Source of the DNA: a virus
Strand: one strand, 5' to 3'
DNA: 51,561 nucleotides
Virus record (IMG/VR): IMGVR_UViG_3300046680_000139
Coordinates: 1-51,561 of that record
Shown: positions 1 through 51,561 of the stretch, piece by piece
How the letters are laid out: the number at the start of each line of letters is the position of its first letter
How positions within the stretch are numbered: position 1 is the stretch's first letter
Notes under the pieces: model-generated
What the model was told of the DNA's origin: nothing
Seen by the model: the letters and a program-made list of their open reading frames with translations, nothing else
Database searches by the model: none
Position numbers and translations under genes: made by a program

Positions 1-74
1 CACGGTCGTGCATAGGGTCTCTTTTTTATTTGAGTCCCCCCCGCCCCATTTATTTCCGCCATCCAACGCGCGCT

Positions 75-389
75 TCATTTTCTTTTCTGTGTTTGATAGA
101 CAGGATGCTTCGTGTCCTTCGGCCATCCATCCACACCGATGTCAGTATTGTATCCGCGTATCTCGAGTTGTTGTTTCGTCGCACCATGATGATGTGAGCA
201 CAATGATTGTACTGCACCGAGCCAGAACTTAATAGGATCTCTCTTGTGAGGCTCGACGTGGTCAACGATCACAGCAGGGACTACCTCGCCGAGCTGCAGA
301 CACATTGCGCACAGCGGATGGTCCTGGAGTTGCTGCTTCGCAATCTTTCTCCATCGACGAAGATCGTATGGACGTTTTACTTCAAGCAT
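75..389 (-). CDS. HNH endonuclease
   Basis: Small HNH nuclease of about 104 aa. Visible are a first Cys pair (HPLCAMC), the VDHVEPHK segment with the HNH His, and SLCSHHHGATK near the end, the usual Cys/His zinc ligands and bba-Me nuclease core. Phage HNH proteins of this kind usually sit next to the terminase and assist packaging or cos cleavage. If the window ends join, this gene lies about 100 bp upstream of terS on the same strand, which fits that role. The ATG at 389 was chosen; in-frame TTG/GTG starts up to 416 are possible, and no clear ribosome binding site separates them. The nuclease family is clear, the packaging role is inferred. Confidence 0.8.
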   Translation of the reverse strand: MLEVKRPYDLRRWRKIAKQQLQDHPLCAMCLQLGEVVPAVIVDHVEPHKRDPIKFWLGAVQSLCSHHHGATKQQLEIRGYNTDIGVDGWPKDTKHPVYQTQKRK

Positions 390-453
390 AGTACACAACA
401 CATGGGTGAAACCCAAATTGCGAACACGTCCACAAGCATTTGGGATCGTGTTC

Positions 454-948
454 TTAAACCGGAGCCAACACGCCTTCCTTAAATAAAATTCTTGTCTGTG
501 CGCCTAGTAAATTAAAAAGAGCAGCTTCGTGCTGCCCACTGATGCCATCGAATACGCCAATCTTTTCTGCCAACACGCCAGATAATACTTTCACTTGTTG
601 GCCACGCATGAATTTCGGTTGAACAGGATTTAGAAAAATCCCGTTTTTATTACAGCTAGCTTTCAGATCTTTCATCGCGGCTGCTCGTACCGTCGCAATG
701 CACTCACCTTGCATGAGCACACCTGCCACCCCGTTCGCATGCAGGATGCCACTCCAGCGGTCCTGGACCCAAGCGAAAAAGTACCGTGGATAAAGTGGAA
801 AAATCGTGTAACAACTGCGGCCTCCATTTCGTCGCAACCTCTTGACAACCTTAGGATAAAAAATCGGGTACCCTAATTTGGCCACGCTGATGGCGGATTT
901 TGCCTCCGCACGCGGCTCAGAAACGACCACAATCCACCCTGGAAGCAT
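454..948 (-). CDS. NusG/RfaH-like transcription elongation (antitermination) factor
   Basis: Product of 164 aa with NusG N-terminal features: a WIVVVSEPRAE start, a GYPIFYPKV strand, and FPLYPRYFFAWV, which is typical of NusG/RfaH NGN domains. It is followed by a KOW-like C-terminus (GQQVKVLSGVLAEKIGVFDG). Family members bind the RNA polymerase clamp and suppress pausing or termination. The ATG at 948 puts the conserved Trp at residue 5, as in RfaH; a TTG start at 1002 would add 18 unconserved residues. It is the last gene before the HNH and packaging region on the leftward strand and follows a perfect 17-bp inverted repeat, so a role as a specialised antiterminator for the late operon is attractive but inferred. 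Confidence 0.8.
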   Translation of the reverse strand: MLPGWIVVVSEPRAEAKSAISVAKLGYPIFYPKVVKRLRRNGGRSCYTIFPLYPRYFFAWVQDRWSGILHANGVAGVLMQGECIATVRAAAMKDLKASCNKNGIFLNPVQPKFMRGQQVKVLSGVLAEKIGVFDGISGQHEAALFNLLGAQTRILFKEGVLAPV

Positions 949-1030
949 GTTTTTGATGTCCCGAAAAAAGTGTACGATACACGATGCAAGCTTTTGAAAC
1001 AAGTGGACTAAACGTGTTACAGCGCCGCAG

Positions 1031-1131
1031 CCAAGGGGTGTAAGGGATAGTCGTTTACAACTCGGTCTACGCTACCCCACTTTTCAATTTCGTTCTTAGA
1101 GTTGTATATGACCGTCCCTTACACCCCTTGG
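1031..1131. repeat. Perfect 17-bp inverted repeat with nested 8-bp repeat between primase and NusG-like genes
   Basis: Arms 1031-1047 and 1115-1131 are exact reverse complements (CCAAGGGGTGTAAGGGA and its complement). Inside, 1056-1063 (TACAACTC) and 1099-1106 (GAGTTGTA) form a second pair. The right arm includes the end of the primase gene. Read rightward the stem is followed by a T-rich run; read leftward it is not. Possible roles are an antiterminator loading site, a transcript-end hairpin or part of an origin. The structure is seen directly; its function is unknown. Confidence 0.75.
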
Positions 1132-3344
1132 GGTTTTTGTTTTTCTGTCAGATCTCGTTGCAGCTGCTGCAGTAAAGCCTTTGCAGCGGCAATTTGCGCG
1201 TCAGCGCCCAAATCGGTCCGCGCGTAGATTGCCACCTCAAATTGCTGCTGCTTGCCAGCTTTTGAAGTGGAATAGCGCCACCGGTTGTGGCCTCCAGCCT
1301 TGTTTCGGACCGCTGCATAGCCGCACATTTCAATGCGGTGCGGAATAGCGCGAGCGTTCTTACGATCGTCCAACCAGACTGCAAAACTTTGCGAAGGGGT
1401 TGCCGCTGCGATCATTGCGAGCGTAATAGCAGCAGGTCGATCCAGAATATTTAACGCCTCAGCAAATTCCGCGTCTTCTTGCGGGAGATTTGCTTCCACA
1501 ATATCCAAGAAGGCTTCGGTCTTACGTGGTGGCGCTTTAGGATTAAATTTACTTATATCGTGTTGCCTGAGATACGCGGCTACGTGTGCGAGGCCACCAC
1601 CAGATAAATACCACGACCATAACGTATCCCAGTACGCTTGCACAAAATCTTTCTGCATTAACCGGCTCCACGCCACGTACGTACGCCGATCATTTGACGG
1701 CAGATAAATACCACTAGTTTTATGATTGGTTGTAATGATAACGCCAGTCACATTCATCACGGCGTATTTCTTCATGTGTTTTTCTTCACACTGAACAATA
1801 TCCGGAGGTGAAGCGGTCAGCGTTTTCATATGCTCGTAGAAATCGTACCGGTTGACTTCACCTAGATCGCGTGCTTCAGATATTCGACAGATCACAGATT
1901 TAACGTGTGCATTAAATCGTGATACCACGCTCTTCGGCGATACCTCGCTGAAATTCCACGGACCGATCGCGTGCTTGACCGGTTCCAGTAAACTATCCTT
2001 ACCAATTCCAGGCTCACCACCGAGCAGCAGTGCGTGGTTGATCTTCTCACCTGGACGCTGCACGCGGTGCGCTAAGAAATTAATAATATGTGCAGCGTCG
2101 TCGGGATAAATCCGGTGCACCAGATTAACCCAAAGTTTGGCTGCAGCGGCGCTACCTTGCGTAACGACCGGCGGATAATAAAGGTTTAAGCACATCGTTC
2201 CAGGCTTTTCGATCCAACCGCCTTGCTCGCGTGCGATGCGATCGGGTATCAGCAAATCGTCTCCCGGTGCCCACGTCATCCCCTGCACTTTACGATTTTT
2301 ATCAAGCCACACCGATGCCAGCACACGTTTATTGTTATGTGTCTGCTTAGGCAGTTGCGTATTGACGCTGCTGGCTGGCCATGATTGACCAGTCGGCAGA
2401 TAAATATAATTGTGCGACGGCAGGAACGAAACGAAATCATCCACCGTTGCCAGCATCGGAATATTCTCGCCTTCACGCCACGTCGGATCGATTTGAGTAG
2501 CGTAATGAAAGATCGTACCAGCCGTAAATTTAGAAACCTTTTCACATTCGCGCCACTTGCGCTCGCAATGCGCCTTGTTATATTTCTCAGACTTGCGGGA
2601 CCACCGTTCAAATAATTCAAAGCCAGCCTCGCCTAGCTCGTGCGCGAGTGCGCTACCTACCTCGAACCAGATTTGATATTCGTCGCTAGGAATTATATCG
2701 AGTGCCTCATTGAGTAGTTTAATATCTGCCGGTGCGTGCGCGTACGTGCGCTTCTTATTATCTGACTCGTAATCATCGTCCACACCATTTATAAACGTAT
2801 CAGCTTTATACGGCTTACCTTCGTTAATCTCAACCAGCCGCACCCGAAACGGTTTACCTTTCTGGTGGATAAATCCCGGCAGCCGCAGCACGCGCGGTAA
2901 GTCAGTGATCGCAGGATCGCTGCCTAACCGCTTGATCAGTTGCCGCTGCGCTTGCCGAAAGAGTTTGGCATCCAGCGGCATATCCTTGACGCGCCAATAC
3001 GCGTGCCAGTGCTTCGGTGAACTCTCTACTATGATGTGTGGACGCGGGTCAGCCTTAGCCGGAGCCAGCGGTGCACCATCCAAATCTGCAAACACCGCAC
3101 GCACGCGCGTGACGTTTTCCATTTTACGTCCGTGGCCATCAGTCTCGTTGACCGTTATGTAAATACCAGCGCCAGCCTTGTTCAATCGACAAAGTGTTTC
3201 CCAATGCTGCGCTAATGTGCCGTGCAAGACGTGCGTTAAGCCGCGCGCCTTCTTCTTACTCTCGTCGAACGTCTGAAACGTAAACGTGTTAGCGTCTGGC
3301 TCTAACGCTTTTAAGAACTTTTCTGTCTCGGCACGATTAGTCAT
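1119..3344 (-). CDS. Primase-helicase (RepB-like AEP primase, PriCT-like linker, DUF5906-type SF3/AAA helicase)
   Basis: Replication protein of 741 aa. Residues about 60-180 look like a RepB-like archaeo-eukaryotic primase: VFADLDG (about 84-90) carries catalytic Asp residues and HAYWRV (about 113-118) a His. Residues 210-290 resemble a PriCT linker. The C-terminal half is a phage DUF5906-type helicase: Walker A GEPGIGKDS (443-451), Walker B-like CRISEARD (about 486-493), sensor GVIITTNHK (534-542) and an NDRRTYVAW arginine-finger motif (about 551-559). It should unwind the fork and synthesise primers for the downstream family A polymerase. The ATG is preceded by GGAGG. It abuts a 98-aa gene upstream with a 2-bp gap. 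Confidence 0.93.
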   Translation of the reverse strand: MTNRAETEKFLKALEPDANTFTFQTFDESKKKARGLTHVLHGTLAQHWETLCRLNKAGAGIYITVNETDGHGRKMENVTRVRAVFADLDGAPLAPAKADPRPHIIVESSPKHWHAYWRVKDMPLDAKLFRQAQRQLIKRLGSDPAITDLPRVLRLPGFIHQKGKPFRVRLVEINEGKPYKADTFINGVDDDYESDNKKRTYAHAPADIKLLNEALDIIPSDEYQIWFEVGSALAHELGEAGFELFERWSRKSEKYNKAHCERKWRECEKVSKFTAGTIFHYATQIDPTWREGENIPMLATVDDFVSFLPSHNYIYLPTGQSWPASSVNTQLPKQTHNNKRVLASVWLDKNRKVQGMTWAPGDDLLIPDRIAREQGGWIEKPGTMCLNLYYPPVVTQGSAAAAKLWVNLVHRIYPDDAAHIINFLAHRVQRPGEKINHALLLGGEPGIGKDSLLEPVKHAIGPWNFSEVSPKSVVSRFNAHVKSVICRISEARDLGEVNRYDFYEHMKTLTASPPDIVQCEEKHMKKYAVMNVTGVIITTNHKTSGIYLPSNDRRTYVAWSRLMQKDFVQAYWDTLWSWYLSGGGLAHVAAYLRQHDISKFNPKAPPRKTEAFLDIVEANLPQEDAEFAEALNILDRPAAITLAMIAAATPSQSFAVWLDDRKNARAIPHRIEMCGYAAVRNKAGGHNRWRYSTSKAGKQQQFEVAIYARTDLGADAQIAAAKALLQQLQRDLTEKQKPQGV

Positions 3345-3346
3345 CC

Positions 3347-3643
3347 CTACCTCCTTCTCGGCACGTTATATTTCTTGCGAATTAACCAGAGCTGCCGGGC
3401 ATATCTGGCTTGCTTTGCCATACGACGCATTGGCATCGGTTCAATAAAATCAATCTCAGAATTTAACATCTTCAACGCACCACGGCTGCCATTTGGTACG
3501 CTGTTAGTCCACGCATCTGGGTGCAGCTCGTGCGCGGCAGTACAATACAGCAACCGGCTGTCATCGACTTGGTCGAAGTCACGATCCAGCAACGTCGATA
3601 ATGCTCGTGCATCGTTTGTAAAAACATACCACCCTGCTAACAT
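3347..3643 (-). CDS. Hypothetical protein (98 aa, basic C-terminus)
   Basis: No function recognised. The N-terminal half is rich in aromatic and acidic residues (WYVFTNDARALSTLLDRDF) and has a CTAAHELHPDAW stretch; the C-terminal 30 residues are strongly basic (MRRMAKQARYARQ, ending NVPRRR), which suggests nucleic-acid binding. The ATG has GAGGAAG upstream. It lies 2 bp from the primase-helicase start and is probably co-translated with it, so an accessory replication role is likely but unproven. Confidence 0.75.
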   Translation of the reverse strand: MLAGWYVFTNDARALSTLLDRDFDQVDDSRLLYCTAAHELHPDAWTNSVPNGSRGALKMLNSEIDFIEPMPMRRMAKQARYARQLWLIRKKYNVPRRR

Positions 3644-3701
3644 TTTCTTCCTCGAATAAAAAGTAACGGCTTACACGGTTTCACTGGGACTACCCCAACA
3701 A

Positions 3702-3787
3702 AGCTGTACGAGAACCAGAACCGTGTCTTGAGTTTCCTCGCCCGTTGCCGTCGCGGCTGCGTTGACTACCCTACCTCTCGTACAGCT
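3702..3787. repeat. 12-bp perfect inverted repeat in intergenic region
   Basis: Arms 3702-3713 (AGCTGTACGAGA) and 3776-3787 (TCTCGTACAGCT) are perfectly complementary, with a smaller pair CACGGTT (about 3675) / AACCGTG (about 3718) partly interleaved. The element fills most of the 150-bp gap between genes ending at 3794 and starting at 3643. GACTACCC occurs twice inside (about 3689 and 3765), and a similar CTACCCCA lies in the 1031-1131 element. Possible RNA-processing, operator or antitermination signal; role unknown. Confidence 0.6.
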
Positions 3788-3793
3788 AGCAGG

Positions 3794-4474
3794 TTACTTC
3801 TTCTTGCGGCTACCCGTAACAGGTGCGTCTGCCGCTTCCTCAAACTCGGATTTCTCGGACCAGCCTACGATCTCAAAGATCGGAAACTTGATACGACCGT
3901 AAGCCGGGTTTGAGTGCATATACGATCCAACGCCAAGCGCAACGATCGGGTACTCGTCCGGGTGCTCACGCATTTGCTGCCCGTACTCGCCCGACAATTT
4001 CGCCATAGCGTTCTTGCCGCCAGCCGAATTAGTCGTGAACGTAAATAACTGTCCACGCTTACCCGGCTCTTTCATGAGCAGCAAGTGTGAGTAAACCCAC
4101 GGATCGCGCGGCTTGCCGGTTGACTCGTCGATCTCCCACTCAGATGGGTCGTTGAACGAAAGTTCATCCCGCCTTGGCGGTTTGAAGCCATCGACCAGCG
4201 GTCCCATAACTTGTTCAGCTGGCCGCGCGTCCTCCCAGCGTTGCCAACCAACAAGTAACTGGTCCATGTTCGCAATCAGTTTGGTGCCGAGCTCCACCGA
4301 CTCGTTGTCCTGTCCGACAACAAAATCTCCTTTGGAAAATTTCAGCAACATACCGATGATCGTACCAGTGCTAGCACTCCTGCCATACTCAATAAACGGA
4401 TTACGTTCATCGCCCACGGCAGGAAGCTGTGACTCGACGACCTTTAGTGACTTTCCACTTGACTTAGCCATCAT
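3794..4474 (-). CDS. Hypothetical replication-region protein (226 aa), possible ssDNA-binding protein
   Basis: Not assigned to a named family. The start at 4474 (ATGATG) has AGGAGA 5-6 nt upstream, so the longer open frame to 4594 is not used. The protein has a YGRSASTGTIIGMLLKFSKGDF beta-rich N-terminal region, a W-rich middle (LVGWQRWEDARP, SEWEIDEST), PWVYSHLLLM, a FTFTTNSAGGKNAM segment and an acidic then basic tail (EFEEAADAP, SRKKK). Abundance of aromatic residues, an acidic C-terminal stretch and its place between primase and nuclease/polymerase genes would suit a single-stranded DNA-binding protein, but the OB fold is not demonstrated. Confidence 0.7.
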   Translation of the reverse strand: MMAKSSGKSLKVVESQLPAVGDERNPFIEYGRSASTGTIIGMLLKFSKGDFVVGQDNESVELGTKLIANMDQLLVGWQRWEDARPAEQVMGPLVDGFKPPRRDELSFNDPSEWEIDESTGKPRDPWVYSHLLLMKEPGKRGQLFTFTTNSAGGKNAMAKLSGEYGQQMREHPDEYPIVALGVGSYMHSNPAYGRIKFPIFEIVGWSEKSEFEEAADAPVTGSRKKK

Positions 4475-4521
4475 ACTTCTCCTGTTTAAATTTCCCGTCA
4501 ACGATTGCTGACAGGGGTATG

Positions 4522-5013
4522 CTAGAACGCAAGCGTATATCCATCCAGCATTGAGCCTGAACGTACATACGAATGCGGTGCTACCACTCTCCAATCAGGA
4601 GTGAGATAGCGGTAAGGCTTTCTCGTTCCTGAACCTGGATTTGGTGGTATGTCTTTTATCAGATCGTAAAGCTTCGCTGCACAAATCTCGGACAGGATCG
4701 TTGACCAATCCGTTTCGAAATAGCGCACCGTTGCGATCCTTTTGCTTTTCCGCACTACATCAGCTAAATCTTTACTCAACTGATCGTTGTACGGCGCATC
4801 TCCACCATTCCCTAACGCACCGCGATGAAGAATAACGAAGATTTCTTTTCCAGAAAGGCTTTGATAAATACGATTACCTTCATAGCCTCTTTCGACTTTC
4901 AATCTTTCTTTCCACCGAAGTAATGCCATATCTCCTTTGTCCGTAAGTCCTTTCGTTTCAGACGCACGAACACGTTCGAGATACTTAGACTTCTTCTGTA
5001 TACCGTTAGTCAT
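4522..5013 (-). CDS. Hypothetical protein (163 aa)
   Basis: No family recognised. The N-terminus is basic (QKKSKYLERVRAS), followed by a segment around GKEIFVILHRGALGNGGDAPYN and a helical part with acidic residues (STILSEICAAKLYDLIKDI). The start at 5013 has an AGGT-containing ribosome site about 9 nt upstream. It sits between the Cas4-like nuclease and the putative ssDNA-binding protein in the leftward replication operon. Function unknown. Confidence 0.65.
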   Translation of the reverse strand: MTNGIQKKSKYLERVRASETKGLTDKGDMALLRWKERLKVERGYEGNRIYQSLSGKEIFVILHRGALGNGGDAPYNDQLSKDLADVVRKSKRIATVRYFETDWSTILSEICAAKLYDLIKDIPPNPGSGTRKPYRYLTPDWRVVAPHSYVRSGSMLDGYTLAF

Positions 5014-5030
5014 AAGCTACTACCTTTCAC

Positions 5031-5057
5031 GAAGCCATATTGAAGACGTGTGGCTTC
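5031..5057 (-). other. Small intergenic hairpin
   Basis: GAAGCCA (5031-5037) and TGGCTTC (5051-5057) form a 7-bp stem with a 13-nt loop in the short gap between the Cas4-like nuclease and the next leftward gene. There is no adjacent T-run, so it is not a convincing terminator; it may stabilise or help process the transcript. Confidence 0.4.
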
Positions 5058-5070
5058 ACAAGCACGTCAC

Positions 5071-6114
5071 TCACTCCGTAGGGAGCGAGATTGTGAGACG
5101 AGTTGTTGGCTCGCCAATTCGTATAAATTGTTCAACGTTGATACCGGCTTTGATCGCTGCCGCTTTCAGGTCTTCAGTATTATATCCGATGCGGCCTTTC
5201 ACTGAAGACAGCGTCACCACTCCCGGTACTTTTCGGATATCCCAATCTCGCAACCGCTCTTTTATAATCTCCTGCTGCGTACGGTAGTCGGCATCAGCCT
5301 TATCCCGCACCGCTGCTAATTCGTTGGCAGCTCGGCACAGATCGGTCATCTCAGCCACCCGCTGCGGCGCTACCGGCTTTGTCTTAAACTTCTCTGACGG
5401 TAATGCGTGCCGCTCGATCCCGCACGGGTCTTTGAATGGACACGTTTCACATTCGCTACCTCCTGCGATCCAGCCTTCTGGCCGCAAATCACTTGCCGCC
5501 TTAGCCGTCATGATCTGGGTGGCACGCTGTTGTAACGTTGCAAAGATCTTTTCATCGTACTTGACTAGAAATTCTTTTACTTCGTCATGAAAACTGGCGT
5601 CGATATAAATCAGTAACACGTAATTTGGTTTATACTTTGTTTTGAGTCGTATTAATCCAAGCTGCGCTAATGCCTGTAATTTGTGCTGATGTTTTTCTTT
5701 ATCCAGGTTAGCGCGCGGGTCGATGGATTTAATTTCGACCAGCAGACAATCGCTTTCCATATTCTTAACACCTAAATGCCGTAAGGCGTCGGCCTTTAAG
5801 CCGGTCAGTAAGCCGTCAGGCGTCGCACTCAGATGCCCAGCCTGAAACGTGCGCTGTTGCGCACCACCCCAAAGATATTTTTTGCCAAACCGCTTACGCA
5901 ACGCTGGCACTACCAGATACTGCTCGATCAGGTTGCCACGCTGTGCAGCTCCCCACCGATCGACGTGGCTACGATCCTGCACCTCGGCATGCTTGAAGTA
6001 ATACGTGCGACGGCTGCACGCACCGATCTCGGACGCGCCAACCGTTCGTGTGCGATCATGCGCCCATATTTTACCGATGCTCTTGACGTATGAGTTCAGA
6101 ATATCCGTTAACAT
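5071..6114 (-). CDS. Cas4/RecB-like PD-(D/E)XK exonuclease with Fe-S cluster cysteines
   Basis: Product of 347 aa with the PD-(D/E)XK core: ATPDGLL (Asp100) and LLVEIKSID (Glu127, Lys129). Four cysteines are placed as in Cas4/AddB nucleases, one before the core (Cys33 in GACSRR) and three after it (CETCPFKDPC, Cys222/225/231), and could bind a 4Fe-4S cluster. A helical tail with an ADADYRTQQEIIKERL segment follows. It should be a DNA exonuclease for recombination or end processing. AAAGGAG precedes the ATG at 6114. It lies 2 bp downstream of the DNA polymerase stop. No CRISPR array or cas1/cas2 is present, so a CRISPR role is unlikely. Confidence 0.88.
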   Translation of the reverse strand: MLTDILNSYVKSIGKIWAHDRTRTVGASEIGACSRRTYYFKHAEVQDRSHVDRWGAAQRGNLIEQYLVVPALRKRFGKKYLWGGAQQRTFQAGHLSATPDGLLTGLKADALRHLGVKNMESDCLLVEIKSIDPRANLDKEKHQHKLQALAQLGLIRLKTKYKPNYVLLIYIDASFHDEVKEFLVKYDEKIFATLQQRATQIMTAKAASDLRPEGWIAGGSECETCPFKDPCGIERHALPSEKFKTKPVAPQRVAEMTDLCRAANELAAVRDKADADYRTQQEIIKERLRDWDIRKVPGVVTLSSVKGRIGYNTEDLKAAAIKAGINVEQFIRIGEPTTRLTISLPTE

Positions 6115-6116
6115 GA

Positions 6117-7928
6117 TTACTCCTTTGCCTCGCTCCAGTTCTTACCTAAGCCGCTATCGACTGATAACGGGATCGAAAGCGGCACCGCCGTCTGCATGAT
6201 GTTTACCATTTCCTTAAACGCCTCCTTACCTGCCTTGGTAGGCGGCACCGACATATCTAATTCGTCGTGCACCGTCATGTGCGGGGGACCGAGCACGTCA
6301 CAGACGCCACTCTTCCAAACCAGTGACATTGACTGCTTTAAGATGTCCGCCGCGCTACCCTGGATATACGCATTCAAAGCGCGGTACGTGAACGCACGCC
6401 TGGAGCCGAGCGTACGATCGCGCGAGTACGACGGCTTACCGTCACGGTCGAACTTTTCCCATAACGGAAAGCGCCGCACGCGGCCTAAAATCGTGCTGAT
6501 CTGGCCATCGCGCTCGGCTTTATCCATGAACATAGCGCTTAACGGTTTCATGAATGGCGCGCGATTGTAATATTGACTTATTACTCTGCTAGCCAAACCC
6601 ATATCCATACCGAGTTGTGATGCGATCTTTTTAGTACCAGCACCATACGCGCAAGCAAACGTGATCGTCTTAGCCATAATTCTAGGTAGCCCAGTCATTT
6701 CCGCAACCACCGCATGAAAGTCTGTTTTCGCATTACTGTTATATGCGGCTACAAATTTATGCGATCCCCAAATATGTTCATCAGCAGCGGTTGCCGCGAT
6801 TAACCGAAATTCGATCTGGCTAAAGTCGGTCGCTCCAAAGAGCTGGCCTTCATCGGGCAGGAATAACGTGCGCAGGATTGCACCCTCCTTACTGCGCACC
6901 GGGATCTGTTGCAGATTTGGGTGCGACGAGCTGAACCGGCCTGACACCGTGCCGCTTTCGTCGCTTCGCAGCTGGTTGAACGAACAGTGAATGCGGCCTT
7001 TGTAATTACTGTCCAAGACAACGCCTTTGACGAAAGTCTCCCGCAATTTATCGGTCTGCCGGATTGCGTGCACCGTTTTGGCAATCGGGTGCGGGCATGC
7101 CGCTAACCAATCCTTCGTGAATGACGGCGCATTGGTCTTCGGCGTGCGAGGATATTCCACTCCTTCTTTGTCGAACAGTTTGGCAATGGCTCGAGCATTC
7201 CACGGCGGAATATCGCCGATCGTCCTGGACAGTTTTTTTTGCTGCTTCGTCATCTTGATGTAGAGCGCCTCCGCAGCATCCAGATCAACTCGCACGCCTC
7301 GCAGCCGCATATCGACCAGCATCGGAATGAGACTGCTTTCCATTAAAAACAGCTCCCACAAATCCTGCTGTTCTAGCGCCTTACGCTGCTTGGTAAATAT
7401 CTGCAGCGGTAACTTGGCGTCGTCGATCGCGTAAGGCGCAACGATCTTACCGGGTGCGCGCCAGATGTTGCCGCCGATATTTCGTCCACCGAATTTTTTC
7501 GTAATCCATTCATTCATGGCTTCCGATTGTTTGCCCCTGCCCAAATAATCTGACGCCAAGGCTTCCAGCGAATAAGATCTTCGTCCTTCGTCGAGTAGCG
7601 GTTCTGCGATCTGGATATCGTAGATCGGACCATTGACTAAAACGCCAGCTTTTTTCAAGAAGCCTAGATCGTAAGCCGCATGCGCGAACAATTTGGGTGT
7701 GGAGGATTTCAATTCCTGCTTTAACCATGCCAGTACCTTTTTCTTGTCGAGGTTGTCGCCACCTTCGTGTGCGATTGGGTAGTAACCGGCAAAGGTATCG
7801 GTAGCGATTGCAACCCCTGCGATGAAGCCACCACGATGGTAGCCCGGTCCTTGCGTTAGCAAATCCGGATCGAAGGTTTCCGTGTCTATTGAAATTATCT
7901 TTGCCGATTTCAACGATGGGAATTGCAT
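6117..7928 (-). CDS. Family A DNA polymerase with 3'-5' exonuclease domain
   Basis: PolA-type replicative polymerase of 603 aa without a 5' nuclease domain. Exo I is DTETFD (Asp15, Glu17), Exo II AHAAYDLGFL and Exo III YAIDDAKL, all acidic residues retained, so proofreading should be active. Polymerase motif A is DFSQIEFRLI (about 368), motif B has R..xK..xF..xYG spacing (IMAKTITFACAYG, Lys420, Phe424, Tyr428), and motif C is VHDELD (about 553-558). The ATG at 7928 overlaps the upstream stop (TGATG) and has AGGAAG upstream; a GTG one codon earlier is also possible. It lies in a tight leftward operon with nucleotide-metabolism and modification genes. Confidence 0.95.
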   Translation of the reverse strand: MQFPSLKSAKIISIDTETFDPDLLTQGPGYHRGGFIAGVAIATDTFAGYYPIAHEGGDNLDKKKVLAWLKQELKSSTPKLFAHAAYDLGFLKKAGVLVNGPIYDIQIAEPLLDEGRRSYSLEALASDYLGRGKQSEAMNEWITKKFGGRNIGGNIWRAPGKIVAPYAIDDAKLPLQIFTKQRKALEQQDLWELFLMESSLIPMLVDMRLRGVRVDLDAAEALYIKMTKQQKKLSRTIGDIPPWNARAIAKLFDKEGVEYPRTPKTNAPSFTKDWLAACPHPIAKTVHAIRQTDKLRETFVKGVVLDSNYKGRIHCSFNQLRSDESGTVSGRFSSSHPNLQQIPVRSKEGAILRTLFLPDEGQLFGATDFSQIEFRLIAATAADEHIWGSHKFVAAYNSNAKTDFHAVVAEMTGLPRIMAKTITFACAYGAGTKKIASQLGMDMGLASRVISQYYNRAPFMKPLSAMFMDKAERDGQISTILGRVRRFPLWEKFDRDGKPSYSRDRTLGSRRAFTYRALNAYIQGSAADILKQSMSLVWKSGVCDVLGPPHMTVHDELDMSVPPTKAGKEAFKEMVNIMQTAVPLSIPLSVDSGLGKNWSEAKE

Positions 7929-8359
7929 CACTCGTCTTCCTGCTTGGCGTCGTGGTGCCCACCGTCATCCGGAGTGCCAGCCTTAAATAATTCTTCGGTG
8001 TTGCTCAGCAGTCCTAACTCCAGCGTACCGCGTGCGGTCATCTCGGCTTCCACCAGCAGCAAATACCGCCGCAGGTCACGCACCTCTGCCAGTATCGAAC
8101 CGTCTTCGCCCGTGGGGTTAGCTTCAATCTCGGCAAATAGATCGTACGCAGGTTTGCTGCCTTCCAACATATTCTCCAGCCGGTCCCACTTACGCGCCAG
8201 CATCATGAACGCACCAACGCCACCGCGCTTTTTCCAGCTGCCTTTATAAGTGCGCTCTTTCTCCAGGAGCAGCGTCACGTCTGCACTGGCGATGTCTGAC
8301 AAGTACCGAAGGTACGCGTCGTCGAAATTTGGCTTTAACGAGATTGGGTATCGTCGCAT
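7928..8359 (-). CDS. Nmad1/DUF1599-like nucleotide-modification-associated protein
   Basis: Product of 143 aa. The segment EKERTYKGSWKKRGG followed by AFMMLARKWDRLENML, then an acidic spacer and AEVRDLRRYLLLVEAEM, matches the pattern I know for DUF1599 (nucleotide modification associated domain 1): Y..SW, G, RK.DRL and a D..RYL helix. Known members accompany phage base-modification genes, but their activity is not established. The gene overlaps the HD phosphohydrolase upstream by about 25 bp and the polymerase downstream by 1 bp, so all three are probably translationally coupled. The family call is by eye and should be tested with a profile search. Confidence 0.65.
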   Translation of the reverse strand: MRRYPISLKPNFDDAYLRYLSDIASADVTLLLEKERTYKGSWKKRGGVGAFMMLARKWDRLENMLEGSKPAYDLFAEIEANPTGEDGSILAEVRDLRRYLLLVEAEMTARGTLELGLLSNTEELFKAGTPDDGGHHDAKQEDE

Positions 8360-8865
8360 CTGATATTCTCCCTTGCTAGATATTTGAAGATTGCCATGCC
8401 GTCTTCGTCTAAAAGCGGTAGCCGTTCTAGCGCCTTTAACGTATCGTCCACGATCGGTTGCGCGAATTTGTTACCCATCGCGACTTCAGCTAAGCCGCAT
8501 TCGTGCATGTCGATTAAGTCGCACGCCTTGGCACGAATTTTCATATCTGCAGATAAAGTATTATTTGGCTTACCTCCTGCCATCTTTTCAACCGCTTGAT
8601 CTTCAAGTTTATCCATCGCTTCCTTGAGCTCGAAGTTATTTGCTTTAACAGGAAACGGTAAATCTCCGCACGCCAATTCACCCGCGTCGTGCCAGATAAA
8701 ATACGTCGTCAGCTCCGGTGGCAATTGTCCCCAGATCTGCCAATAAATCCGCATAACCTGCCACGTGTGTTCACCAACGGTCTGCCGGTGGTGCATCGGC
8801 CACGTGTGATACCGCACTACCTCGCCAGCCAGCCGTGCAGTTGCTAATAACTTTTCCCGGTTCAT
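8335..8865 (-). CDS. HD-domain phosphohydrolase, YfbR-like (5'-deoxynucleotidase)
   Basis: Product of 176 aa. Metal ligands of an HD hydrolase are visible: His33 in TVGEHTW, His59-Asp60 in FIWHDAGE, and an Asp at 116 or 119 in ACDLIDMHE. WPMHHRQTVGEH is typical of YfbR-like dNMP phosphatases, which remove the 5' phosphate from deoxynucleoside monophosphates. In phages with modified bases such enzymes can remove canonical or host dNMPs. The ATG at 8865 has AGGAG about 7 nt upstream and overlaps the end of the TS-like gene (ATGA-type overlap), which suggests co-translation. Substrate choice is inferred. Confidence 0.85.
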   Translation of the reverse strand: MNREKLLATARLAGEVVRYHTWPMHHRQTVGEHTWQVMRIYWQIWGQLPPELTTYFIWHDAGELACGDLPFPVKANNFELKEAMDKLEDQAVEKMAGGKPNNTLSADMKIRAKACDLIDMHECGLAEVAMGNKFAQPIVDDTLKALERLPLLDEDGMAIFKYLARENIRCDDTQSR

Positions 8866-9800
8866 AGTTTGCTCCTGCGTGCGACCCATTCCTGTGCAGC
8901 GATACGCCAGTCTTGTGCTTTGACTTGCTCGAGACATTCTTTAACGTCGCGTGCCACGTGCCGTACCAGATACGCCTCCAGCATCCAATAAACCGTTTCC
9001 GATAAAAACAGATTGCGCACTGGTTTCCAGCCTTCCATCAGCATGCGTAATTCGTCGTCGAAACTTGCCGGGTCATCGACTAATGGTACCGTTGGATAAT
9101 GCCGCGCATCAGCCATGGAGCCTGGATGCCGCTCCAGCTCGTTCACGTAAACATGAAAATTATTACTGACTTGGTAATACGTACCGAGTTCTACGCCGAT
9201 CTGTGCAGCCAGATATTCCTGCAGGATCGAGAAGTGCACGGCGTTGGCTCCGTATGCTCCCCAGAGTATGTCATTAGACCTACAGCAGACCGTCATGTCG
9301 AGATGCCGATCGCGAATACGTAAATAAATATGTGTGTTGCATGGTCGATCCTTCAGCTCTGGCCGGTCCAGGTCGTCATTCGGGTCCCACATAGTAATGA
9401 CGGCTTGCCGCGTCGAAGGCTCGTGCTGGAGCATGCGGATAACCGTCTGCAGCTGGTCCATACTGAACTGATTACGCCAGCGGTACCCGTACGCGCCGTG
9501 GACAACTCCAGTCGGCTCGGCAAAGCGCGCACCGAAGGTTTTAACGAACTGATCGAGGTAGGCGCTGTCATTGCGACCTGCCAGCATCCACATCGCCTCG
9601 GCAAGATGAAAGAACGGGTTAGCGTCTCGAGTTGCCGAGAACAATACCCGTTCATTCGGTTTGTGATAAACCGTCGTGACTGGGGTTGGTGCCACGAATA
9701 CGCGTCCTGCGCGGCTCGGCTCGTTACTGCCGTATTGCATTACATAATCTATACCTAGCGGCAAAGCCTCGGCAACATTGCGTGCGAAGATGACGTGCAT
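8862..9800 (-). CDS. Thymidylate-synthase-family enzyme (dTMP synthase or dUMP hydroxymethylase)
   Basis: Product of 312 aa with the ThyA core: a LAEAMWMLAG segment like ELLWFL, HGAYGYRWR like GPVYGKQWR, nucleophile Cys154 in DRPCNTHIYL, phosphate-binding CRSNDILWG (Arg174), Asn186 in GANAVHF and His216/Tyr218 in NNFHVY. Asn186 aligns with the Asn that selects dUMP; dCMP hydroxymethylases carry Asp there. The enzyme is divergent from cellular ThyA and lacks the usual C-terminal sequence. It therefore acts on dUMP, making either dTMP or 5-hydroxymethyl-dUMP, the entry step for hypermodified thymines. Its company (Nmad1-like, HD nucleotidase, hypermodification protein) favours the second option by inference. 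Confidence 0.88.
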   Translation of the reverse strand: MHVIFARNVAEALPLGIDYVMQYGSNEPSRAGRVFVAPTPVTTVYHKPNERVLFSATRDANPFFHLAEAMWMLAGRNDSAYLDQFVKTFGARFAEPTGVVHGAYGYRWRNQFSMDQLQTVIRMLQHEPSTRQAVITMWDPNDDLDRPELKDRPCNTHIYLRIRDRHLDMTVCCRSNDILWGAYGANAVHFSILQEYLAAQIGVELGTYYQVSNNFHVYVNELERHPGSMADARHYPTVPLVDDPASFDDELRMLMEGWKPVRNLFLSETVYWMLEAYLVRHVARDVKECLEQVKAQDWRIAAQEWVARRSKL

Positions 9801-10298
9801 TTAGTGATCCCCGTTTAAGGCTTCGGAAAGCGAACGCAAGCCGTGACGTTTTAAATATTGCGCCATGTCGCGACTGGTGTTTGCTGCCTTCATCGTACGA
9901 TCGGCGATGTCACGCTTCATATTGAAATTGTGCATCCAATCATCCGCTGAAGCTTTAATTGACGGCACCCAAGGTGCCGCCGGTCCTTCTGCTGTTGCAA
10001 TCCACGCCGGTAATTTGTGCATCGTCTGCACTAGATCGGGTGGTGCGTTACGCATTGGCATACGGAAAACATTTTCCGGCAACGCTGCTTTGAATTGCCG
10101 ATCGGTTTCCGCGCCTACGGCTTGGGCAGTGGCGTGGATAACGTACGCGTGCCCAATGCCATAATGTGCCGGACCACCGCCTTGGGTGATCCGGTGCATC
10201 GCTTTGACAATGACAGTCTGTTTAGTAGTGCTGCCCTTGCGCTGCTCATCTTTCAGGATGGCAGTAACAAGTTTCTGGATTTGCTTCGGTGCCGACAT
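9801..10298 (-). CDS. Hypothetical protein (165 aa) in modification cassette
   Basis: No family recognised. The start at 10298 has GGGAGGAAG upstream, so the longer frame to 10340 is not needed. The N-terminus is basic and helical (APKQIQKLVTAILKDEQRKGS), a GPAHYGIGHAYVIHATAQAVG segment follows, and the C-terminus (MKRDIADRTMKAANTS, AQYLKRHGLRSLSEAL) is helical and basic. It ends 1 bp before the TS-like gene and begins 2 bp after the DUF3102-like gene, so it is in the same operon and may be a DNA-binding or regulatory component. Function unknown. Confidence 0.7.
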   Translation of the reverse strand: MSAPKQIQKLVTAILKDEQRKGSTTKQTVIVKAMHRITQGGGPAHYGIGHAYVIHATAQAVGAETDRQFKAALPENVFRMPMRNAPPDLVQTMHKLPAWIATAEGPAAPWVPSIKASADDWMHNFNMKRDIADRTMKAANTSRDMAQYLKRHGLRSLSEALNGDH

Positions 10299-10299
10299 A

Positions 10300-11007
10300 T
10301 TAATCTTCCTCCCACTTATTCCATTCTTTGGCCAACTCATTTAGCCAAAGCCGAGCCTTCTCGATTTTCTTTTCCTCGTTGTGGTCCCACCGTTGATGCG
10401 GCAGCATGAACTTGATAAAATTAAGTGGGGTCAGTTCGACTTCAGCCAACGCCTCGATGGCATCCTTCACGCCGTAGACAACGGTGCGACGATCTTCACC
10501 GAGTTGCGCATCTGACTTGGACGTACCGAAGTAGATGTATCCATCCGAAGCTTGCACCGGTTGGCCAGTTTCTTTAGCTTGCTTGTTGGCTTCGGTTGGC
10601 TTTGGGTATCGATGCTCAGCAATAATTTTACCTGCATGCCTTGCAGTAACCCTTTCACCTTTTCGGATACGCTCGATAACTTCATTTTTACCAGCGTCTG
10701 GGACTGTGTCTTGCGCAAGCATGACCAGTATCCGCCTACTTATAGCCGGTAGTTCTCGAGAACTACCGAACTTTTCAGCGACTTTCATGAAATTATAAGC
10801 GGTACGCGGATCTATACCGACTTGGTCCCTAATCCAATTTTGCCAGCCTGGACGAGCACCCTTAACAAGCGGAAAGTTTTCTCGTGCAGCCAACAATTCT
10901 TTACCAAGTTCGATAGTATTCTTACTCCAGTCATCCATCAGTTTATGGATACGCTTGGTGAAACCTTCCAGGACAGACGGTAGTTTGACAACGTTCGTAG
11001 TGTTCAT
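10300..11007 (-). CDS. DUF3102-like DNA-binding protein
   Basis: Product of about 235 aa. IELGKELLAARENFP followed by GWQNWIRDQVGIDPRTAYNF and KVAEKFG matches the DUF3102 pattern (commitment to WI, then a helix-turn-helix-like RTAYNFMKVAE stretch). A later ERVTARHAGKIIAEHRY part resembles ParB-type helices. The ATG at 11007 has GGGAG upstream. It overlaps the FkbM methyltransferase stop by 4 bp. Likely a DNA-binding regulator or plasmid/phage maintenance-type protein; target unknown. Confidence 0.7.
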   Translation of the reverse strand: MNTTNVVKLPSVLEGFTKRIHKLMDDWSKNTIELGKELLAARENFPLVKGARPGWQNWIRDQVGIDPRTAYNFMKVAEKFGSSRELPAISRRILVMLAQDTVPDAGKNEVIERIRKGERVTARHAGKIIAEHRYPKPTEANKQAKETGQPVQASDGYIYFGTSKSDAQLGEDRRTVVYGVKDAIEALAEVELTPLNFIKFMLPHQRWDHNEEKKIEKARLWLNELAKEWNKWEED

Positions 11008-11717
11008 CGCTTTAGCTCCCAACAGTAAATGCAGCGGTCAAAGTAGGTACGACCCGTGCCAGTGCCGCGCTTCACCAGCCGTGCCAGCTCCGGACAATAA
11101 ACAACATTCTTGTAAATTTTCCGGAGGATACGAATACGCTTTACTAAATGTGGTAGCGAATTGTCGCGAGATAAATGGTACTCGAAGACCAATTTCGGTG
11201 CACGTGGCAGTAAGCCGTCATCGATAATTCCAAACTCGCTACCTTCGATATCCATCTTTACGCCGTCGAATTTATCCTCATTCAGCAACGACGCCTCCAG
11301 GTTCTGCACCGTGGTCTGTGGATATTTGCCTTTGCGGGGTAACAGCGTCGATCGATACCGGTCCTGCTTGCGCCGTGGTTCGTAAAATGTCACCTCGTCC
11401 GCGTCCACGTTCGTGACGGCTTTATTATACAACTTAAATTCCGGGACGTTCTTGGCCAAGATCGCAAAGCAGTCCGGCATGGGTTCGTAACATTCTGCCG
11501 TTGCGCCTTTGCTTTTACAATAAAGCGCGAACGCACCGATATTCGCGCCAAGGTCCAGCCAGTGCTCACCAGCTTCCACGTCAAAGTTGACGCTACCGCG
11601 ACGGTACGCGCGCTTGCCGATGACTTCCTCCAGCGCGTTCACGTCAGACGTACCGGGACGGTAATACGCCTTGACTTTCGCCTTGCCGAACGTACCGCGT
11701 GCTAACTTATTTGCCAT
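11004..11717 (-). CDS. FkbM-family SAM-dependent methyltransferase
   Basis: Product of 237 aa. SAM-binding motif I is HWLDLGANIGAFALY (about 52-66), an acidic motif II residue lies in CYEPMP (Glu78), and the FkbM signature DGVKMDIEGSE is at about 151-161. FkbM enzymes typically O-methylate sugars or other small groups. AAAGGAG lies 9 nt upstream of the ATG at 11717, so upstream in-frame sequence to 11918 is not used. It directly follows, and slightly overlaps, the base hypermodification gene, so its substrate may be a hydroxyl or amine on a hypermodified base; alternatively it may modify a surface glycan. The family is secure, the substrate is inferred. Confidence 0.88.
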   Translation of the reverse strand: MANKLARGTFGKAKVKAYYRPGTSDVNALEEVIGKRAYRRGSVNFDVEAGEHWLDLGANIGAFALYCKSKGATAECYEPMPDCFAILAKNVPEFKLYNKAVTNVDADEVTFYEPRRKQDRYRSTLLPRKGKYPQTTVQNLEASLLNEDKFDGVKMDIEGSEFGIIDDGLLPRAPKLVFEYHLSRDNSLPHLVKRIRILRKIYKNVVYCPELARLVKRGTGTGRTYFDRCIYCWELKR

Positions 11718-12516
11718 TTCTGAAAATCTCCTTTGGCGTTCCTTCTCCGAGTCGTGTTCTTTCGTATTTATCGAATTCACATAACGTGTGCTCAACCTCC
11801 CGCATTTCCCACTCCGGCCATTCCTGCGGCCAGTACTTTTTATTTCGGGAAAGCCGCAGCAGGACTTTTGCGGCCGCAAGTTGTGAAACGTCTTTACCGA
11901 AGACGCGCTCCAGACCACGCGACGAACCAGGACCGAAATTCGCCCACGTCATAATATCTTCGGCATCCTTCAGCAGTGCAGTATGCCGAAGATCGCTCAC
12001 GACTTCGTACGCCATGAAATCCCCCATGCAGGTGGACTTCATCCATTGCGCCGCTTCCTGCAGCGTGCCGAATTTAAATTTACGCCAATCTTTATGCGCT
12101 TCGTACCAGATTTCGATTGCCTTTAAGACGCCTTCCTGTTTGGTTGGCGCTTTCAAACAGGTTGTGTAAATCATATACGCCCCGGTTACGTAAGGCGGTG
12201 GTAACTTGGCAATCGCTTTTCGTAATTTTGCCGGCGATAAATAGTTTTTATCTTTCTTAATTACTTCGCCAGTCGTCACGCGGTTGAACCAGCGGAAGAC
12301 TACCGTTGCCGGGAGTACGTCGATGGAGTTACGTAACGGGTTACGAAGATTTTTTGCAAACCAAATCGTGGTTGCATCCAGCTCGCGAAAAACATTTGTG
12401 AAACGGTACCGCTGCAGAATTGGATCGAGTGTCCACGGCAGCGGTTTACCGTCGCGTCGATTTAAATAAGTTTGATGGCGGTGGCGTGCGAACGCAAAGA
12501 AGGCATCAGGTTGCAT
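11707..12516 (-). CDS. DNA base hypermodification protein (5-hmdU DNA kinase helical domain / aGPT-PPlase-like)
   Basis: Product of 269 aa. The N-terminus has R..RHQTYLNRRDGKPLPWT followed by DPILQRYRFTNVFRELD (about 31-47), the signature of the helical domain in 5-hmdU DNA kinases and the alpha-glutamyl/putrescinyl-thymine pyrophosphorylase group, proteins linked to thymine hypermodification in phages. The remainder is helical with basic residues, ending in a W-rich segment (KKYWPQEWPEWEMREVEHTLCEFDKYERTR). No P-loop is seen, so the kinase part is absent here. It is the first gene of the leftward operon, with TGGAG 9 nt before the ATG, and overlaps the FkbM gene. It probably recognises or activates 5-hydroxymethyluracil in DNA; the exact reaction is not known. 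Confidence 0.8.
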   Translation of the reverse strand: MQPDAFFAFARHRHQTYLNRRDGKPLPWTLDPILQRYRFTNVFRELDATTIWFAKNLRNPLRNSIDVLPATVVFRWFNRVTTGEVIKKDKNYLSPAKLRKAIAKLPPPYVTGAYMIYTTCLKAPTKQEGVLKAIEIWYEAHKDWRKFKFGTLQEAAQWMKSTCMGDFMAYEVVSDLRHTALLKDAEDIMTWANFGPGSSRGLERVFGKDVSQLAAAKVLLRLSRNKKYWPQEWPEWEMREVEHTLCEFDKYERTRLGEGTPKEIFRNGK

Positions 12517-12607
12517 TTTATAAACTCCAGACCCAAATCGGGGGACCTAAACGCTGGTCTAAAATTTCCATAACCGCAACCCCTTTTTTCTGACGATCCA
12601 CCGTTTT

Positions 12608-12629
12608 TTGCAGGATTATAAACCTGCAA
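12608..12629. promoter_or_regulatory. Palindrome overlapping a TATAAT box (candidate leftward promoter/operator)
   Basis: TTGCAGG (12608-12614) and CCTGCAA (12623-12629) flank an 8-bp spacer that reads TATAAT on the minus strand (12620-12615). It lies about 95 bp upstream of the first leftward gene. A -35 box at 17 bp is poor, so this may be an operator-covered or activator-dependent promoter, or a 5'-UTR hairpin. Seen directly; promoter function inferred. Confidence 0.45.
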
Positions 12630-12699
12630 CCGATGTACCCCTCCGCCACCCAGCCTAACCCATTGGGCGGTAATACGAACAAAGTTCATTTACCCCTCT

Positions 12700-13125
12700 T
12701 TCCTTTTCATATGGGGTATGTCATATTACCTTCGCTGCCTGTGAAGGCCGCCACGGGGAGCCAGATCCCAAGGGCATAAAAATCTGGACGCCTAATCGGA
12801 GCGAGGCCGCGTAAGCGCGGTAGTTACGAGAGGGTCAGTAAAGCCGGGACAGCGTAAAAAAATCCCGAGCGAGAAGAAAAATAAACCGGAAATAAATTCG
12901 GTAAACGAATGCGCGCCGTCGCCGTAGTAGTTTTTCCAAAACAAGTTTCCAGTAAACGATCCCTGCCGGTCAACACGGCAGAACGATCAGCGGCACCCAA
13001 TGTCCAAACGCGACCGAAGTAGGTGCTTCCGAATTGTGATCCGGTTTAAAACAATGCAAGTTAAAACGGCGCGGAAGTATCCAGCGCCGTTCTGCCGTGC
13101 ATTGCACGAAAACCCCAATGGAGAT
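12700..13125 (+). ncRNA. Gene-free hairpin-rich region; candidate structured RNA and/or origin
   Basis: No convincing coding frame in about 430 bp. Many short perfect stems occur in series: CCAGAT...ATCTGG (about 12761-12787), CCGCG TAAG CGCGG (about 12808-12821), CGGGA...TCCCG (about 12846-12868), CTGCCG...CGGCAG (12963-12981) and AACGGCGC...GCGCCGTT (13065-13091), with purine-rich single-stranded linkers (AAAAAA, GAAGAAAAATAAA). This looks like a folded 5' leader or free RNA ahead of the rightward genes; a replication origin is the other option. I do not recognise it as a known RNA class. Confidence 0.45.
13065..13108 (+). promoter_or_regulatory. Leader hairpins just upstream of first rightward gene
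   Basis: An 8-bp GC-rich stem (13065-13072 with 13084-13091, 11-nt loop) is followed by the near-palindrome CGTGCATTGCACG (13096-13108). They end about 20 nt before the GGAG ribosome site of the gene at 13131 and could act as an attenuator or translational control element. No T-run follows, so simple termination is unlikely. Confidence 0.45.
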
Positions 13126-13130
13126 GACAA

Positions 13131-13421
13131 ATGACAAAACGTAAATGTGAAATTGCAGTATCAACCCTCGGACGTCAATATTACTTAAGCTTCGGTGCCA
13201 CTCGTTCGCGTAACGAGTACAAAACTTTTGCCGGTGCCGTACGCTCAGCTATCCGCAAAGGTTACGAAGTGATCACGACCGTCGATCCGATGATCGAGTT
13301 TAAGAAGAACGACGGCAAAACTAAAATCGTTCAAAACTTACTCAGCGGTAAGTTGGTTCGCGTTGCGGTCAACACTCCGGCTTGCTGCGATCCTTCCACC
13401 GAAACCTATTGGAGCATGTAA
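13131..13421 (+). CDS. Hypothetical protein (96 aa), first rightward gene
   Basis: No family recognised. A small basic alpha/beta-looking protein: N-terminal KRKCEIAVS strand, ATRSRNEYKTFAGAVRSAIRKGYEV (strand-helix pattern), then VDPMIEFKK, and a Cys pair near the end (TPACCDP). GGAG lies 11-14 nt before the ATG. Position directly behind the long structured leader suggests early expression, perhaps host takeover. Confidence 0.7.
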   Translation: MTKRKCEIAVSTLGRQYYLSFGATRSRNEYKTFAGAVRSAIRKGYEVITTVDPMIEFKKNDGKTKIVQNLLSGKLVRVAVNTPACCDPSTETYWSM

Positions 13422-13425
13422 ATAA

Positions 13426-13701
13426 ATGTTACGTACCACCACACAGAAAATTCGAGCCGTACTGTGGCTCGCTATCTTACTGCTGTTCAATCCGTGGGTA
13501 CTTGAATTCACCAACAGCAATTGTGCAGCGATGGAAAAACTTGCAATCAGCTCGGTCAGTCACAGTAAAGGTTATAATGGGACGCCCGGTCTGATGCGTT
13601 TATCTAACGGTGCCTTTGCATCGGCGATGGCTGCTCAACAGGCTCCTGGTCTGCCGGTTGGTTTGACCTGTGCCTTCGGGTATTGGTCTGGAAAATTTTA
13701 A
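13426..13701 (+). CDS. Small exported or membrane-anchored protein (91 aa)
   Basis: The N-terminus has a basic start followed by a hydrophobic stretch (VLWLAILLLFNPWVL, about 12-26), consistent with a signal anchor or signal peptide. The rest is small-residue rich (GAFASAMAAQQAPGLPVGL) with two Cys. It starts 4 bp after the previous stop. No function recognised; location of product in the envelope is likely. Confidence 0.65.
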   Translation: MLRTTTQKIRAVLWLAILLLFNPWVLEFTNSNCAAMEKLAISSVSHSKGYNGTPGLMRLSNGAFASAMAAQQAPGLPVGLTCAFGYWSGKF

Positions 13702-13730
13702 CGTAAATTCTAACATCGAAAGCAAACAAC

Positions 13731-15266
13731 ATGACTACCAAGAAACTCGACTGGTCCCCGCAACAACAGGCGTTCATTGATTGGGCGGTGAACGGCTCCG
13801 GCTCATGCGTGCTGCGTGCACGCGCGGGAGCTGGCAAGACCACCGTGCTGCTGGCTGCAGGAGCTGCCATGGCCGGGCAAGTTGCTTACACCGCCTACAA
13901 TCGCAAGATCGTTGACGAAACGAAAGTCAAATTGAAGGAGAAAAACATCGACTGGAAAAAGATGCAAGCCAATACCGCGCACGGGTTTGGCCTCGGTGCG
14001 TATCGCAAGGCACGACCGAATGTCAAGGTGGAGGAATATAAAATCCGCGCGCTAATCGAAAAGGAATTACCAGAAGGCCAGCCACACCCGATGCGGCTCT
14101 TTATGCCAACGATTGCGCAATTAGTTTCGCTGGCAAAACAATCGGCCTTCGGCATTCTCGGATCGATGAACGATATGCATCGCTGGTTTGAAATGGCCGA
14201 ACATTACGACGTGTTCGATGAAGACGACGGTCCGATCCCCGGCTCTACTAAGGAGTCGGTGATAAAGTTTGCGCAAAACATTCTGGCCGAAAGTAATGCA
14301 ATGCTGGACCTAATTGACTTCGACGACATGATCTACATGCCACTGCTGCACCGCGTGCGGTTCTGGCAATTCGATGTGGTCATGGTGGACGAGGCGCAGG
14401 ATACCAACGCGGCACGGCGTGCACTGGTGCGGGCGATGGTCAAGAAAGGAGGCCGGGTGATTGCCGTTGGCGACGACTATCAGGCGATCTACGGCTTTAC
14501 GGGTGCGGATGCCGACGCACTTGATCTGATCGCTCGAGACTTTAATTGTCAGGAGCTGCCACTTACGGTCTCGTATCGCTGCCCGCAAGCGGTCGTCAAA
14601 TTTGCGCAGCAGTGGGTCGATGATATTCAGCACGCACCGACTGCGGTCGTCGGTGAGGTTCGTCGATCCACGATGGTGGAATTCCTAAAGCGTAACGATC
14701 TGACAGGAGGCACGGCGGTACTCAGTCGCGTCAATAAGCCGCTCGTTGCACTGGCGTTCAGATTAATCCGGCAACGTATTCCCTGCCGGGTGGAAGGCCG
14801 CGACATCGCGTCGCGTATCGTTAAATTAATCCAACGCTGGAAAGTTAAAAGTCTCGATGGCTTAGAAAAGAAACTCGACACGTACCTGGAAAAAGAGACC
14901 GTAAAACTTTTAGCCAAAAAACAGGAGGCGAAACTGGCAGAGGTTGAAGACGCGGTGGAAACGGTCCGCGTCGTGATCGACCAATGCCGACTGGAAAAGA
15001 AAACGCAAGTGCAGGACGCGGTCGATTACGTTAACGGTTTGTTTGCTGATAACGTAAAAGATATGTTGGTGCTCTCGTCGATCCATAAATCCAAAGGCCG
15101 CGAATGGCAGCGGGTGTTCTGGCTCGATCGGCACGGTACCTGCCCATCCAAGTGGGCAAGGCAAGCGTGGCAGCAGGAGCAGGAGCGCAACCTGATGTAC
15201 GTCGCAGCTACCCGTGCGCAGGAGCTGCTGGTTGATTTGGAGCCAGCACCGAAGGAGGCAGCATGA
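13731..15266 (+). CDS. UvrD/PcrA-like SF1 DNA helicase
   Basis: Product of 511 aa with SF1A motifs: Q-motif LDWSPQQQAFIDW, Walker A ARAGAGKTT (about 30-38), motif Ia region AYTAYNRKI, Walker B VMVDEAQDTN (about 217-226), motif III VGDDYQAIYGFTGAD (about 246-260), motif IV region SYRCPQAVV, and motif VI NLMYVAATRAQELL near the C-terminus with SIHKSKGREW before it. It is an ATP-driven 3'-5' helicase for replication, recombination or repair; related phage enzymes resemble T4 Dda/UvsW-linked helicases in size. It is shorter than UvrD because accessory 1B/2B domains are reduced. Confidence 0.93.
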   Translation: MTTKKLDWSPQQQAFIDWAVNGSGSCVLRARAGAGKTTVLLAAGAAMAGQVAYTAYNRKIVDETKVKLKEKNIDWKKMQANTAHGFGLGAYRKARPNVKVEEYKIRALIEKELPEGQPHPMRLFMPTIAQLVSLAKQSAFGILGSMNDMHRWFEMAEHYDVFDEDDGPIPGSTKESVIKFAQNILAESNAMLDLIDFDDMIYMPLLHRVRFWQFDVVMVDEAQDTNAARRALVRAMVKKGGRVIAVGDDYQAIYGFTGADADALDLIARDFNCQELPLTVSYRCPQAVVKFAQQWVDDIQHAPTAVVGEVRRSTMVEFLKRNDLTGGTAVLSRVNKPLVALAFRLIRQRIPCRVEGRDIASRIVKLIQRWKVKSLDGLEKKLDTYLEKETVKLLAKKQEAKLAEVEDAVETVRVVIDQCRLEKKTQVQDAVDYVNGLFADNVKDMLVLSSIHKSKGREWQRVFWLDRHGTCPSKWARQAWQQEQERNLMYVAATRAQELLVDLEPAPKEAA

Positions 15267-15478
15267 TTGAAGTCGTGCTGCTGGTTGCAACGTTAGTGAT
15301 ACCGGGACAACCCGGTACCACTCGCGTTGTATCTGCCGACTGGCCATTCTTTAGGACGATGCAAGAATGCCAACAGGCAGTAATCGCGATGCGTGCTGCA
15401 CCACGTGTCGTGGATACAGTAATGTGTGAGACCCATCGACTGGATATAAAAACAGGAAGGATTGCCAATGGATTTTAG
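15263..15478 (+). CDS. Small exported protein (71 aa)
   Basis: ATG overlaps the helicase stop (ATGA) behind GAAGGAGG. N-terminal hydrophobic run (VVLLVATLVIP) looks like a signal peptide, with two Cys in the mature part (MQECQQAV, VMCETHR) that could form a disulphide. No function recognised. Confidence 0.6.
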   Translation: MIEVVLLVATLVIPGQPGTTRVVSADWPFFRTMQECQQAVIAMRAAPRVVDTVMCETHRLDIKTGRIANGF

Positions 15479-16226
15479 CAAGATGTCCGGTCCAGAACTT
15501 GTCAAGATCTGGAACGAAATGGTACTGACGGCGGTCGATGTCGGCATCCCCGTCAATTCCGTTAAAAAGTTTGCCGATCAAAAATCTGGCATTGCGCGCT
15601 GCACAAAACTGCACGCGCAAATTCAGGCAACTAAAATCGGTGAAGTCAAGGACGATCTGAGTATTCCGGATTTCTTAAAGCGTAAGCCGGGGGATCGTCC
15701 GGCAGCTGCACCGACTACGGCGACGGCAACCGTAGCACCTAACCATAAGTCACGAGATTGGCGTATCCCAAAAGGTATGTCCGATGAAGAGGGTGCGGCC
15801 ATGCTTGCCCGCCAACAGGAAGGAAAGAAGGCAAAGGCTGCAGAACGCATTGAGAAACTTAAAGAAACAAAAGTAGCGCGCGATGCAGAAAAGTTAGCAC
15901 AGGTCAATGCCAAGCGCGAAGCGAAAGGCTTGACTGTGATAACGTCGTTAACCCGTAAACCCAAAGTAAACAAACAGGAGACTGATATGGCTAAAGCTAA
16001 AAAAGGTGCCAAGGCAAAGTCCGCGAACGGTTCGTGGACATCTAACGATGCTGTAATCACGAGGCTTGCTAAAGGTGACGAGTATGAACCGCGTAAAGGT
16101 TCAATCGCTGCTCGTTCTTGGGAAGCGACTAAGGCTAAGACGTTTGCCAAGTTTAAAGAACTGAAGGGCAATCCGGCTTACCTGCGCTGGTTCGTTTCGC
16201 ACGGCTACGTGAAGGTCACCGGCTAA
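15468..16226 (+). CDS. Basic DNA-binding-like protein (252 aa) with possible internal start
   Basis: No named family. The start at 15468 has GGAAGG 7 nt upstream. N-terminal ELVKIWNEM...VNSVKKFADQKSGIARC resembles a short helical motif seen before disordered basic regions in phage proteins. The middle is Ala/Lys/Glu-rich coiled coil (about 110-165). The C-terminal 79 residues, from AKAKKGAKAK to WFVSHGYVKV, form a compact basic module. An AGGAG with an in-frame ATG at 15987 precedes exactly this module, so a short product may also be made. Probably a nucleoid-type or transcription-related DNA binder; inferred. Confidence 0.7.
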   Translation: MDFSKMSGPELVKIWNEMVLTAVDVGIPVNSVKKFADQKSGIARCTKLHAQIQATKIGEVKDDLSIPDFLKRKPGDRPAAAPTTATATVAPNHKSRDWRIPKGMSDEEGAAMLARQQEGKKAKAAERIEKLKETKVARDAEKLAQVNAKREAKGLTVITSLTRKPKVNKQETDMAKAKKGAKAKSANGSWTSNDAVITRLAKGDEYEPRKGSIAARSWEATKAKTFAKFKELKGNPAYLRWFVSHGYVKVTG

Positions 16227-16234
16227 ACGACTGC

Positions 16235-16275
16235 GTACTAAGGGCGGCATCACAATCGGTGCCGCCTCGTAGTAC
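16235..16275 (+). other. Intergenic stem-loop
   Basis: GGCGGCA (16243-16249) pairs with TGCCGCC (16260-16266), extended by GTACT (16235-16239) with AGTAC (16271-16275). No T-run follows, and the ribosome site AAAGGAG of the next gene lies about 6 nt downstream, so this fits an RNA-processing or translation-control hairpin better than a terminator. Confidence 0.55.
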
Positions 16276-16292
16276 TCACGAAAGGAGTATCC

Positions 16293-16574
16293 ATGCGTCC
16301 AATGAAACTCGTCCCAGGAAAAGTTTCGTACTCGCCGATGGAGCGTAAATTATTTACGTACCTCGCACGCGGTAAACGGCTGAGCTCCACTGTACTACTG
16401 CAGCGGCTGTACCGAGACGCCGTTGATAAACATTTCCACGCACGCGAGACGATGAATGCCGCGCTCACGTCGCTCAAGAAAAAGCTGGTATTTAATAAAT
16501 CATCCGTCGTGTTATGCAATTCGGTATTATCAGGTCCGCGTCCAAAGGAATGGTGGCTGGAGAAACGCCGATGA
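16293..16574 (+). CDS. Small winged-helix-like regulator (93 aa)
   Basis: YSPMERKLFTYLARG, LSSTVLLQRLYRD, ARETMNAALTSLKKKLVFN and SSVVLCNSV follow the helix-helix-recognition helix-wing order of response-regulator-type winged-helix DNA-binding domains, without a receiver domain. AAAGGAG lies 5 nt before the ATG. It overlaps the RuvC-like gene by 4 bp. Probably a phage transcription factor; family by pattern only. Confidence 0.65.
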   Translation: MRPMKLVPGKVSYSPMERKLFTYLARGKRLSSTVLLQRLYRDAVDKHFHARETMNAALTSLKKKLVFNKSSVVLCNSVLSGPRPKEWWLEKRR

Positions 16575-17011
16575 AAATAATCGCCTTTGATCTCGGCTCA
16601 ACAATTGGCTGGGCAACAAATTACGCGCACCTCAATACCGGCCACAAGACTTTTATTGGCAGCCGGGTAGAACGCCTCGCAGCCATTCAAGGCTGGCTGC
16701 ATGATTTTAACTGGCATATGGTGGAGATTGCGGTCTACGAAACCCCGCTGGTACGGGGACAGGCTGCCACTCGCATCCTCTGGGGGATCGCAGCACTGAT
16801 CGAGGCTGCGGTCACCCGTGCCAACCTGCCTGTGATCGACGTTGCGGTGCCCACCATTAAGAAATTTGCGGCTGGCAAAGGGTTTGCATCGAAATTGGAA
16901 ATGCAAGCGGCTGCCCGAAAATTCGGGTATACTGGAACCGACGAGCACGAAGCCGACGCGGTCTGCTTATTGAAATACGCCGTGGCTAATTTAGAAGCGG
17001 TGTCGCGATGA
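16571..17011 (+). CDS. RuvC-like Holliday junction resolvase
   Basis: Product of 146 aa with an RNase H-fold resolvase pattern: FDLGSTIGWA (Asp7), VYETPLVRG (Glu57), VPTIKKFAAGKGFASK with basic DNA-contact residues and DEHEADAVCLL (Glu127, Asp129) supplying the C-terminal acids. It would cut branched DNA to resolve recombination or replication intermediates before packaging. The ATG at 16571 overlaps the preceding stop and has GGAG upstream; upstream in-frame sequence to 16514 belongs to the previous gene. Confidence 0.9.
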   Translation: MKIIAFDLGSTIGWATNYAHLNTGHKTFIGSRVERLAAIQGWLHDFNWHMVEIAVYETPLVRGQAATRILWGIAALIEAAVTRANLPVIDVAVPTIKKFAAGKGFASKLEMQAAARKFGYTGTDEHEADAVCLLKYAVANLEAVSR

Positions 17012-17472
17012 CGGATCATAATCCTTTCCTGGCTTATGCCGCCAAGGTGCAACCATGGGCAGAGAAAAAGAAGGCGCGAGCTGCCGAGCGCGAAATGAAC
17101 CGCGCACAAAAGAAAGCGATGATCAAGGCGCTTTCCGAACGTGATTTACTACTGCGGCTCTGGAAAAAGTGGCGTAACGAAGTCCTGCACGCCGAATTGG
17201 AAGGTCCGTATCAAAAAGATATTCAATCGCTTATCAACGCACTTAATAAAATGTCGCTCGAACACGAAAAGCGATTGATCAATATAATCCGTAAAGGTCC
17301 GTGGCTCGCTGCACCGCCGGACATTCGCTTTCTGGTGCTGCATTTGATCGATGCGCGGCTGATTGTACTTAATGAAAAAGCCGAGCTGCCGCCGTTCAAC
17401 GACGCACTACCGGGAGAACCTTTAACCCCGTTTCAAATCATTCGTGCTCACCTTATGGAGAAGACCCGATGA
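17008..17472 (+). CDS. Hypothetical protein (154 aa)
   Basis: No family recognised. N-terminal third is basic and helical (KKKARAAEREMNRAQKKAMI), the middle has RLWKKWRNEVLHAELEGPYQKD and a long helix (LINALNKMSLEHEKRLINII). It starts in an ATGA overlap with the resolvase gene and ends in an ATGA overlap with the next gene, so it is tightly coupled to both. Confidence 0.7.
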   Translation: MTDHNPFLAYAAKVQPWAEKKKARAAEREMNRAQKKAMIKALSERDLLLRLWKKWRNEVLHAELEGPYQKDIQSLINALNKMSLEHEKRLINIIRKGPWLAAPPDIRFLVLHLIDARLIVLNEKAELPPFNDALPGEPLTPFQIIRAHLMEKTR

Positions 17473-17699
17473 GGGATACGGCTGCAGGTACCGCGTCAGC
17501 TCAAGCACATAACTCTTCTCCGCCAATCATTCGCGGTATGGCGAATACGTTGTGTGATACTAATACCGATTTAATTGACACCACCGCCGTCATTACGCGA
17601 CTGGTGGTTGCCGGTTGGCCAGCAAAGCAAATCGAAGAACATTACGTAGCATCAGTCATGATGGCAATGGCGAGGAAAATCAATGAACGCAGGACATAG
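17469..17699 (+). CDS. Hypothetical protein (76 aa)
   Basis: Starts in an ATGA overlap with the previous gene and its last codons overlap the following 51-aa gene. The C-terminal half looks like a short helical domain (TTAVITRLVVAGWPAKQIEEHY) similar in rhythm to small phage helix-turn-helix pieces, but no family can be named. Confidence 0.6.
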   Translation: MRDTAAGTASAQAHNSSPPIIRGMANTLCDTNTDLIDTTAVITRLVVAGWPAKQIEEHYVASVMMAMARKINERRT

Positions 17700-17838
17700 G
17701 TACGGATTTGACAGCGGTGACAATCCGCACGTCATTCCTTCTGAAGATCCGCTGTTATTAAAACTGATGGAGGTGCACGGGGATCGTAAGTACGAGTCGC
17801 TAAATCTGGAAAGCAAACTTAAACAACGGAGGGGCTAA
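17683..17838 (+). CDS. Hypothetical small protein (51 aa)
   Basis: Open frame from ATG at 17683 to TAA at 17836-17838, with GAGGAAA upstream and an overlap of 1 nt with the ATG of the next gene (TAATG). The protein has PHVIPSEDPLLLKLMEVHGD and a basic C-terminus (SKLKQRRG). The coupling at both ends supports it as a real gene; function unknown. Confidence 0.6.
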   Translation: MNAGHRYGFDSGDNPHVIPSEDPLLLKLMEVHGDRKYESLNLESKLKQRRG

Positions 17839-18212
17839 TGAATACCGCAGTACGTACGCCAAAAAATAATGGAGGCGAGACCTTGCCAGAACATCGGCAG
17901 AAGGCAGTCGAGGCCGGACTTGCAACGTATCAGCAAGTTCTTGCTGAACGCGATAAGCTTGAATATGAATTGCGTGATGCTCGCATGAAGATCGAGGCGT
18001 TGACGGTGCAGCTGGACGCGCTCAAAGGCGTCGTCAACATGATGGAGAGTACGTACCTCTCGACCAAACTGGAAATGGAAAACCGCGTCAACACGCACAT
18101 GGCGCAACGTGACGAAGCGGTGACGCGTACGGCTGCGTTGGAAACGACACTGACGAACATCGTGCTGGTCATCCGCAACGCGATCACCGAGCCAGCCGAT
18201 GGAGCCTCCTGA
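17838..18212 (+). CDS. Coiled-coil protein (124 aa)
   Basis: Mostly one predicted long coiled coil (about 25-110: ERDKLEYELRDARMKIEALT...ENRVNTHMAQRDEAV) with heptad-like hydrophobics. GGAGGGG just before the ATG. Such proteins are common among phage early genes; no specific function recognised. Confidence 0.65.
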   Translation: MNTAVRTPKNNGGETLPEHRQKAVEAGLATYQQVLAERDKLEYELRDARMKIEALTVQLDALKGVVNMMESTYLSTKLEMENRVNTHMAQRDEAVTRTAALETTLTNIVLVIRNAITEPADGAS

Positions 18213-18786
18213 CGTGATCCGCAGACCGTGCATGGGACTGCCACCTGGAACGCCGTGCCCGACACACTTGCGCGGGACATGGCCGAAGGATTGCATCTGC
18301 TACCAAGAGGGGAATTATCCGATGGGACGCGATCGCCTGACGTGGATAATCGTTGGCATACTTGTTGCGTTAGTAACAATCATCGGGGTGTGGCTGGCAA
18401 TCGATATTGCATTCGGTGCAGACGTTGACCACGCGTGCATGACAAAAGTACAAGCTGCAGCCAAGTATCCACGCTCTTGGCTTTATTGGCATGGTGCCGG
18501 TCACTGCTGGGACAATCAATCTTCACGCAGTGCAATACGGCATCCAGCTGCACCGCAACCTGCACCGGAGCCGCACGCGCCGTCGATCGACATACCAGAA
18601 GGTAATCCATCGATCGCGTACCCTTCACTCATGCATGGAGGTGGCACCGACGACGCGATGCTGCGGCCACAACCCATGACAGGTTGGCCAGAAATTTTTG
18701 ACTTTGATGTGGAGCCGCCACCGTTTATTCCGTGGCGGCAACGCATCTCCTTCACTGTGGCAACGGAGAACGAGGGTAAGCCGTAA
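18199..18786 (+). CDS. Membrane protein with Cys-rich N-terminus (195 aa)
   Basis: The N-terminal 40 residues hold four Cys (RPCMGLPPGTPCPTH, KDCICY), followed by one transmembrane helix (WIIVGILVALVTIIGVWLAI, about 49-68) and a long Pro-rich outer part with two Cys (DHACMTK, GHCWDN). Start is uncertain: GTG at 18214 or ATG at 18322, which has GAGGGG upstream and would give only the membrane part (154 aa). Two genes may therefore be fused in this reading. Placed just before the PEP-CTERM genes; an envelope role is plausible. Confidence 0.6.
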   Translation: MEPPDVIRRPCMGLPPGTPCPTHLRGTWPKDCICYQEGNYPMGRDRLTWIIVGILVALVTIIGVWLAIDIAFGADVDHACMTKVQAAAKYPRSWLYWHGAGHCWDNQSSRSAIRHPAAPQPAPEPHAPSIDIPEGNPSIAYPSLMHGGGTDDAMLRPQPMTGWPEIFDFDVEPPPFIPWRQRISFTVATENEGKP

Positions 18787-18814
18787 TTAAATTACCTTCA
18801 TCCTAGGAGAACTA

Positions 18815-19477
18815 ATGAAGAAACTTGTTGTAATGCTGGCAGCACTTTCGCTGTCAGTGGGGATAGGGACGACACAAGCTGCGACGCTTGGACCGGACCT
18901 TGCAACCGAAGGGCTCACTTATAATTTCTCAATTATTGGTGGCGCTCTTAACTCGACGTCCGCTACGTTCCAAGTTGAAATCACCGGCATCAATGTTGTT
19001 GGTACCGACACGAGACTTGGACGCAGCGGCATCAACGCCTTTGCTTTTAGTACACCGAACCTTCCCACTATTTCGTCAGGCAGCACCACGCTTGTTGGTG
19101 CGACCTTTCAAAGTACTGGATTGAATTCCGGTGGCTGCAGCAATGGTGGTGGGTTCTTCTGTTTCGGAAATACTGGTGTCGCTGGTACACCTGCACTTGC
19201 TTCCGGTACAGTTATCGACATCGACTTCACGTTGAACTTGGCTTCGGGAAATTTCCTCGCGTGGGACCCCGCGTTCAAGATCGACTGGGCCGGTAATCAG
19301 AATAACTTCAGTCTTGTTTCTGAAACTATTCCGCTTGGACCGAACGGGACACCGTTCAGCTCTCCACCGGGTGAGACACCGCTTCCAGCAGCCGTATGGC
19401 TGTTTGGTAGCGCTCTAGGCGGTGGCGCGTTGCTGCTGCGTAGGCGTAAGAAGGCTGCAGCGATCGTTGCGGCCTAG
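18815..19477 (+). CDS. Secreted PEP-CTERM (VPLPA-type) sorting-domain protein 1
   Basis: Product of 220 aa with a clear signal peptide (MKKLVVMLAALSLSVGIG, likely cleavage after TQA at about 23), a Ser/Thr/Asn/Gly-rich mature region with one likely disulphide (GGCSNGGGFFCFG) and a tripartite sorting tail at about 188-213: TPLPA, a hydrophobic AVWLFGSALGGGALLL helix and an RRRKK cluster. This tail is recognised by exosortase/EpsH systems of Gram-negative bacteria that make exopolysaccharide. AGGAGA is 4-6 nt before the ATG. No exosortase is in the window, so host machinery would be needed. Such proteins are rare on phages; see findings. Confidence 0.85.
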   Translation: MKKLVVMLAALSLSVGIGTTQAATLGPDLATEGLTYNFSIIGGALNSTSATFQVEITGINVVGTDTRLGRSGINAFAFSTPNLPTISSGSTTLVGATFQSTGLNSGGCSNGGGFFCFGNTGVAGTPALASGTVIDIDFTLNLASGNFLAWDPAFKIDWAGNQNNFSLVSETIPLGPNGTPFSSPPGETPLPAAVWLFGSALGGGALLLRRRKKAAAIVAA

Positions 19478-19501
19478 AGGCAACCTTGCAAGGAGTGTTT
19501 G

Positions 19502-20098
19502 ATGAAGAAACTACTGCTTGCTGCGGCTACCGTACTCGCCATGTCGGCGGTTGCGATGGCCGATACCGTTTCCAGCTTGGGGACTAACCCCACGTCTGGA
19601 GCCGGAGCCTTTGCCAATACCAATCCCGGTACTGGTGGAGGCGGTTCAGGATTGTTTGCCGACATCTACACGTTCGATCTTGTCGGTGCGCAGGTCCTGA
19701 CCATTGCGTTCGCTACCAACACGTTTGCGTCTGGCGACCCGCAATTCATTACCAACTTTCAAGGCGCGGTAGTGAATGACGGACCCAACGGCGTACCCGG
19801 TGGTGGTGACGACTTCGTTGTACTCGGTCCTGAACTAGCAGCGGCATGCATTGGTATCCCGAACTGTCAAGTGTTTGGCGGTTCAGCGGTACTCTCCGGT
19901 GGCAGCTATTATTTGCTGATCACCGGCAACGCGGGTGTCGATGCTGGCTACGGCGGAAACCTCAGCACGTTTGCTGAGACTCCGATCCCTGGAGCGATCT
20001 GGGGTTTTGCCAGTGCAATCGGTGGAGCGTATCTCGCGATGCGCAATCGCAAGCGGAAATATAAATCCGCTTGGGATCAAAAACTAATAGCGGCCTAA
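19502..20098 (+). CDS. Secreted PEP-CTERM-like sorting-domain protein 2
   Basis: Product of 198 aa. Signal peptide MKKLLLAAATVLAMSAVAMA (cleavage about 20), Gly/Asn-rich mature domain with a Cys pair (AAACIGIPNCQVFGG), and a C-terminal sorting tail TPIPG, hydrophobic AIWGFASAIGGAYLAM, then RNRKRK, followed by 13 extra residues. The PIPGAIW form is a known variant of the PEP-CTERM motif. AAGGAG lies 6 nt before the ATG and 25 bp separate it from the first such gene. The mature domains are only loosely alike, so this is a pair of sorted surface proteins rather than a recent duplicate. Confidence 0.78.
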   Translation: MKKLLLAAATVLAMSAVAMADTVSSLGTNPTSGAGAFANTNPGTGGGGSGLFADIYTFDLVGAQVLTIAFATNTFASGDPQFITNFQGAVVNDGPNGVPGGGDDFVVLGPELAAACIGIPNCQVFGGSAVLSGGSYYLLITGNAGVDAGYGGNLSTFAETPIPGAIWGFASAIGGAYLAMRNRKRKYKSAWDQKLIAA

Positions 20099-20110
20099 CG
20101 GCCGTTATGG

Positions 20111-20200
20111 ACCCGCACGGAGGAGCTAAAGTCTGTTGGAGACTTCTAACACTCCCACTTACCAAAGCGCCACAACCTTCGTGCGGGTTTCTTTTCGTTT
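20111..20200 (+). terminator. Structured terminator or small RNA after the PEP-CTERM genes
   Basis: ACCCGCACG (20111-20119) pairs with CGTGCGGGT (20180-20188), followed by TTCTTTTCGTTT. The 60-nt loop holds an inner hairpin (AAGTCT 20129-20134 with AGACTT 20140-20145) and a GGAG/CTCC pair. This could be a terminator with a large loop, or the 3' end of a roughly 80-nt structured RNA. The GGAGGA in it is probably not a ribosome site for coding. Confidence 0.55.
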
Positions 20201-20228
20201 ACCGTCGCACAATAAACAGGTGATCGAA

Positions 20229-20454
20229 ATGAACCAAGAAGCAATGTCTAGTGCTGAGCGCCTAATCGTTCTTGCGGAGCGGTACAAGTGGGCGCTTGAG
20301 CGCATTCGCATACGGGCGTCTAGCGATTGACTACACGCTGCGCATGATCGACCTGCTGAACCACGTCGCCGTGCGCCACTATATCAAAAAGGATTTGCAG
20401 AAATTCCTGCCGCCGGGATACTCGAACCCGCTGCGCATCCCGCAGCACCACTAG
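20229..20454 (+). pseudogene. Small gene split by a one-base frameshift (or two tiny overlapping genes)
   Basis: ATG 20229 (AGGTGA upstream) encodes 33 aa ending RIRASSD at the TGA 20328-20330. In the +1 frame, from about 20329, the reading continues as DYTLRMIDLLNHVAV and ends at 20454. Removing one base near 20328-20330 gives one smooth protein of about 74 aa. No slippery homopolymer is present, so a real mutation or an assembly error is more likely than programmed shifting. An ATG at 20344 could serve the second part alone. Confidence 0.4.
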
Positions 20455-20483
20455 GGACGTTATCCGCCGCATAGCGAGTGACC

Positions 20484-20786
20484 ATGACAGTTTATATTGA
20501 CGGAGCGAGAAACGGGTTCGGGAGAATGGTCATGTGCCACATGCTTGCCGATACGCCCGACGAGCTACACGCGATGGCCGTCTCTATCGGGATGAAGCGG
20601 CAATGGTATCAGTCGCCCGACAAGGCGAGCTTTCCGCACTATGACCTTTCGCTTACCCGCCGCGCGCTGGCGATAGCGAAGGGTGCAAAGGAAGTCACGC
20701 GGCAAGAATTGAGTGCCTACATGAAGGCAACGAAGGCGAGACTGATCGCGGACGGCCACACTTGGAAAAGTGCGGGCTGGTATTAA
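20484..20786 (+). CDS. DUF4031-family protein (100 aa)
   Basis: MTVYID, FGRMVMCHMLADTPDELHAMA, IGMKRQWYQ and HYDLSLTRRALAIAKGA match the DUF4031 pattern (YVD, CHM.AD...ELH.MA, W.Q, HYD). Function of the family is not established; it is widespread in phages and actinobacteria. The ATG at 20484 was preferred over GTG 20478 because it places the conserved TVYID at the N-terminus. Confidence 0.8.
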   Translation: MTVYIDGARNGFGRMVMCHMLADTPDELHAMAVSIGMKRQWYQSPDKASFPHYDLSLTRRALAIAKGAKEVTRQELSAYMKATKARLIADGHTWKSAGWY

Positions 20787-20807
20787 TGGCCCTGTAACGG
20801 ATAACAG

Positions 20808-20990
20808 ATGAAAAAGCTTAAATGCTGCCCAGATATGGAAGCGGCTCAGGAGAGCGGAACCGACAACGAGGGATTTGGGCCGTTGGTTTATCGCTCTGCG
20901 GAGGATATTTTCTTCTTAGGTTGTGATCTTCCGGCTCTAAAATTTTGTCCTTGGTGCGGAAAGCGTCCCAAAGAGGTTACTGGCCCTTAA
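20808..20990 (+). CDS. Small zinc-ribbon-like protein (60 aa)
   Basis: Two Cys near the start (KCCPDM), one in GCDLPALKF and a CPWCGK knuckle near the C-terminus suggest a zinc-binding fold. Similar small LKFCPWCGK proteins are common in phages, without known function. Confidence 0.65.
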   Translation: MKKLKCCPDMEAAQESGTDNEGFGPLVYRSAEDIFFLGCDLPALKFCPWCGKRPKEVTGP

Positions 20991-21000
20991 AGGATCGACA

Positions 21001-21237
21001 CTGTACAAAGAAGATATCATAACAACCAGCATCCTCGCGGCATTATTAATTGCCGGTGGCTGCTGGTTTTATTTTTATGCGCTGCATACGGATAGATATA
21101 TTACCACAGAATTCTGTAAGCCGCGTGGTTACGTTGGCGGGTTTATACGAAACAACAATCAACTCGGTTGTGTTGCCAGCGATGGCAGACACGTTCTAAT
21201 CAGGGATATTCAACATGCAGAAAAAACGAGACCATAG
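21001..21237 (+). CDS. Small membrane protein with likely CTG start (78 aa)
   Basis: A 78-codon frame from CTG 21001 to TAG 21235-21237, with AAAGGATC about 8 nt upstream. It has one N-terminal transmembrane helix (SILAALLIAGGCWFYFYAL) and a short outer part with two Cys (EFCKPRGYVGG, LGCVASDG). No ATG/GTG/TTG is available in the right place, so the start codon is non-standard. The fit of TM segment, ribosome site and overlap with the next gene supports it. Confidence 0.5.
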   Translation: MYKEDIITTSILAALLIAGGCWFYFYALHTDRYITTEFCKPRGYVGGFIRNNNQLGCVASDGRHVLIRDIQHAEKTRP

Positions 21238-21370
21238 CGCCGCATCCCGCAAGAGCTGGGCAACGCGCAAGCGCATGAAGCTGGCACGGGTGCAGCAGCG
21301 TCCCAGAGCGTCCCGAGCGCGGGATCGTACGGAGCTGCTACCGTGTCCTGACTACGGCGCACGCAAATAA
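21215..21370 (+). CDS. Small highly basic protein (51 aa)
   Basis: ATG 21215 to TAA 21368-21370 with AGGGA upstream. Residues 1-38 carry about 15 Arg/Lys (QKKRDHSAASRKSW, TRKRMKLARVQQRPRASRARD), suggesting nucleic-acid binding. It is the last rightward gene before the convergent terminator. Confidence 0.5.
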   Translation: MQKKRDHSAASRKSWATRKRMKLARVQQRPRASRARDRTELLPCPDYGARK

Positions 21371-21403
21371 AAAAGGCCGCTGCGAGGGGTGCCCACAGCG
21401 GCC
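21363..21403 (-). terminator. Strong intrinsic terminator of the leftward late operon
   Basis: GGCCGCTG (21375-21382) and CAGCGGCC (21396-21403) form an 8-bp GC-rich stem with a 13-nt loop. Read leftward, the stem is followed by TTTTTTATTTG, a textbook rho-independent terminator. It lies where the leftward late genes end and the rightward genes converge. Read rightward there is no T-run. Confidence 0.85.
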
Positions 21404-21478
21404 AGTCGGGTAGGAAGGAAAGAGGGAGGCAGCCGGAGGGACTGCCTCCTGTCGGTGCCAAAGCCGACGACGTTGGTG

Positions 21479-21577
21479 TCAGCAGCAGTTATAATAACCA
21501 GAAAGCCGCACACCGATTGAAACGGCAACGACGATCCCGATTATCAGCAACGCGATTTGCACAACACCTAATTTCAA
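21479..21577 (-). CDS. Tiny single-span membrane protein (32 aa)
   Basis: TTG 21577 overlaps the upstream stop (TTGA), with AAAAGGA about 8 nt before it; stop TGA 21479-21481. The product is almost entirely one transmembrane helix (GVVQIALLIIGIVVAVSIGV) with a Cys-Cys end. It is the last gene of the late operon, next to a possible wall-active protein and two exported proteins, so a lysis accessory (holin- or pinholin-like) role is possible. Between 21404 and 21478 I see nothing else coding. Confidence 0.45.
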   Translation of the reverse strand: MKLGVVQIALLIIGIVVAVSIGVRLSGYYNCC

Positions 21578-22008
21578 ACCAGCGGTCCTTTTATCACGGC
21601 AGGACGCAGCTCGCTCATTAACGCAACCTCTACTTCATCATCAGTCGTGATCCCCAAATCGAACATCAAGCCTTCACTGATATCCGCAACCCTATCTGTA
21701 TCTGAATGCGGTCCCCAATCAGCCGGGAAAGCTGTCAGCACGACCTGCGTCTTGACGGCACGAATAACTGCCAACTCTTTTATTATTTGATCCTTGGGAT
21801 AAATATCGTAGTCCCACCGGCACGCAATGAAGTGCACGTATGGATTTAATCGTCTCGCCAGACCCGATGTGCCGGGAGGTTGTGTTGGTAAAAATAAATG
21901 TGGTGCCATTTCTATTTCGTAAATAAAAGCGAGACCTTCGTCTGGCGCGACTCCCATATCATTGGGTCCACCAAACCATGAGACCTTTCCCTTAAGCCGT
22001 AATACCAT
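21574..22008 (-). CDS. Double-psi beta-barrel-like protein, candidate peptidoglycan-active enzyme (144 aa)
   Basis: Starts at 22008 (GAGGTGAAGCC upstream). GKVSWFGGPNDMGVAPDEGLAF opens the protein and FPADWGPHSDTDRVADISEG...LGITTDDEVEV closes it. The latter resembles the GP..gRv.DLS....LG...V.V part of RlpA-like double-psi beta-barrel domains, some of which are lytic transglycosylases. No signal peptide is present. Its place at the end of the late operon, with small membrane proteins around it, would fit a lysis role. The fold call is by eye only; it may be an uncharacterised structural protein instead. Confidence 0.55.
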   Translation of the reverse strand: MVLRLKGKVSWFGGPNDMGVAPDEGLAFIYEIEMAPHLFLPTQPPGTSGLARRLNPYVHFIACRWDYDIYPKDQIIKELAVIRAVKTQVVLTAFPADWGPHSDTDRVADISEGLMFDLGITTDDEVEVALMSELRPAVIKGPLV

Positions 22009-22012
22009 GGCT

Positions 22013-22315
22013 TCACCTCTTCGGTTGCGCTCCACACTCACTGCGGTAGATCGCAGGGATTAAATAATTGCCCACCGGGTGCGACGTAAAGCCTGGATCG
22101 TCCGGACCAGTTGCCACCGCGATCGCGGGATCGCACGACGTTCGCCGTATCAGATCGATCGCCATGGCGAATGGCGGCACGATCGCAAGCGGTGCAGCTC
22201 GTGCTGGCTCTTGCGCTGGAGTCTCCTTATAAATACGCACGTGCGTACGTCGTGCCTCCGCTGCAGCCGCTGGCAGCAACGTCATCAAAATAATTCCAAG
22301 GATCATCCGTTTCAT
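22013..22315 (-). CDS. Exported small protein (100 aa), possible lysis/spanin-region gene
   Basis: Signal peptide MKRMILGIILMTLLPAAAAEA followed by a basic stretch (RRTHVRIYKE), a Pro/Ala-rich linker and a C-terminal part with two Cys (RRTSCDPA, YRSECGA) that could bridge. AGGAGA precedes the ATG. No lipobox is seen. Envelope location likely; function unknown. Confidence 0.65.
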   Translation of the reverse strand: MKRMILGIILMTLLPAAAAEARRTHVRIYKETPAQEPARAAPLAIVPPFAMAIDLIRRTSCDPAIAVATGPDDPGFTSHPVGNYLIPAIYRSECGAQPKR

Positions 22316-22327
22316 TTAAGTCTCCTG

Positions 22328-22636
22328 TTAGCAACTCGGTGGTGTCCATTTCAGCGCGTCAGCTCTAGCGCGTTGATAAATAACAATAGAATTCTGCAAT
22401 CCAGCAGACGCACGATTAGGCTGATCGCGTGCATCCTTAAGCCAGCTGGTAAATAAATGTTTCATGTTGTCTCTGAACGCCTCGTCAACGGCTGCGAGAA
22501 CCTGCGCTCGAATATGAACGCGGTCTTCATCGGTAACGCAAACTGGACGTAGCGGCTCATCGCCTTTTGAATAGACCATCGCAGCGCCAAGCAGCACCAT
22601 TACAAAACAAACTGCGATGATTGTTCTCGCTTCCAT
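22328..22636 (-). CDS. Membrane-anchored helical protein (102 aa), i-spanin-like topology
   Basis: One N-terminal transmembrane helix (TIIAVCFVMVLLGAAMVY) then a periplasmic helical domain (RVHIRAQVLAAVDEAFRDNMKHLFTSWL). This topology is like that of inner-membrane spanins, and its neighbour is exported, but no o-spanin lipobox partner is found. Between it and the fibre gene is a 48-bp gap with only a 9-codon frame. Confidence 0.6.
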   Translation of the reverse strand: MEARTIIAVCFVMVLLGAAMVYSKGDEPLRPVCVTDEDRVHIRAQVLAAVDEAFRDNMKHLFTSWLKDARDQPNRASAGLQNSIVIYQRARADALKWTPPSC

Positions 22637-22684
22637 TCATTTTATCTTAGTTATAAAATCCTGCATCGTCAGCGGCGGTTCCCC

Positions 22685-23932
22685 TCATGCGCCTTCCAGC
22701 GTTTCGACCCGCGCTTTTAATTCCTTGATGGCATTGATGAGTGCAAAGATCAGCGGAGTCGTGTCAAGGTCGCGTATGTCGTTGACTTGTTCGCCGTCGA
22801 TATAGCCATTACGCAACGTCACCATTTCCGGAAAGATACTCTCGACCTCCTGCGCGATCAGACCATGAAATGTCTTACTGCTCTCGGCGACTTGCCGGTG
22901 CGGGCTGTTGGGATAGGGAACAGCCAACGCATCTTTTGATTTTGTACCGTCAGCCGAAGGAATATGATCCGGCGGCTCCGCTGTATCATTGCCTTTATAG
23001 GTGAAGGTGACAGGACGCAGTTGCGCGACGGCATCTAGGCCGACTGCATAATCACCCTGCACATTCTTGATGCGCTCGTCGGACGAGTCGGCCCACGCGC
23101 CGCCGCCGGGCTTGTAGGCCGCGCCATTGACGAGAAAGCCAGCCGGATATTGCAGTTGAATGGTGATGGCATTGTTCACCACCCATTGCCAGTAGCCATT
23201 TGATTTTGTGTAGGACCAATAGCAAGCCGCGCCATTGACGAGCATCAACGTAGCATTAGTATCAGCGTAAATATAATCTCCGTTTGGTCCCCACATGAGC
23301 GACGCAGCGGCTTGCACGTTGCCGGTTGAATAAAGGAAACCGCAATCAATCCTATTGCCGTTTGCATTCATAGGCCCGGACGAAAACGCTCCACCAACAG
23401 ATAACGCTTGGGCAATAGTTACTGCGCCGCTCGCTCGATTAATCAACAATGGCGAGCCTAACCAACCGGCGCTGTCATTATAGCGATCAATTTCAAAATC
23501 ACTGCCAGCGTTTCCGCCGCTCTCAGCCGTTGAATTTCCAAGCTGTATCACCCATCGCGTACTAGTTCCCGTATAGCCACCGAGAAACGCGCCTTGTCCA
23601 CTGGCGGTCTTAGAAAGAAGCAACTGCGGACTTGCAACATTAATGTTTAGATTGCCGCTCATTGCATCGCCGGTCTTGGAAACCTTGGCGGCTGATACCG
23701 TCGCGTCGGCGGCATCGACGTAATCCTTACGAACGGCGTTGCTTGCTGCCGGTCCGGTCGGCAATCCCAATTGACCTGACATGATATCGCCAGCCTTGGC
23801 GACAAAGGCCGAATTACTGCCGCTGGTCTTGATGTCCCATGCACCGGAGGCTGTATGCCAGACGTAATCCGGTCCTCCGGCTGGACTATAGGTTTGTCCT
23901 TCAGTTGGTGACGCAGGAAAATCATAGGGCAT
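22685..23932 (-). CDS. Tail fibre with C-terminal S74 intramolecular chaperone
   Basis: Product of 415 aa. N-terminal PASPTEGQTYSPAGGPDYVWHTASGAW is a common fibre attachment segment, followed by repeated GD.MSG.L helical-stalk motifs. The last ~130 residues are an S74 chaperone (SSDERIKN, QLRPVTFTYKG, GLIAQEVESIFPEM, coiled tail ELKARVETLEG). These domains trimerise the fibre and cut themselves off at the Ser of the SDERIK site. AGGAGA precedes the ATG. It is the host-recognition end of the tail module. Confidence 0.9.
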   Translation of the reverse strand: MPYDFPASPTEGQTYSPAGGPDYVWHTASGAWDIKTSGSNSAFVAKAGDIMSGQLGLPTGPAASNAVRKDYVDAADATVSAAKVSKTGDAMSGNLNINVASPQLLLSKTASGQGAFLGGYTGTSTRWVIQLGNSTAESGGNAGSDFEIDRYNDSAGWLGSPLLINRASGAVTIAQALSVGGAFSSGPMNANGNRIDCGFLYSTGNVQAAASLMWGPNGDYIYADTNATLMLVNGAACYWSYTKSNGYWQWVVNNAITIQLQYPAGFLVNGAAYKPGGGAWADSSDERIKNVQGDYAVGLDAVAQLRPVTFTYKGNDTAEPPDHIPSADGTKSKDALAVPYPNSPHRQVAESSKTFHGLIAQEVESIFPEMVTLRNGYIDGEQVNDIRDLDTTPLIFALINAIKELKARVETLEGA

Positions 23933-23944
23933 TAGATAATCTCC

Positions 23945-25819
23945 TTAGTTCACTTCCGCACCGCCGACTTGAACCCACTGGCTTGTGTTTACGTCGGTAA
24001 AGTAGATATAGAGAGCGCCTGTCATGCTATTCCACCAAAGCTGTCCCGCTATTGGTGAGAGCGGCGCTGCATCAGAGATCGAGGCGCTTGGCTTTGTATT
24101 GATCGCGGTCGTGACAAATGCGGTTGTCGCCAGTGATGTATCATTGTCGCCAGCATTCGGCGTCGGCGCTTTTGGATCGCCGGTAAAGACAGGCGAAGCC
24201 AGCGGAGCCTTTGTTGTATCTGACGGGTGGACGTGATCACCACGCGAATAGAGCGCAGATGAACCGGGAGCGGCAACACTGTCCATTGCCGGATTAGCAT
24301 TAGACGGATTGGTACTGCCTGCCGCCGTCATCGCAGCCGTAACAAAAGCAGTCGTTGCTATCGATGTGTCGTTGTCACCTGGAGCTGGCGTTGGCGCTTT
24401 CGGGTCGCCGGTAAATGTCGGTGACGCGAGCGGAGCTTTTAGCGCGTCGGCGTTATCAATGTAGGTTTTGGTTGATGTCTGAAATGATAAGTCGGCATTA
24501 TCAACGTATTGTTTCGTCGCAGCCTGAAGTGACAAAGAGGGATCAGCCGGAAGCATCAGCGGTCCGGTCATCGTGTCGCCAGCCTTCAGGACGCGCAGCG
24601 CATCCGCCGCGTCTACATAGGCGGTCGTGACACTCGGCGAGATTGCCGCGATAGCGCCATTGACGAAAGCTGTCGTAGCGATGCTGGTATCGTTATCGTT
24701 AGCCGCTGGCGTCGGTGCTTTTGGATCGCCGGTAAATGTCGGCGAGACGATACCAGCCTTCGTTGCGTCGGCAGCGTCGACGTATGCCTTGGTGACACCC
24801 GTACCGGGAGAGGCATCGACATATTGCTTGGTTGCTGCTTCGAGAGGATTAGCCGGGTCAGCTGGCAGTATGATCGCGCCAAAGGCGGTCGTTACTTTAT
24901 TGGTACTATTCCAGTTCATCACTTCGCTATTATTGGCGGAAAGCGAAAGTGAGCCAGCACCTTTGCGAAATAATCCGCTTGCCGGTTCGCTGCCGAAAGC
25001 ATATCCCGGTAACGCTTGCGAACCGTCGAGCGATCTTGTCTGTGCAAGGATATTGCAGATACTCGTATTCAAAGAAAATGCCGGTACTCCAGCGATAGCT
25101 ACGTTGAGCGCACCCGCTGTCGAATATAATCCTGTATTCAATTCTCCAGTAAAATTCAGGGACGGCGTAGTGGCAGATCCGAGAGGCAACGTCAGCGAGC
25201 CGGTCATGCTGTCACCAGCCTTGGCGACTTTCTCCGTATCGACTTCCGCTATGGCCGTCTGAACATCGGTCGCCGAAACGTTGCCCGTAGGGGTGAACGC
25301 AACGCTGAGCGCATTCCCACCACCGCCGCCAGTACCGCCCGTCGAATTAATCGTCAGCGTATTGGCGGCATCATCATAAACGAGAGAGACATTGCTTCCT
25401 TGTTTGAGTAGCGCAGCAACGCGGTCGTCAACGCCTTCGGCGAAGTCTGGAATATTCGCAGACGTAACGTAAGCATCAAAGACCGTATTTTGCTGAACCC
25501 ACTGCGCACTGTCTAGATCAACATAATAAATGTATGTATTTCCGCTGTCACTGTCCCACCAGATCGAACCCGGTTTTGGTCCTACAGGTGCCGTATCGCG
25601 CATGAAAACAACAGCTTCTGTTCCCGGTGGCCCTTGCGGTCCTGTCGGTCCCGCTGGTCCCGGTACAAGCGACGGCGGTCCCGGCGGTCCCGGTATGCCT
25701 TGGTCAAGAACCTGTATTGTTTCCAAATCATCAGACGCAGTTACAACAATCGTGTCGTCATCAGCAGCATTTATAATGATCGTTACTGGATCTTGATTAA
25801 TAATATCAACGCTGCTCAT
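23945..25819 (-). CDS. Tail fibre with collagen-like and tandem fibre repeats
   Basis: Product of 624 aa. After a short N-terminal domain it carries a collagen-like Gly-X-Y stretch (GPPGPPS, GPAGPTGPQGPPG), then a WWDSDSGNTYIYYVD segment, then several copies of a phage fibre repeat built on ASPTFTGDPKAPTP...DNDTSIATTAF, separated by YVDAAD-type helices, and a second WWNSMTGALYIYFTD segment at the end. The repeated WW..GxxYIYF segments suggest duplicated binding or attachment modules. Likely trimeric receptor-binding fibre. Confidence 0.88.
   Translation of the reverse strand: MSSVDIINQDPVTIIINAADDDTIVVTASDDLETIQVLDQGIPGPPGPPSLVPGPAGPTGPQGPPGTEAVVFMRDTAPVGPKPGSIWWDSDSGNTYIYYVDLDSAQWVQQNTVFDAYVTSANIPDFAEGVDDRVAALLKQGSNVSLVYDDAANTLTINSTGGTGGGGGNALSVAFTPTGNVSATDVQTAIAEVDTEKVAKAGDSMTGSLTLPLGSATTPSLNFTGELNTGLYSTAGALNVAIAGVPAFSLNTSICNILAQTRSLDGSQALPGYAFGSEPASGLFRKGAGSLSLSANNSEVMNWNSTNKVTTAFGAIILPADPANPLEAATKQYVDASPGTGVTKAYVDAADATKAGIVSPTFTGDPKAPTPAANDNDTSIATTAFVNGAIAAISPSVTTAYVDAADALRVLKAGDTMTGPLMLPADPSLSLQAATKQYVDNADLSFQTSTKTYIDNADALKAPLASPTFTGDPKAPTPAPGDNDTSIATTAFVTAAMTAAGSTNPSNANPAMDSVAAPGSSALYSRGDHVHPSDTTKAPLASPVFTGDPKAPTPNAGDNDTSLATTAFVTTAINTKPSASISDAAPLSPIAGQLWWNSMTGALYIYFTDVNTSQWVQVGGAEVN
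24060..24760 (-). repeat. Tandem coding repeats in the fibre gene
   Basis: At least three copies of a roughly 90-nt unit (about 24105-24210, 24345-24440 and 24660-24760) encode the ASP(T/V)FTGDPKAPTP ... DNDTS(I/L)ATTAFV motif. DNA copies differ at silent positions, so they are not recent duplicates, but recombination between them could change fibre length. Confidence 0.8.
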
Positions 25820-26160
25820 CGTGTCGGTCCCGCATTATTGATAAGCGTGCCAAACCATATTTTTATTTTCATTCCATTGAGCGTCATAATCATAGACTGA
25901 TCATGACTGCCAAGTCCCAACCGTGCTAAAGTGTCCTGTAAAATTCTCACAGAGAAAAGACCACCTGCCGGATTAAGCAGAATAATCTCTCCAGTATCAG
26001 TACCAAGCCGCAACTCAGCCTCGACATCCTCAGCATGACGACGCAACATCATCTCCAACGATGCACCAGTCATATCAATTGGTGCACCAACAGCCGTCAT
26101 GTATTGGAAGACGCGATAAAAGTCCGCGTCATTCTCGACCGTGATATTGACTGTTGCCAT
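25816..26160 (-). CDS. Baseplate/fibre-associated Ig-like (BppU-type) protein (114 aa)
   Basis: Start at ATG 26160, 1 nt after the upstream stop. ATVNITVENDADFYRVFQY, PIDMTGASLEMMLRRHAED, GEIILLNPAGGLFSVRI and SMIMTLNGMKI fit the beta-sandwich pattern of small phage proteins that begin with a dltG..l.m.lR motif, as in upper-baseplate N-terminal domains. Probably connects fibres to the baseplate. A longer TTG start at 26202 is possible. Confidence 0.65.
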   Translation of the reverse strand: MATVNITVENDADFYRVFQYMTAVGAPIDMTGASLEMMLRRHAEDVEAELRLGTDTGEIILLNPAGGLFSVRILQDTLARLGLGSHDQSMIMTLNGMKIKIWFGTLINNAGPTR

Positions 26161-26161
26161 G

Positions 26162-26770
26162 TCAGGAGAATGTATTTGAAATTGCAGCAAATGCCGCGTC
26201 AACTGCCGCGAGCGTTGTCATAGTGCCTCCGATAATAGCCGTTAGGTTAGCGCTTTCACAAGTAAAACACGATTGCACAAACATCGTCATATCGTCATTG
26301 AGCGTCGCCAATTGCGTGTTACTCAATTGGATAAACGAGCCGTCCGACATTTTCCAATCGGTAACGTGAGCCGGATTAACTACCGCATATTGATAGGCAC
26401 TATTGACCGTATTGCGCGAGGTCGGATCAGTGAGAAACGGCACCGCGCTAAGACTTGTGACGGTGATGCCGCCGCTGGCATGGCGATAACGCGCATCAGC
26501 ATTGTAGGCGGCAAGCTGCCCCTCGGTATAGTTTCCCACTGAAGGCTGAATGAAAGTATCCTTTGCCGCAAACAACCATGCTGGCAACTGTGAACCGACG
26601 GATTGTAATGCCTGAGCCAGCTCAGCCTCACTGGCAATAGGAGAGGCAACCTTAGTTGCACTCCAATCGGTGTATGTTTGATCAGTCACTGGAACGAGCG
26701 TGTTAGTCGCGCCAGAATAGACCTCAGTTGCTGATCCGCCGATGATCCAGTAGAAATCCAAAATGTTCAT
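26162..26770 (-). CDS. DUF4376-like tail fibre accessory protein
   Basis: Product of 202 aa. FYWIIGGSATEVYSG..., then a helical DARYRHASGGITVT segment and WKMSDGSFIQLSNTQLATLN match DUF4376-like fibre/assembly proteins. It sits between two fibre-type genes with 1-4 bp overlaps. Either a minor fibre part or a fibre assembly factor. Confidence 0.7.
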   Translation of the reverse strand: MNILDFYWIIGGSATEVYSGATNTLVPVTDQTYTDWSATKVASPIASEAELAQALQSVGSQLPAWLFAAKDTFIQPSVGNYTEGQLAAYNADARYRHASGGITVTSLSAVPFLTDPTSRNTVNSAYQYAVVNPAHVTDWKMSDGSFIQLSNTQLATLNDDMTMFVQSCFTCESANLTAIIGGTMTTLAAVDAAFAAISNTFS

Positions 26771-28065
26771 ATGTATTGTCCTCCCGAAAATGCCACTCCC
26801 GCTACTGTACCGGGCAGATACGACGCGCCTCGCGCTGCTGTATTGATAACGCCGTTACTCAACGCGACATATTTATAGCCGCTCAGATTTCCCGCTCCAT
26901 TGATGGCATTCCAGAGCGGCCAGATTTGTCCGCCGTCCACCGCCTGCATGAAGGCGTAGTTCTGACTCGCGACTGAAATTGTTATGCTTGGGTTGGTCGG
27001 AGTCGAATTAAGAATTACGCCGTTGGTGAAGGCATAGTAGTGCGAACCACCGGCATAGGTGCCAACGATATTCTGATTACCATATGGCATGCAGCTAGAA
27101 CTCGCACCCATGCAAACATGATTTTGCGGTGCGTTACCAAAGTTCACAATTCCAAGAGTTAAATATCCGCCATTGAGCCACCAGAGACAATGACCTTGGT
27201 CGCCTGACTTTGGTGCCGATGCCGTAAGCTGCATTCCCTGAATGTCGTAGTTGCCGCCATGAAATGATGTGATTGTGCTGCCAGTGCCGCTATTTGTCAC
27301 CACAACAGCAGCGGGGTTTGAGACGTTACCAATCAGCGCAACTATGCCGGAGCCGTTCGGGAGCGGCAGATCGATTGGATCAGGCGAGTAGTAACCGCCG
27401 TCCGCAATATGGATGATAAAATTCCAGCCACCGAGATTATATTTCTTCATGGTGGTAAGAGCTTTCGGAATTGTCGCAAATGGCCCGGACGTTCCACTTA
27501 TCGCCGCCGCCGTCCCGTCGTAGAGCGTGTCGCTTCCAATCCCGGAATTGACGTAAAGATTTTGCGTTGCCGTCATCGTTATGGCACCGGTAGAGATGCC
27601 ACCTATGGCCTGAAAATGAACGCCGTCATAGGCGACTTCGATCAGCTGTCCCGCCAGCATCTCGTACGCATTGAGCTGCGTTTGATCAGTATGAATGACA
27701 GGGACGTTGCCGAGTCCGCTGACGTTGAGAACAACTTGACCCGTGTTACCGTATCTCACCTTGACGATGAAACGCTGGCCGAGCGCATACGCGGAAATAG
27801 GCTGCGTCGGAGTGATAGCCATTTGGTTCGGGATGCCAGTATCAACTCCCCAATTAACCAAACCACCTTGTATCGCCCGTGAGAGCTGATACAAATCAGC
27901 ATCGCTTGGAATCAAACCGCCACGATTAATAAAATTGACAATCTCACGCTGCGGATATTCTATCGCAGCAGCAGGAGGGATTGAACCCATCGTGCCAGTC
28001 GAAGGGTTGCCATTGATATAACCGGCGTTAGGGTCAGACACGCCGTAGGGCGCTTCATATTTCAC
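26767..28065 (-). CDS. Tailspike / tail fibre with beta-helix-like body (432 aa)
   Basis: Starts with GTG 28065 (AAAGGAG 9 nt upstream); the in-frame extension to 28131 is not conserved-looking. N-terminal YEAPYGVSDPNAGYINGNPSTG and YPQREIVNFINRGGL is a typical tail-attachment segment. The body (YVNSGIGSDTLYDGTAA...FATIPKAL, then many short beta-strands with Gly/Asn turns, as in GGNYDIQGMQL) looks like a right-handed beta-helix used for polysaccharide binding or cleavage. No catalytic residues can be assigned. Confidence 0.8.
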   Translation of the reverse strand: MKYEAPYGVSDPNAGYINGNPSTGTMGSIPPAAAIEYPQREIVNFINRGGLIPSDADLYQLSRAIQGGLVNWGVDTGIPNQMAITPTQPISAYALGQRFIVKVRYGNTGQVVLNVSGLGNVPVIHTDQTQLNAYEMLAGQLIEVAYDGVHFQAIGGISTGAITMTATQNLYVNSGIGSDTLYDGTAAAISGTSGPFATIPKALTTMKKYNLGGWNFIIHIADGGYYSPDPIDLPLPNGSGIVALIGNVSNPAAVVVTNSGTGSTITSFHGGNYDIQGMQLTASAPKSGDQGHCLWWLNGGYLTLGIVNFGNAPQNHVCMGASSSCMPYGNQNIVGTYAGGSHYYAFTNGVILNSTPTNPSITISVASQNYAFMQAVDGGQIWPLWNAINGAGNLSGYKYVALSNGVINTAARGASYLPGTVAGVAFSGGQYI

Positions 28066-28078
28066 TTGACGTCTCCTT

Positions 28079-28858
28079 TTAAGGTGTACCAGCCATTGGA
28101 TCACCGGGATGATCCAAGCCTGCATAATCAAAGAGTATTGTTGTGTGAGCTGGCTTCCAACGATTTAGTAAGCATTCAAGATCATCTGCGATACCAATAC
28201 GTAGGTGCGGATCAATACCACATTGTCCGCTTGCACAGCGAAACCAAATCAATGAGGCTCCACTAACATGTACCGTCCAGTAGAAACGATTTATGTCTGG
28301 ACCAAGACCATAATATGGCCACTCGCTTAACTCCCCATCCTTAACATAAGCATCACCAACTGCACCCATGATAGGGTTGCCCCATTCATTGCGCATCGGG
28401 TCTGGCGGCAAAAGACCATATGTACGACAATCTCCGACACTGTCAATACCGACAACAAAGGTCCGATATTCCGTAATGGTAATTGTATAGCCAATCTGCG
28501 CGGCAACATCAATAAAGAACTCACGTGACTGCGCGCCTTGCATCGTCATGCGCATAACAAGCGCAAGCTGCCGTGCGTCTATTCCCTGCGGCGCTGTATA
28601 ACAAGGATCGGGTAATCCCCAGTTACGTTCCCAATCCGGCAGCAGCTCTATCGTTGTGCGCGGATCACTTTCCCGTTCCAACAAGTCGGCTGCACGACCG
28701 TCAACAAATCCCCAGTACTCACAAAGACCCGCAACCACTTTATAGAGCAAACTTTCCGGATGCCGTGGCCATGCCTGTCCTTGCGGGAGCAACGCCAGAA
28801 ACGCTTGCTTATAATCATCGCCAGTACGACGTACGTGACGATCAATCTGATTACTCAT
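28079..28858 (-). CDS. Mu gp48-like (YmfQ/DUF2313) baseplate protein
   Basis: Product of 259 aa. DDYKQAFLALLPQGQAWPRHPES, DLLERESDPRTTIELLPDWERNWGLPDPC and QLALVMRMTMQGAQSREFFIDVAAQIGY are the characteristic blocks of DUF2313. It caps the baseplate wedge together with gp47-like protein. The ATG at 28858 lies within the end of the gp47 gene (8-bp overlap), with GGAGACG upstream. Confidence 0.92.
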   Translation of the reverse strand: MSNQIDRHVRRTGDDYKQAFLALLPQGQAWPRHPESLLYKVVAGLCEYWGFVDGRAADLLERESDPRTTIELLPDWERNWGLPDPCYTAPQGIDARQLALVMRMTMQGAQSREFFIDVAAQIGYTITITEYRTFVVGIDSVGDCRTYGLLPPDPMRNEWGNPIMGAVGDAYVKDGELSEWPYYGLGPDINRFYWTVHVSGASLIWFRCASGQCGIDPHLRIGIADDLECLLNRWKPAHTTILFDYAGLDHPGDPMAGTP

Positions 28859-29924
28859 AAAGGATCGTCTCCAGCACCGCCATGTGTCCAAGCGACGGCA
28901 TTACGTAGTCCACCGTCGTTACTAATTCAAACGATTGCACGCTCGGCGCATTTAAAATTGCGTAGCTTATCCATGCCGCGTAAATCGTTTGTCCTGGAGC
29001 TGCCTTTGCAAATAGCATATCCTCGATGCTCTTTTCAATCTCAGCACGTGCGGCTTCGGTATCCGGCATCAAGTTTGCAATCGTGACGTCGATGAATTCC
29101 TTGATCGGTGCGAGCACGTAACAATCCTTAACCGTAACAGGACGCATCTTATCGATGTAGGTTGCTACGATCTCAACGTCGGCAGGAGTTGGCCAGCCGT
29201 CATCAGCCGCACGCAGATCGTCCATTAAAAAACGTACAGTGATCGTGCCGGTACCTTGCTCTGGCGCTGCCCACGCACGCGTCACTCCAGGAACTGCCAG
29301 CGCCCACGTAACATAATCTGCTTGCGAACCACCCATCGCAGGATTACGAATACGCTGCAGGATACGTTGACGTAATTGATTATCAGTTTCATCATCAGTG
29401 CCGCCGGTTAATTCCACGACGGTAGCGGTACCGTCAACGCCAGCGGGTGTTGCCACGAAACTTAATTGTGCGCCTTCGTCCATATTACCGAGCGCGCCAT
29501 AATCAATAGCAACGATACCAACATTGACCGGTGACGCGCCTGTCGTCACGTCTTCTATTGTCTCGTAATTAATATTATTGTCGCTGATCAATTGCGTTCC
29601 AGCTGGCACGACAACACCGGGTGTGCCAGTAATTGCAATGGTACCCATAGCTGGAGTTGCAACCTTGCGCCCGATCGTTCCGTCAGCGTTTACTAACCAG
29701 ATATCACCATGTCGATCTAGCCATTCATGTTCAGCAGTATCCGGTAGTAACTGCAGTGCTAACCAATCAAGGTAACGCAACGTCAGGTGCGCCAGTGCCG
29801 CCATGGCATCAGCCATCACCCGCAAGACGCTGTTGCCGACGAACGAAGCACGACCTAACGCAGTCGTTATCTCACCGCGAACCGTTTGCCGTACGACGCG
29901 TAACGTTGGGGTTGTCCAAGGCAT
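28851..29924 (-). CDS. Baseplate J-like protein (Mu gp47 family)
   Basis: Product of 357 aa. Typical blocks: YLDWLALQLLPDTAEHEWLDRHG, ATPAMGTIAITGTPGVVVPAGTQ..., LTGGTDDETDNQLRQRIL, NPAMGGSQADYVTWALAVPGVTRAW. Structural component of contractile-tail wedges that transmits the signal for sheath contraction. Confidence 0.95.
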   Translation of the reverse strand: MPWTTPTLRVVRQTVRGEITTALGRASFVGNSVLRVMADAMAALAHLTLRYLDWLALQLLPDTAEHEWLDRHGDIWLVNADGTIGRKVATPAMGTIAITGTPGVVVPAGTQLISDNNINYETIEDVTTGASPVNVGIVAIDYGALGNMDEGAQLSFVATPAGVDGTATVVELTGGTDDETDNQLRQRILQRIRNPAMGGSQADYVTWALAVPGVTRAWAAPEQGTGTITVRFLMDDLRAADDGWPTPADVEIVATYIDKMRPVTVKDCYVLAPIKEFIDVTIANLMPDTEAARAEIEKSIEDMLFAKAAPGQTIYAAWISYAILNAPSVQSFELVTTVDYVMPSLGHMAVLETILYE

Positions 29925-29927
29925 TAC

Positions 29928-30425
29928 TTAAACTTTCCTTATTCCATCCCACAGATTTTGAAAGCGTAAATCAATTAACATATTCGGACCGCGATAAACT
30001 TGTACCCACACGTCAATCTGTTCAACACCATTACGCATAGCCGTAACATCAATACGGCTGCAGATACGTTTATCAATCATCGGCTGCAAAGATGTTCTGC
30101 AGTATTGTTCTGCCCGTACAACCGTTGCGCCTTCTTGCGCATCGATTGGAGTTATCTTAGCACGGCGCAATAGCCATATCTTCGAGCCAATCGGCCAACC
30201 GTCCCAGATCGTTTCTGCCTCTAGGTCTCCCCACCAGCCTTTACGATCTGAACTATCAGGATCAGGTAGCACGTCATTTAGATCGGCTAACGCACAAGTC
30301 AGTAACGTTACCTTAACGATATTGACGAGCTCTTCAGTTTCATCCAACGTACCGTCTGGTTTCAAAAGCCAATCTGCCCAGATGCCTGTTAAATCTGTAA
30401 CGTTGATGACGCGAATATCTGTCAT
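29928..30425 (-). CDS. Mu gp46-like baseplate protein
   Basis: Product of 165 aa. The segment KGWWGD, GSKIWLLRRAK, and an alternating helix part with EQYCRTSLQPMIDK match the GP46 family (T4 gp25-like role at the centre of the baseplate). It lies 3 bp upstream of the gp47 gene, as in Mu. Confidence 0.88.
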   Translation of the reverse strand: MTDIRVINVTDLTGIWADWLLKPDGTLDETEELVNIVKVTLLTCALADLNDVLPDPDSSDRKGWWGDLEAETIWDGWPIGSKIWLLRRAKITPIDAQEGATVVRAEQYCRTSLQPMIDKRICSRIDVTAMRNGVEQIDVWVQVYRGPNMLIDLRFQNLWDGIRKV

Positions 30426-31090
30426 GAACTTAACGCCACAATATCACGTTGCATGAAAGCCGGGTGCACGGTATTATTCTCAGCAATCAATTCGTCGCTA
30501 CGCGATCCATCGCCATAGATGCGATTAGACAAAGTCAATGCCGGGTAATTAACTGCCCAATGATATTGAAGAACACGCGGTAGTTGCCGCTCGGTTGCAG
30601 ACATATGTTGAATTAATAATGCTGCTAGCAAAACAAAACTTTGATAATCGCTAGACGTAAACGAGTCTGCCTTGTTAAGTTTTATATCATCGATAATTAT
30701 ATTCATCACATCCATTAACTCATCAACTTCACTTCGGCTAGTAAATTCCATAACAGATATCACTTGACTTTGCTCAATAAACGAAAACAAAATACCAGCA
30801 TTGACAATAACTAATCCTAAATTATAAAGTGGCGCTTCAGCAAACAAAGAAAGACGAACTCGATCCATCGTATTAAGCGCAGCACCGGCTGCACGTGCCT
30901 GTTCAAAACAGGCAAACAATTCCGTACCAATAACTTTGTTATCAACCAGCGTGCCGAAGTCTACCATGAACCGCCCAACGGCAGTACGTAACTTAGCTGC
31001 ATCAACGTTAGACGTAACCGGAAATAACAAGAGCTCGGTCATCATACGACCAGCGATTTCCTTAGCTTCTGTCAATTCAGATTTTTGCAT
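30422..31090 (-). CDS. C-terminal half of a split Mu gpN (DNA circulation) homologue
   Basis: Product of 222 aa, mainly helical. Its end, ERQLPRVLQYHWAVNYPALT followed by SNRIYGDGSRSDELIAENNTVHPAFM and IVALSS, corresponds to the conserved C-terminus of Mu gpN/gp43-type proteins (PALVLA.R.YGD..R..EL...N...HP.F). The N-terminal half is encoded by the next gene upstream; the two meet in a TAATG junction. The family normally has both halves in one polypeptide of about 400-500 aa. Confidence 0.75.
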   Translation of the reverse strand: MQKSELTEAKEIAGRMMTELLLFPVTSNVDAAKLRTAVGRFMVDFGTLVDNKVIGTELFACFEQARAAGAALNTMDRVRLSLFAEAPLYNLGLVIVNAGILFSFIEQSQVISVMEFTSRSEVDELMDVMNIIIDDIKLNKADSFTSSDYQSFVLLAALLIQHMSATERQLPRVLQYHWAVNYPALTLSNRIYGDGSRSDELIAENNTVHPAFMQRDIVALSS

Positions 31091-31605
31091 TAACCTGGTC
31101 CTAGCTCGGCATCGTTTGCAGTAGCCGCTGCGCTTTGTCCCGTGGTCTGTGATTGACTTTGCACCTGGAACGCACTACTAATTTGCTCCGGAGTATTACC
31201 GGGTGAACCTAATTCAACAAACGTCATTTCAAATGTACAGTACCCGCCTCGTTCGCGTGTTTCCGTAACGTTGTACCGTTCACAAATACAAAGTTTCGGT
31301 TCTGCCAGATAAGGATCGACGAGCTCTCCACCCTGCCCACTATCCAACGCATTCATTAATTCACGCTTAGGTATATTATAACTCGGACCAATCAGATAAC
31401 CAGTAATCTGATAACGTACAGCCGATCTTCCCATATCTTCGGCGTAAGGCGTATCCCGCTTAGGGTACTCATGCAGCACCACCCTGCGGCCACCACTGCG
31501 TGCTTGCTGCTCAACGTGATACTGCACACCACAATACGAAGCTGGCATGCCGCTAAACTGTAAACGCCACGGTGCCGGTGCGACTTCTTTAATCGTTGCC
31601 ATCAT
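31090..31605 (-). CDS. N-terminal half of a split Mu gpN (DNA circulation) homologue
   Basis: Product of 171 aa. PWRLQFSGMPASYCGVQYHVE, GGRRVVLHEYPKRDTPYAEDMGR, YQITGYLIGPSYNIPKRELMNAL and GQGGELVDPYL are the blocks of the DNA circularisation N-terminal domain (Mu gpN). The C-terminal 40 residues are Gln/Ser-rich and disordered. TAA overlaps the next ATG (TAATG). In Mu-like tails this protein caps the inner tube/hub. Confidence 0.85.
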   Translation of the reverse strand: MMATIKEVAPAPWRLQFSGMPASYCGVQYHVEQQARSGGRRVVLHEYPKRDTPYAEDMGRSAVRYQITGYLIGPSYNIPKRELMNALDSGQGGELVDPYLAEPKLCICERYNVTETRERGGYCTFEMTFVELGSPGNTPEQISSAFQVQSQSQTTGQSAAATANDAELGPG

Positions 31606-31902
31606 TTACCCGTAAGCAAAAGTAGCGCCGCTACCAGCAGCAGTCATCGGATCACAATGCGGTGCTCCAATTGGAATGCACAGATCATCCATCTGAGCGT
31701 GGTCAGGAGTATTCACGATAACAAGTTTACCTTGGATGAATACTGAAGAACCAGTTGGAATAAGTTGACCGTCACCATCCGTATTAATATCATCCTTCAC
31801 TGCCCACAACCTTCCATCGACATATGTAGTGCCTTGCCCAACCACGATCGTGGCTGCACCGCACACTCTCGTATCACCTTGTCTGTGCGCGGCTGGCATC
31901 AA
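31606..31902 (-). CDS. PAAR-like spike-tip protein
   Basis: Product of 98 aa. AAHRQGDTRVCGAATIVVGQG, SSVFIQGKLVIVNTPDHAQMDD and IPIGAPHCDPMT follow the PAAR pattern with His/Cys residues that bind a metal at the point of the cell-puncturing spike. It lies next to the gp45-like spike gene (4-bp overlap), as expected. Confidence 0.85.
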   Translation of the reverse strand: MMPAAHRQGDTRVCGAATIVVGQGTTYVDGRLWAVKDDINTDGDGQLIPTGSSVFIQGKLVIVNTPDHAQMDDLCIPIGAPHCDPMTAAGSGATFAYG

Positions 31903-32804
31903 TTATGATCAATCCTTGCCGACGTAAGTTTTATATTGCCGCTGGTAATTTCAATACTCGACCCACCCATCTTCAGTGTAATTTTATCGGATAGCATTTC
32001 AAACGTACAGCTACCAGCACCGTCAACATCCAAAAACCACCGCTTCTTCGCCTTGTCATAACTCCCTACCATCTTATCGCCAGGAGCATAAAACTCAATT
32101 TTATCTTTTGAGTTTCTGACTTCAGTATTGACACTATCGCCTTCGTGTTTATACTTTTCTTTCTGTTGCCCACCGCTACTTCCACCCGCTGCATCAAGCT
32201 GTGTTGCTTGCGCGCCAGCCGAACCGCCACCGCTGCTACCACTTGATTGACTTTTTTCAATCTTATGTGTCTGCATCTTTTTATTAACGTGCCGCAGACT
32301 AACCATACGTGTCGTTTTACCTTTTGGATCTTTAACCGACTTGCCGTCCAGGCCAACGATGTACGTCCCATTCTCCTTAAACAACACCATCTGCTCCGAA
32401 CCGTCCGGAGCATAATGCGCACCTTCGCCTTCACTCATCCCATAGGGTCGTACGCGTCGATCGTCAACCATAGCAACAGGGTGAGACCTAGACCCACCGA
32501 GATATAACATAACAGCTTCAGCAGCAGGTCCTGTGGGTTGATCATGATTCCAATCACCTTCCTCGCTGGAATTAGATTGCTGCGAAGGCTTTTTCTGATT
32601 TGGATCTTCCTGCTGTTTAATCGGAAACGCTGTTGTGCCTACCGCTTGCCAGCGTTCAAAATCTGACGGCGTTTCACTATGTGTAACGTCCGCATACTTT
32701 ACCTGCTGCATCAGGTGGTCGTCATCGAATTCGCGAATAGTTGCACGCGCTGTACTCATACGCGCCTTGCGTGTCGTGTCAGTTAATGTTGTGCGTATCG
32801 TCAT
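31899..32804 (-). CDS. Mu gp45-like baseplate spike protein
   Basis: Product of 301 aa. REFDDDHLMQQVKYADVTHSE, FERWQAVGTTAFPI, AEAVMLYLGGSRSHPVAMVDDRR and APDGSEQMVLFKENGTYIVG match Mu gp45; the C-terminus forms short repeats typical of a trimeric beta-helix (IEFYAPGDKMVGSY, CTFEMLSDKITLKMGGSSIEI). A Ser/Gly-rich spacer (SSGSSGGGSAGAQ) interrupts it. It builds the membrane-piercing spike. Confidence 0.93.
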   Translation of the reverse strand: MTIRTTLTDTTRKARMSTARATIREFDDDHLMQQVKYADVTHSETPSDFERWQAVGTTAFPIKQQEDPNQKKPSQQSNSSEEGDWNHDQPTGPAAEAVMLYLGGSRSHPVAMVDDRRVRPYGMSEGEGAHYAPDGSEQMVLFKENGTYIVGLDGKSVKDPKGKTTRMVSLRHVNKKMQTHKIEKSQSSGSSGGGSAGAQATQLDAAGGSSGGQQKEKYKHEGDSVNTEVRNSKDKIEFYAPGDKMVGSYDKAKKRWFLDVDGAGSCTFEMLSDKITLKMGGSSIEITSGNIKLTSARIDHN

Positions 32805-33883
32805 TGCTGCGGTGTTGGTACACCCTCCCCGAGAGCCTTCGTGTTAACAAGTTCTAACTGTGTACGCGTACCCGTTGTATTATCCTGACTGAATGTTGCG
32901 CTCTTTAAAATAAGTGCAGTGCCATTCATAACCAGCATCGGGGACTGCACCGTTACATTCTTGCCACGTTCCCATAAACCGCCAGACGGTTTTAACCAGC
33001 CATAAACCGTTGCGTAGACCGTTACGTACGACTCCATCATCCAATTACTTTCCGACTGCGCGCGGCCTTCGTGCAGCTCCTTAGTAAAAAATGGTATCTC
33101 TGGAATTACCACACCAGGAATATATTTTGGACCGAACGTCTCGAATGTCTTGGAAACAAAAGGCACGCTCGCAACCTTCGCACCCCACTGATCATCATTA
33201 CCCGGTCCCTGATTTGGCGACGGCACGCCACCAGCCTGATTGGGATCGTAAATAACTTCGCGGCCTTCCAACATATTCTTACCTTCAACGACGCTATCAC
33301 CGCCACCCGTACCACCAACCAAAATACAAAAGTTACCAAACACATCTCCAGCATGTGCAATCCCGATTGGACTACCGGGCACACCAAGATGCCGCGTTAA
33401 CGTATCAATAAAATCATGTACCGACTCACCGGGTGTAACCGAATAACGCGGGATCTTAAAATTCGGTAACTGTCCACCTTCAATCTTGAGATTAATCTTT
33501 AGTGGTTTCAGCACGCTACGAATAATCTGCTCCGGAGTGTTATTCTTAAACTCGCCAGTCTTTGAAATGACACTCGAGGTTGCCATCGGGATATTATTAG
33601 CGCACTGAATTTCAATATGATGCCGTCGTGCATCAACGAACACTTGCCGCGTCGTAACCTTGCCAGTAAAAGCCAATTGCCCAGCCAACGTAACCGTGCA
33701 GGACATTCCCGGCATGATCTGAAGCTTGGACAAATGCACAGATAACGGCGACGCTTCGCTACAAGTAAAGCGGCACGACATTGCTGGCATCTCTCGTAAC
33801 TGATGCTTGACCGAGACCGTTTCCCAATCCTGGTAATTCGTCCCGTTCACCGTAAGAATAGCTATCTCTGTTGGCGCTACCAT
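32801..33883 (-). CDS. Mu gpP/gp44-like baseplate hub protein
   Basis: Product of 360 aa. NYQDWETVSVKHQLREMPAMSCRFTCSE opens it; GKVTTRQVFVDARRHHIEIQCAN and TPEQIIRSVLKPLKINL follow, as in tail hub proteins of the gpD/gp27 fold. A Gly/Pro-rich insert (PNQAGGVPSPNQGPGNDDQWG) lies in the middle. It forms the trimeric hub to which the spike binds. Confidence 0.9.
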   Translation of the reverse strand: MVAPTEIAILTVNGTNYQDWETVSVKHQLREMPAMSCRFTCSEASPLSVHLSKLQIMPGMSCTVTLAGQLAFTGKVTTRQVFVDARRHHIEIQCANNIPMATSSVISKTGEFKNNTPEQIIRSVLKPLKINLKIEGGQLPNFKIPRYSVTPGESVHDFIDTLTRHLGVPGSPIGIAHAGDVFGNFCILVGGTGGGDSVVEGKNMLEGREVIYDPNQAGGVPSPNQGPGNDDQWGAKVASVPFVSKTFETFGPKYIPGVVIPEIPFFTKELHEGRAQSESNWMMESYVTVYATVYGWLKPSGGLWERGKNVTVQSPMLVMNGTALILKSATFSQDNTTGTRTQLELVNTKALGEGVPTPQQ

Positions 33884-33884
33884 G

Positions 33885-36023
33885 TCATTCGAAAGAGTAT
33901 GTGTTGAACGCCGTCACGCCACCACCAGCAACTGCAGCCTGTGGAGAACGCTTAATGTTCGTCGGGATAAATGGGCTAGCACCTTTTTCCCAAACGCTGC
34001 CCGGTTTATCCTTATCGCCAAAATTAATATCGACATTCGCAGTACCTACATTACCACCACTGCCAGCACGTAACGCATCATCAATCGTACCACGCGATAA
34101 GAATGGAATAGCTCTACCAGCTCCACTCCAGACACCCGTTCCTGCCGTTGCATCCGCTGCTCGCTGTCTTTCTGCCCATCGACGACCTGCCTCACCATGC
34201 GCAGAAAACCACGCGCCTTCAACTTTATGCATCCCCCAATATTTAGGATTCGACATATACTTAGCGTAATTCGGATCACCTCGCATACCTTGGTCAGTTG
34301 CGTAATCAGTAATGTTTGATCCGGCATAAACTTTGGTAAGCGCGGCCTCTCCTTCTGCAGCTGTCTTTTGGGAAATATTGCCACTGATAAGATGCTTATT
34401 TACAGGACCATATTGTCCTGAATGGAGTGCCTGATTTATTGTCATGTGGCGCATTGCTGCGTAGTTAAATAATTGCTCCAGATTGGATTGAATGCCACCT
34501 TCATGTTGCATCGCGTCAATGGCAAATCTTTTTAACTGCGGATTGCCTTCCAACTCTTTCTTGAACCCCGCGCGTTGATCGGCAAGGCTTCCACTCGGTC
34601 CACTGTCGCCAAGATCGCCAGTCGTCTCCGCTGGTCCACCACCACCCTTGCTCTGCGGAAACGACTGCCCAGCACCTGGACCGCTGCGTCCCATTGGATT
34701 AGCAACGCCTCCACTACCACCACTACCACCAATTGCACCGCCACCACTTTTTTGCTGGTCCCACTTTTGAAACGTATCACGCATTTCGTGCAATAATTTA
34801 TTTGAATCCTTATCTGTCTCAGCTGACTCCTGCACGAGTAACGAAGATCCAGGCTCAACTTCAGCTGCACCAGCCTCCATACTAAATTGCTTCCCGATCC
34901 AGTCCCATAAACCTCCAGCCTTGCCGCCTTCCGGTCCACCGGGCAATTGGCTGTTCATACTATCGATGATCGCGCGCTCGGTACGTATGCTGCCTAACGG
35001 TAACGTCTTATCCTTTTCGTCTTTCTGTTCACCTTCTTTCTTCTTGCCAGTCCACTTAGTAAGGAACGCATCGACTTCACCAAACGCTTTTACAACCCAA
35101 TCAAATTCTTGTTTCGTTGTTGCTAGCGCGGGCATCACATACGTATTAAAGAAAGTTCTAAAATTATCTGCAAACGAATGCGCCTTTTCATTTAGACCGT
35201 CGATACCTTCCTTACCCATCATCTTATTGATACCCTCGATCATCGTATACGCCATGTCGGTCCACAGGCTGGTACCGATAGTCTCGAGGTTCGTCATCGT
35301 CTTGTGATACTTCGCGGCCTCACCTTCCTGAAATTTCCAGGGTTCAATCAACCCCTCCATTCCAACTTTACCAGCCTCGAACGCTGCACGCGATAAACCT
35401 GTAACAGTTGGCAACCACGCTTTGAACCGCTCACCACCATTATTATAAGCTTGTTGAAGAACGTTCAACGCCTCTTGCTGCTTACCGGCATTCATCAACT
35501 GACGAACTTGTTCAGCCAGCGCAGGACTGCTGGCCTGAAGTGATTTATAAAACGAAGACGTTTCTTGTAACGCCAACACTTCCTGTAACTTAGATCCGAT
35601 ACTCGCAATGCCACTAGACGCTTCGCTCGCATCAACTCCAGCAGCAGATAATTGCGTCCGTAAATTCTGAACGCTCTGAACCGTGAACCCGGTATTAGTA
35701 GCAAAGTTACGTAACTGCAACTCACCAACCGCAAACGCATCTAGCGCCTTGGCAACTCCAGCAAAACCAACCGCAAGACCACCCGCGCCTAGTAGCGTCT
35801 TGGCTATTCCCGCCGCAGCTGCGTCCATCGCCTTTATCGGACCGCGCGTATAATGCTCAACGACCTTACCGAACCGCTCGAACTCATCCGCAAGATTGCT
35901 GCCACTTTTGCTGCCAGCATCATTGAGGCTACTAATTTTAAGTTTTAAATTATCGACTTCTTTTCCGAGCTGCTGGAAGAATGCCAGCATCTGATCTGCA
36001 TCGAAATTATTCTGCTGCGGCAT
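33885..36023 (-). CDS. Tape-measure-like protein 2 with C-terminal lysozyme/cell-wall-hydrolase-like domain
   Basis: Product of 712 aa. Residues 1-320 are homologous to the neighbouring 652-aa protein (shared AFF.Q.GKE.DN, LSAAG.DA.EA, LQ.VLALQETSSFYK, RQLMNAGKQQEA, GGERFKAWLPTVTG). A variable Ser/Gly/Pro linker follows, then at about 490-660 a domain with LKRFAIDAMQHEGGIQSN, FNYAAMRHMTINQALHSGQYG, TDYATDQGMRGD and EGAWFSAHGEAGRRW that looks like a lysozyme or SleB-type wall hydrolase (Glu in HEGG a candidate catalytic residue). It probably lines the tail tube and opens the wall at infection. Hydrolase class is tentative. Confidence 0.78.
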   Translation of the reverse strand: MPQQNNFDADQMLAFFQQLGKEVDNLKLKISSLNDAGSKSGSNLADEFERFGKVVEHYTRGPIKAMDAAAAGIAKTLLGAGGLAVGFAGVAKALDAFAVGELQLRNFATNTGFTVQSVQNLRTQLSAAGVDASEASSGIASIGSKLQEVLALQETSSFYKSLQASSPALAEQVRQLMNAGKQQEALNVLQQAYNNGGERFKAWLPTVTGLSRAAFEAGKVGMEGLIEPWKFQEGEAAKYHKTMTNLETIGTSLWTDMAYTMIEGINKMMGKEGIDGLNEKAHSFADNFRTFFNTYVMPALATTKQEFDWVVKAFGEVDAFLTKWTGKKKEGEQKDEKDKTLPLGSIRTERAIIDSMNSQLPGGPEGGKAGGLWDWIGKQFSMEAGAAEVEPGSSLLVQESAETDKDSNKLLHEMRDTFQKWDQQKSGGGAIGGSGGSGGVANPMGRSGPGAGQSFPQSKGGGGPAETTGDLGDSGPSGSLADQRAGFKKELEGNPQLKRFAIDAMQHEGGIQSNLEQLFNYAAMRHMTINQALHSGQYGPVNKHLISGNISQKTAAEGEAALTKVYAGSNITDYATDQGMRGDPNYAKYMSNPKYWGMHKVEGAWFSAHGEAGRRWAERQRAADATAGTGVWSGAGRAIPFLSRGTIDDALRAGSGGNVGTANVDINFGDKDKPGSVWEKGASPFIPTNIKRSPQAAVAGGGVTAFNTYSFE

Positions 36024-37981
36024 TATTCGTACGCAAGCTGGTTGGACTTGTTAAGTTTCAACGTGTTAAATACTCCACCCATTTCCGCGTTGGCCTTCAC
36101 ACCTTCTGGCACGTTATTTAAATTAACATTAAGCTGCGCATTCCACGGACTACCTGAATTCTTCGCTCCCAATGCGTTATCAATTTTTGTTCTATCCTGC
36201 TGCTGCGCTTGCACCGCATCGACCGCAGTCTTACCTGCAAACCGCGTATCCATATCCGTAAGCTTACGTCGCCGTGCGCCGTACTGGTCTGCGAATATTG
36301 CCGTGCCATCTTTCTCGTTATACGATCCCGGCACGATCGTCATAACGTGACCGCCAGTTTGACCAGGAGCTAATACCTGACCTTGCGTACCGCCATAACG
36401 TCCATGGAAATAAGTACTGACCATACTTCCGAACGGATGATTAGGCGCGTTGATATCGTTAGGATCTAATTTCTCACCCCACTTATGCCACGACGTTGCG
36501 ATCGCTGCACCCGTGGGAGGCTTATACCCGGCAGATTTTACGTACCCAGAAGCAACCATACCGCAAGCCGGTCCGGACATTCGATAACCGCGCTGGCTAA
36601 ATAATTTCTGTAACCCCGCAACGTCACCCGCACGACCTAATATCTCTGCCTGACGCATCGTATCAGGATCGATCTTCTTGCCGCCTTCGTCGTTCAAACC
36701 AGCGGGACCACCGGGACTAGCTGTAGAGCTCCCACCGCCTCCACCGCCTCCACCGCCTCCACCGCCTCCACCGATCGCACCAACTCCACCATTAACTTGA
36801 TCGTCCCACTTTTGAATAATATCGCGCATATCCTGCAACGATTTATTTGAATCCTTTTGTACAACTATAATTGAATTCTGATCAACGCCTGACTTAGCTG
36901 AAGCATCACCAACCCCAAGTTGCTTCTTCATCCAATCCCACGAACTAAAATTTTTATCCTTCTCATCTTCATTTTGACGGCGAATAAATTCTTCAGGTCG
37001 TAACCGAAAACCCTGACCAGGATCACGTGTCTGTGCCTGTTTGTTAAACCAATCAATAATATCCTTGGCTTCCTGAAACGTCTCCTTTAAAGTTGGGATG
37101 ACACTGTTGTCAAACCACGTTTTAAAATTATCAGCAAACTTGTGCGCCTTCTCGTTCAACCCCTCGAGACCTTCACTCCCTGTTAATTTAACGATACCTT
37201 CTAAAACAGTATTCGTTACCGAATTCCACACACCATCAAAAATCGTACCTAGATTAACCATCGTCTTATGATACTTCGCAGCATCGCCATCAAGCTCCTT
37301 CCAAGGCATTATCAAACCTTCCATACCTTGTGCTTGCGCCTCCCACGCAGCTCTCGATATCCCTGTGACCGTTGGCAACCACGCTTTAAATCTTTCGCCA
37401 CCTTTATTAAATTTCTCCTGAAGATAATTCATCGCCTCCTGCTGCTTACCAGCATTCATTAACTGGCGAACGTTTTCCGCCATTGCCGGTTCACTAGCTT
37501 GCAGCGCCTTATAAAATGAAGACGTTTCTTGCAAGGCAAGAACGTCCTGTAACTTAGCTCCGATACTCCCGATCCCCTGCGCCGCTTCGTTTGCATCGAT
37601 ACCAGCAGCAGAAAGCTGCACTCGCATTTTCTTCAAACCATCTGTAGAAAAGCCGGTATTAATCGCAAAGTTTCTAGTATGTAATGCGCTAACCGCAAAG
37701 TGATCGAGCGCCTTGCCAACACCACCGATGACCAACGCAAGCTTAGCGACACCTCCAGCCGAACCAATGAGCCCGGATATGCCTGACTCCATTCCACGCA
37801 ATGCGCCTTGCGTGTGTCGCTGAATAGTCTGACCAAACTTTTCAGTATGATCAGTCATTTTCTTCATCGCATTGCCAGCTTCGTTAAGGCTGACAATCTT
37901 GGTCTTAAAGTTATCTATCTCCTTTCCCATCTGGCCGAAGAAAGCCAACATGGCATCGGAATCAAAATCCATGTCAGGCAT
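36023..37981 (-). CDS. Tape-measure-like protein 1 with C-terminal CHAP/NlpC-P60-like peptidase
   Basis: Product of 652 aa. N-terminal half shared with the following paralogue, including two hydrophobic helices (GLIGSAGGVAKLALVIGGVG). A linker with a run of about 14 Gly follows, then a cysteine-peptidase-like domain: GPACGMVASGYVKSAG (Cys473), ATSWHKWG, TGGHVMTIV (His545) and an AIFADQYG end, the arrangement of TIGR02594/CHAP-like endopeptidases. It likely forms part of the tape measure and cuts peptide cross-links. Its stop overlaps the ATG of the paralogue (TAATG). Confidence 0.82.
   Translation of the reverse strand: MPDMDFDSDAMLAFFGQMGKEIDNFKTKIVSLNEAGNAMKKMTDHTEKFGQTIQRHTQGALRGMESGISGLIGSAGGVAKLALVIGGVGKALDHFAVSALHTRNFAINTGFSTDGLKKMRVQLSAAGIDANEAAQGIGSIGAKLQDVLALQETSSFYKALQASEPAMAENVRQLMNAGKQQEAMNYLQEKFNKGGERFKAWLPTVTGISRAAWEAQAQGMEGLIMPWKELDGDAAKYHKTMVNLGTIFDGVWNSVTNTVLEGIVKLTGSEGLEGLNEKAHKFADNFKTWFDNSVIPTLKETFQEAKDIIDWFNKQAQTRDPGQGFRLRPEEFIRRQNEDEKDKNFSSWDWMKKQLGVGDASAKSGVDQNSIIVVQKDSNKSLQDMRDIIQKWDDQVNGGVGAIGGGGGGGGGGGGGGSSTASPGGPAGLNDEGGKKIDPDTMRQAEILGRAGDVAGLQKLFSQRGYRMSGPACGMVASGYVKSAGYKPPTGAAIATSWHKWGEKLDPNDINAPNHPFGSMVSTYFHGRYGGTQGQVLAPGQTGGHVMTIVPGSYNEKDGTAIFADQYGARRRKLTDMDTRFAGKTAVDAVQAQQQDRTKIDNALGAKNSGSPWNAQLNVNLNNVPEGVKANAEMGGVFNTLKLNKSNQLAYE
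36732..36772 (-). repeat. 9-bp tandem repeat coding for polyglycine linker
   Basis: The unit CCACCGCCT is repeated 4.5 times without mismatch and encodes most of the poly-Gly linker of tape-measure-like protein 1. It could change length by slippage in steps of three codons, leaving the frame intact. Confidence 0.9.
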
Positions 37982-38144
37982 CGTCGTCCACCGGCCTTAA
38001 TATTTCTTCCAACTTAGTCGTCCACTTGATATGCTTAGCTACTTCCGAAAACGGCATATCAAGAAACTCACGCGGATTACGTCCGTAGTATTTCGCCAAC
38101 CGATAACAGTCCAGGATAAAATTGCCCTCTACATCTCTGGAATA
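37974..38144 (-). CDS. Frameshift extension of tail assembly chaperone
   Basis: Fifty-six codons (YSRDVEGNFILDCYRLAKYYG to RPVDDDA) in the -1 frame relative to the chaperone gene, reached by slipping at T-TTT-TTT (38150-38144). The join gives a 173-aa fusion. The downstream part has no good start of its own, and this two-part organisation is standard for tail chaperones, with the long form binding the tape measure. Its end overlaps the tape-measure gene start. Confidence 0.85.
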   Translation of the reverse strand, partial: YSRDVEGNFILDCYRLAKYYGRNPREFLDMPFSEVAKHIKWTTKLEEILRPVDDDA

Positions 38145-38494
38145 AAAAAACGATGCGCCAGTGCCAAGGCTGCATACCCCCAATCTTTTGGATGCATGGC
38201 CTTGATTGTAGAAGGTGGCACCCCAGCAAGCCGAGACATCATGGCAAACATTGCCCTTGTCTCGAAAGTCATCTTCGGCATTTCGCCAGTCATGAAATCG
38301 ATCATGACAGGCGTACCACAGATCTCGATGTCGCCAGCGGTAGGTTCACGAAAACGTAATTCCTGAACCTCTTCACCGTGCGCAATAACTTTCTTCCGCA
38401 GCGGTATTACAAGATCGGTGGAAGTAATTTCTGCCCCATTGACTTTCTTTGGCTCGTCCGTCTTGGGTGCTTGTGGTTCTGTTTCGTCTACCAT
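38129..38494 (-). CDS. Tail assembly chaperone (Mu gp41 / P2 E-like)
   Basis: Product of 121 aa. LVIPLRKKVIAHGEEVQELRFREPTAGD, GTPVMIDFMTGEMPKMTF and FAMMSRLAGVPPSTIKAM are the blocks of the phage TAC family (Mu gp41/P2 gpE). Ends with HRFFIPEM in frame 0, with the slippery run in HRFF. It guides tube polymerisation around the tape measure. Confidence 0.92.
   Translation of the reverse strand: MVDETEPQAPKTDEPKKVNGAEITSTDLVIPLRKKVIAHGEEVQELRFREPTAGDIEICGTPVMIDFMTGEMPKMTFETRAMFAMMSRLAGVPPSTIKAMHPKDWGYAALALAHRFFIPEM
38144..38150 (-). other. Programmed -1 ribosomal frameshift site T-TTT-TTT
   Basis: On the minus strand CGT TTT TTT ATT reads as frame 0; the heptamer T TTT TTT fits the X-XXY-YYZ rule. 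A slip of -1 changes ATT CCA GAG ATG TAG to TAT TCC AGA GAT GTA, which continues for 56 codons. The stop of frame 0 is only 15 nt downstream. Confidence 0.85.
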
Positions 38495-38857
38495 TTATTG
38501 GATCTCATCGCAGCTGATGCCTTCCCACTTGACCCGAACGAGGCCATCGCGGGCATTGATCGCAAGTGCTGAAACGCACCAGCCTTCTCTCAGCACATAC
38601 GTCGCATTGTTGGCGAGCTCTGCCGTGATCGTGACGTTGACTTGCGCCTCGAAGGCTTCAATCGACAAACCTGGAACCGTTGACACGTCTCCTTCAATCG
38701 AAGGAACGCGCGGCAGCTCCGAGTAGCCATGGATATAATCCTGGCCAGCGAGACCCGCGCGCTCGATCACTGACGGAGTAATCGTAAAGTTACCACGCAG
38801 TGGATACTGATTGCCATCCACTTTGAGATAGGCAATTCCTGCTATTCGTTGAGCCAT
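38495..38857 (-). CDS. Tail tube protein (Mu gpM-like)
   Basis: Product of 120 aa from ATG 38857 (AAGGAAG upstream). AQRIAGIAYLKVDGNQYPLRGNF, ITPSVIERAGLAGQDYIHGY, PRVPSIEGDVSTVPG match the Mu-type tail tube family. It stacks as hexamers inside the sheath. Confidence 0.93.
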   Translation of the reverse strand: MAQRIAGIAYLKVDGNQYPLRGNFTITPSVIERAGLAGQDYIHGYSELPRVPSIEGDVSTVPGLSIEAFEAQVNVTITAELANNATYVLREGWCVSALAINARDGLVRVKWEGISCDEIQ

Positions 38858-38870
38858 GTGATCTTCCTTT

Positions 38871-38954
38871 CTATGGCCTAGGAAATAGAAACCCAATCAG
38901 AAAGCCAACGACTACCAGCAGGATAAGTACAACAACCTGCTGGTAATCGGTCAC
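38871..38954 (-). CDS. Candidate 27-aa membrane microprotein between sheath and tube genes
   Basis: GTG 38954 to TAG 38871-38873. It begins MTDYQQ and is then nearly all hydrophobic (VVVLILLVVVGFLIGFLF) with a basic RP end. It lies 2 nt after the sheath stop with no clear ribosome site, so expression would be by re-initiation. It fills exactly the intergenic gap. Real gene or chance is uncertain. Confidence 0.35.
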   Translation of the reverse strand: MTDYQQVVVLILLVVVGFLIGFLFPRP

Positions 38955-38956
38955 TG

Positions 38957-40474
38957 TTAAGTCGCAACAACGGTATCCACACCGCGATCGTATTGCAGTC
39001 TGAACTGCGCAAGGACCGCAAACACCCTAAGCTGGTTCACAAGATCTGGTGGATATAAACAATTGACACGGTTGGGATCGTTAGGATCACGCTCAACGAT
39101 CAAATTAGTTTTGAACGCTGCACCATTCTCAACCAGTCCATTGAATTCATCAATGCGATACTGCGCTACCAATTCCGCCTTGATAATCTTCGGAGTGACG
39201 ATCGCCTGACCAACACCAAAACGTGTACCATCATCTGCGAGTTTATGTCTTGGGAATTTACTGGTGATTGCCTGTCGCTGATTGCGCAGCAACTTAGCAA
39301 GCGTCGCCAGCGTTGTCACGAGCTCGTACGCGTCGTCACTATTGCCGTACAAGTTCTTCTGGTACGTAGTATTCTCCCGCATAATCATCGGCACGTCTAC
39401 TGCCGTACGCTGCGTTGCTAGCCCAGCGTAAGCAAAAGCGTTGAGCTCCGACATAATGAATCGCGTATGGAACGGCGCGGGTAAACAACTCGCCAACGAC
39501 AAAGTCTGCAACGGTCGTGCTGGATCATTGATCAATGCACGCGCGGCCTTTGCTGTATACGCTGCCGCCCATTCATAACTTGGCGTAGGCGCACTCGGCT
39601 CAATCGCTAGTATAGACATCTGTGCACTGTTGCGCGTCTCTCCGAACAAAAGCAGGTTCGTATAAGTCTCGCGCTTTGCGTTGAACAAATGCCCATAATG
39701 TTGCCGCATCCATCCCCAGCGACCGGTATCGGAAAATCCAAATTCAGTTTCCCATGCCAGCATAGAAGTCGAGTCCGTATACGGCATACACACGTAATCA
39801 ATTTCCGTTTCACCGAGTGCACTAATGGCATTAGTGAATACTGGCACACCAGTACCGCCTGTGAACGGTGCATACGTCAACGTCAATCCAACTGGTAATT
39901 GTTCACCACCGATCGTACCATAGTAGCTATCAGACACCTGGATTTCATCACCCTGTGTGCCTTTGAACTTAGACGTAAGTGTAACGACACCTGCAGCAGC
40001 CGTAGCAGTTACTGGCAAATCCTTATTGGCATTGATCGCCGTATCAATAGAGGTAGCGACAATGGCAACCGTATCTGTTGCGCCTACGTAGACCGGTACA
40101 TTCTGTCCAGCGATGTAAAGACTAATCGTCCCGGCTTGTGTTGGTGCCGTCGCAACCGTGATGGTACCTGTTGCCGCTGCACCAGTCGGATCGGCAACCG
40201 GCAAACCCCACACTTCATTTGCCCAATTGTTGGCGAAGAACACTCTAAACATATTCGCCAGCATCGAACCTTGACCGAAGAAATGATCTGCATCAGCTTG
40301 TGACGGGACCGCGATAGGTACATCAGGTGGTACGGTGCCAGTCGATAGCATCGAACCAACTAGTAATGACCGTCCAGGTGTCTGTCCTAAGCCAGCCATC
40401 GAAGGATCTAATTCGACCCAGTAAAGTGGCATTCGCCAATTAGCCGGGATATTATTAAACGAGATAGGCATCAT
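38957..40474 (-). CDS. Contractile tail sheath protein (Mu gpL-like)
   Basis: Product of 505 aa. NIPANWRMPLYWVELDPS, ADADHFFGQGSMLANMFRVFFANNWANEVWGLPV, TGTITVATAP, an inserted beta domain (TSKFKGTQGDEIQVSDSYYG), and a conserved C-terminal domain (RTAVDVPMIMRENTTYQKNL, VGQAIVTPKIIKAELVAQYR, RVFAVLAQFRLQYDRG). It shows the phage has a contractile tail. Confidence 0.95.
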   Translation of the reverse strand: MMPISFNNIPANWRMPLYWVELDPSMAGLGQTPGRSLLVGSMLSTGTVPPDVPIAVPSQADADHFFGQGSMLANMFRVFFANNWANEVWGLPVADPTGAAATGTITVATAPTQAGTISLYIAGQNVPVYVGATDTVAIVATSIDTAINANKDLPVTATAAAGVVTLTSKFKGTQGDEIQVSDSYYGTIGGEQLPVGLTLTYAPFTGGTGVPVFTNAISALGETEIDYVCMPYTDSTSMLAWETEFGFSDTGRWGWMRQHYGHLFNAKRETYTNLLLFGETRNSAQMSILAIEPSAPTPSYEWAAAYTAKAARALINDPARPLQTLSLASCLPAPFHTRFIMSELNAFAYAGLATQRTAVDVPMIMRENTTYQKNLYGNSDDAYELVTTLATLAKLLRNQRQAITSKFPRHKLADDGTRFGVGQAIVTPKIIKAELVAQYRIDEFNGLVENGAAFKTNLIVERDPNDPNRVNCLYPPDLVNQLRVFAVLAQFRLQYDRGVDTVVAT

Positions 40475-40497
40475 GCCTCTCCTATGGGTTGACGAAT

Positions 40498-40701
40498 TTA
40501 TTCAGCCTTACGCACGAACTTTGCCTTTTCGTGTTTTTCTTCTTTCTGCTCTGACTCTACTTTCGTTATATCGCCATCCGCGATACGACGATGAGTAAAC
40601 GTATCGTCTGGCCAATCTACTGGACCTTCCGCACGAAACTTGCCAGCCTTCGGATGCGCGAGCACTCGCCGCACGTCTTCATTCTTTGGATTTACTTGCA
40701 T
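40498..40701 (-). CDS. DUF2635 protein (Mu gp38-like)
   Basis: Product of 67 aa starting MQVNP at 40701 (AAAAGGAG upstream). NEDVRRVLAHPKAGKFRAEG, DWPDDTFTHRRIADGDI is the DUF2635 signature. In Mu it precedes the sheath gene; role not established. Confidence 0.9.
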   Translation of the reverse strand: MQVNPKNEDVRRVLAHPKAGKFRAEGPVDWPDDTFTHRRIADGDITKVESEQKEEKHEKAKFVRKAE

Positions 40702-41299
40702 CTTCTTTCTCCTTTTCTGTAGGCAACAACCAATCAGCAACGACCTGCTGAACTTGCGTTGTATCGTTCTTACTCGGATCTGGATAATTCGTTGTGAAGT
40801 GTACGTGACTCAACACGTTATCCACAACCGGCGGGAAGTCAATCACGCCAAGATCACACAATAATGTGAACCGGCTTTCCGCAACCGGGATCGCATTATC
40901 TGCACCTGCTGAACCAAATTGGTGCGTGCGATTGCCGCGCGTATAACCCTGGATCTTGGCCTTAGGATTTAAGTACAAACTCGGATCAGTGAATAACCGG
41001 TCCATAACCAGCGTCCAACCTTCATCCAACGTTAACTCGGCTGCAGCTGCATCGTTGTTCTGCACAACGATTGAAAATCCATAGAGCGCAGACGAATGAA
41101 AGCGCGGCTCACCCGCGTTCGAGTCACCTTCTGGCAACAGATCTTCACTGATAAAATAAACCCCAAGAAACGGCACCAGCTCCGGTTGAATTTGTTCAGC
41201 CTTGTTGGTACCAAATTTAAACGTCGAGAAAAATGGCATCGTTTTTAAACGTGCCAGCATTTCGTCACGAACGATCATAGCATAACTGGTTGCGGTCAT
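40679..41299 (-). CDS. Tail terminator-like / Mu gp37-like protein
   Basis: Product of 206 aa. ARLKTMPFFSTFKFGTNKAEQIQPELVPFLGVYF, then ALYGFSIVVQNNDAAAAE, GWTLVMDRLFTDPSLYL, and a C-terminal strand pattern (PVAESRFTLLCDLGVIDFPP) follow the fold order of tail terminator/tube-end proteins. Place between head-tail connectors and sheath supports it. Confidence 0.7.
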   Translation of the reverse strand: MTATSYAMIVRDEMLARLKTMPFFSTFKFGTNKAEQIQPELVPFLGVYFISEDLLPEGDSNAGEPRFHSSALYGFSIVVQNNDAAAAELTLDEGWTLVMDRLFTDPSLYLNPKAKIQGYTRGNRTHQFGSAGADNAIPVAESRFTLLCDLGVIDFPPVVDNVLSHVHFTTNYPDPSKNDTTQVQQVVADWLLPTEKEKEDASKSKE

Positions 41300-41655
41300 G
41301 GCTTACTCTGCACGATGTGACGTAACGTTAACGTTGTTTCGCCACCGCCATTTGGCTGCGTATCGATCACCTCGAATTGACCTTCAGCGGGCAAGCCTCC
41401 GGCAGTCGGGATATCGACCAAGTCACCTTGCAGCGGCAACGTCGTGAATTCCGCTTCACGAATATCCAGGATCACGCGCGTTTCAGAAATGATCGAACCA
41501 TCCAACGCTGCCACCTCCATGGCTTCGATATCCAAGATCCCGCGCGTTACGTACGGCTGCCCAGACGACTGGCTCGCCTTCGGTGTAATCGTCACCGGAC
41601 GTCCATACGTATCCTGGTTCTGCGCATAAACTTGTTCAGAGAAATTGACGACCAT
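41296..41655 (-). CDS. Head closure / head-tail connector protein (119 aa)
   Basis: Begins MVVNFSEQVYAQNQDTYGRPVTITPKAS at 41655 with AGGAA 8 nt upstream. A small beta-barrel-like sequence (ILDIREAEFTTLPLQGDLVDIP, GQFEVIDTQPNGGGETTLTLR) is typical of HK97/SPP1 gp16-type head closure proteins. Gene order agrees. Assigned by pattern and place. Confidence 0.72.
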   Translation of the reverse strand: MVVNFSEQVYAQNQDTYGRPVTITPKASQSSGQPYVTRGILDIEAMEVAALDGSIISETRVILDIREAEFTTLPLQGDLVDIPTAGGLPAEGQFEVIDTQPNGGGETTLTLRHIVQSKP

Positions 41656-41656
41656 G

Positions 41657-42232
41657 TTATTTATTCCTGAACATACGTTTGGCTGCTTTACGTCCACGCA
41701 ACCGTGCTTGTCTACGTAACCTGCGACGACGTAACGTCCTGCGGCCAATCGTCTTGCCTTTATACTGCAGCTGCGTTGCGATGTACGGTAAGCGACCCGG
41801 TACCCACTTGCCCACAACGTCGCGCGGTTGCGATCGCCAATCATGCCGCCAATGATTATCCAACCAATCATTGCGCGACGTTGCCCAATTGCTGCGACCC
41901 CACGCAGTCTTAGCGCGCCAGTTGCCGCGCTGCTTTTTACCTAAGAATTCTTTCCGCAAGCCGCTTAAGAAATTACTATCGACACGCAATTCCCTCGGCA
42001 TCAAATCGCTTATCGCCAACGGCTTCGGTAGCAAGTCAGAAAGATTAAGCGTCTTCGGCATCAAGATATTTGCCGCGCCACCCAGACTAAGTGGACCGAA
42101 ACTTATTTGTTGCAGAAGAAACTCGCCACCCATATTGACGAGTTTATCCATCACCGCTTTCTCAAGTCCGCCACCCGTCACCAAAGCCGCAACCATCTTT
42201 GCGATCTGGCCGGTGCCAAAACCTGCTGCCAT
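41657..42232 (-). CDS. Basic structural protein (191 aa) in connector module
   Basis: No family recognised. The N-terminal half has hydrophobic helices (IAKMVAALVTGGGLEKAV, PLSLGGAANILM); the C-terminal 90 residues are very rich in Arg/Trp (KKQRGNWRAKTAWGRSNW, then RTLRRRRLRRQARLRGRK), suggesting DNA contact inside the head-tail channel. Located between adaptor and closure genes. Confidence 0.7.
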   Translation of the reverse strand: MAAGFGTGQIAKMVAALVTGGGLEKAVMDKLVNMGGEFLLQQISFGPLSLGGAANILMPKTLNLSDLLPKPLAISDLMPRELRVDSNFLSGLRKEFLGKKQRGNWRAKTAWGRSNWATSRNDWLDNHWRHDWRSQPRDVVGKWVPGRLPYIATQLQYKGKTIGRRTLRRRRLRRQARLRGRKAAKRMFRNK

Positions 42233-42234
42233 GA

Positions 42235-42870
42235 TTAGGCTGTCAGCCTCGTATACCGTTGCAACAAATTGCGCGCAGCGTTCTCAGCTGGCGACCCGCC
42301 ACCCCCGCTAGAGCTCGACGACGATCCTCCCATCTTGGATGGATCGAAATATGAAATGCGGCTTTCCTTGTGCGAGATTTGCCGTACCGAAGCGTCCCCG
42401 CGCTGGCTAGAATAATATGAGTCGCGCGTGAACAACAGCACCGCTTGTTTAATCGCTGGTGGTACCTCCTGCGGAATTGCGTAACCTCCCGCGTAAGTTG
42501 CTACCACCGACTCCGGCCATTGCGCACCACCGAACAAAGAAAGTTTACCTGATTCCGGATCGATATCAAATTCTGAAACGGTACCATCGACCGCGATCGA
42601 CTCAATGTCGTCAAGCTGCACCGGGTACCGTGAAAGGTAAAGCCGAGTGATCGGTTGTTCAATCTCGCGGAAAGTTTCGATCACGGCTTCCTTGGGAAAC
42701 ACCCGGCTGCACAACGTCTGCACCTCGTCGGACGATCGCAGGATTATGAACTTCAACAGCTCGTCGCTATCAGTACTCGACGGCGCGATCTTCAGCGCTA
42801 CCTTAGCTTCGTAAAGCGTGATGAGTGCCTTATCCGGAGCTGGCTTTGTAACGACGACGCTAGAGTGCAT
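42235..42870 (-). CDS. Head-tail adaptor (gp6-like connector)
   Basis: Product of 211 aa. KALITLYEAKVALKI, ELLKFIILRSSDEVQTLCSR, YLSRYPVQLDDIESIAVDG and a VPPAIKQAVLLFTRDSYYSSQRG helix match HK97 gp6/phiE125 gp8-type adaptors. A Ser/Gly linker (SSSSSGGGG) precedes the C-terminal helix that inserts in the portal ring. Confidence 0.85.
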   Translation of the reverse strand: MHSSVVVTKPAPDKALITLYEAKVALKIAPSSTDSDELLKFIILRSSDEVQTLCSRVFPKEAVIETFREIEQPITRLYLSRYPVQLDDIESIAVDGTVSEFDIDPESGKLSLFGGAQWPESVVATYAGGYAIPQEVPPAIKQAVLLFTRDSYYSSQRGDASVRQISHKESRISYFDPSKMGGSSSSSSGGGGSPAENAARNLLQRYTRLTA

Positions 42871-43877
42871 TACGCAGTCTCCTCTTGAAACTGCTCGAAC
42901 AGATTACGCAACGAGATGACGGGACCACGTTCACCGTCAGACATAATCGGCGAAACCTCATACGTCTCGCGATTAATCTCCCACGTAACAATTTCGATCG
43001 TGTCCCCGCGATCGCCTTTTAATCCACGTTCGCCTTGTGGTCCCGGCTTACCAGTCTTGCCAATTCCAGGACCAGATTTCCAACCGGGTCCAGGACATGG
43101 ACCAGGTTTATCGTGCTTAGCGACAAACCATTTACTATCGAGCGTCACAACGTCCAATTCAGAATATTCTTCGGTAGGATCAAACGTCTCCCGAATGTTC
43201 ATAGAGATACCGTCTTCACCATGACGACCATCTTTACCGTTCACGCCCGGTGCCGCCAAGCAGATCCAATCATTCGTTCCCGGGATTTTGCCAGTGTCCT
43301 TCAACGCCTGATAAAGTCCACCGCCATGCGCAACTACTTCACCTTCGTATTGAACCGAACCTTCGACCCATTGTTTTACTTTGGGTAGCTTGCCCGGTTG
43401 ACCTTGCGCGCCTTGTTCACCACGTTCGCCTTTCTCGCCATTAACGCCGTCCTTACCCGGTGCACCATCTGCACCACGCTCTCCCTTCTCTCCCGGCAAC
43501 CCTTGCAACCCTTGCTCACCGGCAGGACCAACCAGTCCTTGTAATCCATCTTTGCCATCCAAACCATCTTCGCCGTTAGTACCATCAACGCCGTCTTCAC
43601 CATTACGCAACGATGCGACCTTATCATTTATGATTTGGTCCCATTGCGTAATTCTACCGGCAACGGCACCCTCTAATAATTTCTGTAGCCGCTCCAGCTG
43701 CAATTCTTTTTCTGCAAAACGTCGTTCGATATCCGCAGCGAGTGCGGCAATCCTGAACGCTGCTTCGCGCTCGACACGTCCTGCAACCGCACCTAATTCT
43801 GCTGCCAACAATTCAAATGGAGAGGTGGCGGTCATGCGAGGATCTGAAGAGGGAAGTGAGTTTGGATCTGTCAGCAT
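42870..43877 (-). CDS. Collagen-like head or connector fibre with carbohydrate-binding-like module
   Basis: Product of 335 aa. An N-terminal helical/coiled-coil part (LAADIERRFAEKELQLERLQKL) is followed by a long Gly-X-Y region (NGEDGLDGKDGLQG, GPAGEQGLQG, GEKGERGADG, QGQPGK), a module like carbohydrate-binding CBM5/12 (VEGSVQYEGEVVAHGGGLYQ, GTNDWICL), and a second short collagen run (GKPGPQGERGLKG). Start ATG 43877 has AAAGG upstream and overlaps the end of the portal gene by 65 bp. Its place between portal and adaptor suggests a fibre on the capsid or collar rather than the tail tip; inferred. Confidence 0.75.
   Translation of the reverse strand: MLTDPNSLPSSDPRMTATSPFELLAAELGAVAGRVEREAAFRIAALAADIERRFAEKELQLERLQKLLEGAVAGRITQWDQIINDKVASLRNGEDGVDGTNGEDGLDGKDGLQGLVGPAGEQGLQGLPGEKGERGADGAPGKDGVNGEKGERGEQGAQGQPGKLPKVKQWVEGSVQYEGEVVAHGGGLYQALKDTGKIPGTNDWICLAAPGVNGKDGRHGEDGISMNIRETFDPTEEYSELDVVTLDSKWFVAKHDKPGPCPGPGWKSGPGIGKTGKPGPQGERGLKGDRGDTIEIVTWEINRETYEVSPIMSDGERGPVISLRNLFEQFQEETA
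43380..43625 (-). repeat. Collagen-like Gly-X-Y coding repeats
   Basis: About 27 consecutive Gly-X-Y triplets, many of them G-E-K/G-E-R and G-x-D types. Pro content is low compared with animal collagen, as is common in phage collagens stabilised by charge pairs. Confidence 0.85.
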
Positions 43878-45210
43878 CGGTTATGCCTTTGGGTTCACTT
43901 GGCTGCGGAGGTTTTAAATCCGCTGCCGGTGCTGGCGGTGGCGCACCCGGTGCTGGGGATGCTGGGATCTTACCCGCCGCGCTCAATGGAACGACCTGCT
44001 GCTGTACGCGCGGTTCGTCACCAAACTTGACTTGTTCCATATCGAACGCAGCACGCGCCTCGTTAGGAGAATGAATGCCGCCTTGAACCGAGCGCACGTA
44101 ACCCTCAACACGATCCTTAAACGCCGATCGTAAGAGCGCAGACGTATCGAATTCAAGGTACTCATCTGGAACGCCGTCGAGAGAAAAGAAACGTCCCATC
44201 GCTTCCTCAATATGATTTAGACAAAAGCCTAGACCCGTTGAGATCCACATCTGCATTAAGGCTTCGGTCGATCCGATCGGTCCGCCACCGATGCCAAACA
44301 TTTGTAACGGAATACGATACGCCAGCGCGATCCTCGCATCGGAAATTTTCATAACGTCTGCTAATTGCGAATCAACGGAATTGGTAGAAAGTTGAAACGG
44401 TTTCAATCCGGCCGACAAAATCGGCGTGCCGCCAACCCCGACACCTTTAGATTGCTCGTCCCATTTCTGCCGGAGCATATCCGTCTGATCTTTATCCAGC
44501 CGCAGATCGGTGGACAGCACATGGCTCGGTCGAGCCTGGTTCATATAGAATTTAATTTGCTGGTTTGCGATCGCATCGGTTAGAGCCATGTCGCGCAGAA
44601 TTGCCAGCAGCGGAGACATTCCGCGCAACATGTACGGCTCCTGGTTCATCCGGATATGCAGAACATCGCGTGCGGGTACTAACTCCATTTCTGGCAGCAT
44701 GCGATCGATAACAGGATTACCACCAAGTCCGTAAAAGACTTCGCCGTCATCCGCAACGTACGGCATGCACTGGCTAGGTTCCATCAAATGCAGCGAGTCA
44801 ATTTCGTAACGGGAATTGCGCAGCGCCAGCGCGTACGTGTTACCATCCGCGTAGAGCGAACGAACGGCGTTCAGCATGAAATCAGAAATAGTTTGGTAGT
44901 CATTTGGGTAACGAAGAAACCGCGCTAAGTCTGAAGTCATAACGCGATCGCGGCCACCTTTGTCATCGGAAAGCCAGTGATCGCCTGGACACATCGCGGT
45001 AGTCTGGCTGTAAGAATTAATACACGCGTCCACCATCGCAGACGGAGAAAATCTTTGGATGCTGCCACCATTCTGCCACCAATTGTCAGAACTGTCCGCC
45101 GGTAGCCACCCGCCGCTAACCGGCAAGATCCACGGTCCAGGACGGTAGTTTCCCTCTGCCGCTTTCACAAGCGTGTGGCCGATGCGCGCAACAATTTCTC
45201 TAAGCGCCAT
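43813..45210 (-). CDS. Portal protein (HK97 family)
   Basis: Product of 465 aa. SPSAMVDACINSYSQTTAMCPGDHW, FLRYPNDYQTISDFMLNAVRSLYADGNTYAL, RNSRYEIDSLHLMEPSQCMPYV, VLHIRMNQEPYMLRGMSPLLAI and ARIALAYRIPLQMFGIGG are the standard HK97 portal blocks. The C-terminus is a Pro/Ala-rich tail. AGGA is 8 nt before the ATG. Dodecameric DNA gate at the vertex. Confidence 0.95.
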   Translation of the reverse strand: MALREIVARIGHTLVKAAEGNYRPGPWILPVSGGWLPADSSDNWWQNGGSIQRFSPSAMVDACINSYSQTTAMCPGDHWLSDDKGGRDRVMTSDLARFLRYPNDYQTISDFMLNAVRSLYADGNTYALALRNSRYEIDSLHLMEPSQCMPYVADDGEVFYGLGGNPVIDRMLPEMELVPARDVLHIRMNQEPYMLRGMSPLLAILRDMALTDAIANQQIKFYMNQARPSHVLSTDLRLDKDQTDMLRQKWDEQSKGVGVGGTPILSAGLKPFQLSTNSVDSQLADVMKISDARIALAYRIPLQMFGIGGGPIGSTEALMQMWISTGLGFCLNHIEEAMGRFFSLDGVPDEYLEFDTSALLRSAFKDRVEGYVRSVQGGIHSPNEARAAFDMEQVKFGDEPRVQQQVVPLSAAGKIPASPAPGAPPPAPAADLKPPQPSEPKGITDADRSKLTSLFRSSHDRHLSI

Positions 45211-45354
45211 GACATTATCCTAAATGAAACGTGACCGAGTGAAGTACCTGACAGGGTTAGTAATGGGGTGGTTTCAAGCCAAAGACCCCACTCGATCACG
45301 TCCTTGTTCAACTGGCGCTGGTGGGGAACACCCGGTGAACCAGTTGTCCAAATG
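45211..45354 (-). promoter_or_regulatory. Structured leader upstream of portal gene
   Basis: Two inverted repeats occupy this 144-bp gap: CGTGACCGAGTG (45230-45241) with CACTCGATCACG (45289-45300), 11 of 12 matching and a G-U pair possible, and CAACTGG (45309-45315) with CCAGTTG (45340-45346). Possibly a processing site or internal promoter region that sets portal levels relative to capsid. Confidence 0.45.
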
Positions 45355-45678
45355 CTACTTATTAACCGCACGAGTTTCGTAAGTGCCGCGCTGTGCCGGT
45401 TTTGCTTCCACCTGTTTAGTCTGACCCGGTACCGGCTCAGGTCCGCTACCATCGTCTTCCTTTTCCATGACGTTGCATCCCATCACCGCAAGATCATTTT
45501 CTTCCTGCGTCGGGGTTGGCGTGGAAGCCTGTACGCCTTCCTTGGCGCTGACCTTACTAGCCTCTTCGCGCGCCTTGCGTTCTTCGCCAAGCTTCTTCTT
45601 GGCTTCCTCCGCGCGCTTCTTTTCGTCTTCGGTACGTTTGGCCGCAGCCGCGTCGGCCTTCGCTTCATGGTCAGTCAT
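45355..45678 (-). CDS. Charged, largely disordered protein (107 aa), possible scaffold-like
   Basis: The N-terminal half is a charged helix rich in Lys/Glu/Ala (DAAAAKRTEDEKKRAEEAKKKL), then a Pro/Thr/Gln-rich disordered part (STPTPTQEEND, GPEPVPGQTKQ). No family recognised. Position between the capsid region and portal could suit an internal scaffold or a minor head protein; inferred. Confidence 0.65.
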   Translation of the reverse strand: MTDHEAKADAAAAKRTEDEKKRAEEAKKKLGEERKAREEASKVSAKEGVQASTPTPTQEENDLAVMGCNVMEKEDDGSGPEPVPGQTKQVEAKPAQRGTYETRAVNK

Positions 45679-45689
45679 CTGACTGCTCC

Positions 45690-46160
45690 TTATGTTGGCT
45701 CTGGGAAATTTAACATTCCCCGATGTGAACGCGCAACTTCATCATAAGATCTAGCTGCCTCTTCTTCGGTGTCGAATAAACCCAGATACCGTACACCTTT
45801 ACCTACGATGTGAATACGGGCTCTCCAACCTTTGCCACCCCAAAAATCAACGCCGCGAAATTTACTCTTTCCCATCGCACGACGATTGAGATTTTGTAAG
45901 CTAGCATCAGCACTCCATTCGACATTCTCAGAAGTATAATTACCATCGTTGTCAATACGTGTAAGTTCGTGCTTTAAGCTCGGACGCACACCCATGTCAG
46001 CGAGGAAGTTTTCAAACTTACGCCAACGCGCACACACTTTAATGCCACGACCACCGTAGTCCTTATAAGATTTACAGTTAACATTTTCGCAGCGTTTACG
46101 CATACCACACCAACTTTCATAAGTCGGCGTCTTAGACATTCCATGTGAACGCGCTGGCAT
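45690..46160 (-). CDS. HNH-AP2 homing endonuclease
   Basis: Product of 156 aa. TPTYESWCGMRKRCENVNCKSYKDYGGRGI, CARWRKFENFLADMG, ELTRIDNDGNYTSENVEW and DASLQNLNRR are the HNH blocks; the C-terminal FRGVDFWGGKGWRARIHIVGKGVRYLGLFDTEEEAARSYD is an AP2-type DNA-binding domain. Free-standing nucleases of this group cut genes of related phages and spread by gene conversion. It lies right after the capsid gene, a usual target region. Confidence 0.9.
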   Translation of the reverse strand: MPARSHGMSKTPTYESWCGMRKRCENVNCKSYKDYGGRGIKVCARWRKFENFLADMGVRPSLKHELTRIDNDGNYTSENVEWSADASLQNLNRRAMGKSKFRGVDFWGGKGWRARIHIVGKGVRYLGLFDTEEEAARSYDEVARSHRGMLNFPEPT

Positions 46161-46168
46161 TTTTCAAT

Positions 46169-47572
46169 TCACCACGTCACACCGGATACCCACGCAACCG
46201 TACCCGGACGACGGATCGTCCAGTTGATCGGCAGGATAAGCCGCAGCGCCAGCGAGTCAGTCTGGAACATTGACTTGACCGGGAAGGCCGCAACCGGTGG
46301 CGTACCAGCCGTTGTAATGTCCGATGGCGAAGTGTCTTCAAGATGCAGCGTAGCTTGATCACTGATTTCGAAGCGCGGTCCATCGCCCGTGACGGAAACA
46401 TAATCCGCCGCGTCCATCGCGATGACGGTACCAAGTGGCACGGTACCCGCATCAATGATCGGCCAACCACCGAGGTTGCCCGCCGCAACTTCAGCTCGGA
46501 ACGGGAAGGCTCCAAAGCCGGGCATCGCAACGAGACCAAGGCTGTTCACTTGCTGTGGGTTCATCAGCCACACAGGATTACGAACGTTACCGAGCGTGCC
46601 GGTGATCAACGCACCAGTGAGTTGTTTGATATCACCAACCACTGCCGTGAAGCCACCACCCGCCGTCGGGGTCAGACCCGCAACGCCGTTAAGAATACCG
46701 GCAGGACGAACAAGCGTTGCCGCACCAGTATCCAACAAAATCGCGTCCAGAGAAATTGCCGTGTCTTCGCCGATGGCTGCACGCAGCAGACCTTCAATCG
46801 CTGGCACGGAGTGTTCATCAATTTCTCGTGTCCACGTCGTGATGACCGCCATTTTCTTTGGCGTCAAGGTTTGGCTAGTGAACTGCCCTTGACGAACCGG
46901 TATCGGTTGACCTTCACCGACAAACGATCCAGCAATCGACGGCGTACGTGATCGCGTCGGGATGATGATCTTCCCGTTACGACCGAACGTCAGTCCAAGA
47001 CCAGCAGCCGAGAGCCTCGGGAATACTGACTTGGGTAGCAACGTCTCCATAAAGTCAGTGACTATTTGCTGAACGAGCTCTGCTGCCCAGCCAACGACTG
47101 TCGTCATAGCCGGAGCAGTTGCCGCGCGTGTTGCCCACTCCACCACCGCACGAGTTTGTTCATCATCGCCGTAAATGGCTTTGCGAACGTCGCTGGTATC
47201 CTTATGATGAAGGTGAGAAAACAACTGCACAACACCAGACCGTACCAGTAGGTCAGTCGTTGTAAGTTGTTTCTTTGGCATACCGAATGGACGCGGGGAT
47301 GCCGCCGCAGCTGCAGCCGGTTTACCTTTGGAAGCCGGAACGATCGCGCGTCCGGTCGTGTCCACCGCCGTCGTTGCCAAGTTGCGCTCGGAGTCACGCA
47401 GCAGCGTGATGGTCCGCTCGATCTGGGCAATTTCGTCGTTGAGCTGTTTGGTCTTTTCCATCTGCTCGTCGCTGACATTGTTATCGTCGAGACTTTCCAG
47501 AAAAGTCTTCAGCTCGTCGATCTTCTCAACCTTACGCTTTTCCGTGTCCGCAATTCTCTGTGAGAGCGACAT
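46169..47572 (-). CDS. Major capsid protein from internal start within the protease-capsid gene
   Basis: In-frame ATG at 47572 (MSLSQRIAD) has AAAAGGAG 8 nt upstream, the best ribosome site in this part of the gene. It gives a 467-aa capsid precursor that begins with the delta domain, exactly where separate HK97-type capsid genes start. Free capsid could thus be made in excess over the fusion. Site seen directly; use inferred. Confidence 0.65.
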   Translation of the reverse strand: MSLSQRIADTEKRKVEKIDELKTFLESLDDNNVSDEQMEKTKQLNDEIAQIERTITLLRDSERNLATTAVDTTGRAIVPASKGKPAAAAAASPRPFGMPKKQLTTTDLLVRSGVVQLFSHLHHKDTSDVRKAIYGDDEQTRAVVEWATRAATAPAMTTVVGWAAELVQQIVTDFMETLLPKSVFPRLSAAGLGLTFGRNGKIIIPTRSRTPSIAGSFVGEGQPIPVRQGQFTSQTLTPKKMAVITTWTREIDEHSVPAIEGLLRAAIGEDTAISLDAILLDTGAATLVRPAGILNGVAGLTPTAGGGFTAVVGDIKQLTGALITGTLGNVRNPVWLMNPQQVNSLGLVAMPGFGAFPFRAEVAAGNLGGWPIIDAGTVPLGTVIAMDAADYVSVTGDGPRFEISDQATLHLEDTSPSDITTAGTPPVAAFPVKSMFQTDSLALRLILPINWTIRRPGTVAWVSGVTW

Positions 47573-48262
47573 GGTCGCTACTCCTTTTCGTACATGGTGC
47601 ATGACGGCTTGCTTGCCGCTGAACCTGCGACGGCGCATGCGGTCTTTTGTGCCTTGCTCGGCAAAGACCACATTCATCGTATCAGGGGAAATCTTTAAAC
47701 CCTTGGCAACCGCCAAGGCATTGGGATTTGCCGGTACACTTACCAGCGATGTTTCAACTAATTCCTGCTTAGTAAACTTATAACCACTGAATGGATTTTC
47801 TTTATCCAGCGGCTCGTATTCCTTTGGCCGGAAACCAACCGACACGGCTTTAAGAATGCCCGCGTCAATCAGTCTGCGGATTTCATCAATGCGCTGGCTC
47901 GTTCCTTCCGGAGCCATCTCGAGATGCCCGCGCAATTGCTTATTTTCCACGCGCAGATTTTTCCACTTACCAATTGGGAAGTCACTGCGGTGACCGAACA
48001 GCGCGATGGGATTTTTTTGAAACGCCTCCAGGTCCCAGCCGTCTGACATGATGACGTCATCCATCCGGTCAGACGTTTCGTCCGACATGACAAACTCCAT
48101 GCCGCTAACTTCAGCAGCATGGGTCTTGTGAATAACCTCTGTCACTTTACGTTCCTCATCCCAGATCGTTTGACACTCGTCCTGGTCGAGCTCGTCGGTG
48201 CACCGATCCATGAAGTCGGAATAATCCTCGTCGTCATCCGGTGGCGGCATCTTGACTGACAT
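46169..48262 (-). CDS. Fused prohead protease and major capsid protein (HK97 type)
   Basis: Product of 697 aa. Residues about 45-190 are a U35 prohead protease: GMEFVMSDETSDRMDDVIMSDGW, NPIALFGHRSDFPIG (His91), ILKAVSVGFRP and LVETSLVSVPANPNALA (Ser172/175 region). Residues 230-290 form a delta/scaffold coiled coil (SLSQRIADTEKRKVEKIDEL). The rest is an HK97-fold capsid (VFPRLSAAGLGLTFGRNGKIIIPTR, VGEGQPIPVRQGQF, KKMAVITTWTREIDEHS, ILNGVAGLTP). The protease normally cuts off the delta domain. AAGGAG is 9 nt before the ATG. An internal start also exists (separate entry). Confidence 0.92.
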   Translation of the reverse strand: MSVKMPPPDDDEDYSDFMDRCTDELDQDECQTIWDEERKVTEVIHKTHAAEVSGMEFVMSDETSDRMDDVIMSDGWDLEAFQKNPIALFGHRSDFPIGKWKNLRVENKQLRGHLEMAPEGTSQRIDEIRRLIDAGILKAVSVGFRPKEYEPLDKENPFSGYKFTKQELVETSLVSVPANPNALAVAKGLKISPDTMNVVFAEQGTKDRMRRRRFSGKQAVMHHVRKGVATMSLSQRIADTEKRKVEKIDELKTFLESLDDNNVSDEQMEKTKQLNDEIAQIERTITLLRDSERNLATTAVDTTGRAIVPASKGKPAAAAAASPRPFGMPKKQLTTTDLLVRSGVVQLFSHLHHKDTSDVRKAIYGDDEQTRAVVEWATRAATAPAMTTVVGWAAELVQQIVTDFMETLLPKSVFPRLSAAGLGLTFGRNGKIIIPTRSRTPSIAGSFVGEGQPIPVRQGQFTSQTLTPKKMAVITTWTREIDEHSVPAIEGLLRAAIGEDTAISLDAILLDTGAATLVRPAGILNGVAGLTPTAGGGFTAVVGDIKQLTGALITGTLGNVRNPVWLMNPQQVNSLGLVAMPGFGAFPFRAEVAAGNLGGWPIIDAGTVPLGTVIAMDAADYVSVTGDGPRFEISDQATLHLEDTSPSDITTAGTPPVAAFPVKSMFQTDSLALRLILPINWTIRRPGTVAWVSGVTW

Positions 48263-48273
48263 TGGGTAACTCC

Positions 48274-48624
48274 TTAGGCAGTCGGCACCTCGAGCGCGAT
48301 ACCGAACTTGACATCATCTTTTGTCTGTTCAACAGGATTGTCGCGCGTGCCCGAACGGATTTTCAACCAGCCGATCGACCGCACCCACGCACCGGTTACA
48401 ACGACGGTAGTATCCGGCTCCGGTGAGATGGTAATCTCGCGGCCTTCTTCGTCGTACAGATCGTTATACAAGTTGCCATCGCTGGACGTTTGAAACGTCA
48501 TGTTGGCATCAGTATATTCCTGTGGTACCGTAATCCGCACGATCGTTCCCGCCGAACAATCAACGCCGTCGGAAAGTGACGCGTCTTTGAGAATGGTTGG
48601 CCCGTCTACAATTTGCAGTCCCAT
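48274..48624 (-). CDS. Small structural protein, possible capsid decoration (116 aa)
   Basis: Beta-rich sequence: VDGPTILKDASLSDGVDCSAGTIVRI, PQEYTDANMTFQTSSDG, TTVVVTGAWVRSIGWLKIRSG, VKFGIALEV. Patterns of small jelly-roll or Ig-like proteins, common beside phage capsid genes. GAGGT before the ATG. No named family; the decoration role is inferred from position. Confidence 0.7.
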   Translation of the reverse strand: MGLQIVDGPTILKDASLSDGVDCSAGTIVRITVPQEYTDANMTFQTSSDGNLYNDLYDEEGREITISPEPDTTVVVTGAWVRSIGWLKIRSGTRDNPVEQTKDDVKFGIALEVPTA

Positions 48625-48633
48625 GGTGTTACC

Positions 48634-48993
48634 TCATTGTGAGAGTGACATTCGAAGCACGACGTTGCCGGTCATGGCAACTTTTATTTTACCGTCAGCT
48701 TCCACGAGTTTTAATTCGTGGTAGTATAAATCCGGCTTGAGCCCGATGGTATCTTCCGCATCAATTGTAACATCGAGACTGGTACCCGCAACCGCGATGC
48801 CATCACTCTGGACTTTCGTTATCAGAATATCTTCGTCCATCGAATACGGCGATCGCGCCAGCTTCCACTCCAGGCTCGTAACCGTTGCCAGATCGTAACC
48901 CGTCATGTCCACACTAACAACTTTATCCTCACCGCAGAATAACTGAAAGTTCTGGTTGAGCGCAGCAGTAACGAGAATTGGATCTGGTGTCAT
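48634..48993 (-). CDS. BppU-type/Ig-like structural protein (119 aa)
   Basis: NFQLFCGEDKVVSVDMTGYDLATVTSLEWKLARSP, then ILITKVQSDGI, LDVTIDAEDTIGLKPDLYYHELKLVEADGK and VAMTGNVVL follow the beta-sandwich pattern of BppU N-terminal-like modules. It is similar in type to the protein at 25816-26160. Here it lies among head genes, so a head decoration or adaptor role is likelier than baseplate. Confidence 0.68.
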   Translation of the reverse strand: MTPDPILVTAALNQNFQLFCGEDKVVSVDMTGYDLATVTSLEWKLARSPYSMDEDILITKVQSDGIAVAGTSLDVTIDAEDTIGLKPDLYYHELKLVEADGKIKVAMTGNVVLRMSLSQ

Positions 48994-49053
48994 CGTTCCG
49001 GCTTCATGATGTTTGGCGTTGGACCTAACGTGCGCTCCATCGACGGCGCTGGT

Positions 49054-49278
49054 TTAACCGACGGCGCGAAAGGGCAACGGCAATCCCAGCAGCAAAGCGA
49101 TAATCATGTAGAGCGCGATAAGCGCCACGATGATCATGAACACCTTTTGAATTTGCGCCGGAATTGGAAAGCCAAGATAACCCATGAACCACACGATCAC
49201 CAATCCTATCAGCACCAGGATAGCAATCGCGATTGCGATATTTACGATCCCAAGCAGCACTGCACCGAGTGAAATCAT
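49054..49278 (-). CDS. Two-span membrane protein, candidate holin (74 aa)
   Basis: Two strong transmembrane helices (IVNIAIAIAILVLIGLVIVW and KVFMIIVALIALYMIIALLL) joined by a short loop with Pro and Gln (LGFPIPAQIQ). Size and topology fit a class II holin. GGAGAAC is before the ATG, which overlaps the upstream stop (ATGA type). The gap 48994-49053 has no other gene. Holin function is inferred; small membrane proteins next to terminases often lack known roles. Confidence 0.65.
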   Translation of the reverse strand: MISLGAVLLGIVNIAIAIAILVLIGLVIVWFMGYLGFPIPAQIQKVFMIIVALIALYMIIALLLGLPLPFRAVG

Positions 49279-49496
49279 GTTAGTTCTCCATACTCACCGT
49301 CCAACAAGAATTGATCCCAGCCTGCAGCGGGACCGATGATCACCCGCCAAGGTTTCGTCTTTACTAAGTCACTCGCACCACCGGCAAACGCATCACTAAT
49401 GCGTCGGCACTCTTGCTCAGACCCACGATAAAATTCGGCAAGTCCCCAGCCGCAATTATCGCACTGTTCAATCCGGTATGTGACGACCCATTCCAT
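49275..49496 (-). CDS. Hypothetical protein (73 aa)
   Basis: Small protein with CDNCGWG knuckle near the start (a single CxxC, WVVTYRIEQCDNCGWG), SEQECRRISDAF, and a C-terminal WRVIIGPAAGWDQFLLD. May bind one metal ion as a dimer; no family. It overlaps the holin-like gene by 4 bp and starts 12 bp after the terminase stop. Confidence 0.65.
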   Translation of the reverse strand: MEWVVTYRIEQCDNCGWGLAEFYRGSEQECRRISDAFAGGASDLVKTKPWRVIIGPAAGWDQFLLDGEYGELT

Positions 49497-49508
49497 GACA
49501 TTAACTCG

Positions 49509-51119
49509 TCAGAAAATTAGTGTCCCCACGTCTACGTCATCTGCGTATTGACCGGCAACTCCCATGGCCATCGTCAGCGCTACCAGTCCGTCGATGCGGC
49601 CACTGGATTTATTCTTGCTCAATTTGCGGTTCGCGTCATCCTTAGCATCAATAACAGCGCAAGCAGCACACATAGCCAGCACGGGATGGTCGCCATGCGC
49701 AATCTCCTTTTCCTTAATCGCACCCTCCAAGTCACGCAGTGCTGGAGACATCGACTGCGTACCTTGACCGAACTCGACGAATATTTGTTCAGACTTTTCA
49801 TCTTTACTCGATGACTGACCCGGCAATTTATGTTCTGGAAAACCGGCTTTGATCAACCACGGCACGAGGTGTTTCATATTCCAGCGGTCGAACCCGATCT
49901 TGCGAATGTCATAAATTTCATAAAGATGGAAAAGCCACTTGGCAACGTACTCATACGAAATCGTGTTACCTTCGGTGGTTTCTAGGAAACCATCTTCTTT
50001 CCATACATCATACGGCACCCGGTCTTTCTGTGCCTTCTCACGTAGCCCGTAAGCCGGTAGCCAGAAAGTTGGATGGACTTGCCAGACGCGATCCTTCTTG
50101 CCGATAAGGACCAGCGCGGTTAAGTCTGCCACGGAGGATAAATCCAGACCACCGTAAACGGCAAGTCCATCCAGCGGCGCAGGAGGCGCACCGCATGTCT
50201 GCCAAACCGATTGCGTAACGAACGGGTTATTAATTTCTACCCGCTGGTTCAGCACTAAATTTCGGTACTCGGCTTCGCGCGCTGGCATGCGCCGCGCGTC
50301 TTCCGCCATCGCCAGAACTTCTTTCGCATTCAAGAACGTACCGAACGCAGGATTAGCCTGACGAATTGTCTTTATAGAAAATGGATCTGCCGCCTTCGGT
50401 GCTGTGTACAGAGAAACGATGGTACGCGGGTCATGACCAGCTAACGCATCGTCAATCAAAATACTCAGCAGGTCGTTGTCGCTTGGCGCTTGCGTCGAGA
50501 TAATAATTGATAACGGATCTTCCTGCGCACCCGTTGCGGTCTCGAGCGCCTCGTATAAAGTTGAGCGCGGTCCACGCACCTGACCCAGTTCATCATGGAC
50601 AATGAACGCGGGCGAAAGGCCGAATGCGGTGGAAGCTTCCGCGCTCAGTGCTCTGTATTTGGTGCCTCGCGCAATACAGAGCAATTCTTTGGCAGTGTCG
50701 CGTACGGTCACAACAGCTCGCAGCTCTGGACCTAACCGTACGATCTTCGCCGCTAGAGAAAAAATTACGCCAGCTTGTTCGCGCGATTGCGCGGTGGAAA
50801 AGAGCTGGCTATTGACGATAGAACTCTTTCCGCAGAGATGATTGAGTAACAGGAATGCACTTAGACTTGTTTTGGCATTCTTGCGCGGGAAACTTAGGAT
50901 CGCACGGCGCGTGCCAGCAACGTTATCGTAAATCTTTTTTATCTCTGTCTTCTGCCACGGCTCCAGCTGCACTAACTCGCCGACGTGCTTGCCCTCAGGA
51001 ATGCGGCAGTACTTCTCGATCCAATCGATGACGTCCTGGCCACTGACTTTCTTCGGCGCGTCAGGCTGCGGCTCCGAGCGTACACGACGCTTCTTCTTGG
51101 CGGCACGCTTCACGACCAC
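49509..51119 (-). CDS. terL: Terminase large subunit
   Basis: Product of 536 aa. Walker A-like SFPRKNAKTS (about 76-85; Lys-Thr in place), Walker B FIVHDELGQ (about 172-180), coupling region SIIISTQAPSDND, and nuclease acids in GGLDLSSVADLTALV, IGFDRWNMKH and GRIDGLVALTMAM. It is the ATP-driven packaging motor and headful/cos nuclease of the Terminase_1 family. It starts with GTG 51119, overlapping terS by 10 bp. An N-terminal basic stretch (RAAKKKRRVRSEPQP) is present. Confidence 0.95.
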   Translation of the reverse strand: MVVKRAAKKKRRVRSEPQPDAPKKVSGQDVIDWIEKYCRIPEGKHVGELVQLEPWQKTEIKKIYDNVAGTRRAILSFPRKNAKTSLSAFLLLNHLCGKSSIVNSQLFSTAQSREQAGVIFSLAAKIVRLGPELRAVVTVRDTAKELLCIARGTKYRALSAEASTAFGLSPAFIVHDELGQVRGPRSTLYEALETATGAQEDPLSIIISTQAPSDNDLLSILIDDALAGHDPRTIVSLYTAPKAADPFSIKTIRQANPAFGTFLNAKEVLAMAEDARRMPAREAEYRNLVLNQRVEINNPFVTQSVWQTCGAPPAPLDGLAVYGGLDLSSVADLTALVLIGKKDRVWQVHPTFWLPAYGLREKAQKDRVPYDVWKEDGFLETTEGNTISYEYVAKWLFHLYEIYDIRKIGFDRWNMKHLVPWLIKAGFPEHKLPGQSSSKDEKSEQIFVEFGQGTQSMSPALRDLEGAIKEKEIAHGDHPVLAMCAACAVIDAKDDANRKLSKNKSSGRIDGLVALTMAMGVAGQYADDVDVGTLIF

Positions 51120-51535
51120 GTGTGCACGTCCTTTATCGTCTCCTTCAACGCCTTGTTCTTAACGACCGCCGCATTGCGCATGTTATAACTTGATTGCTGC
51201 GCTAGTCGCATCTTGGTCGCCAGCATGGCGATCGATTTACATTCTAGTCTACGAAGACTAATTAGCTGCTTCCATTCGACGCGATTGTTTGCCTTACGCG
51301 CCTCTTCAATAATCTTATCCATATACGGTAAACCAGCAACTTGTTTGCAATACATCAGCAGCAGGACGTGTGTTTCAGGTGGAAACCAATCCGCTGGCAT
51401 CCTGCGTACGATATGTCGCCATACTTTTGCTTCGTCTTCATTCAAATCTTCGTGCGGCTCCGGACGCGCAATCACGCCAGAATTTAAATTCAAAGATCGC
51501 TCTGCAGCTGATATACGCGGCATATATCTATTCAT
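51110..51535 (-). CDS. terS: Terminase small subunit (P27-like)
   Basis: Product of 141 aa. LNEDEAKVWRHIVRRMPADWF, LLLMYCKQVAGLPYMDKII, VEWKQLISLRRLECKSIAMLATKMRLAQQSSYN match the P27 small terminase pattern (helical, WR..L...L, KMRL...R). It binds the packaging site and loads TerL. The start may also be ATG 51523. In a joined genome, the HNH gene is its upstream neighbour. Confidence 0.88.
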   Translation of the reverse strand: MNRYMPRISAAERSLNLNSGVIARPEPHEDLNEDEAKVWRHIVRRMPADWFPPETHVLLLMYCKQVAGLPYMDKIIEEARKANNRVEWKQLISLRRLECKSIAMLATKMRLAQQSSYNMRNAAVVKNKALKETIKDVHTWS

Positions 51536-51561
51536 ACCTCGTAGAAAAAGTCAGTTCCGGT

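Follow-up and report, generated by a model that had tools for sequence, protein, structure and literature searches.

The window analysed here, i.e. the whole IMG/VR record of 51,561 bases, carries an inverted repeat between a gene for a primase-helicase and a gene for a NusG-like protein, and this locus raises the question of which of the two neighbours the repeat serves. An earlier note had joined it to the latter, proposing that a NusG-like factor could be loaded at the hairpin or nearby and prevent termination over the late genes. Our analysis separates these two adjacent features: the hairpin is very probably the replication origin, or an initiator-binding site, of the primase-helicase encoded upstream, and not a NusG loading site. 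On the minus strand, the primase-helicase gene (3344-1119), the hairpin (1131-1031), the NusG-like gene (948-454) and an HNH endonuclease gene (416-75) follow in this order, and the genes of the small (TerS) and then the large (TerL) terminase subunit come after the HNH endonuclease once the ends of the window are joined. The main features are as follows.

1119-3344, minus strand: primase-helicase, 741 aa, with a RepB-type primase, PriCT_2, a DUF5906 helicase-like part and a putative C-terminal wing-like segment
1031-1131, minus strand: hairpin and putative origin of replication, with arms at 1031-1063 and 1099-1131, kept with other stem sequence in relatives L003, L004 and L015/L016
454-948, minus strand: NusG/RfaH-like protein, 164 aa (Pfam, PHROG, relatives, AlphaFold, Foldseek)
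75-416, minus strand: HNH endonuclease at the head of the late operon (PHROG 2323, 2.5e-26)
51110-51535, minus strand: terminase small subunit, next gene across the joint (PHROG 12559, 9.2e-17)
49509-51119, minus strand: terminase large subunit (Pfam TerL_nuclease, 6.6e-25)

The joining of the window ends, raised as a possibility in the earlier note, was borne out by L004, a locus on another contig that runs across the joint: it aligns in a single run to 44023-51561 and then to 1-4517, with a gap of 4 nt at the joint (4 nt present in L004 and missing from the window). With the ends joined, the packaging genes and the structural operon do lie downstream of the NusG-like gene, in the same direction. 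The window and the contig of L003 stop at a nearly identical base in the HNH-terS interval, and in our terL survey many contigs start about 400-500 nt ahead of terL; because of these coinciding ends, a natural, cos-like genome end is suggested. Near terL, two other genomes carry a palindrome about 80 nt long, with a 19-bp stem and a 38-nt loop, at the end of the gene in G001 (L029:2086-2165) and one ORF beyond it in G009 (L030:2315-2392). It is absent from the window and from L004, and looks like a small inserted element.

The perfect 17-bp inverted repeat that had been described upstream of the NusG-like gene was confirmed, and forms the outer pairs (1031-1047 / 1115-1131) of a structure of 101 nt in total, whose 33-nt arms are 88% complementary and are separated by 35 nt. 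No other short-range inverted repeat in the 51.6-kb window is as strong, and this one occurs there in a single copy. The region folds strongly on both strands (z of -7.35 on the minus and -8.21 on the plus strand, with 0/200 shuffles as good on either). The stop codon of the primase-helicase gene (1119-1121) falls inside the first arm, and the hairpin lies 83 nt upstream of the NusG-like start codon. Smaller elements could be discerned within the arms.

1112-1129, minus strand: first arm, with two 9-nt units in tandem, AAGGGGTGT and AAGGGACGG, 6/9 alike
1033-1050, plus strand: the first-arm units inverted in the second arm, read from the sequence as AAGGGGTGT and AAGGGATAG
1057-1063, plus strand: inner box ACAACTC, inverted at 1099-1105, recognised by eye

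The window's own units are degenerate, and those of its first arm, matched by 137 of 2000 shuffles, are not significant alone. Similar AACTY boxes were seen by eye inside the hairpins of L003, L016, the phage BPP-1 and the plasmid pRN1. A bidirectional origin marked by GC skew was discarded, as the skew keeps its sign across the hairpin; since the skew here tracks gene direction, this result neither supports nor excludes an origin. Between positions 1 and 3500 of the window, no Rfam match was obtained at E up to 1, and no sigma-70-like promoter was found vs 4.2 expected from shuffles.

Comparison with the relatives revealed that the shape of the hairpin, rather than its letters, is maintained. 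The window family comprises three lineages besides the window's, and its primase had no relative among the genome contigs searched. L003 and L004 are close to the window, with 97-98% identity in the NusG-like protein and 91% and 87%, respectively, in the primase; L015 and L016, near-identical sequences on two contigs, are more distant (primase 64-65%, NusG about 30% identical). The window stem reads CCAAGGGGTGTAAGGGA, those of L003 and L004 read TGAGGGGTCGTGAGGGGTCGTTA in one and TGAGGGGTGATGAGGGGTGATAT in the other, and that of L015/L016 reads CCGAGTGATGTGAGTGATGG. Despite this replacement of the stem sequence, 17-23 perfect outer pairs are retained in the window and in each of these relatives, in which the stem lies a few tens of nt past the primase stop; structure is kept in all of them while sequence changes. 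At the site of the window's units, L003 and L004 have perfect 10-nt tandems, and tandem units as good were rare among 2000 shuffles (1 for L003, 3 for L004, 2 for L016). The NusG-like protein of the two close relatives is thus nearly unchanged while the stem is largely replaced, and a letter-by-letter reading of this site by NusG is therefore not expected, which speaks against a factor loaded at the hairpin.

The distribution of the hairpin beyond this family points the same way. We collected 79 loci with BPP-1-type primases (71 viral and 8 from genomes), and 76 were used, L198 and L210 being dropped for lack of the primase C-terminus and L188 for having only 52 nt downstream. A stem of at least 18 pairs was found 3' of 74 of these 76 primases (region scanned: from 80 nt ahead of the primase stop to 900 nt past it) vs 0/76 control windows just upstream and 0/380 shuffles, and no NusG domain was detected in any of the 50 BPP-1-type primase records searched. 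Conversely, a terminase search followed by a NusG domain search in 50 of the records yielded six records with NusG, i.e. four lineages; as many records of this survey end near the terminase, its absence from the other 44 proves little. All six keep the NusG-HNH order, extended by TerS-TerL where the contig allows, the upstream genes of the four lineages differ from the window's where listed, and no comparable hairpin was found near NusG in any of them when scanned at 17 or 15 pairs. Because 74/76 primase loci have the hairpin, 0/50 of the records have NusG and the NusG lineages lack the hairpin, the hairpin belongs with the primase. The earlier note held that its case would fall if the repeat were absent from close relatives keeping the gene; it is absent from distant relatives that have NusG, and not from the close ones, as L003 and L004 keep the hairpin. 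We also scanned downstream of nine primases at greater distance (24-49% identity in the matched part) and found no clear tandem hairpin; one of these, that of phiM5, has a shorter hairpin in the right place (16/18 pairs, loop of 31).

The window primase-helicase matched the Pfam families RepB_primase (3.3e-18), PriCT_2 (1.5e-19) and DUF5906 (6.1e-11), the last of which we take to be an SF3-like helicase part, and among PDB sequences it matched RepB' 3h25 (1e-5) and the primase 6k9c (6.7e-5). It thereby has the pRN1/BPP-1-type domain set of AEP primase, PriCT_2 and DUF5906. Its C-terminal segment aligns with the C-termini of BPP-1-type primases and would form a winged-helix or wing-like part; since the AlphaFold model of the protein (5 alignment rows) had a pLDDT of only 35.9 and was not used, this assignment is drawn from sequence. 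In the case of the window, the hairpin is read as an origin on the grounds of its position and shape, the domain order of the primase and the relatives.

Known replicons offer close parallels. The origin of pRN1 spans about 100 nt, with a 21-bp stem and a 58-nt loop, and starts 54 bp past a gene for an AEP primase / SF3 helicase / winged-helix protein; deletion and mutation showed its stem-loop to be needed for replication (PMC4234260, PMC3869888). The stem-loop sequence is poorly conserved and its flanks are conserved, recognition being ascribed in 2014 to 'not yet identified sequence motifs' and the origin being described as without iteron structure (PMC4234260). In pRN1 as in the window, the initiator gene is thus followed closely by a stem-loop of about 100 nt that is kept in structure and not in sequence; the two differ in that the pRN1 initiator has a pRN1_helical domain where the phage primases considered here have PriCT_2 (PMC4234260). 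The words 'tandem' and 'direct repeat' are absent from the main texts of PMC4234260 and PMC3869888. We found 9-nt-spaced repeats in the arms of pRN1 (TGTCCATAG TGTCCAACT; 5/2000 shuffles as good) and, judged by eye, of pRN2 (GGACCGATA GGACAGGAA) and pHEN7 (TGTCACCAC TGTCACAAC). Among phages, the BIP-1 primase, with the same PriCT_2-containing domain order, has a 3' stem-loop (PMC4234260); the one drawn there may or may not be the BPP-1 hairpin found here. BPP-1/BIP-1 resemble the window in this primase domain order and in the gene order primase-hairpin-endonuclease-TerS-TerL, and each of their arms holds two tandem 9-nt units. Unlike the window, BPP-1 (L148) has no NusG between primase and endonuclease, and its hairpin lies about 465 nt past the primase stop, whereas that of the window abuts the stop. 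Two further systems are phage P4, with its ori/crr iterons, and the plasmid RSF1010. The alpha protein of P4 is a winged-helix initiator with helicase and primase parts that binds repeated units, as proposed here, but its primase is of the bacterial (Toprim) type and its origin is described as repeats, with no stem-loop (PMC4234260). RepB' of RSF1010 has a primase domain related to the window's and was solved (3h25) with its initiation site, which is a hairpin (ssiA/ssiB) (PMC4434180). This system differs in that ssiA is only about 40 nt long and that RepB', a polypeptide of its own, works together with RepA and RepC (PMC4434180, PMC4234260).

The larger BPP-1 group allowed us to ask what the arms contain. 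The loci gave 52 distinct hairpins, of which all but one, whose arm was shorter than 16 nt, entered the tandem count; two tandem units of 8-10 nt at 87% identity or more were present in 45 of the 51 distinct arms vs 5 of 1020 shuffled arms. BPP-1-type stem-loops thus look like hidden iterons, with tandem units as the usual state. Most units fit G-NNN-CGT or G-NNN-CGA, where NNN varies among phages and is usually equal in both tandem copies and, by pairing, in both arms. Listings of the open-licence literature brought up no account of either such units or a recognition code; the internal repeat is previously unnoticed, and a recognition code is likely. In L139, whose hairpin lies 107 nt past the primase stop, the best stem spans three tandem 9-nt units in one arm instead of two.

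The variable triplet follows two adjacent residues near the primase C-terminus, D832 and S833 in BPP-1. Among 77 loci with a C-terminus, 55 had a clear unit class and 22 an unclear one, and deduplication left 46 rows in 12 classes; for L141, L150, L151 and L155 the class was set by eye, before the residues were inspected. Leaving out pairs at 97% identity or more, residue 832 agreed in 107/107 same-class pairs vs 203/890 different-class pairs, and both residues agreed in 82/107 vs 10/890. Identity-controlled column scores reached 0.783 for residue 832 and 0.570 for residue 833, the best of any column in 2000 within-clade shuffles being 0.484. Unit classes and residue pairs correspond as follows.

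CGA with KD; CGT with RD; GAA with MN; TGG with KG; CCT with DS
AGA, GGA and GGT, all with KN
TGA with R then S, T, G or N; TGT with RG
TAC with QN or QH; AAC with QN

A tree built from residues 240-780 requires no fewer than 23 changes of unit class and no fewer than 18 of residue 832; with so many class changes, shared descent alone is insufficient as an explanation. Independent pairs linked a first C to Asp833 (mean of 5.6 same, 0 opposite and 1.4 without difference; median p 0.031). For a middle G with Lys/Arg832 the count was 4 same and none opposite, which is not enough for significance, and a link of a first T to Ser/Gly/Thr833 was unsupported in these pairs (2 same, 1 opposite, 2 without difference). 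The pairings at the middle base, Lys or Arg with G, Gln with A and Asp with C, agree with contacts that are common between amino acids and bases. On balance, we lean towards four hidden iterons in the palindrome, with the two adjacent C-terminal residues as a rewritable code for the variable triplet. The middle base would be read by residue 832 (Lys/Arg for G, Gln/Met for A, Asp for C), and residue 833 would help to specify the first (Asp for C). Three loci, L138, L203 and L204, have different triplets within the two units of one arm (GAT/TTA; TGT/TGC) and primase residues outside the common code (LN and RQ); they are possible intermediates of a code switch.

Predictions fixed before the sequences were inspected had mixed outcomes. 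BcepC6B (KN), for which GGA, AGA or GGT was expected, has GGA, its C-terminus resembling that of L190 within the sample so that it is hardly independent. For L146/L147 (KD), CGA was expected and no such hairpin was found, so this prediction failed. In 13 new contigs, 11 of them with a previously unseen C-terminus, the hairpin was present in 13/13; Lys/Arg832 went with a middle G in 10/10 and KG with TGG in 4/4, three of these in the first unit only. Beyond the predictions made, RS went with TGA in one of two cases (TGC in the other), KS with TGG in 2/2 and Lys followed by a gap with TGA in 2/2; L274, with EY, has an unclear unit. This set is without KD, RD, MN and D833 cases, and the test is weak because nearly all of the 11 belong to a single clade, with units starting TG.

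The covariation was measured in BPP-1-type primases, and for the window a code is carried over from that group by inference. The residues concerned are R680 and N681, the window primase ending in GYAAVRN..., aligned to the GFAAVRD of L151, a phage of the CGT class.

1302-1307, minus strand: codons of primase R680-N681, aligned with BPP-1-type residues 832-833

All four members of the window family carry RN at these positions. Their units read GGT in both copies of L003 and of L004, AGT in both of L016, and GGT in one and GGA in the other in the window, in line with the code in having a middle G with Arg and a purine as first base with Asn. The expectation of (G/A)GT for RN was written with those sequences already in view, and there is a counter-case within the sample, L199, which has RN with TGA.

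A mechanism can be proposed on this basis. The C-terminal segment of the initiator would bind short units, two in tandem per arm and inverted between the arms, so that two sets of subunits would face each other across a segment of about 55-65 nt; the SF3-type helicase part would then assemble and open the DNA, and the RepB-type primase part would lay primers. In the BPP-1 group, the unit would be G-NNN-CGT/A, with NNN read by primase residues 832-833. We observed where the hairpin lies, what shape it keeps, that its stem sequence is replaced, that units recur in tandem and that residues and units covary; for the window phage, binding, opening and priming are what we infer. Apart from this, the NusG-like protein would be a factor in its own right, encoded at the head of the late operon.

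Loading of the NusG-like factor at the hairpin, as RNA or DNA, to prevent termination over the late genes would account for the short distance to its start codon, for the late genes lying downstream after end joining, for the NusG/RfaH fold of the protein and for retention of the hairpin in two close relatives. It accords poorly with a stem replaced next to a NusG that is still 97-98% identical, and with hairpins without NusG and NusG without hairpins in the surveys above, and we regard it as improbable. There is little chance, too, that the hairpin works in the early-late mRNA, whether as an RNase III site, as a stabilising hairpin or as a terminator separating primase and nusG. Its place on the operon's sense strand and its strong folding would suit such an element, but both strands fold about equally well, Rfam gave no match, and tandem units linked to primase residues are not expected of it. 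An intrinsic terminator was rejected, as the sense strand has no U-run after the hairpin, that of the other strand being found in the window only. The palindromes after terL in G001 and G009 bring to mind a mobile or selfish, MITE-like palindrome that came to lie after primases by chance. This is very improbable given the fixed site after one gene family in 74/76 loci with unrelated stem sequences, the single copy in the window and the covariation with the primase residue pair. An origin or initiator-binding site of the primase-helicase thus remains our preferred reading.

If this is true, origin recognition would be predictable from sequence in a large set of phages and plasmids, phages of differing code would be unable to use one another's origins, and each code switch would require all four unit copies and the protein to change together. 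It would also explain a changing stem sequence under a constant shape: such replicons would keep changing 'lock and key', perhaps for independence from competing phages or satellites.

As to the NusG-like protein itself, the ORF called mechanically runs from a TTG over 454-1002, and the ATG at 948, giving 164 aa, is more likely the true start. The protein matched the Pfam NusG/NGN domain (PF02357; E 4.8e-6, 27.4 bits vs a cut-off of 22.2) and PHROG 6386, 'transcription antiterminator' (E 6.1e-10); Foldseek matches of its AlphaFold model (pLDDT 81.8, pTM 0.59) were full-length NusG and RfaH chains. Of the NGN and KOW-like parts that had been noticed, the NGN domain is therefore certain, with its match above the cut-off; a KOW domain gave no Pfam match in this protein, and a KOW part is likely from the C-terminal beta-strands of the model. 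A tblastn search of a phage collection with the window NusG gave a single weak match (E 0.09). The NusG-like gene heads the late genes in the window family and in four distant lineages, and a role there is reasonable, since distant relatives whose NusG is 18-27% identical repeat the arrangement NusG-HNH-TerS-TerL. Judging by gene order and fold, there is about an even chance that the protein is an RfaH-like factor acting on the late genes in antitermination or processivity. The interpretation given in the earlier note is thus partly supported: NusG probably acts on the late genes, but not via the hairpin.

The NGN domain and overall fold are common to the window protein and to RfaH and other specialised NusG paralogues. 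RfaH has an ops recruitment element; the window differs in having no copy of GGCGGTAG, which we take to be an RfaH ops-like motif, and recruitment of the ops type was dropped for the window NusG. A terminator-like stem-loop with a T-run lies within the nusG coding sequence (519-537, minus strand); L003 and L004 have it unchanged, and a NusG recruitment element might be sought there. The contigs of L015 and L016 have one GGCGGTAG each, at the nusG/HNH boundary, within the ops-like GGCGGTAGCAT located just after nusG and overlapping the HNH start (L015:6945-6955 and L016:3632-3642, in G003/G004); this match may be a ribosome-binding site.

What the first reader, a model, noticed from the sequence alone, without database searches (positions are those of the whole stretch)
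7928..12516. Candidate thymine hypermodification cassette without a visible 5-hmdU kinase
Seen in one operon: protein with the PWTLDPIL...FTNVFRELD signature, divergent TS-like enzyme with dUMP-type Asn, HD nucleotidase, Nmad1-like protein and two unknown genes. Known: hypermodified-thymine phages use a TS-homologous dUMP hydroxymethylase, a dNMP/dTTP-removing enzyme and post-replicative DNA enzymes. Inference: this phage replaces or decorates T through 5-hydroxymethyl-U, but the helical domain lacks its kinase P-loop here, so activation must differ or be done by one of the unknown genes (9801-10298, 10300-11007).
Basis: partly seen in the sequence, partly recalled or inferred. Interest (0 to 1): 0.8.

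Follow-up and report, generated by a model that had tools for sequence, protein, structure and literature searches.

The report
Kinase-free thymine-decoration cassette with methyltransferase partner
This phage carries a set of genes that very probably swaps thymine in its DNA for 5-hydroxymethyluracil, and in place of the usual kinase it has an FkbM-type methyltransferase, which suggests it caps the modified base with a methyl group to hide its DNA from bacterial defences.

Summary
The cassette is real. The 269-aa protein is PF18723 (HMUDK_hel, E=1.5e-42), followed by a dUMP-hydroxymethylase-like thymidylate-synthase homologue and a YfbR-like HD nucleotidase, in the same order as in thymine-hypermodifying phage PaMx11. 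No 5hmdU kinase and no amino-acid transferase is found in this 51.6-kb record or its relatives, including a collinear 50.6-kb sister record with the same ends.

It is kept in all five related records, whereas the two "unknown" genes proposed to do activation are swappable cargo, precisely replaced by an HNH gene in the sister.

In 109 dereplicated helical-gene loci, a thymidylate-synthase homologue is nearly always present (107). An adjacent kinase occurs in only 25 (20 with the amino-acid transferase) and never beside a TAGT glycosyltransferase, which occurs in 65. The helical protein is therefore not kinase-specific, and lack of a kinase is common.

The window's FkbM groups with FkbMs encoded beside ParB and TET/JBP oxygenases, the other source of 5-hydroxymethyl-pyrimidines in DNA. 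Best reading: 5hmdU is decorated directly, probably by O-methylation, with no phosphorylated intermediate. The product is untested.

The parts
11707..12516 (-). Helical 'HMUDK_hel' (aGPT-Pplase1-type) protein, 269 aa; predicted to handle 5hmdU in DNA
   Evidence: PF18723 E=1.5e-42; phrog_2396; AlphaFold model pLDDT 94, best PDB match is PaMx11 gp46 5-PmdU glycinyltransferase, then HhH DNA glycosylases at low confidence
11004..11717 (-). FkbM-family SAM methyltransferase, 237 aa; start ATG 11717 with Shine-Dalgarno AAGGAGA inside the helical gene, 11-nt overlap; proposed decorator
   Evidence: PF05050, TIGR01444; SAM-site motif LDLGANIGAF and KMDIEGSEF intact; start and SD; kept in L004, L005/L006, L022, L099
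10300..11007 (-). DUF3102-like protein of unknown function; variable slot, not core
   Evidence: weak DUF3102; absent from the sister record L004; homologue in unrelated phage L007
9801..10298 (-). Unknown small protein; variable slot, not core
   Evidence: no family hit; absent from L004; 88% identical copy next to the DUF3102-like gene in L007, whose locus lacks the cassette
8862..9800 (-). Thymidylate-synthase-family protein, predicted dUMP 5-hydroxymethylase
   Evidence: PF00303, phrog_5131; below all TS equivalog cut-offs; C154 and N186
8335..8865 (-). YfbR-like HD 5'-deoxynucleotidase, likely removes dTMP from the pool; start ATG 8865 with SD GCAGGAGC
   Evidence: PF12917 41 bits, cut-off 25.9; start context
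7928..8359 (-). Small conserved protein of unknown function (YxGSWKKRGGxGAFMMLARKWDRxEN family); not Nmad1 by Pfam
   Evidence: recurs near polA in other cassettes
6117..7931 (-). Family A DNA polymerase directly downstream, as in PaMx11 and YuA
   Evidence: PF00476; gene order

Best explanation
A 5hmdU-based thymine-modification cassette of a kinase-free branch. Step 1 (inferred from family and residues): the TS homologue makes 5hmdUMP, and the HD nucleotidase drains dTMP. Step 2 (inferred by analogy with M6/PaMx11): 5hmdU enters the DNA in place of some or all T. Step 3 (inferred): the helical protein, with the same fold as the PaMx11 amino-acid:DNA transferase, binds or presents 5hmdU in DNA, and the overlapping FkbM methyltransferase modifies it directly with SAM, most likely O-methylating the 5-hydroxymethyl group to give 5-methoxymethyl-dU. 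No phosphorylated intermediate is needed, because that intermediate serves only the amino-acid branch. Rough tiers: 5hmdU cassette 0.85; FkbM is the decorator and no kinase is used 0.6; methyl goes directly on the 5hmdU hydroxyl 0.4.
For: Family assignments and active-site residues. Gene order shared with PaMx11 and YuA except for the kinase and amino-acid transferase. No kinase, TAGT or TET/JBP in the window or in the records behind L004, L005, L006, L022 and L099; positive-control records ring in each search. The two ~51-kb records share both ends. FkbM kept in all five relatives at 64-96% identity and overlapping the helical gene, with an HNH inserted between them in L022. In 109 dereplicated loci: TS in 107; adjacent kinase in 25, of which 20 with aGPT2 and none with a glycosyltransferase; glycosyltransferase in 65; FkbM in 10 and never with a kinase. 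Distant FkbMs form a conserved ParB-FkbM-TET/JBP set in about 30 viruses, and the window FkbM groups with these, not with the TAGT-linked FkbMs (split support 99/96). Purified M6 kinase acts on 5hmdU DNA (PMC6449724, PMC7653180), so the helical protein appears not to be needed for phosphorylation.
Against: No chemistry was measured. FkbM enzymes usually methylate sugars or small molecules, and 7 of 10 FkbM-positive helical-gene loci also carry a TAGT, so sugar methylation is plausible there; an unrecognised sugar transferase here cannot be excluded. Phage TET enzymes are known (own knowledge) to act on 5-methylcytosine, so the TET-linked FkbMs may act on cytosine derivatives, although only 1 of 17 TET/FkbM records held a C5-cytosine methylase (many are fragments). 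The helical gene is absent from TET/FkbM loci, so its joint action with FkbM is a guess. The record's completeness is not certified.
Confidence: 0.5

Rival explanations
1. A sugar or other group is first placed on 5hmdU by an unrecognised phage or host transferase, and FkbM methylates that group.
For: FkbM sits next to or near TAGT glycosyltransferases in L042, L097, L146/L284, L148, L152, L153, L162, L194 and L266. In the helical-gene tree the nearest relatives of the window clade include L042, which has TAGT plus FkbM (quick tree).
Against: No TAGT by profile in any of the five related records or the window, no other glycosyltransferase by Pfam in the window ORFs scanned, and the window FkbM belongs to the TET-linked, not the TAGT-linked, clade.
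Confidence: 0.22
2. The classic route operates: 5hmdU is phosphorylated by a kinase that is missing from the record, too divergent to see, or supplied by the host, and the helical protein attaches an amino acid or amine.
For: The helical protein family is named for the kinase (PF18723), and its fold resembles the glycinyltransferase gp46.
Against: No kinase or aGPT2 by profile while controls ring; the sister record with the same ends also lacks them; the helical protein occurs with TAGT and without kinase in most loci; no profile similarity to aGPT2.
Confidence: 0.12
3. 5hmdU is the final base, as in SPO1/SP8, and FkbM acts on something else such as a surface glycan or a protein.
For: FkbM family members mostly act on small molecules or glycans (own knowledge); 5hmdU-only phages exist (PMC7653180).
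Against: FkbM overlaps the helical gene, is kept in all relatives, and its homologues sit beside TET/JBP and ParB in about 30 viruses.
Confidence: 0.12
4. Ordinary nucleotide metabolism: the TS homologue simply makes dTMP and the DNA is canonical.
For: It is a member of the thymidylate synthase superfamily.
Against: Scores below every TS equivalog cut-off, clusters with annotated hydroxymethylases, and a helical gene is present; 107 of 109 helical genes have this TS.
Confidence: 0.04

Closest known systems
PaMx11 / M6 / YuA thymidine hypermodification (Mesyanzhinovviridae)
   Same: Helical gene, hydroxymethylase-like TS, HD nucleotidase and polA in the same order
   Different: PaMx11 and YuA have a P-loop kinase directly before the helical gene and an aGPT-Pplase2 amino-acid transferase; the window has neither, and has FkbM after the helical gene; its virion genes are of a contractile-tailed phage
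HTVC023P-type pelagiphage cassettes (PMC9599517)
   Same: TS plus aG/PT-PPlase1 near polA; the paper also notes a 5'-deoxynucleotidase and a glucosyltransferase in some
   Different: The paper's text does not mention FkbM; a glycosyltransferase rather than a methyltransferase is the added enzyme
TET/JBP cassettes with ParB, TAGT or FkbM
   Same: Homologous FkbM next to an enzyme that makes 5-hydroxymethyl-pyrimidine
   Different: The hydroxymethyl group comes from a TET/JBP oxygenase, with no helical gene and no TS hydroxymethylase nearby
Rhodococcus phage Tonitrus five-gene system (PMC11955845)
   Same: Shows that source and decorator modules are exchangeable
   Different: TET-like source with kinase and aGPT-Pplase2 decorator, the opposite combination to the window
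SPO1/SP8 5hmdU phages
   Same: TS-family route to 5hmdU (SP8 DNA is 100% 5hmdU, PMC7653180)
   Different: No further decoration reported there

Membership tests
PF18723 HMUDK_hel / phrog_2396 | profile match above curated cut-off over the whole domain | tested here: met
   146 bits against cut-off 25, profile positions 5-276 of 281
5hmdU DNA kinase | P-loop kinase domain fused or in the neighbouring gene | tested here: not met
   no Walker A in a kinase-sized ORF, no P0001 match, no match to the six-kinase profile with positive controls ringing
Amino-acid:DNA transferase (aGPT-Pplase2, PaMx11 gp46) | sequence profile match | tested here: not met
   helical protein against aGPT2 profiles: hhalign probability 0.7%; no aGPT2 in the window. 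Fold resemblance only, prob 0.99, TM 0.52, E=0.15
dUMP hydroxymethylase (TS superfamily) | TS fold family with catalytic Cys and dUMP-type Asn, outside the TS equivalogs | tested here: met
   PF00303, C154 and N186, below TS equivalog cut-offs
dUMP hydroxymethylase (TS superfamily) | makes 5hmdUMP rather than dTMP | not testable with these tools
   needs an enzyme assay
FkbM methyltransferase | PF05050/TIGR01444 above cut-off and an intact SAM site | tested here: met
   38.7 bits against 22.7; 58.4 against 37.7; Rossmann-type methyltransferase folds in Foldseek
FkbM methyltransferase | acts on 5hmdU in DNA | not testable with these tools
   only genomic context bears on it
M6/PaMx11-type hypermodification pathway | kinase plus amino-acid transferase | tested here: not met
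YfbR-like 5'-deoxynucleotidase | PF12917 above cut-off | tested here: met
   41.1 bits against 25.9
Nmad1 / DUF1599 (7928-8359) | Pfam match | tested here: not met
   no hit at E<=1 for the window protein and no Nmad1 hit for any of 12 aligned members

The most novel reading that the evidence does not exclude
An FkbM methyltransferase O-methylates 5-hydroxymethyluracil in phage DNA, giving 5-methoxymethyl-dU, a base not found in the literature searched here. Relatives would do the same or similar to hydroxymethyl-pyrimidines made by TET/JBP, so FkbM would be a third general decorator beside kinase/amino-acid transferase and TAGT.
Probability: 0.35. Interest if true: 0.8.

Novelty: new variant of a known kind. 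Interest (0 to 1): 0.6.

Why it matters
It suggests that phage thymine hypermodification is modular: one of two sources of hydroxymethyl-pyrimidine (TS homologue or TET/JBP) combined with one of several decorators (kinase plus amino-acid transferase, TAGT glycosyltransferase, FkbM methyltransferase). It also indicates that the Pfam name '5-hmdU DNA kinase, helical domain' misleads, since most of these genes sampled here sit with no kinase. A small methyl cap on 5hmdU would be a cheap escape from restriction enzymes and uracil-type glycosylases, and two genes (helical protein, FkbM) plus naturally 5hmdU-containing phage DNA would make it directly testable.

Tried and rejected
(1) Activation by the two unknown genes: rejected by their precise absence from the sister record and by the slot's varied contents (HNH, GIY-YIG and others). 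(2) A truncated record hiding the kinase: made unlikely by the sister record with matching ends, not excluded. (3) Nmad1 for 7928-8359: no support. (4) Sequence homology of the helical protein with aGPT-Pplase2: not significant. (5) Fused helical-kinase, helical-FkbM or helical-TAGT ORFs as direct proof of partnership: none among 276 loci. (6) Solved structures of the helical family: none by sequence. (7) Close relatives in GTDB genomes to name a host: only 26-29% hits in Streptomyces and others; FkbM not in plasmids. (8) Literature for FkbM with hydroxymethyluracil or JBP: no paper in the held library. Key papers (Lee 2018, Lee 2022, Iyer 2013, Wen 2024) are not held, so prior mention there cannot be excluded.

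Full report
What is there. The window is a whole IMG/VR virus record of 51,561 bases, classed linear. On the minus strand, in order of transcription, lie: a 269-aa helical protein (11707-12516), an FkbM methyltransferase (11004-11717), a DUF3102-like protein (10300-11007), an unknown protein (9801-10298), a thymidylate-synthase homologue (8862-9800), an HD nucleotidase (8335-8865), a small conserved protein (7928-8359) and a family A DNA polymerase (6117-7931). The helical protein matches PF18723 at E=1.5e-42 and phrog_2396 at 1.4e-54. The TS homologue matches PF00303 and phrog_5131 but falls below every TS equivalog cut-off. It keeps the catalytic Cys and has Asn where CMP hydroxymethylase has Asp. 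The virion genes (sheath, baseplate J, Mu-like gp45/46/48) are those of a contractile-tailed phage, so the cassette is shared with the siphovirus family of PaMx11 by exchange, not by whole-genome kinship (inference).

FkbM starts at ATG 11717 behind a strong Shine-Dalgarno (AAGGAGA) that lies inside the end of the helical gene, an 11-base overlap that suggests translational coupling. Its SAM-binding motif and the K-D-EG-E motif of the family are intact.

No kinase. In PaMx11 and YuA a separate P-loop kinase gene lies directly before the helical gene. In the window there is no kinase-like Walker A ORF, no match to PaMx11 kinase and no match to a six-kinase profile, which does ring in control records. 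The same is true of the five records of the closest relatives. One of them, of 50,593 bases, is collinear with the window from first base to within about 340 bases of the end, so assembly loss in both is unlikely. In that record bases 9801-11003 of the window have no counterpart: an HNH gene fills the slot. In L006 the slot holds a GIY-YIG-like protein and in L022 a DUF3102-like protein; the HNH, GIY-YIG and L022 identities were read by eye. The pair 9801-11007 recurs in L007, a phage locus with another gene complement. These genes are therefore cargo, not core.

Comparative survey. Profiles were built for helical protein, kinase, aGPT2, FAD oxidase, TS, HD, FkbM, polA and glycosyltransferase, and run over all ORFs of the fetched loci. 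After dereplication at 90% helical-protein identity and requiring flanks, 109 loci remain. TS is present in 107 and TET/JBP in none. An adjacent kinase occurs in 25, of which 20 have aGPT2 and none a glycosyltransferase. Of the 84 without an adjacent kinase, one has aGPT2 and 65 have a glycosyltransferase (Fisher p=3e-16 and 5e-13; the loci are related, so the p-values overstate). The representative glycosyltransferase is PF20691 TAGT. FkbM occurs in 10, never with a kinase. The three surveys were seeded differently and one from TAGT loci, so these are patterns of association, not frequencies. In a quick tree of helical proteins the partner changes about 12 times, and the window clade is nested among TAGT-partnered lineages.

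FkbM lineage. A scan for FkbM relatives gave about 30 viruses with a conserved ParB, FkbM, TET/JBP set (Tet_JBP and ParB confirmed by Pfam for examples), including cultured phages HTVC112P (Pelagibacter) and MED4-184 (Prochlorococcus). Other FkbMs lie with TAGT, in both TS and TET cassettes (L146, L148, L152, L153, L162). In a maximum-likelihood tree the window clade groups with the TET-linked FkbMs (split 99/96) and apart from the TAGT-linked ones. Only 1 of 17 TET/FkbM records has a C5-cytosine methylase, a weak hint that the oxygenase acts on thymine.

Fold. The helical protein is predicted with high confidence (pLDDT 94). Its best solved match is PaMx11 gp46, titled 5-phosphomethyl-dU glycinyltransferase (prob 0.99, TM about 0.5, E=0.15), followed weakly by HhH DNA glycosylases. 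Profile comparison shows no sequence kinship. A DNA-base-handling role is thus an inference from fold and context.

How it most likely works. Known: in M6, ViI and phiW-14, 5hmdU in DNA is phosphorylated and then substituted with an amine (PMC6449724); purified M6 kinase acts on 5hmdU DNA (PMC6449724, PMC7653180). The survey ties the kinase to the amino-acid transferase. Where that transferase is absent, the phosphate has no known use, and other enzymes that can act directly on a hydroxyl (TAGT, FkbM) appear instead. In the window clade FkbM is the only such enzyme recognised. Hence the proposal: 5hmdU is made by the TS homologue, incorporated, and capped by FkbM with SAM, helped by the helical protein. 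Shown here: gene content, conservation, exclusion patterns, phylogeny. Inferred: every reaction. The product, 5-methoxymethyl-dU, is a guess among O-methylated options.

Novelty. No paper in the held library joins FkbM with hydroxymethyluracil or with JBP in phage, but the main papers of the field are not held, so priority is uncertain. The kind (5hmdU hypermodification) is known; the kinase-free FkbM branch is rated a new variant.

Noticed in passing
window 18815-19477 and 19499-20098 (+); L004 1443-2726 (-): Two neighbouring phage genes whose sister-record versions end in a sorting tail (small motif, hydrophobic stretch, basic tail) like exosortase substrates; 18815-19477 hits VPLPA-CTERM weakly (E=0.007, below cut-off). 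Phage-encoded exosortase-type surface proteins would be unusual.
   Followed up: no
L102-L143 (IMG/VR), L008 HTVC112P, L009 MED4-184: A conserved ParB, FkbM, TET/JBP gene set in about 30 marine and other viruses, apparently a DNA-modification cassette of its own.
   Followed up: partly
L080 7887-9853, L073 9144-12204, L028, L037: Between helical gene and TS: large uncharacterised proteins (glycosyltransferase-like by eye, no Pfam hit) plus a radical-SAM/SPASM protein, a further possible decorator branch with no TAGT or kinase in L080.
   Followed up: no
L180-L184 (Streptomyces), L179, L185: Helical-protein homologues (26-29% identity) in bacterial and archaeal genome contigs without the phage cassette genes nearby, except a TS in L179.
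   Followed up: partly
window 33885-37981 (-): Two neighbouring large ORFs (712 and 652 aa) share internal repeats of about 630 bases at 70% with the sister record and with each other, perhaps a duplicated tail or tape-measure region.
   Followed up: no
window 7928-8359 (-) and 11 relatives: Unnamed small protein family (motif YxGSWKKRGGxGAFMMLARKWDRxEN...DLRRYLLLVE) recurring beside polA/HD in these cassettes.
   Followed up: partly
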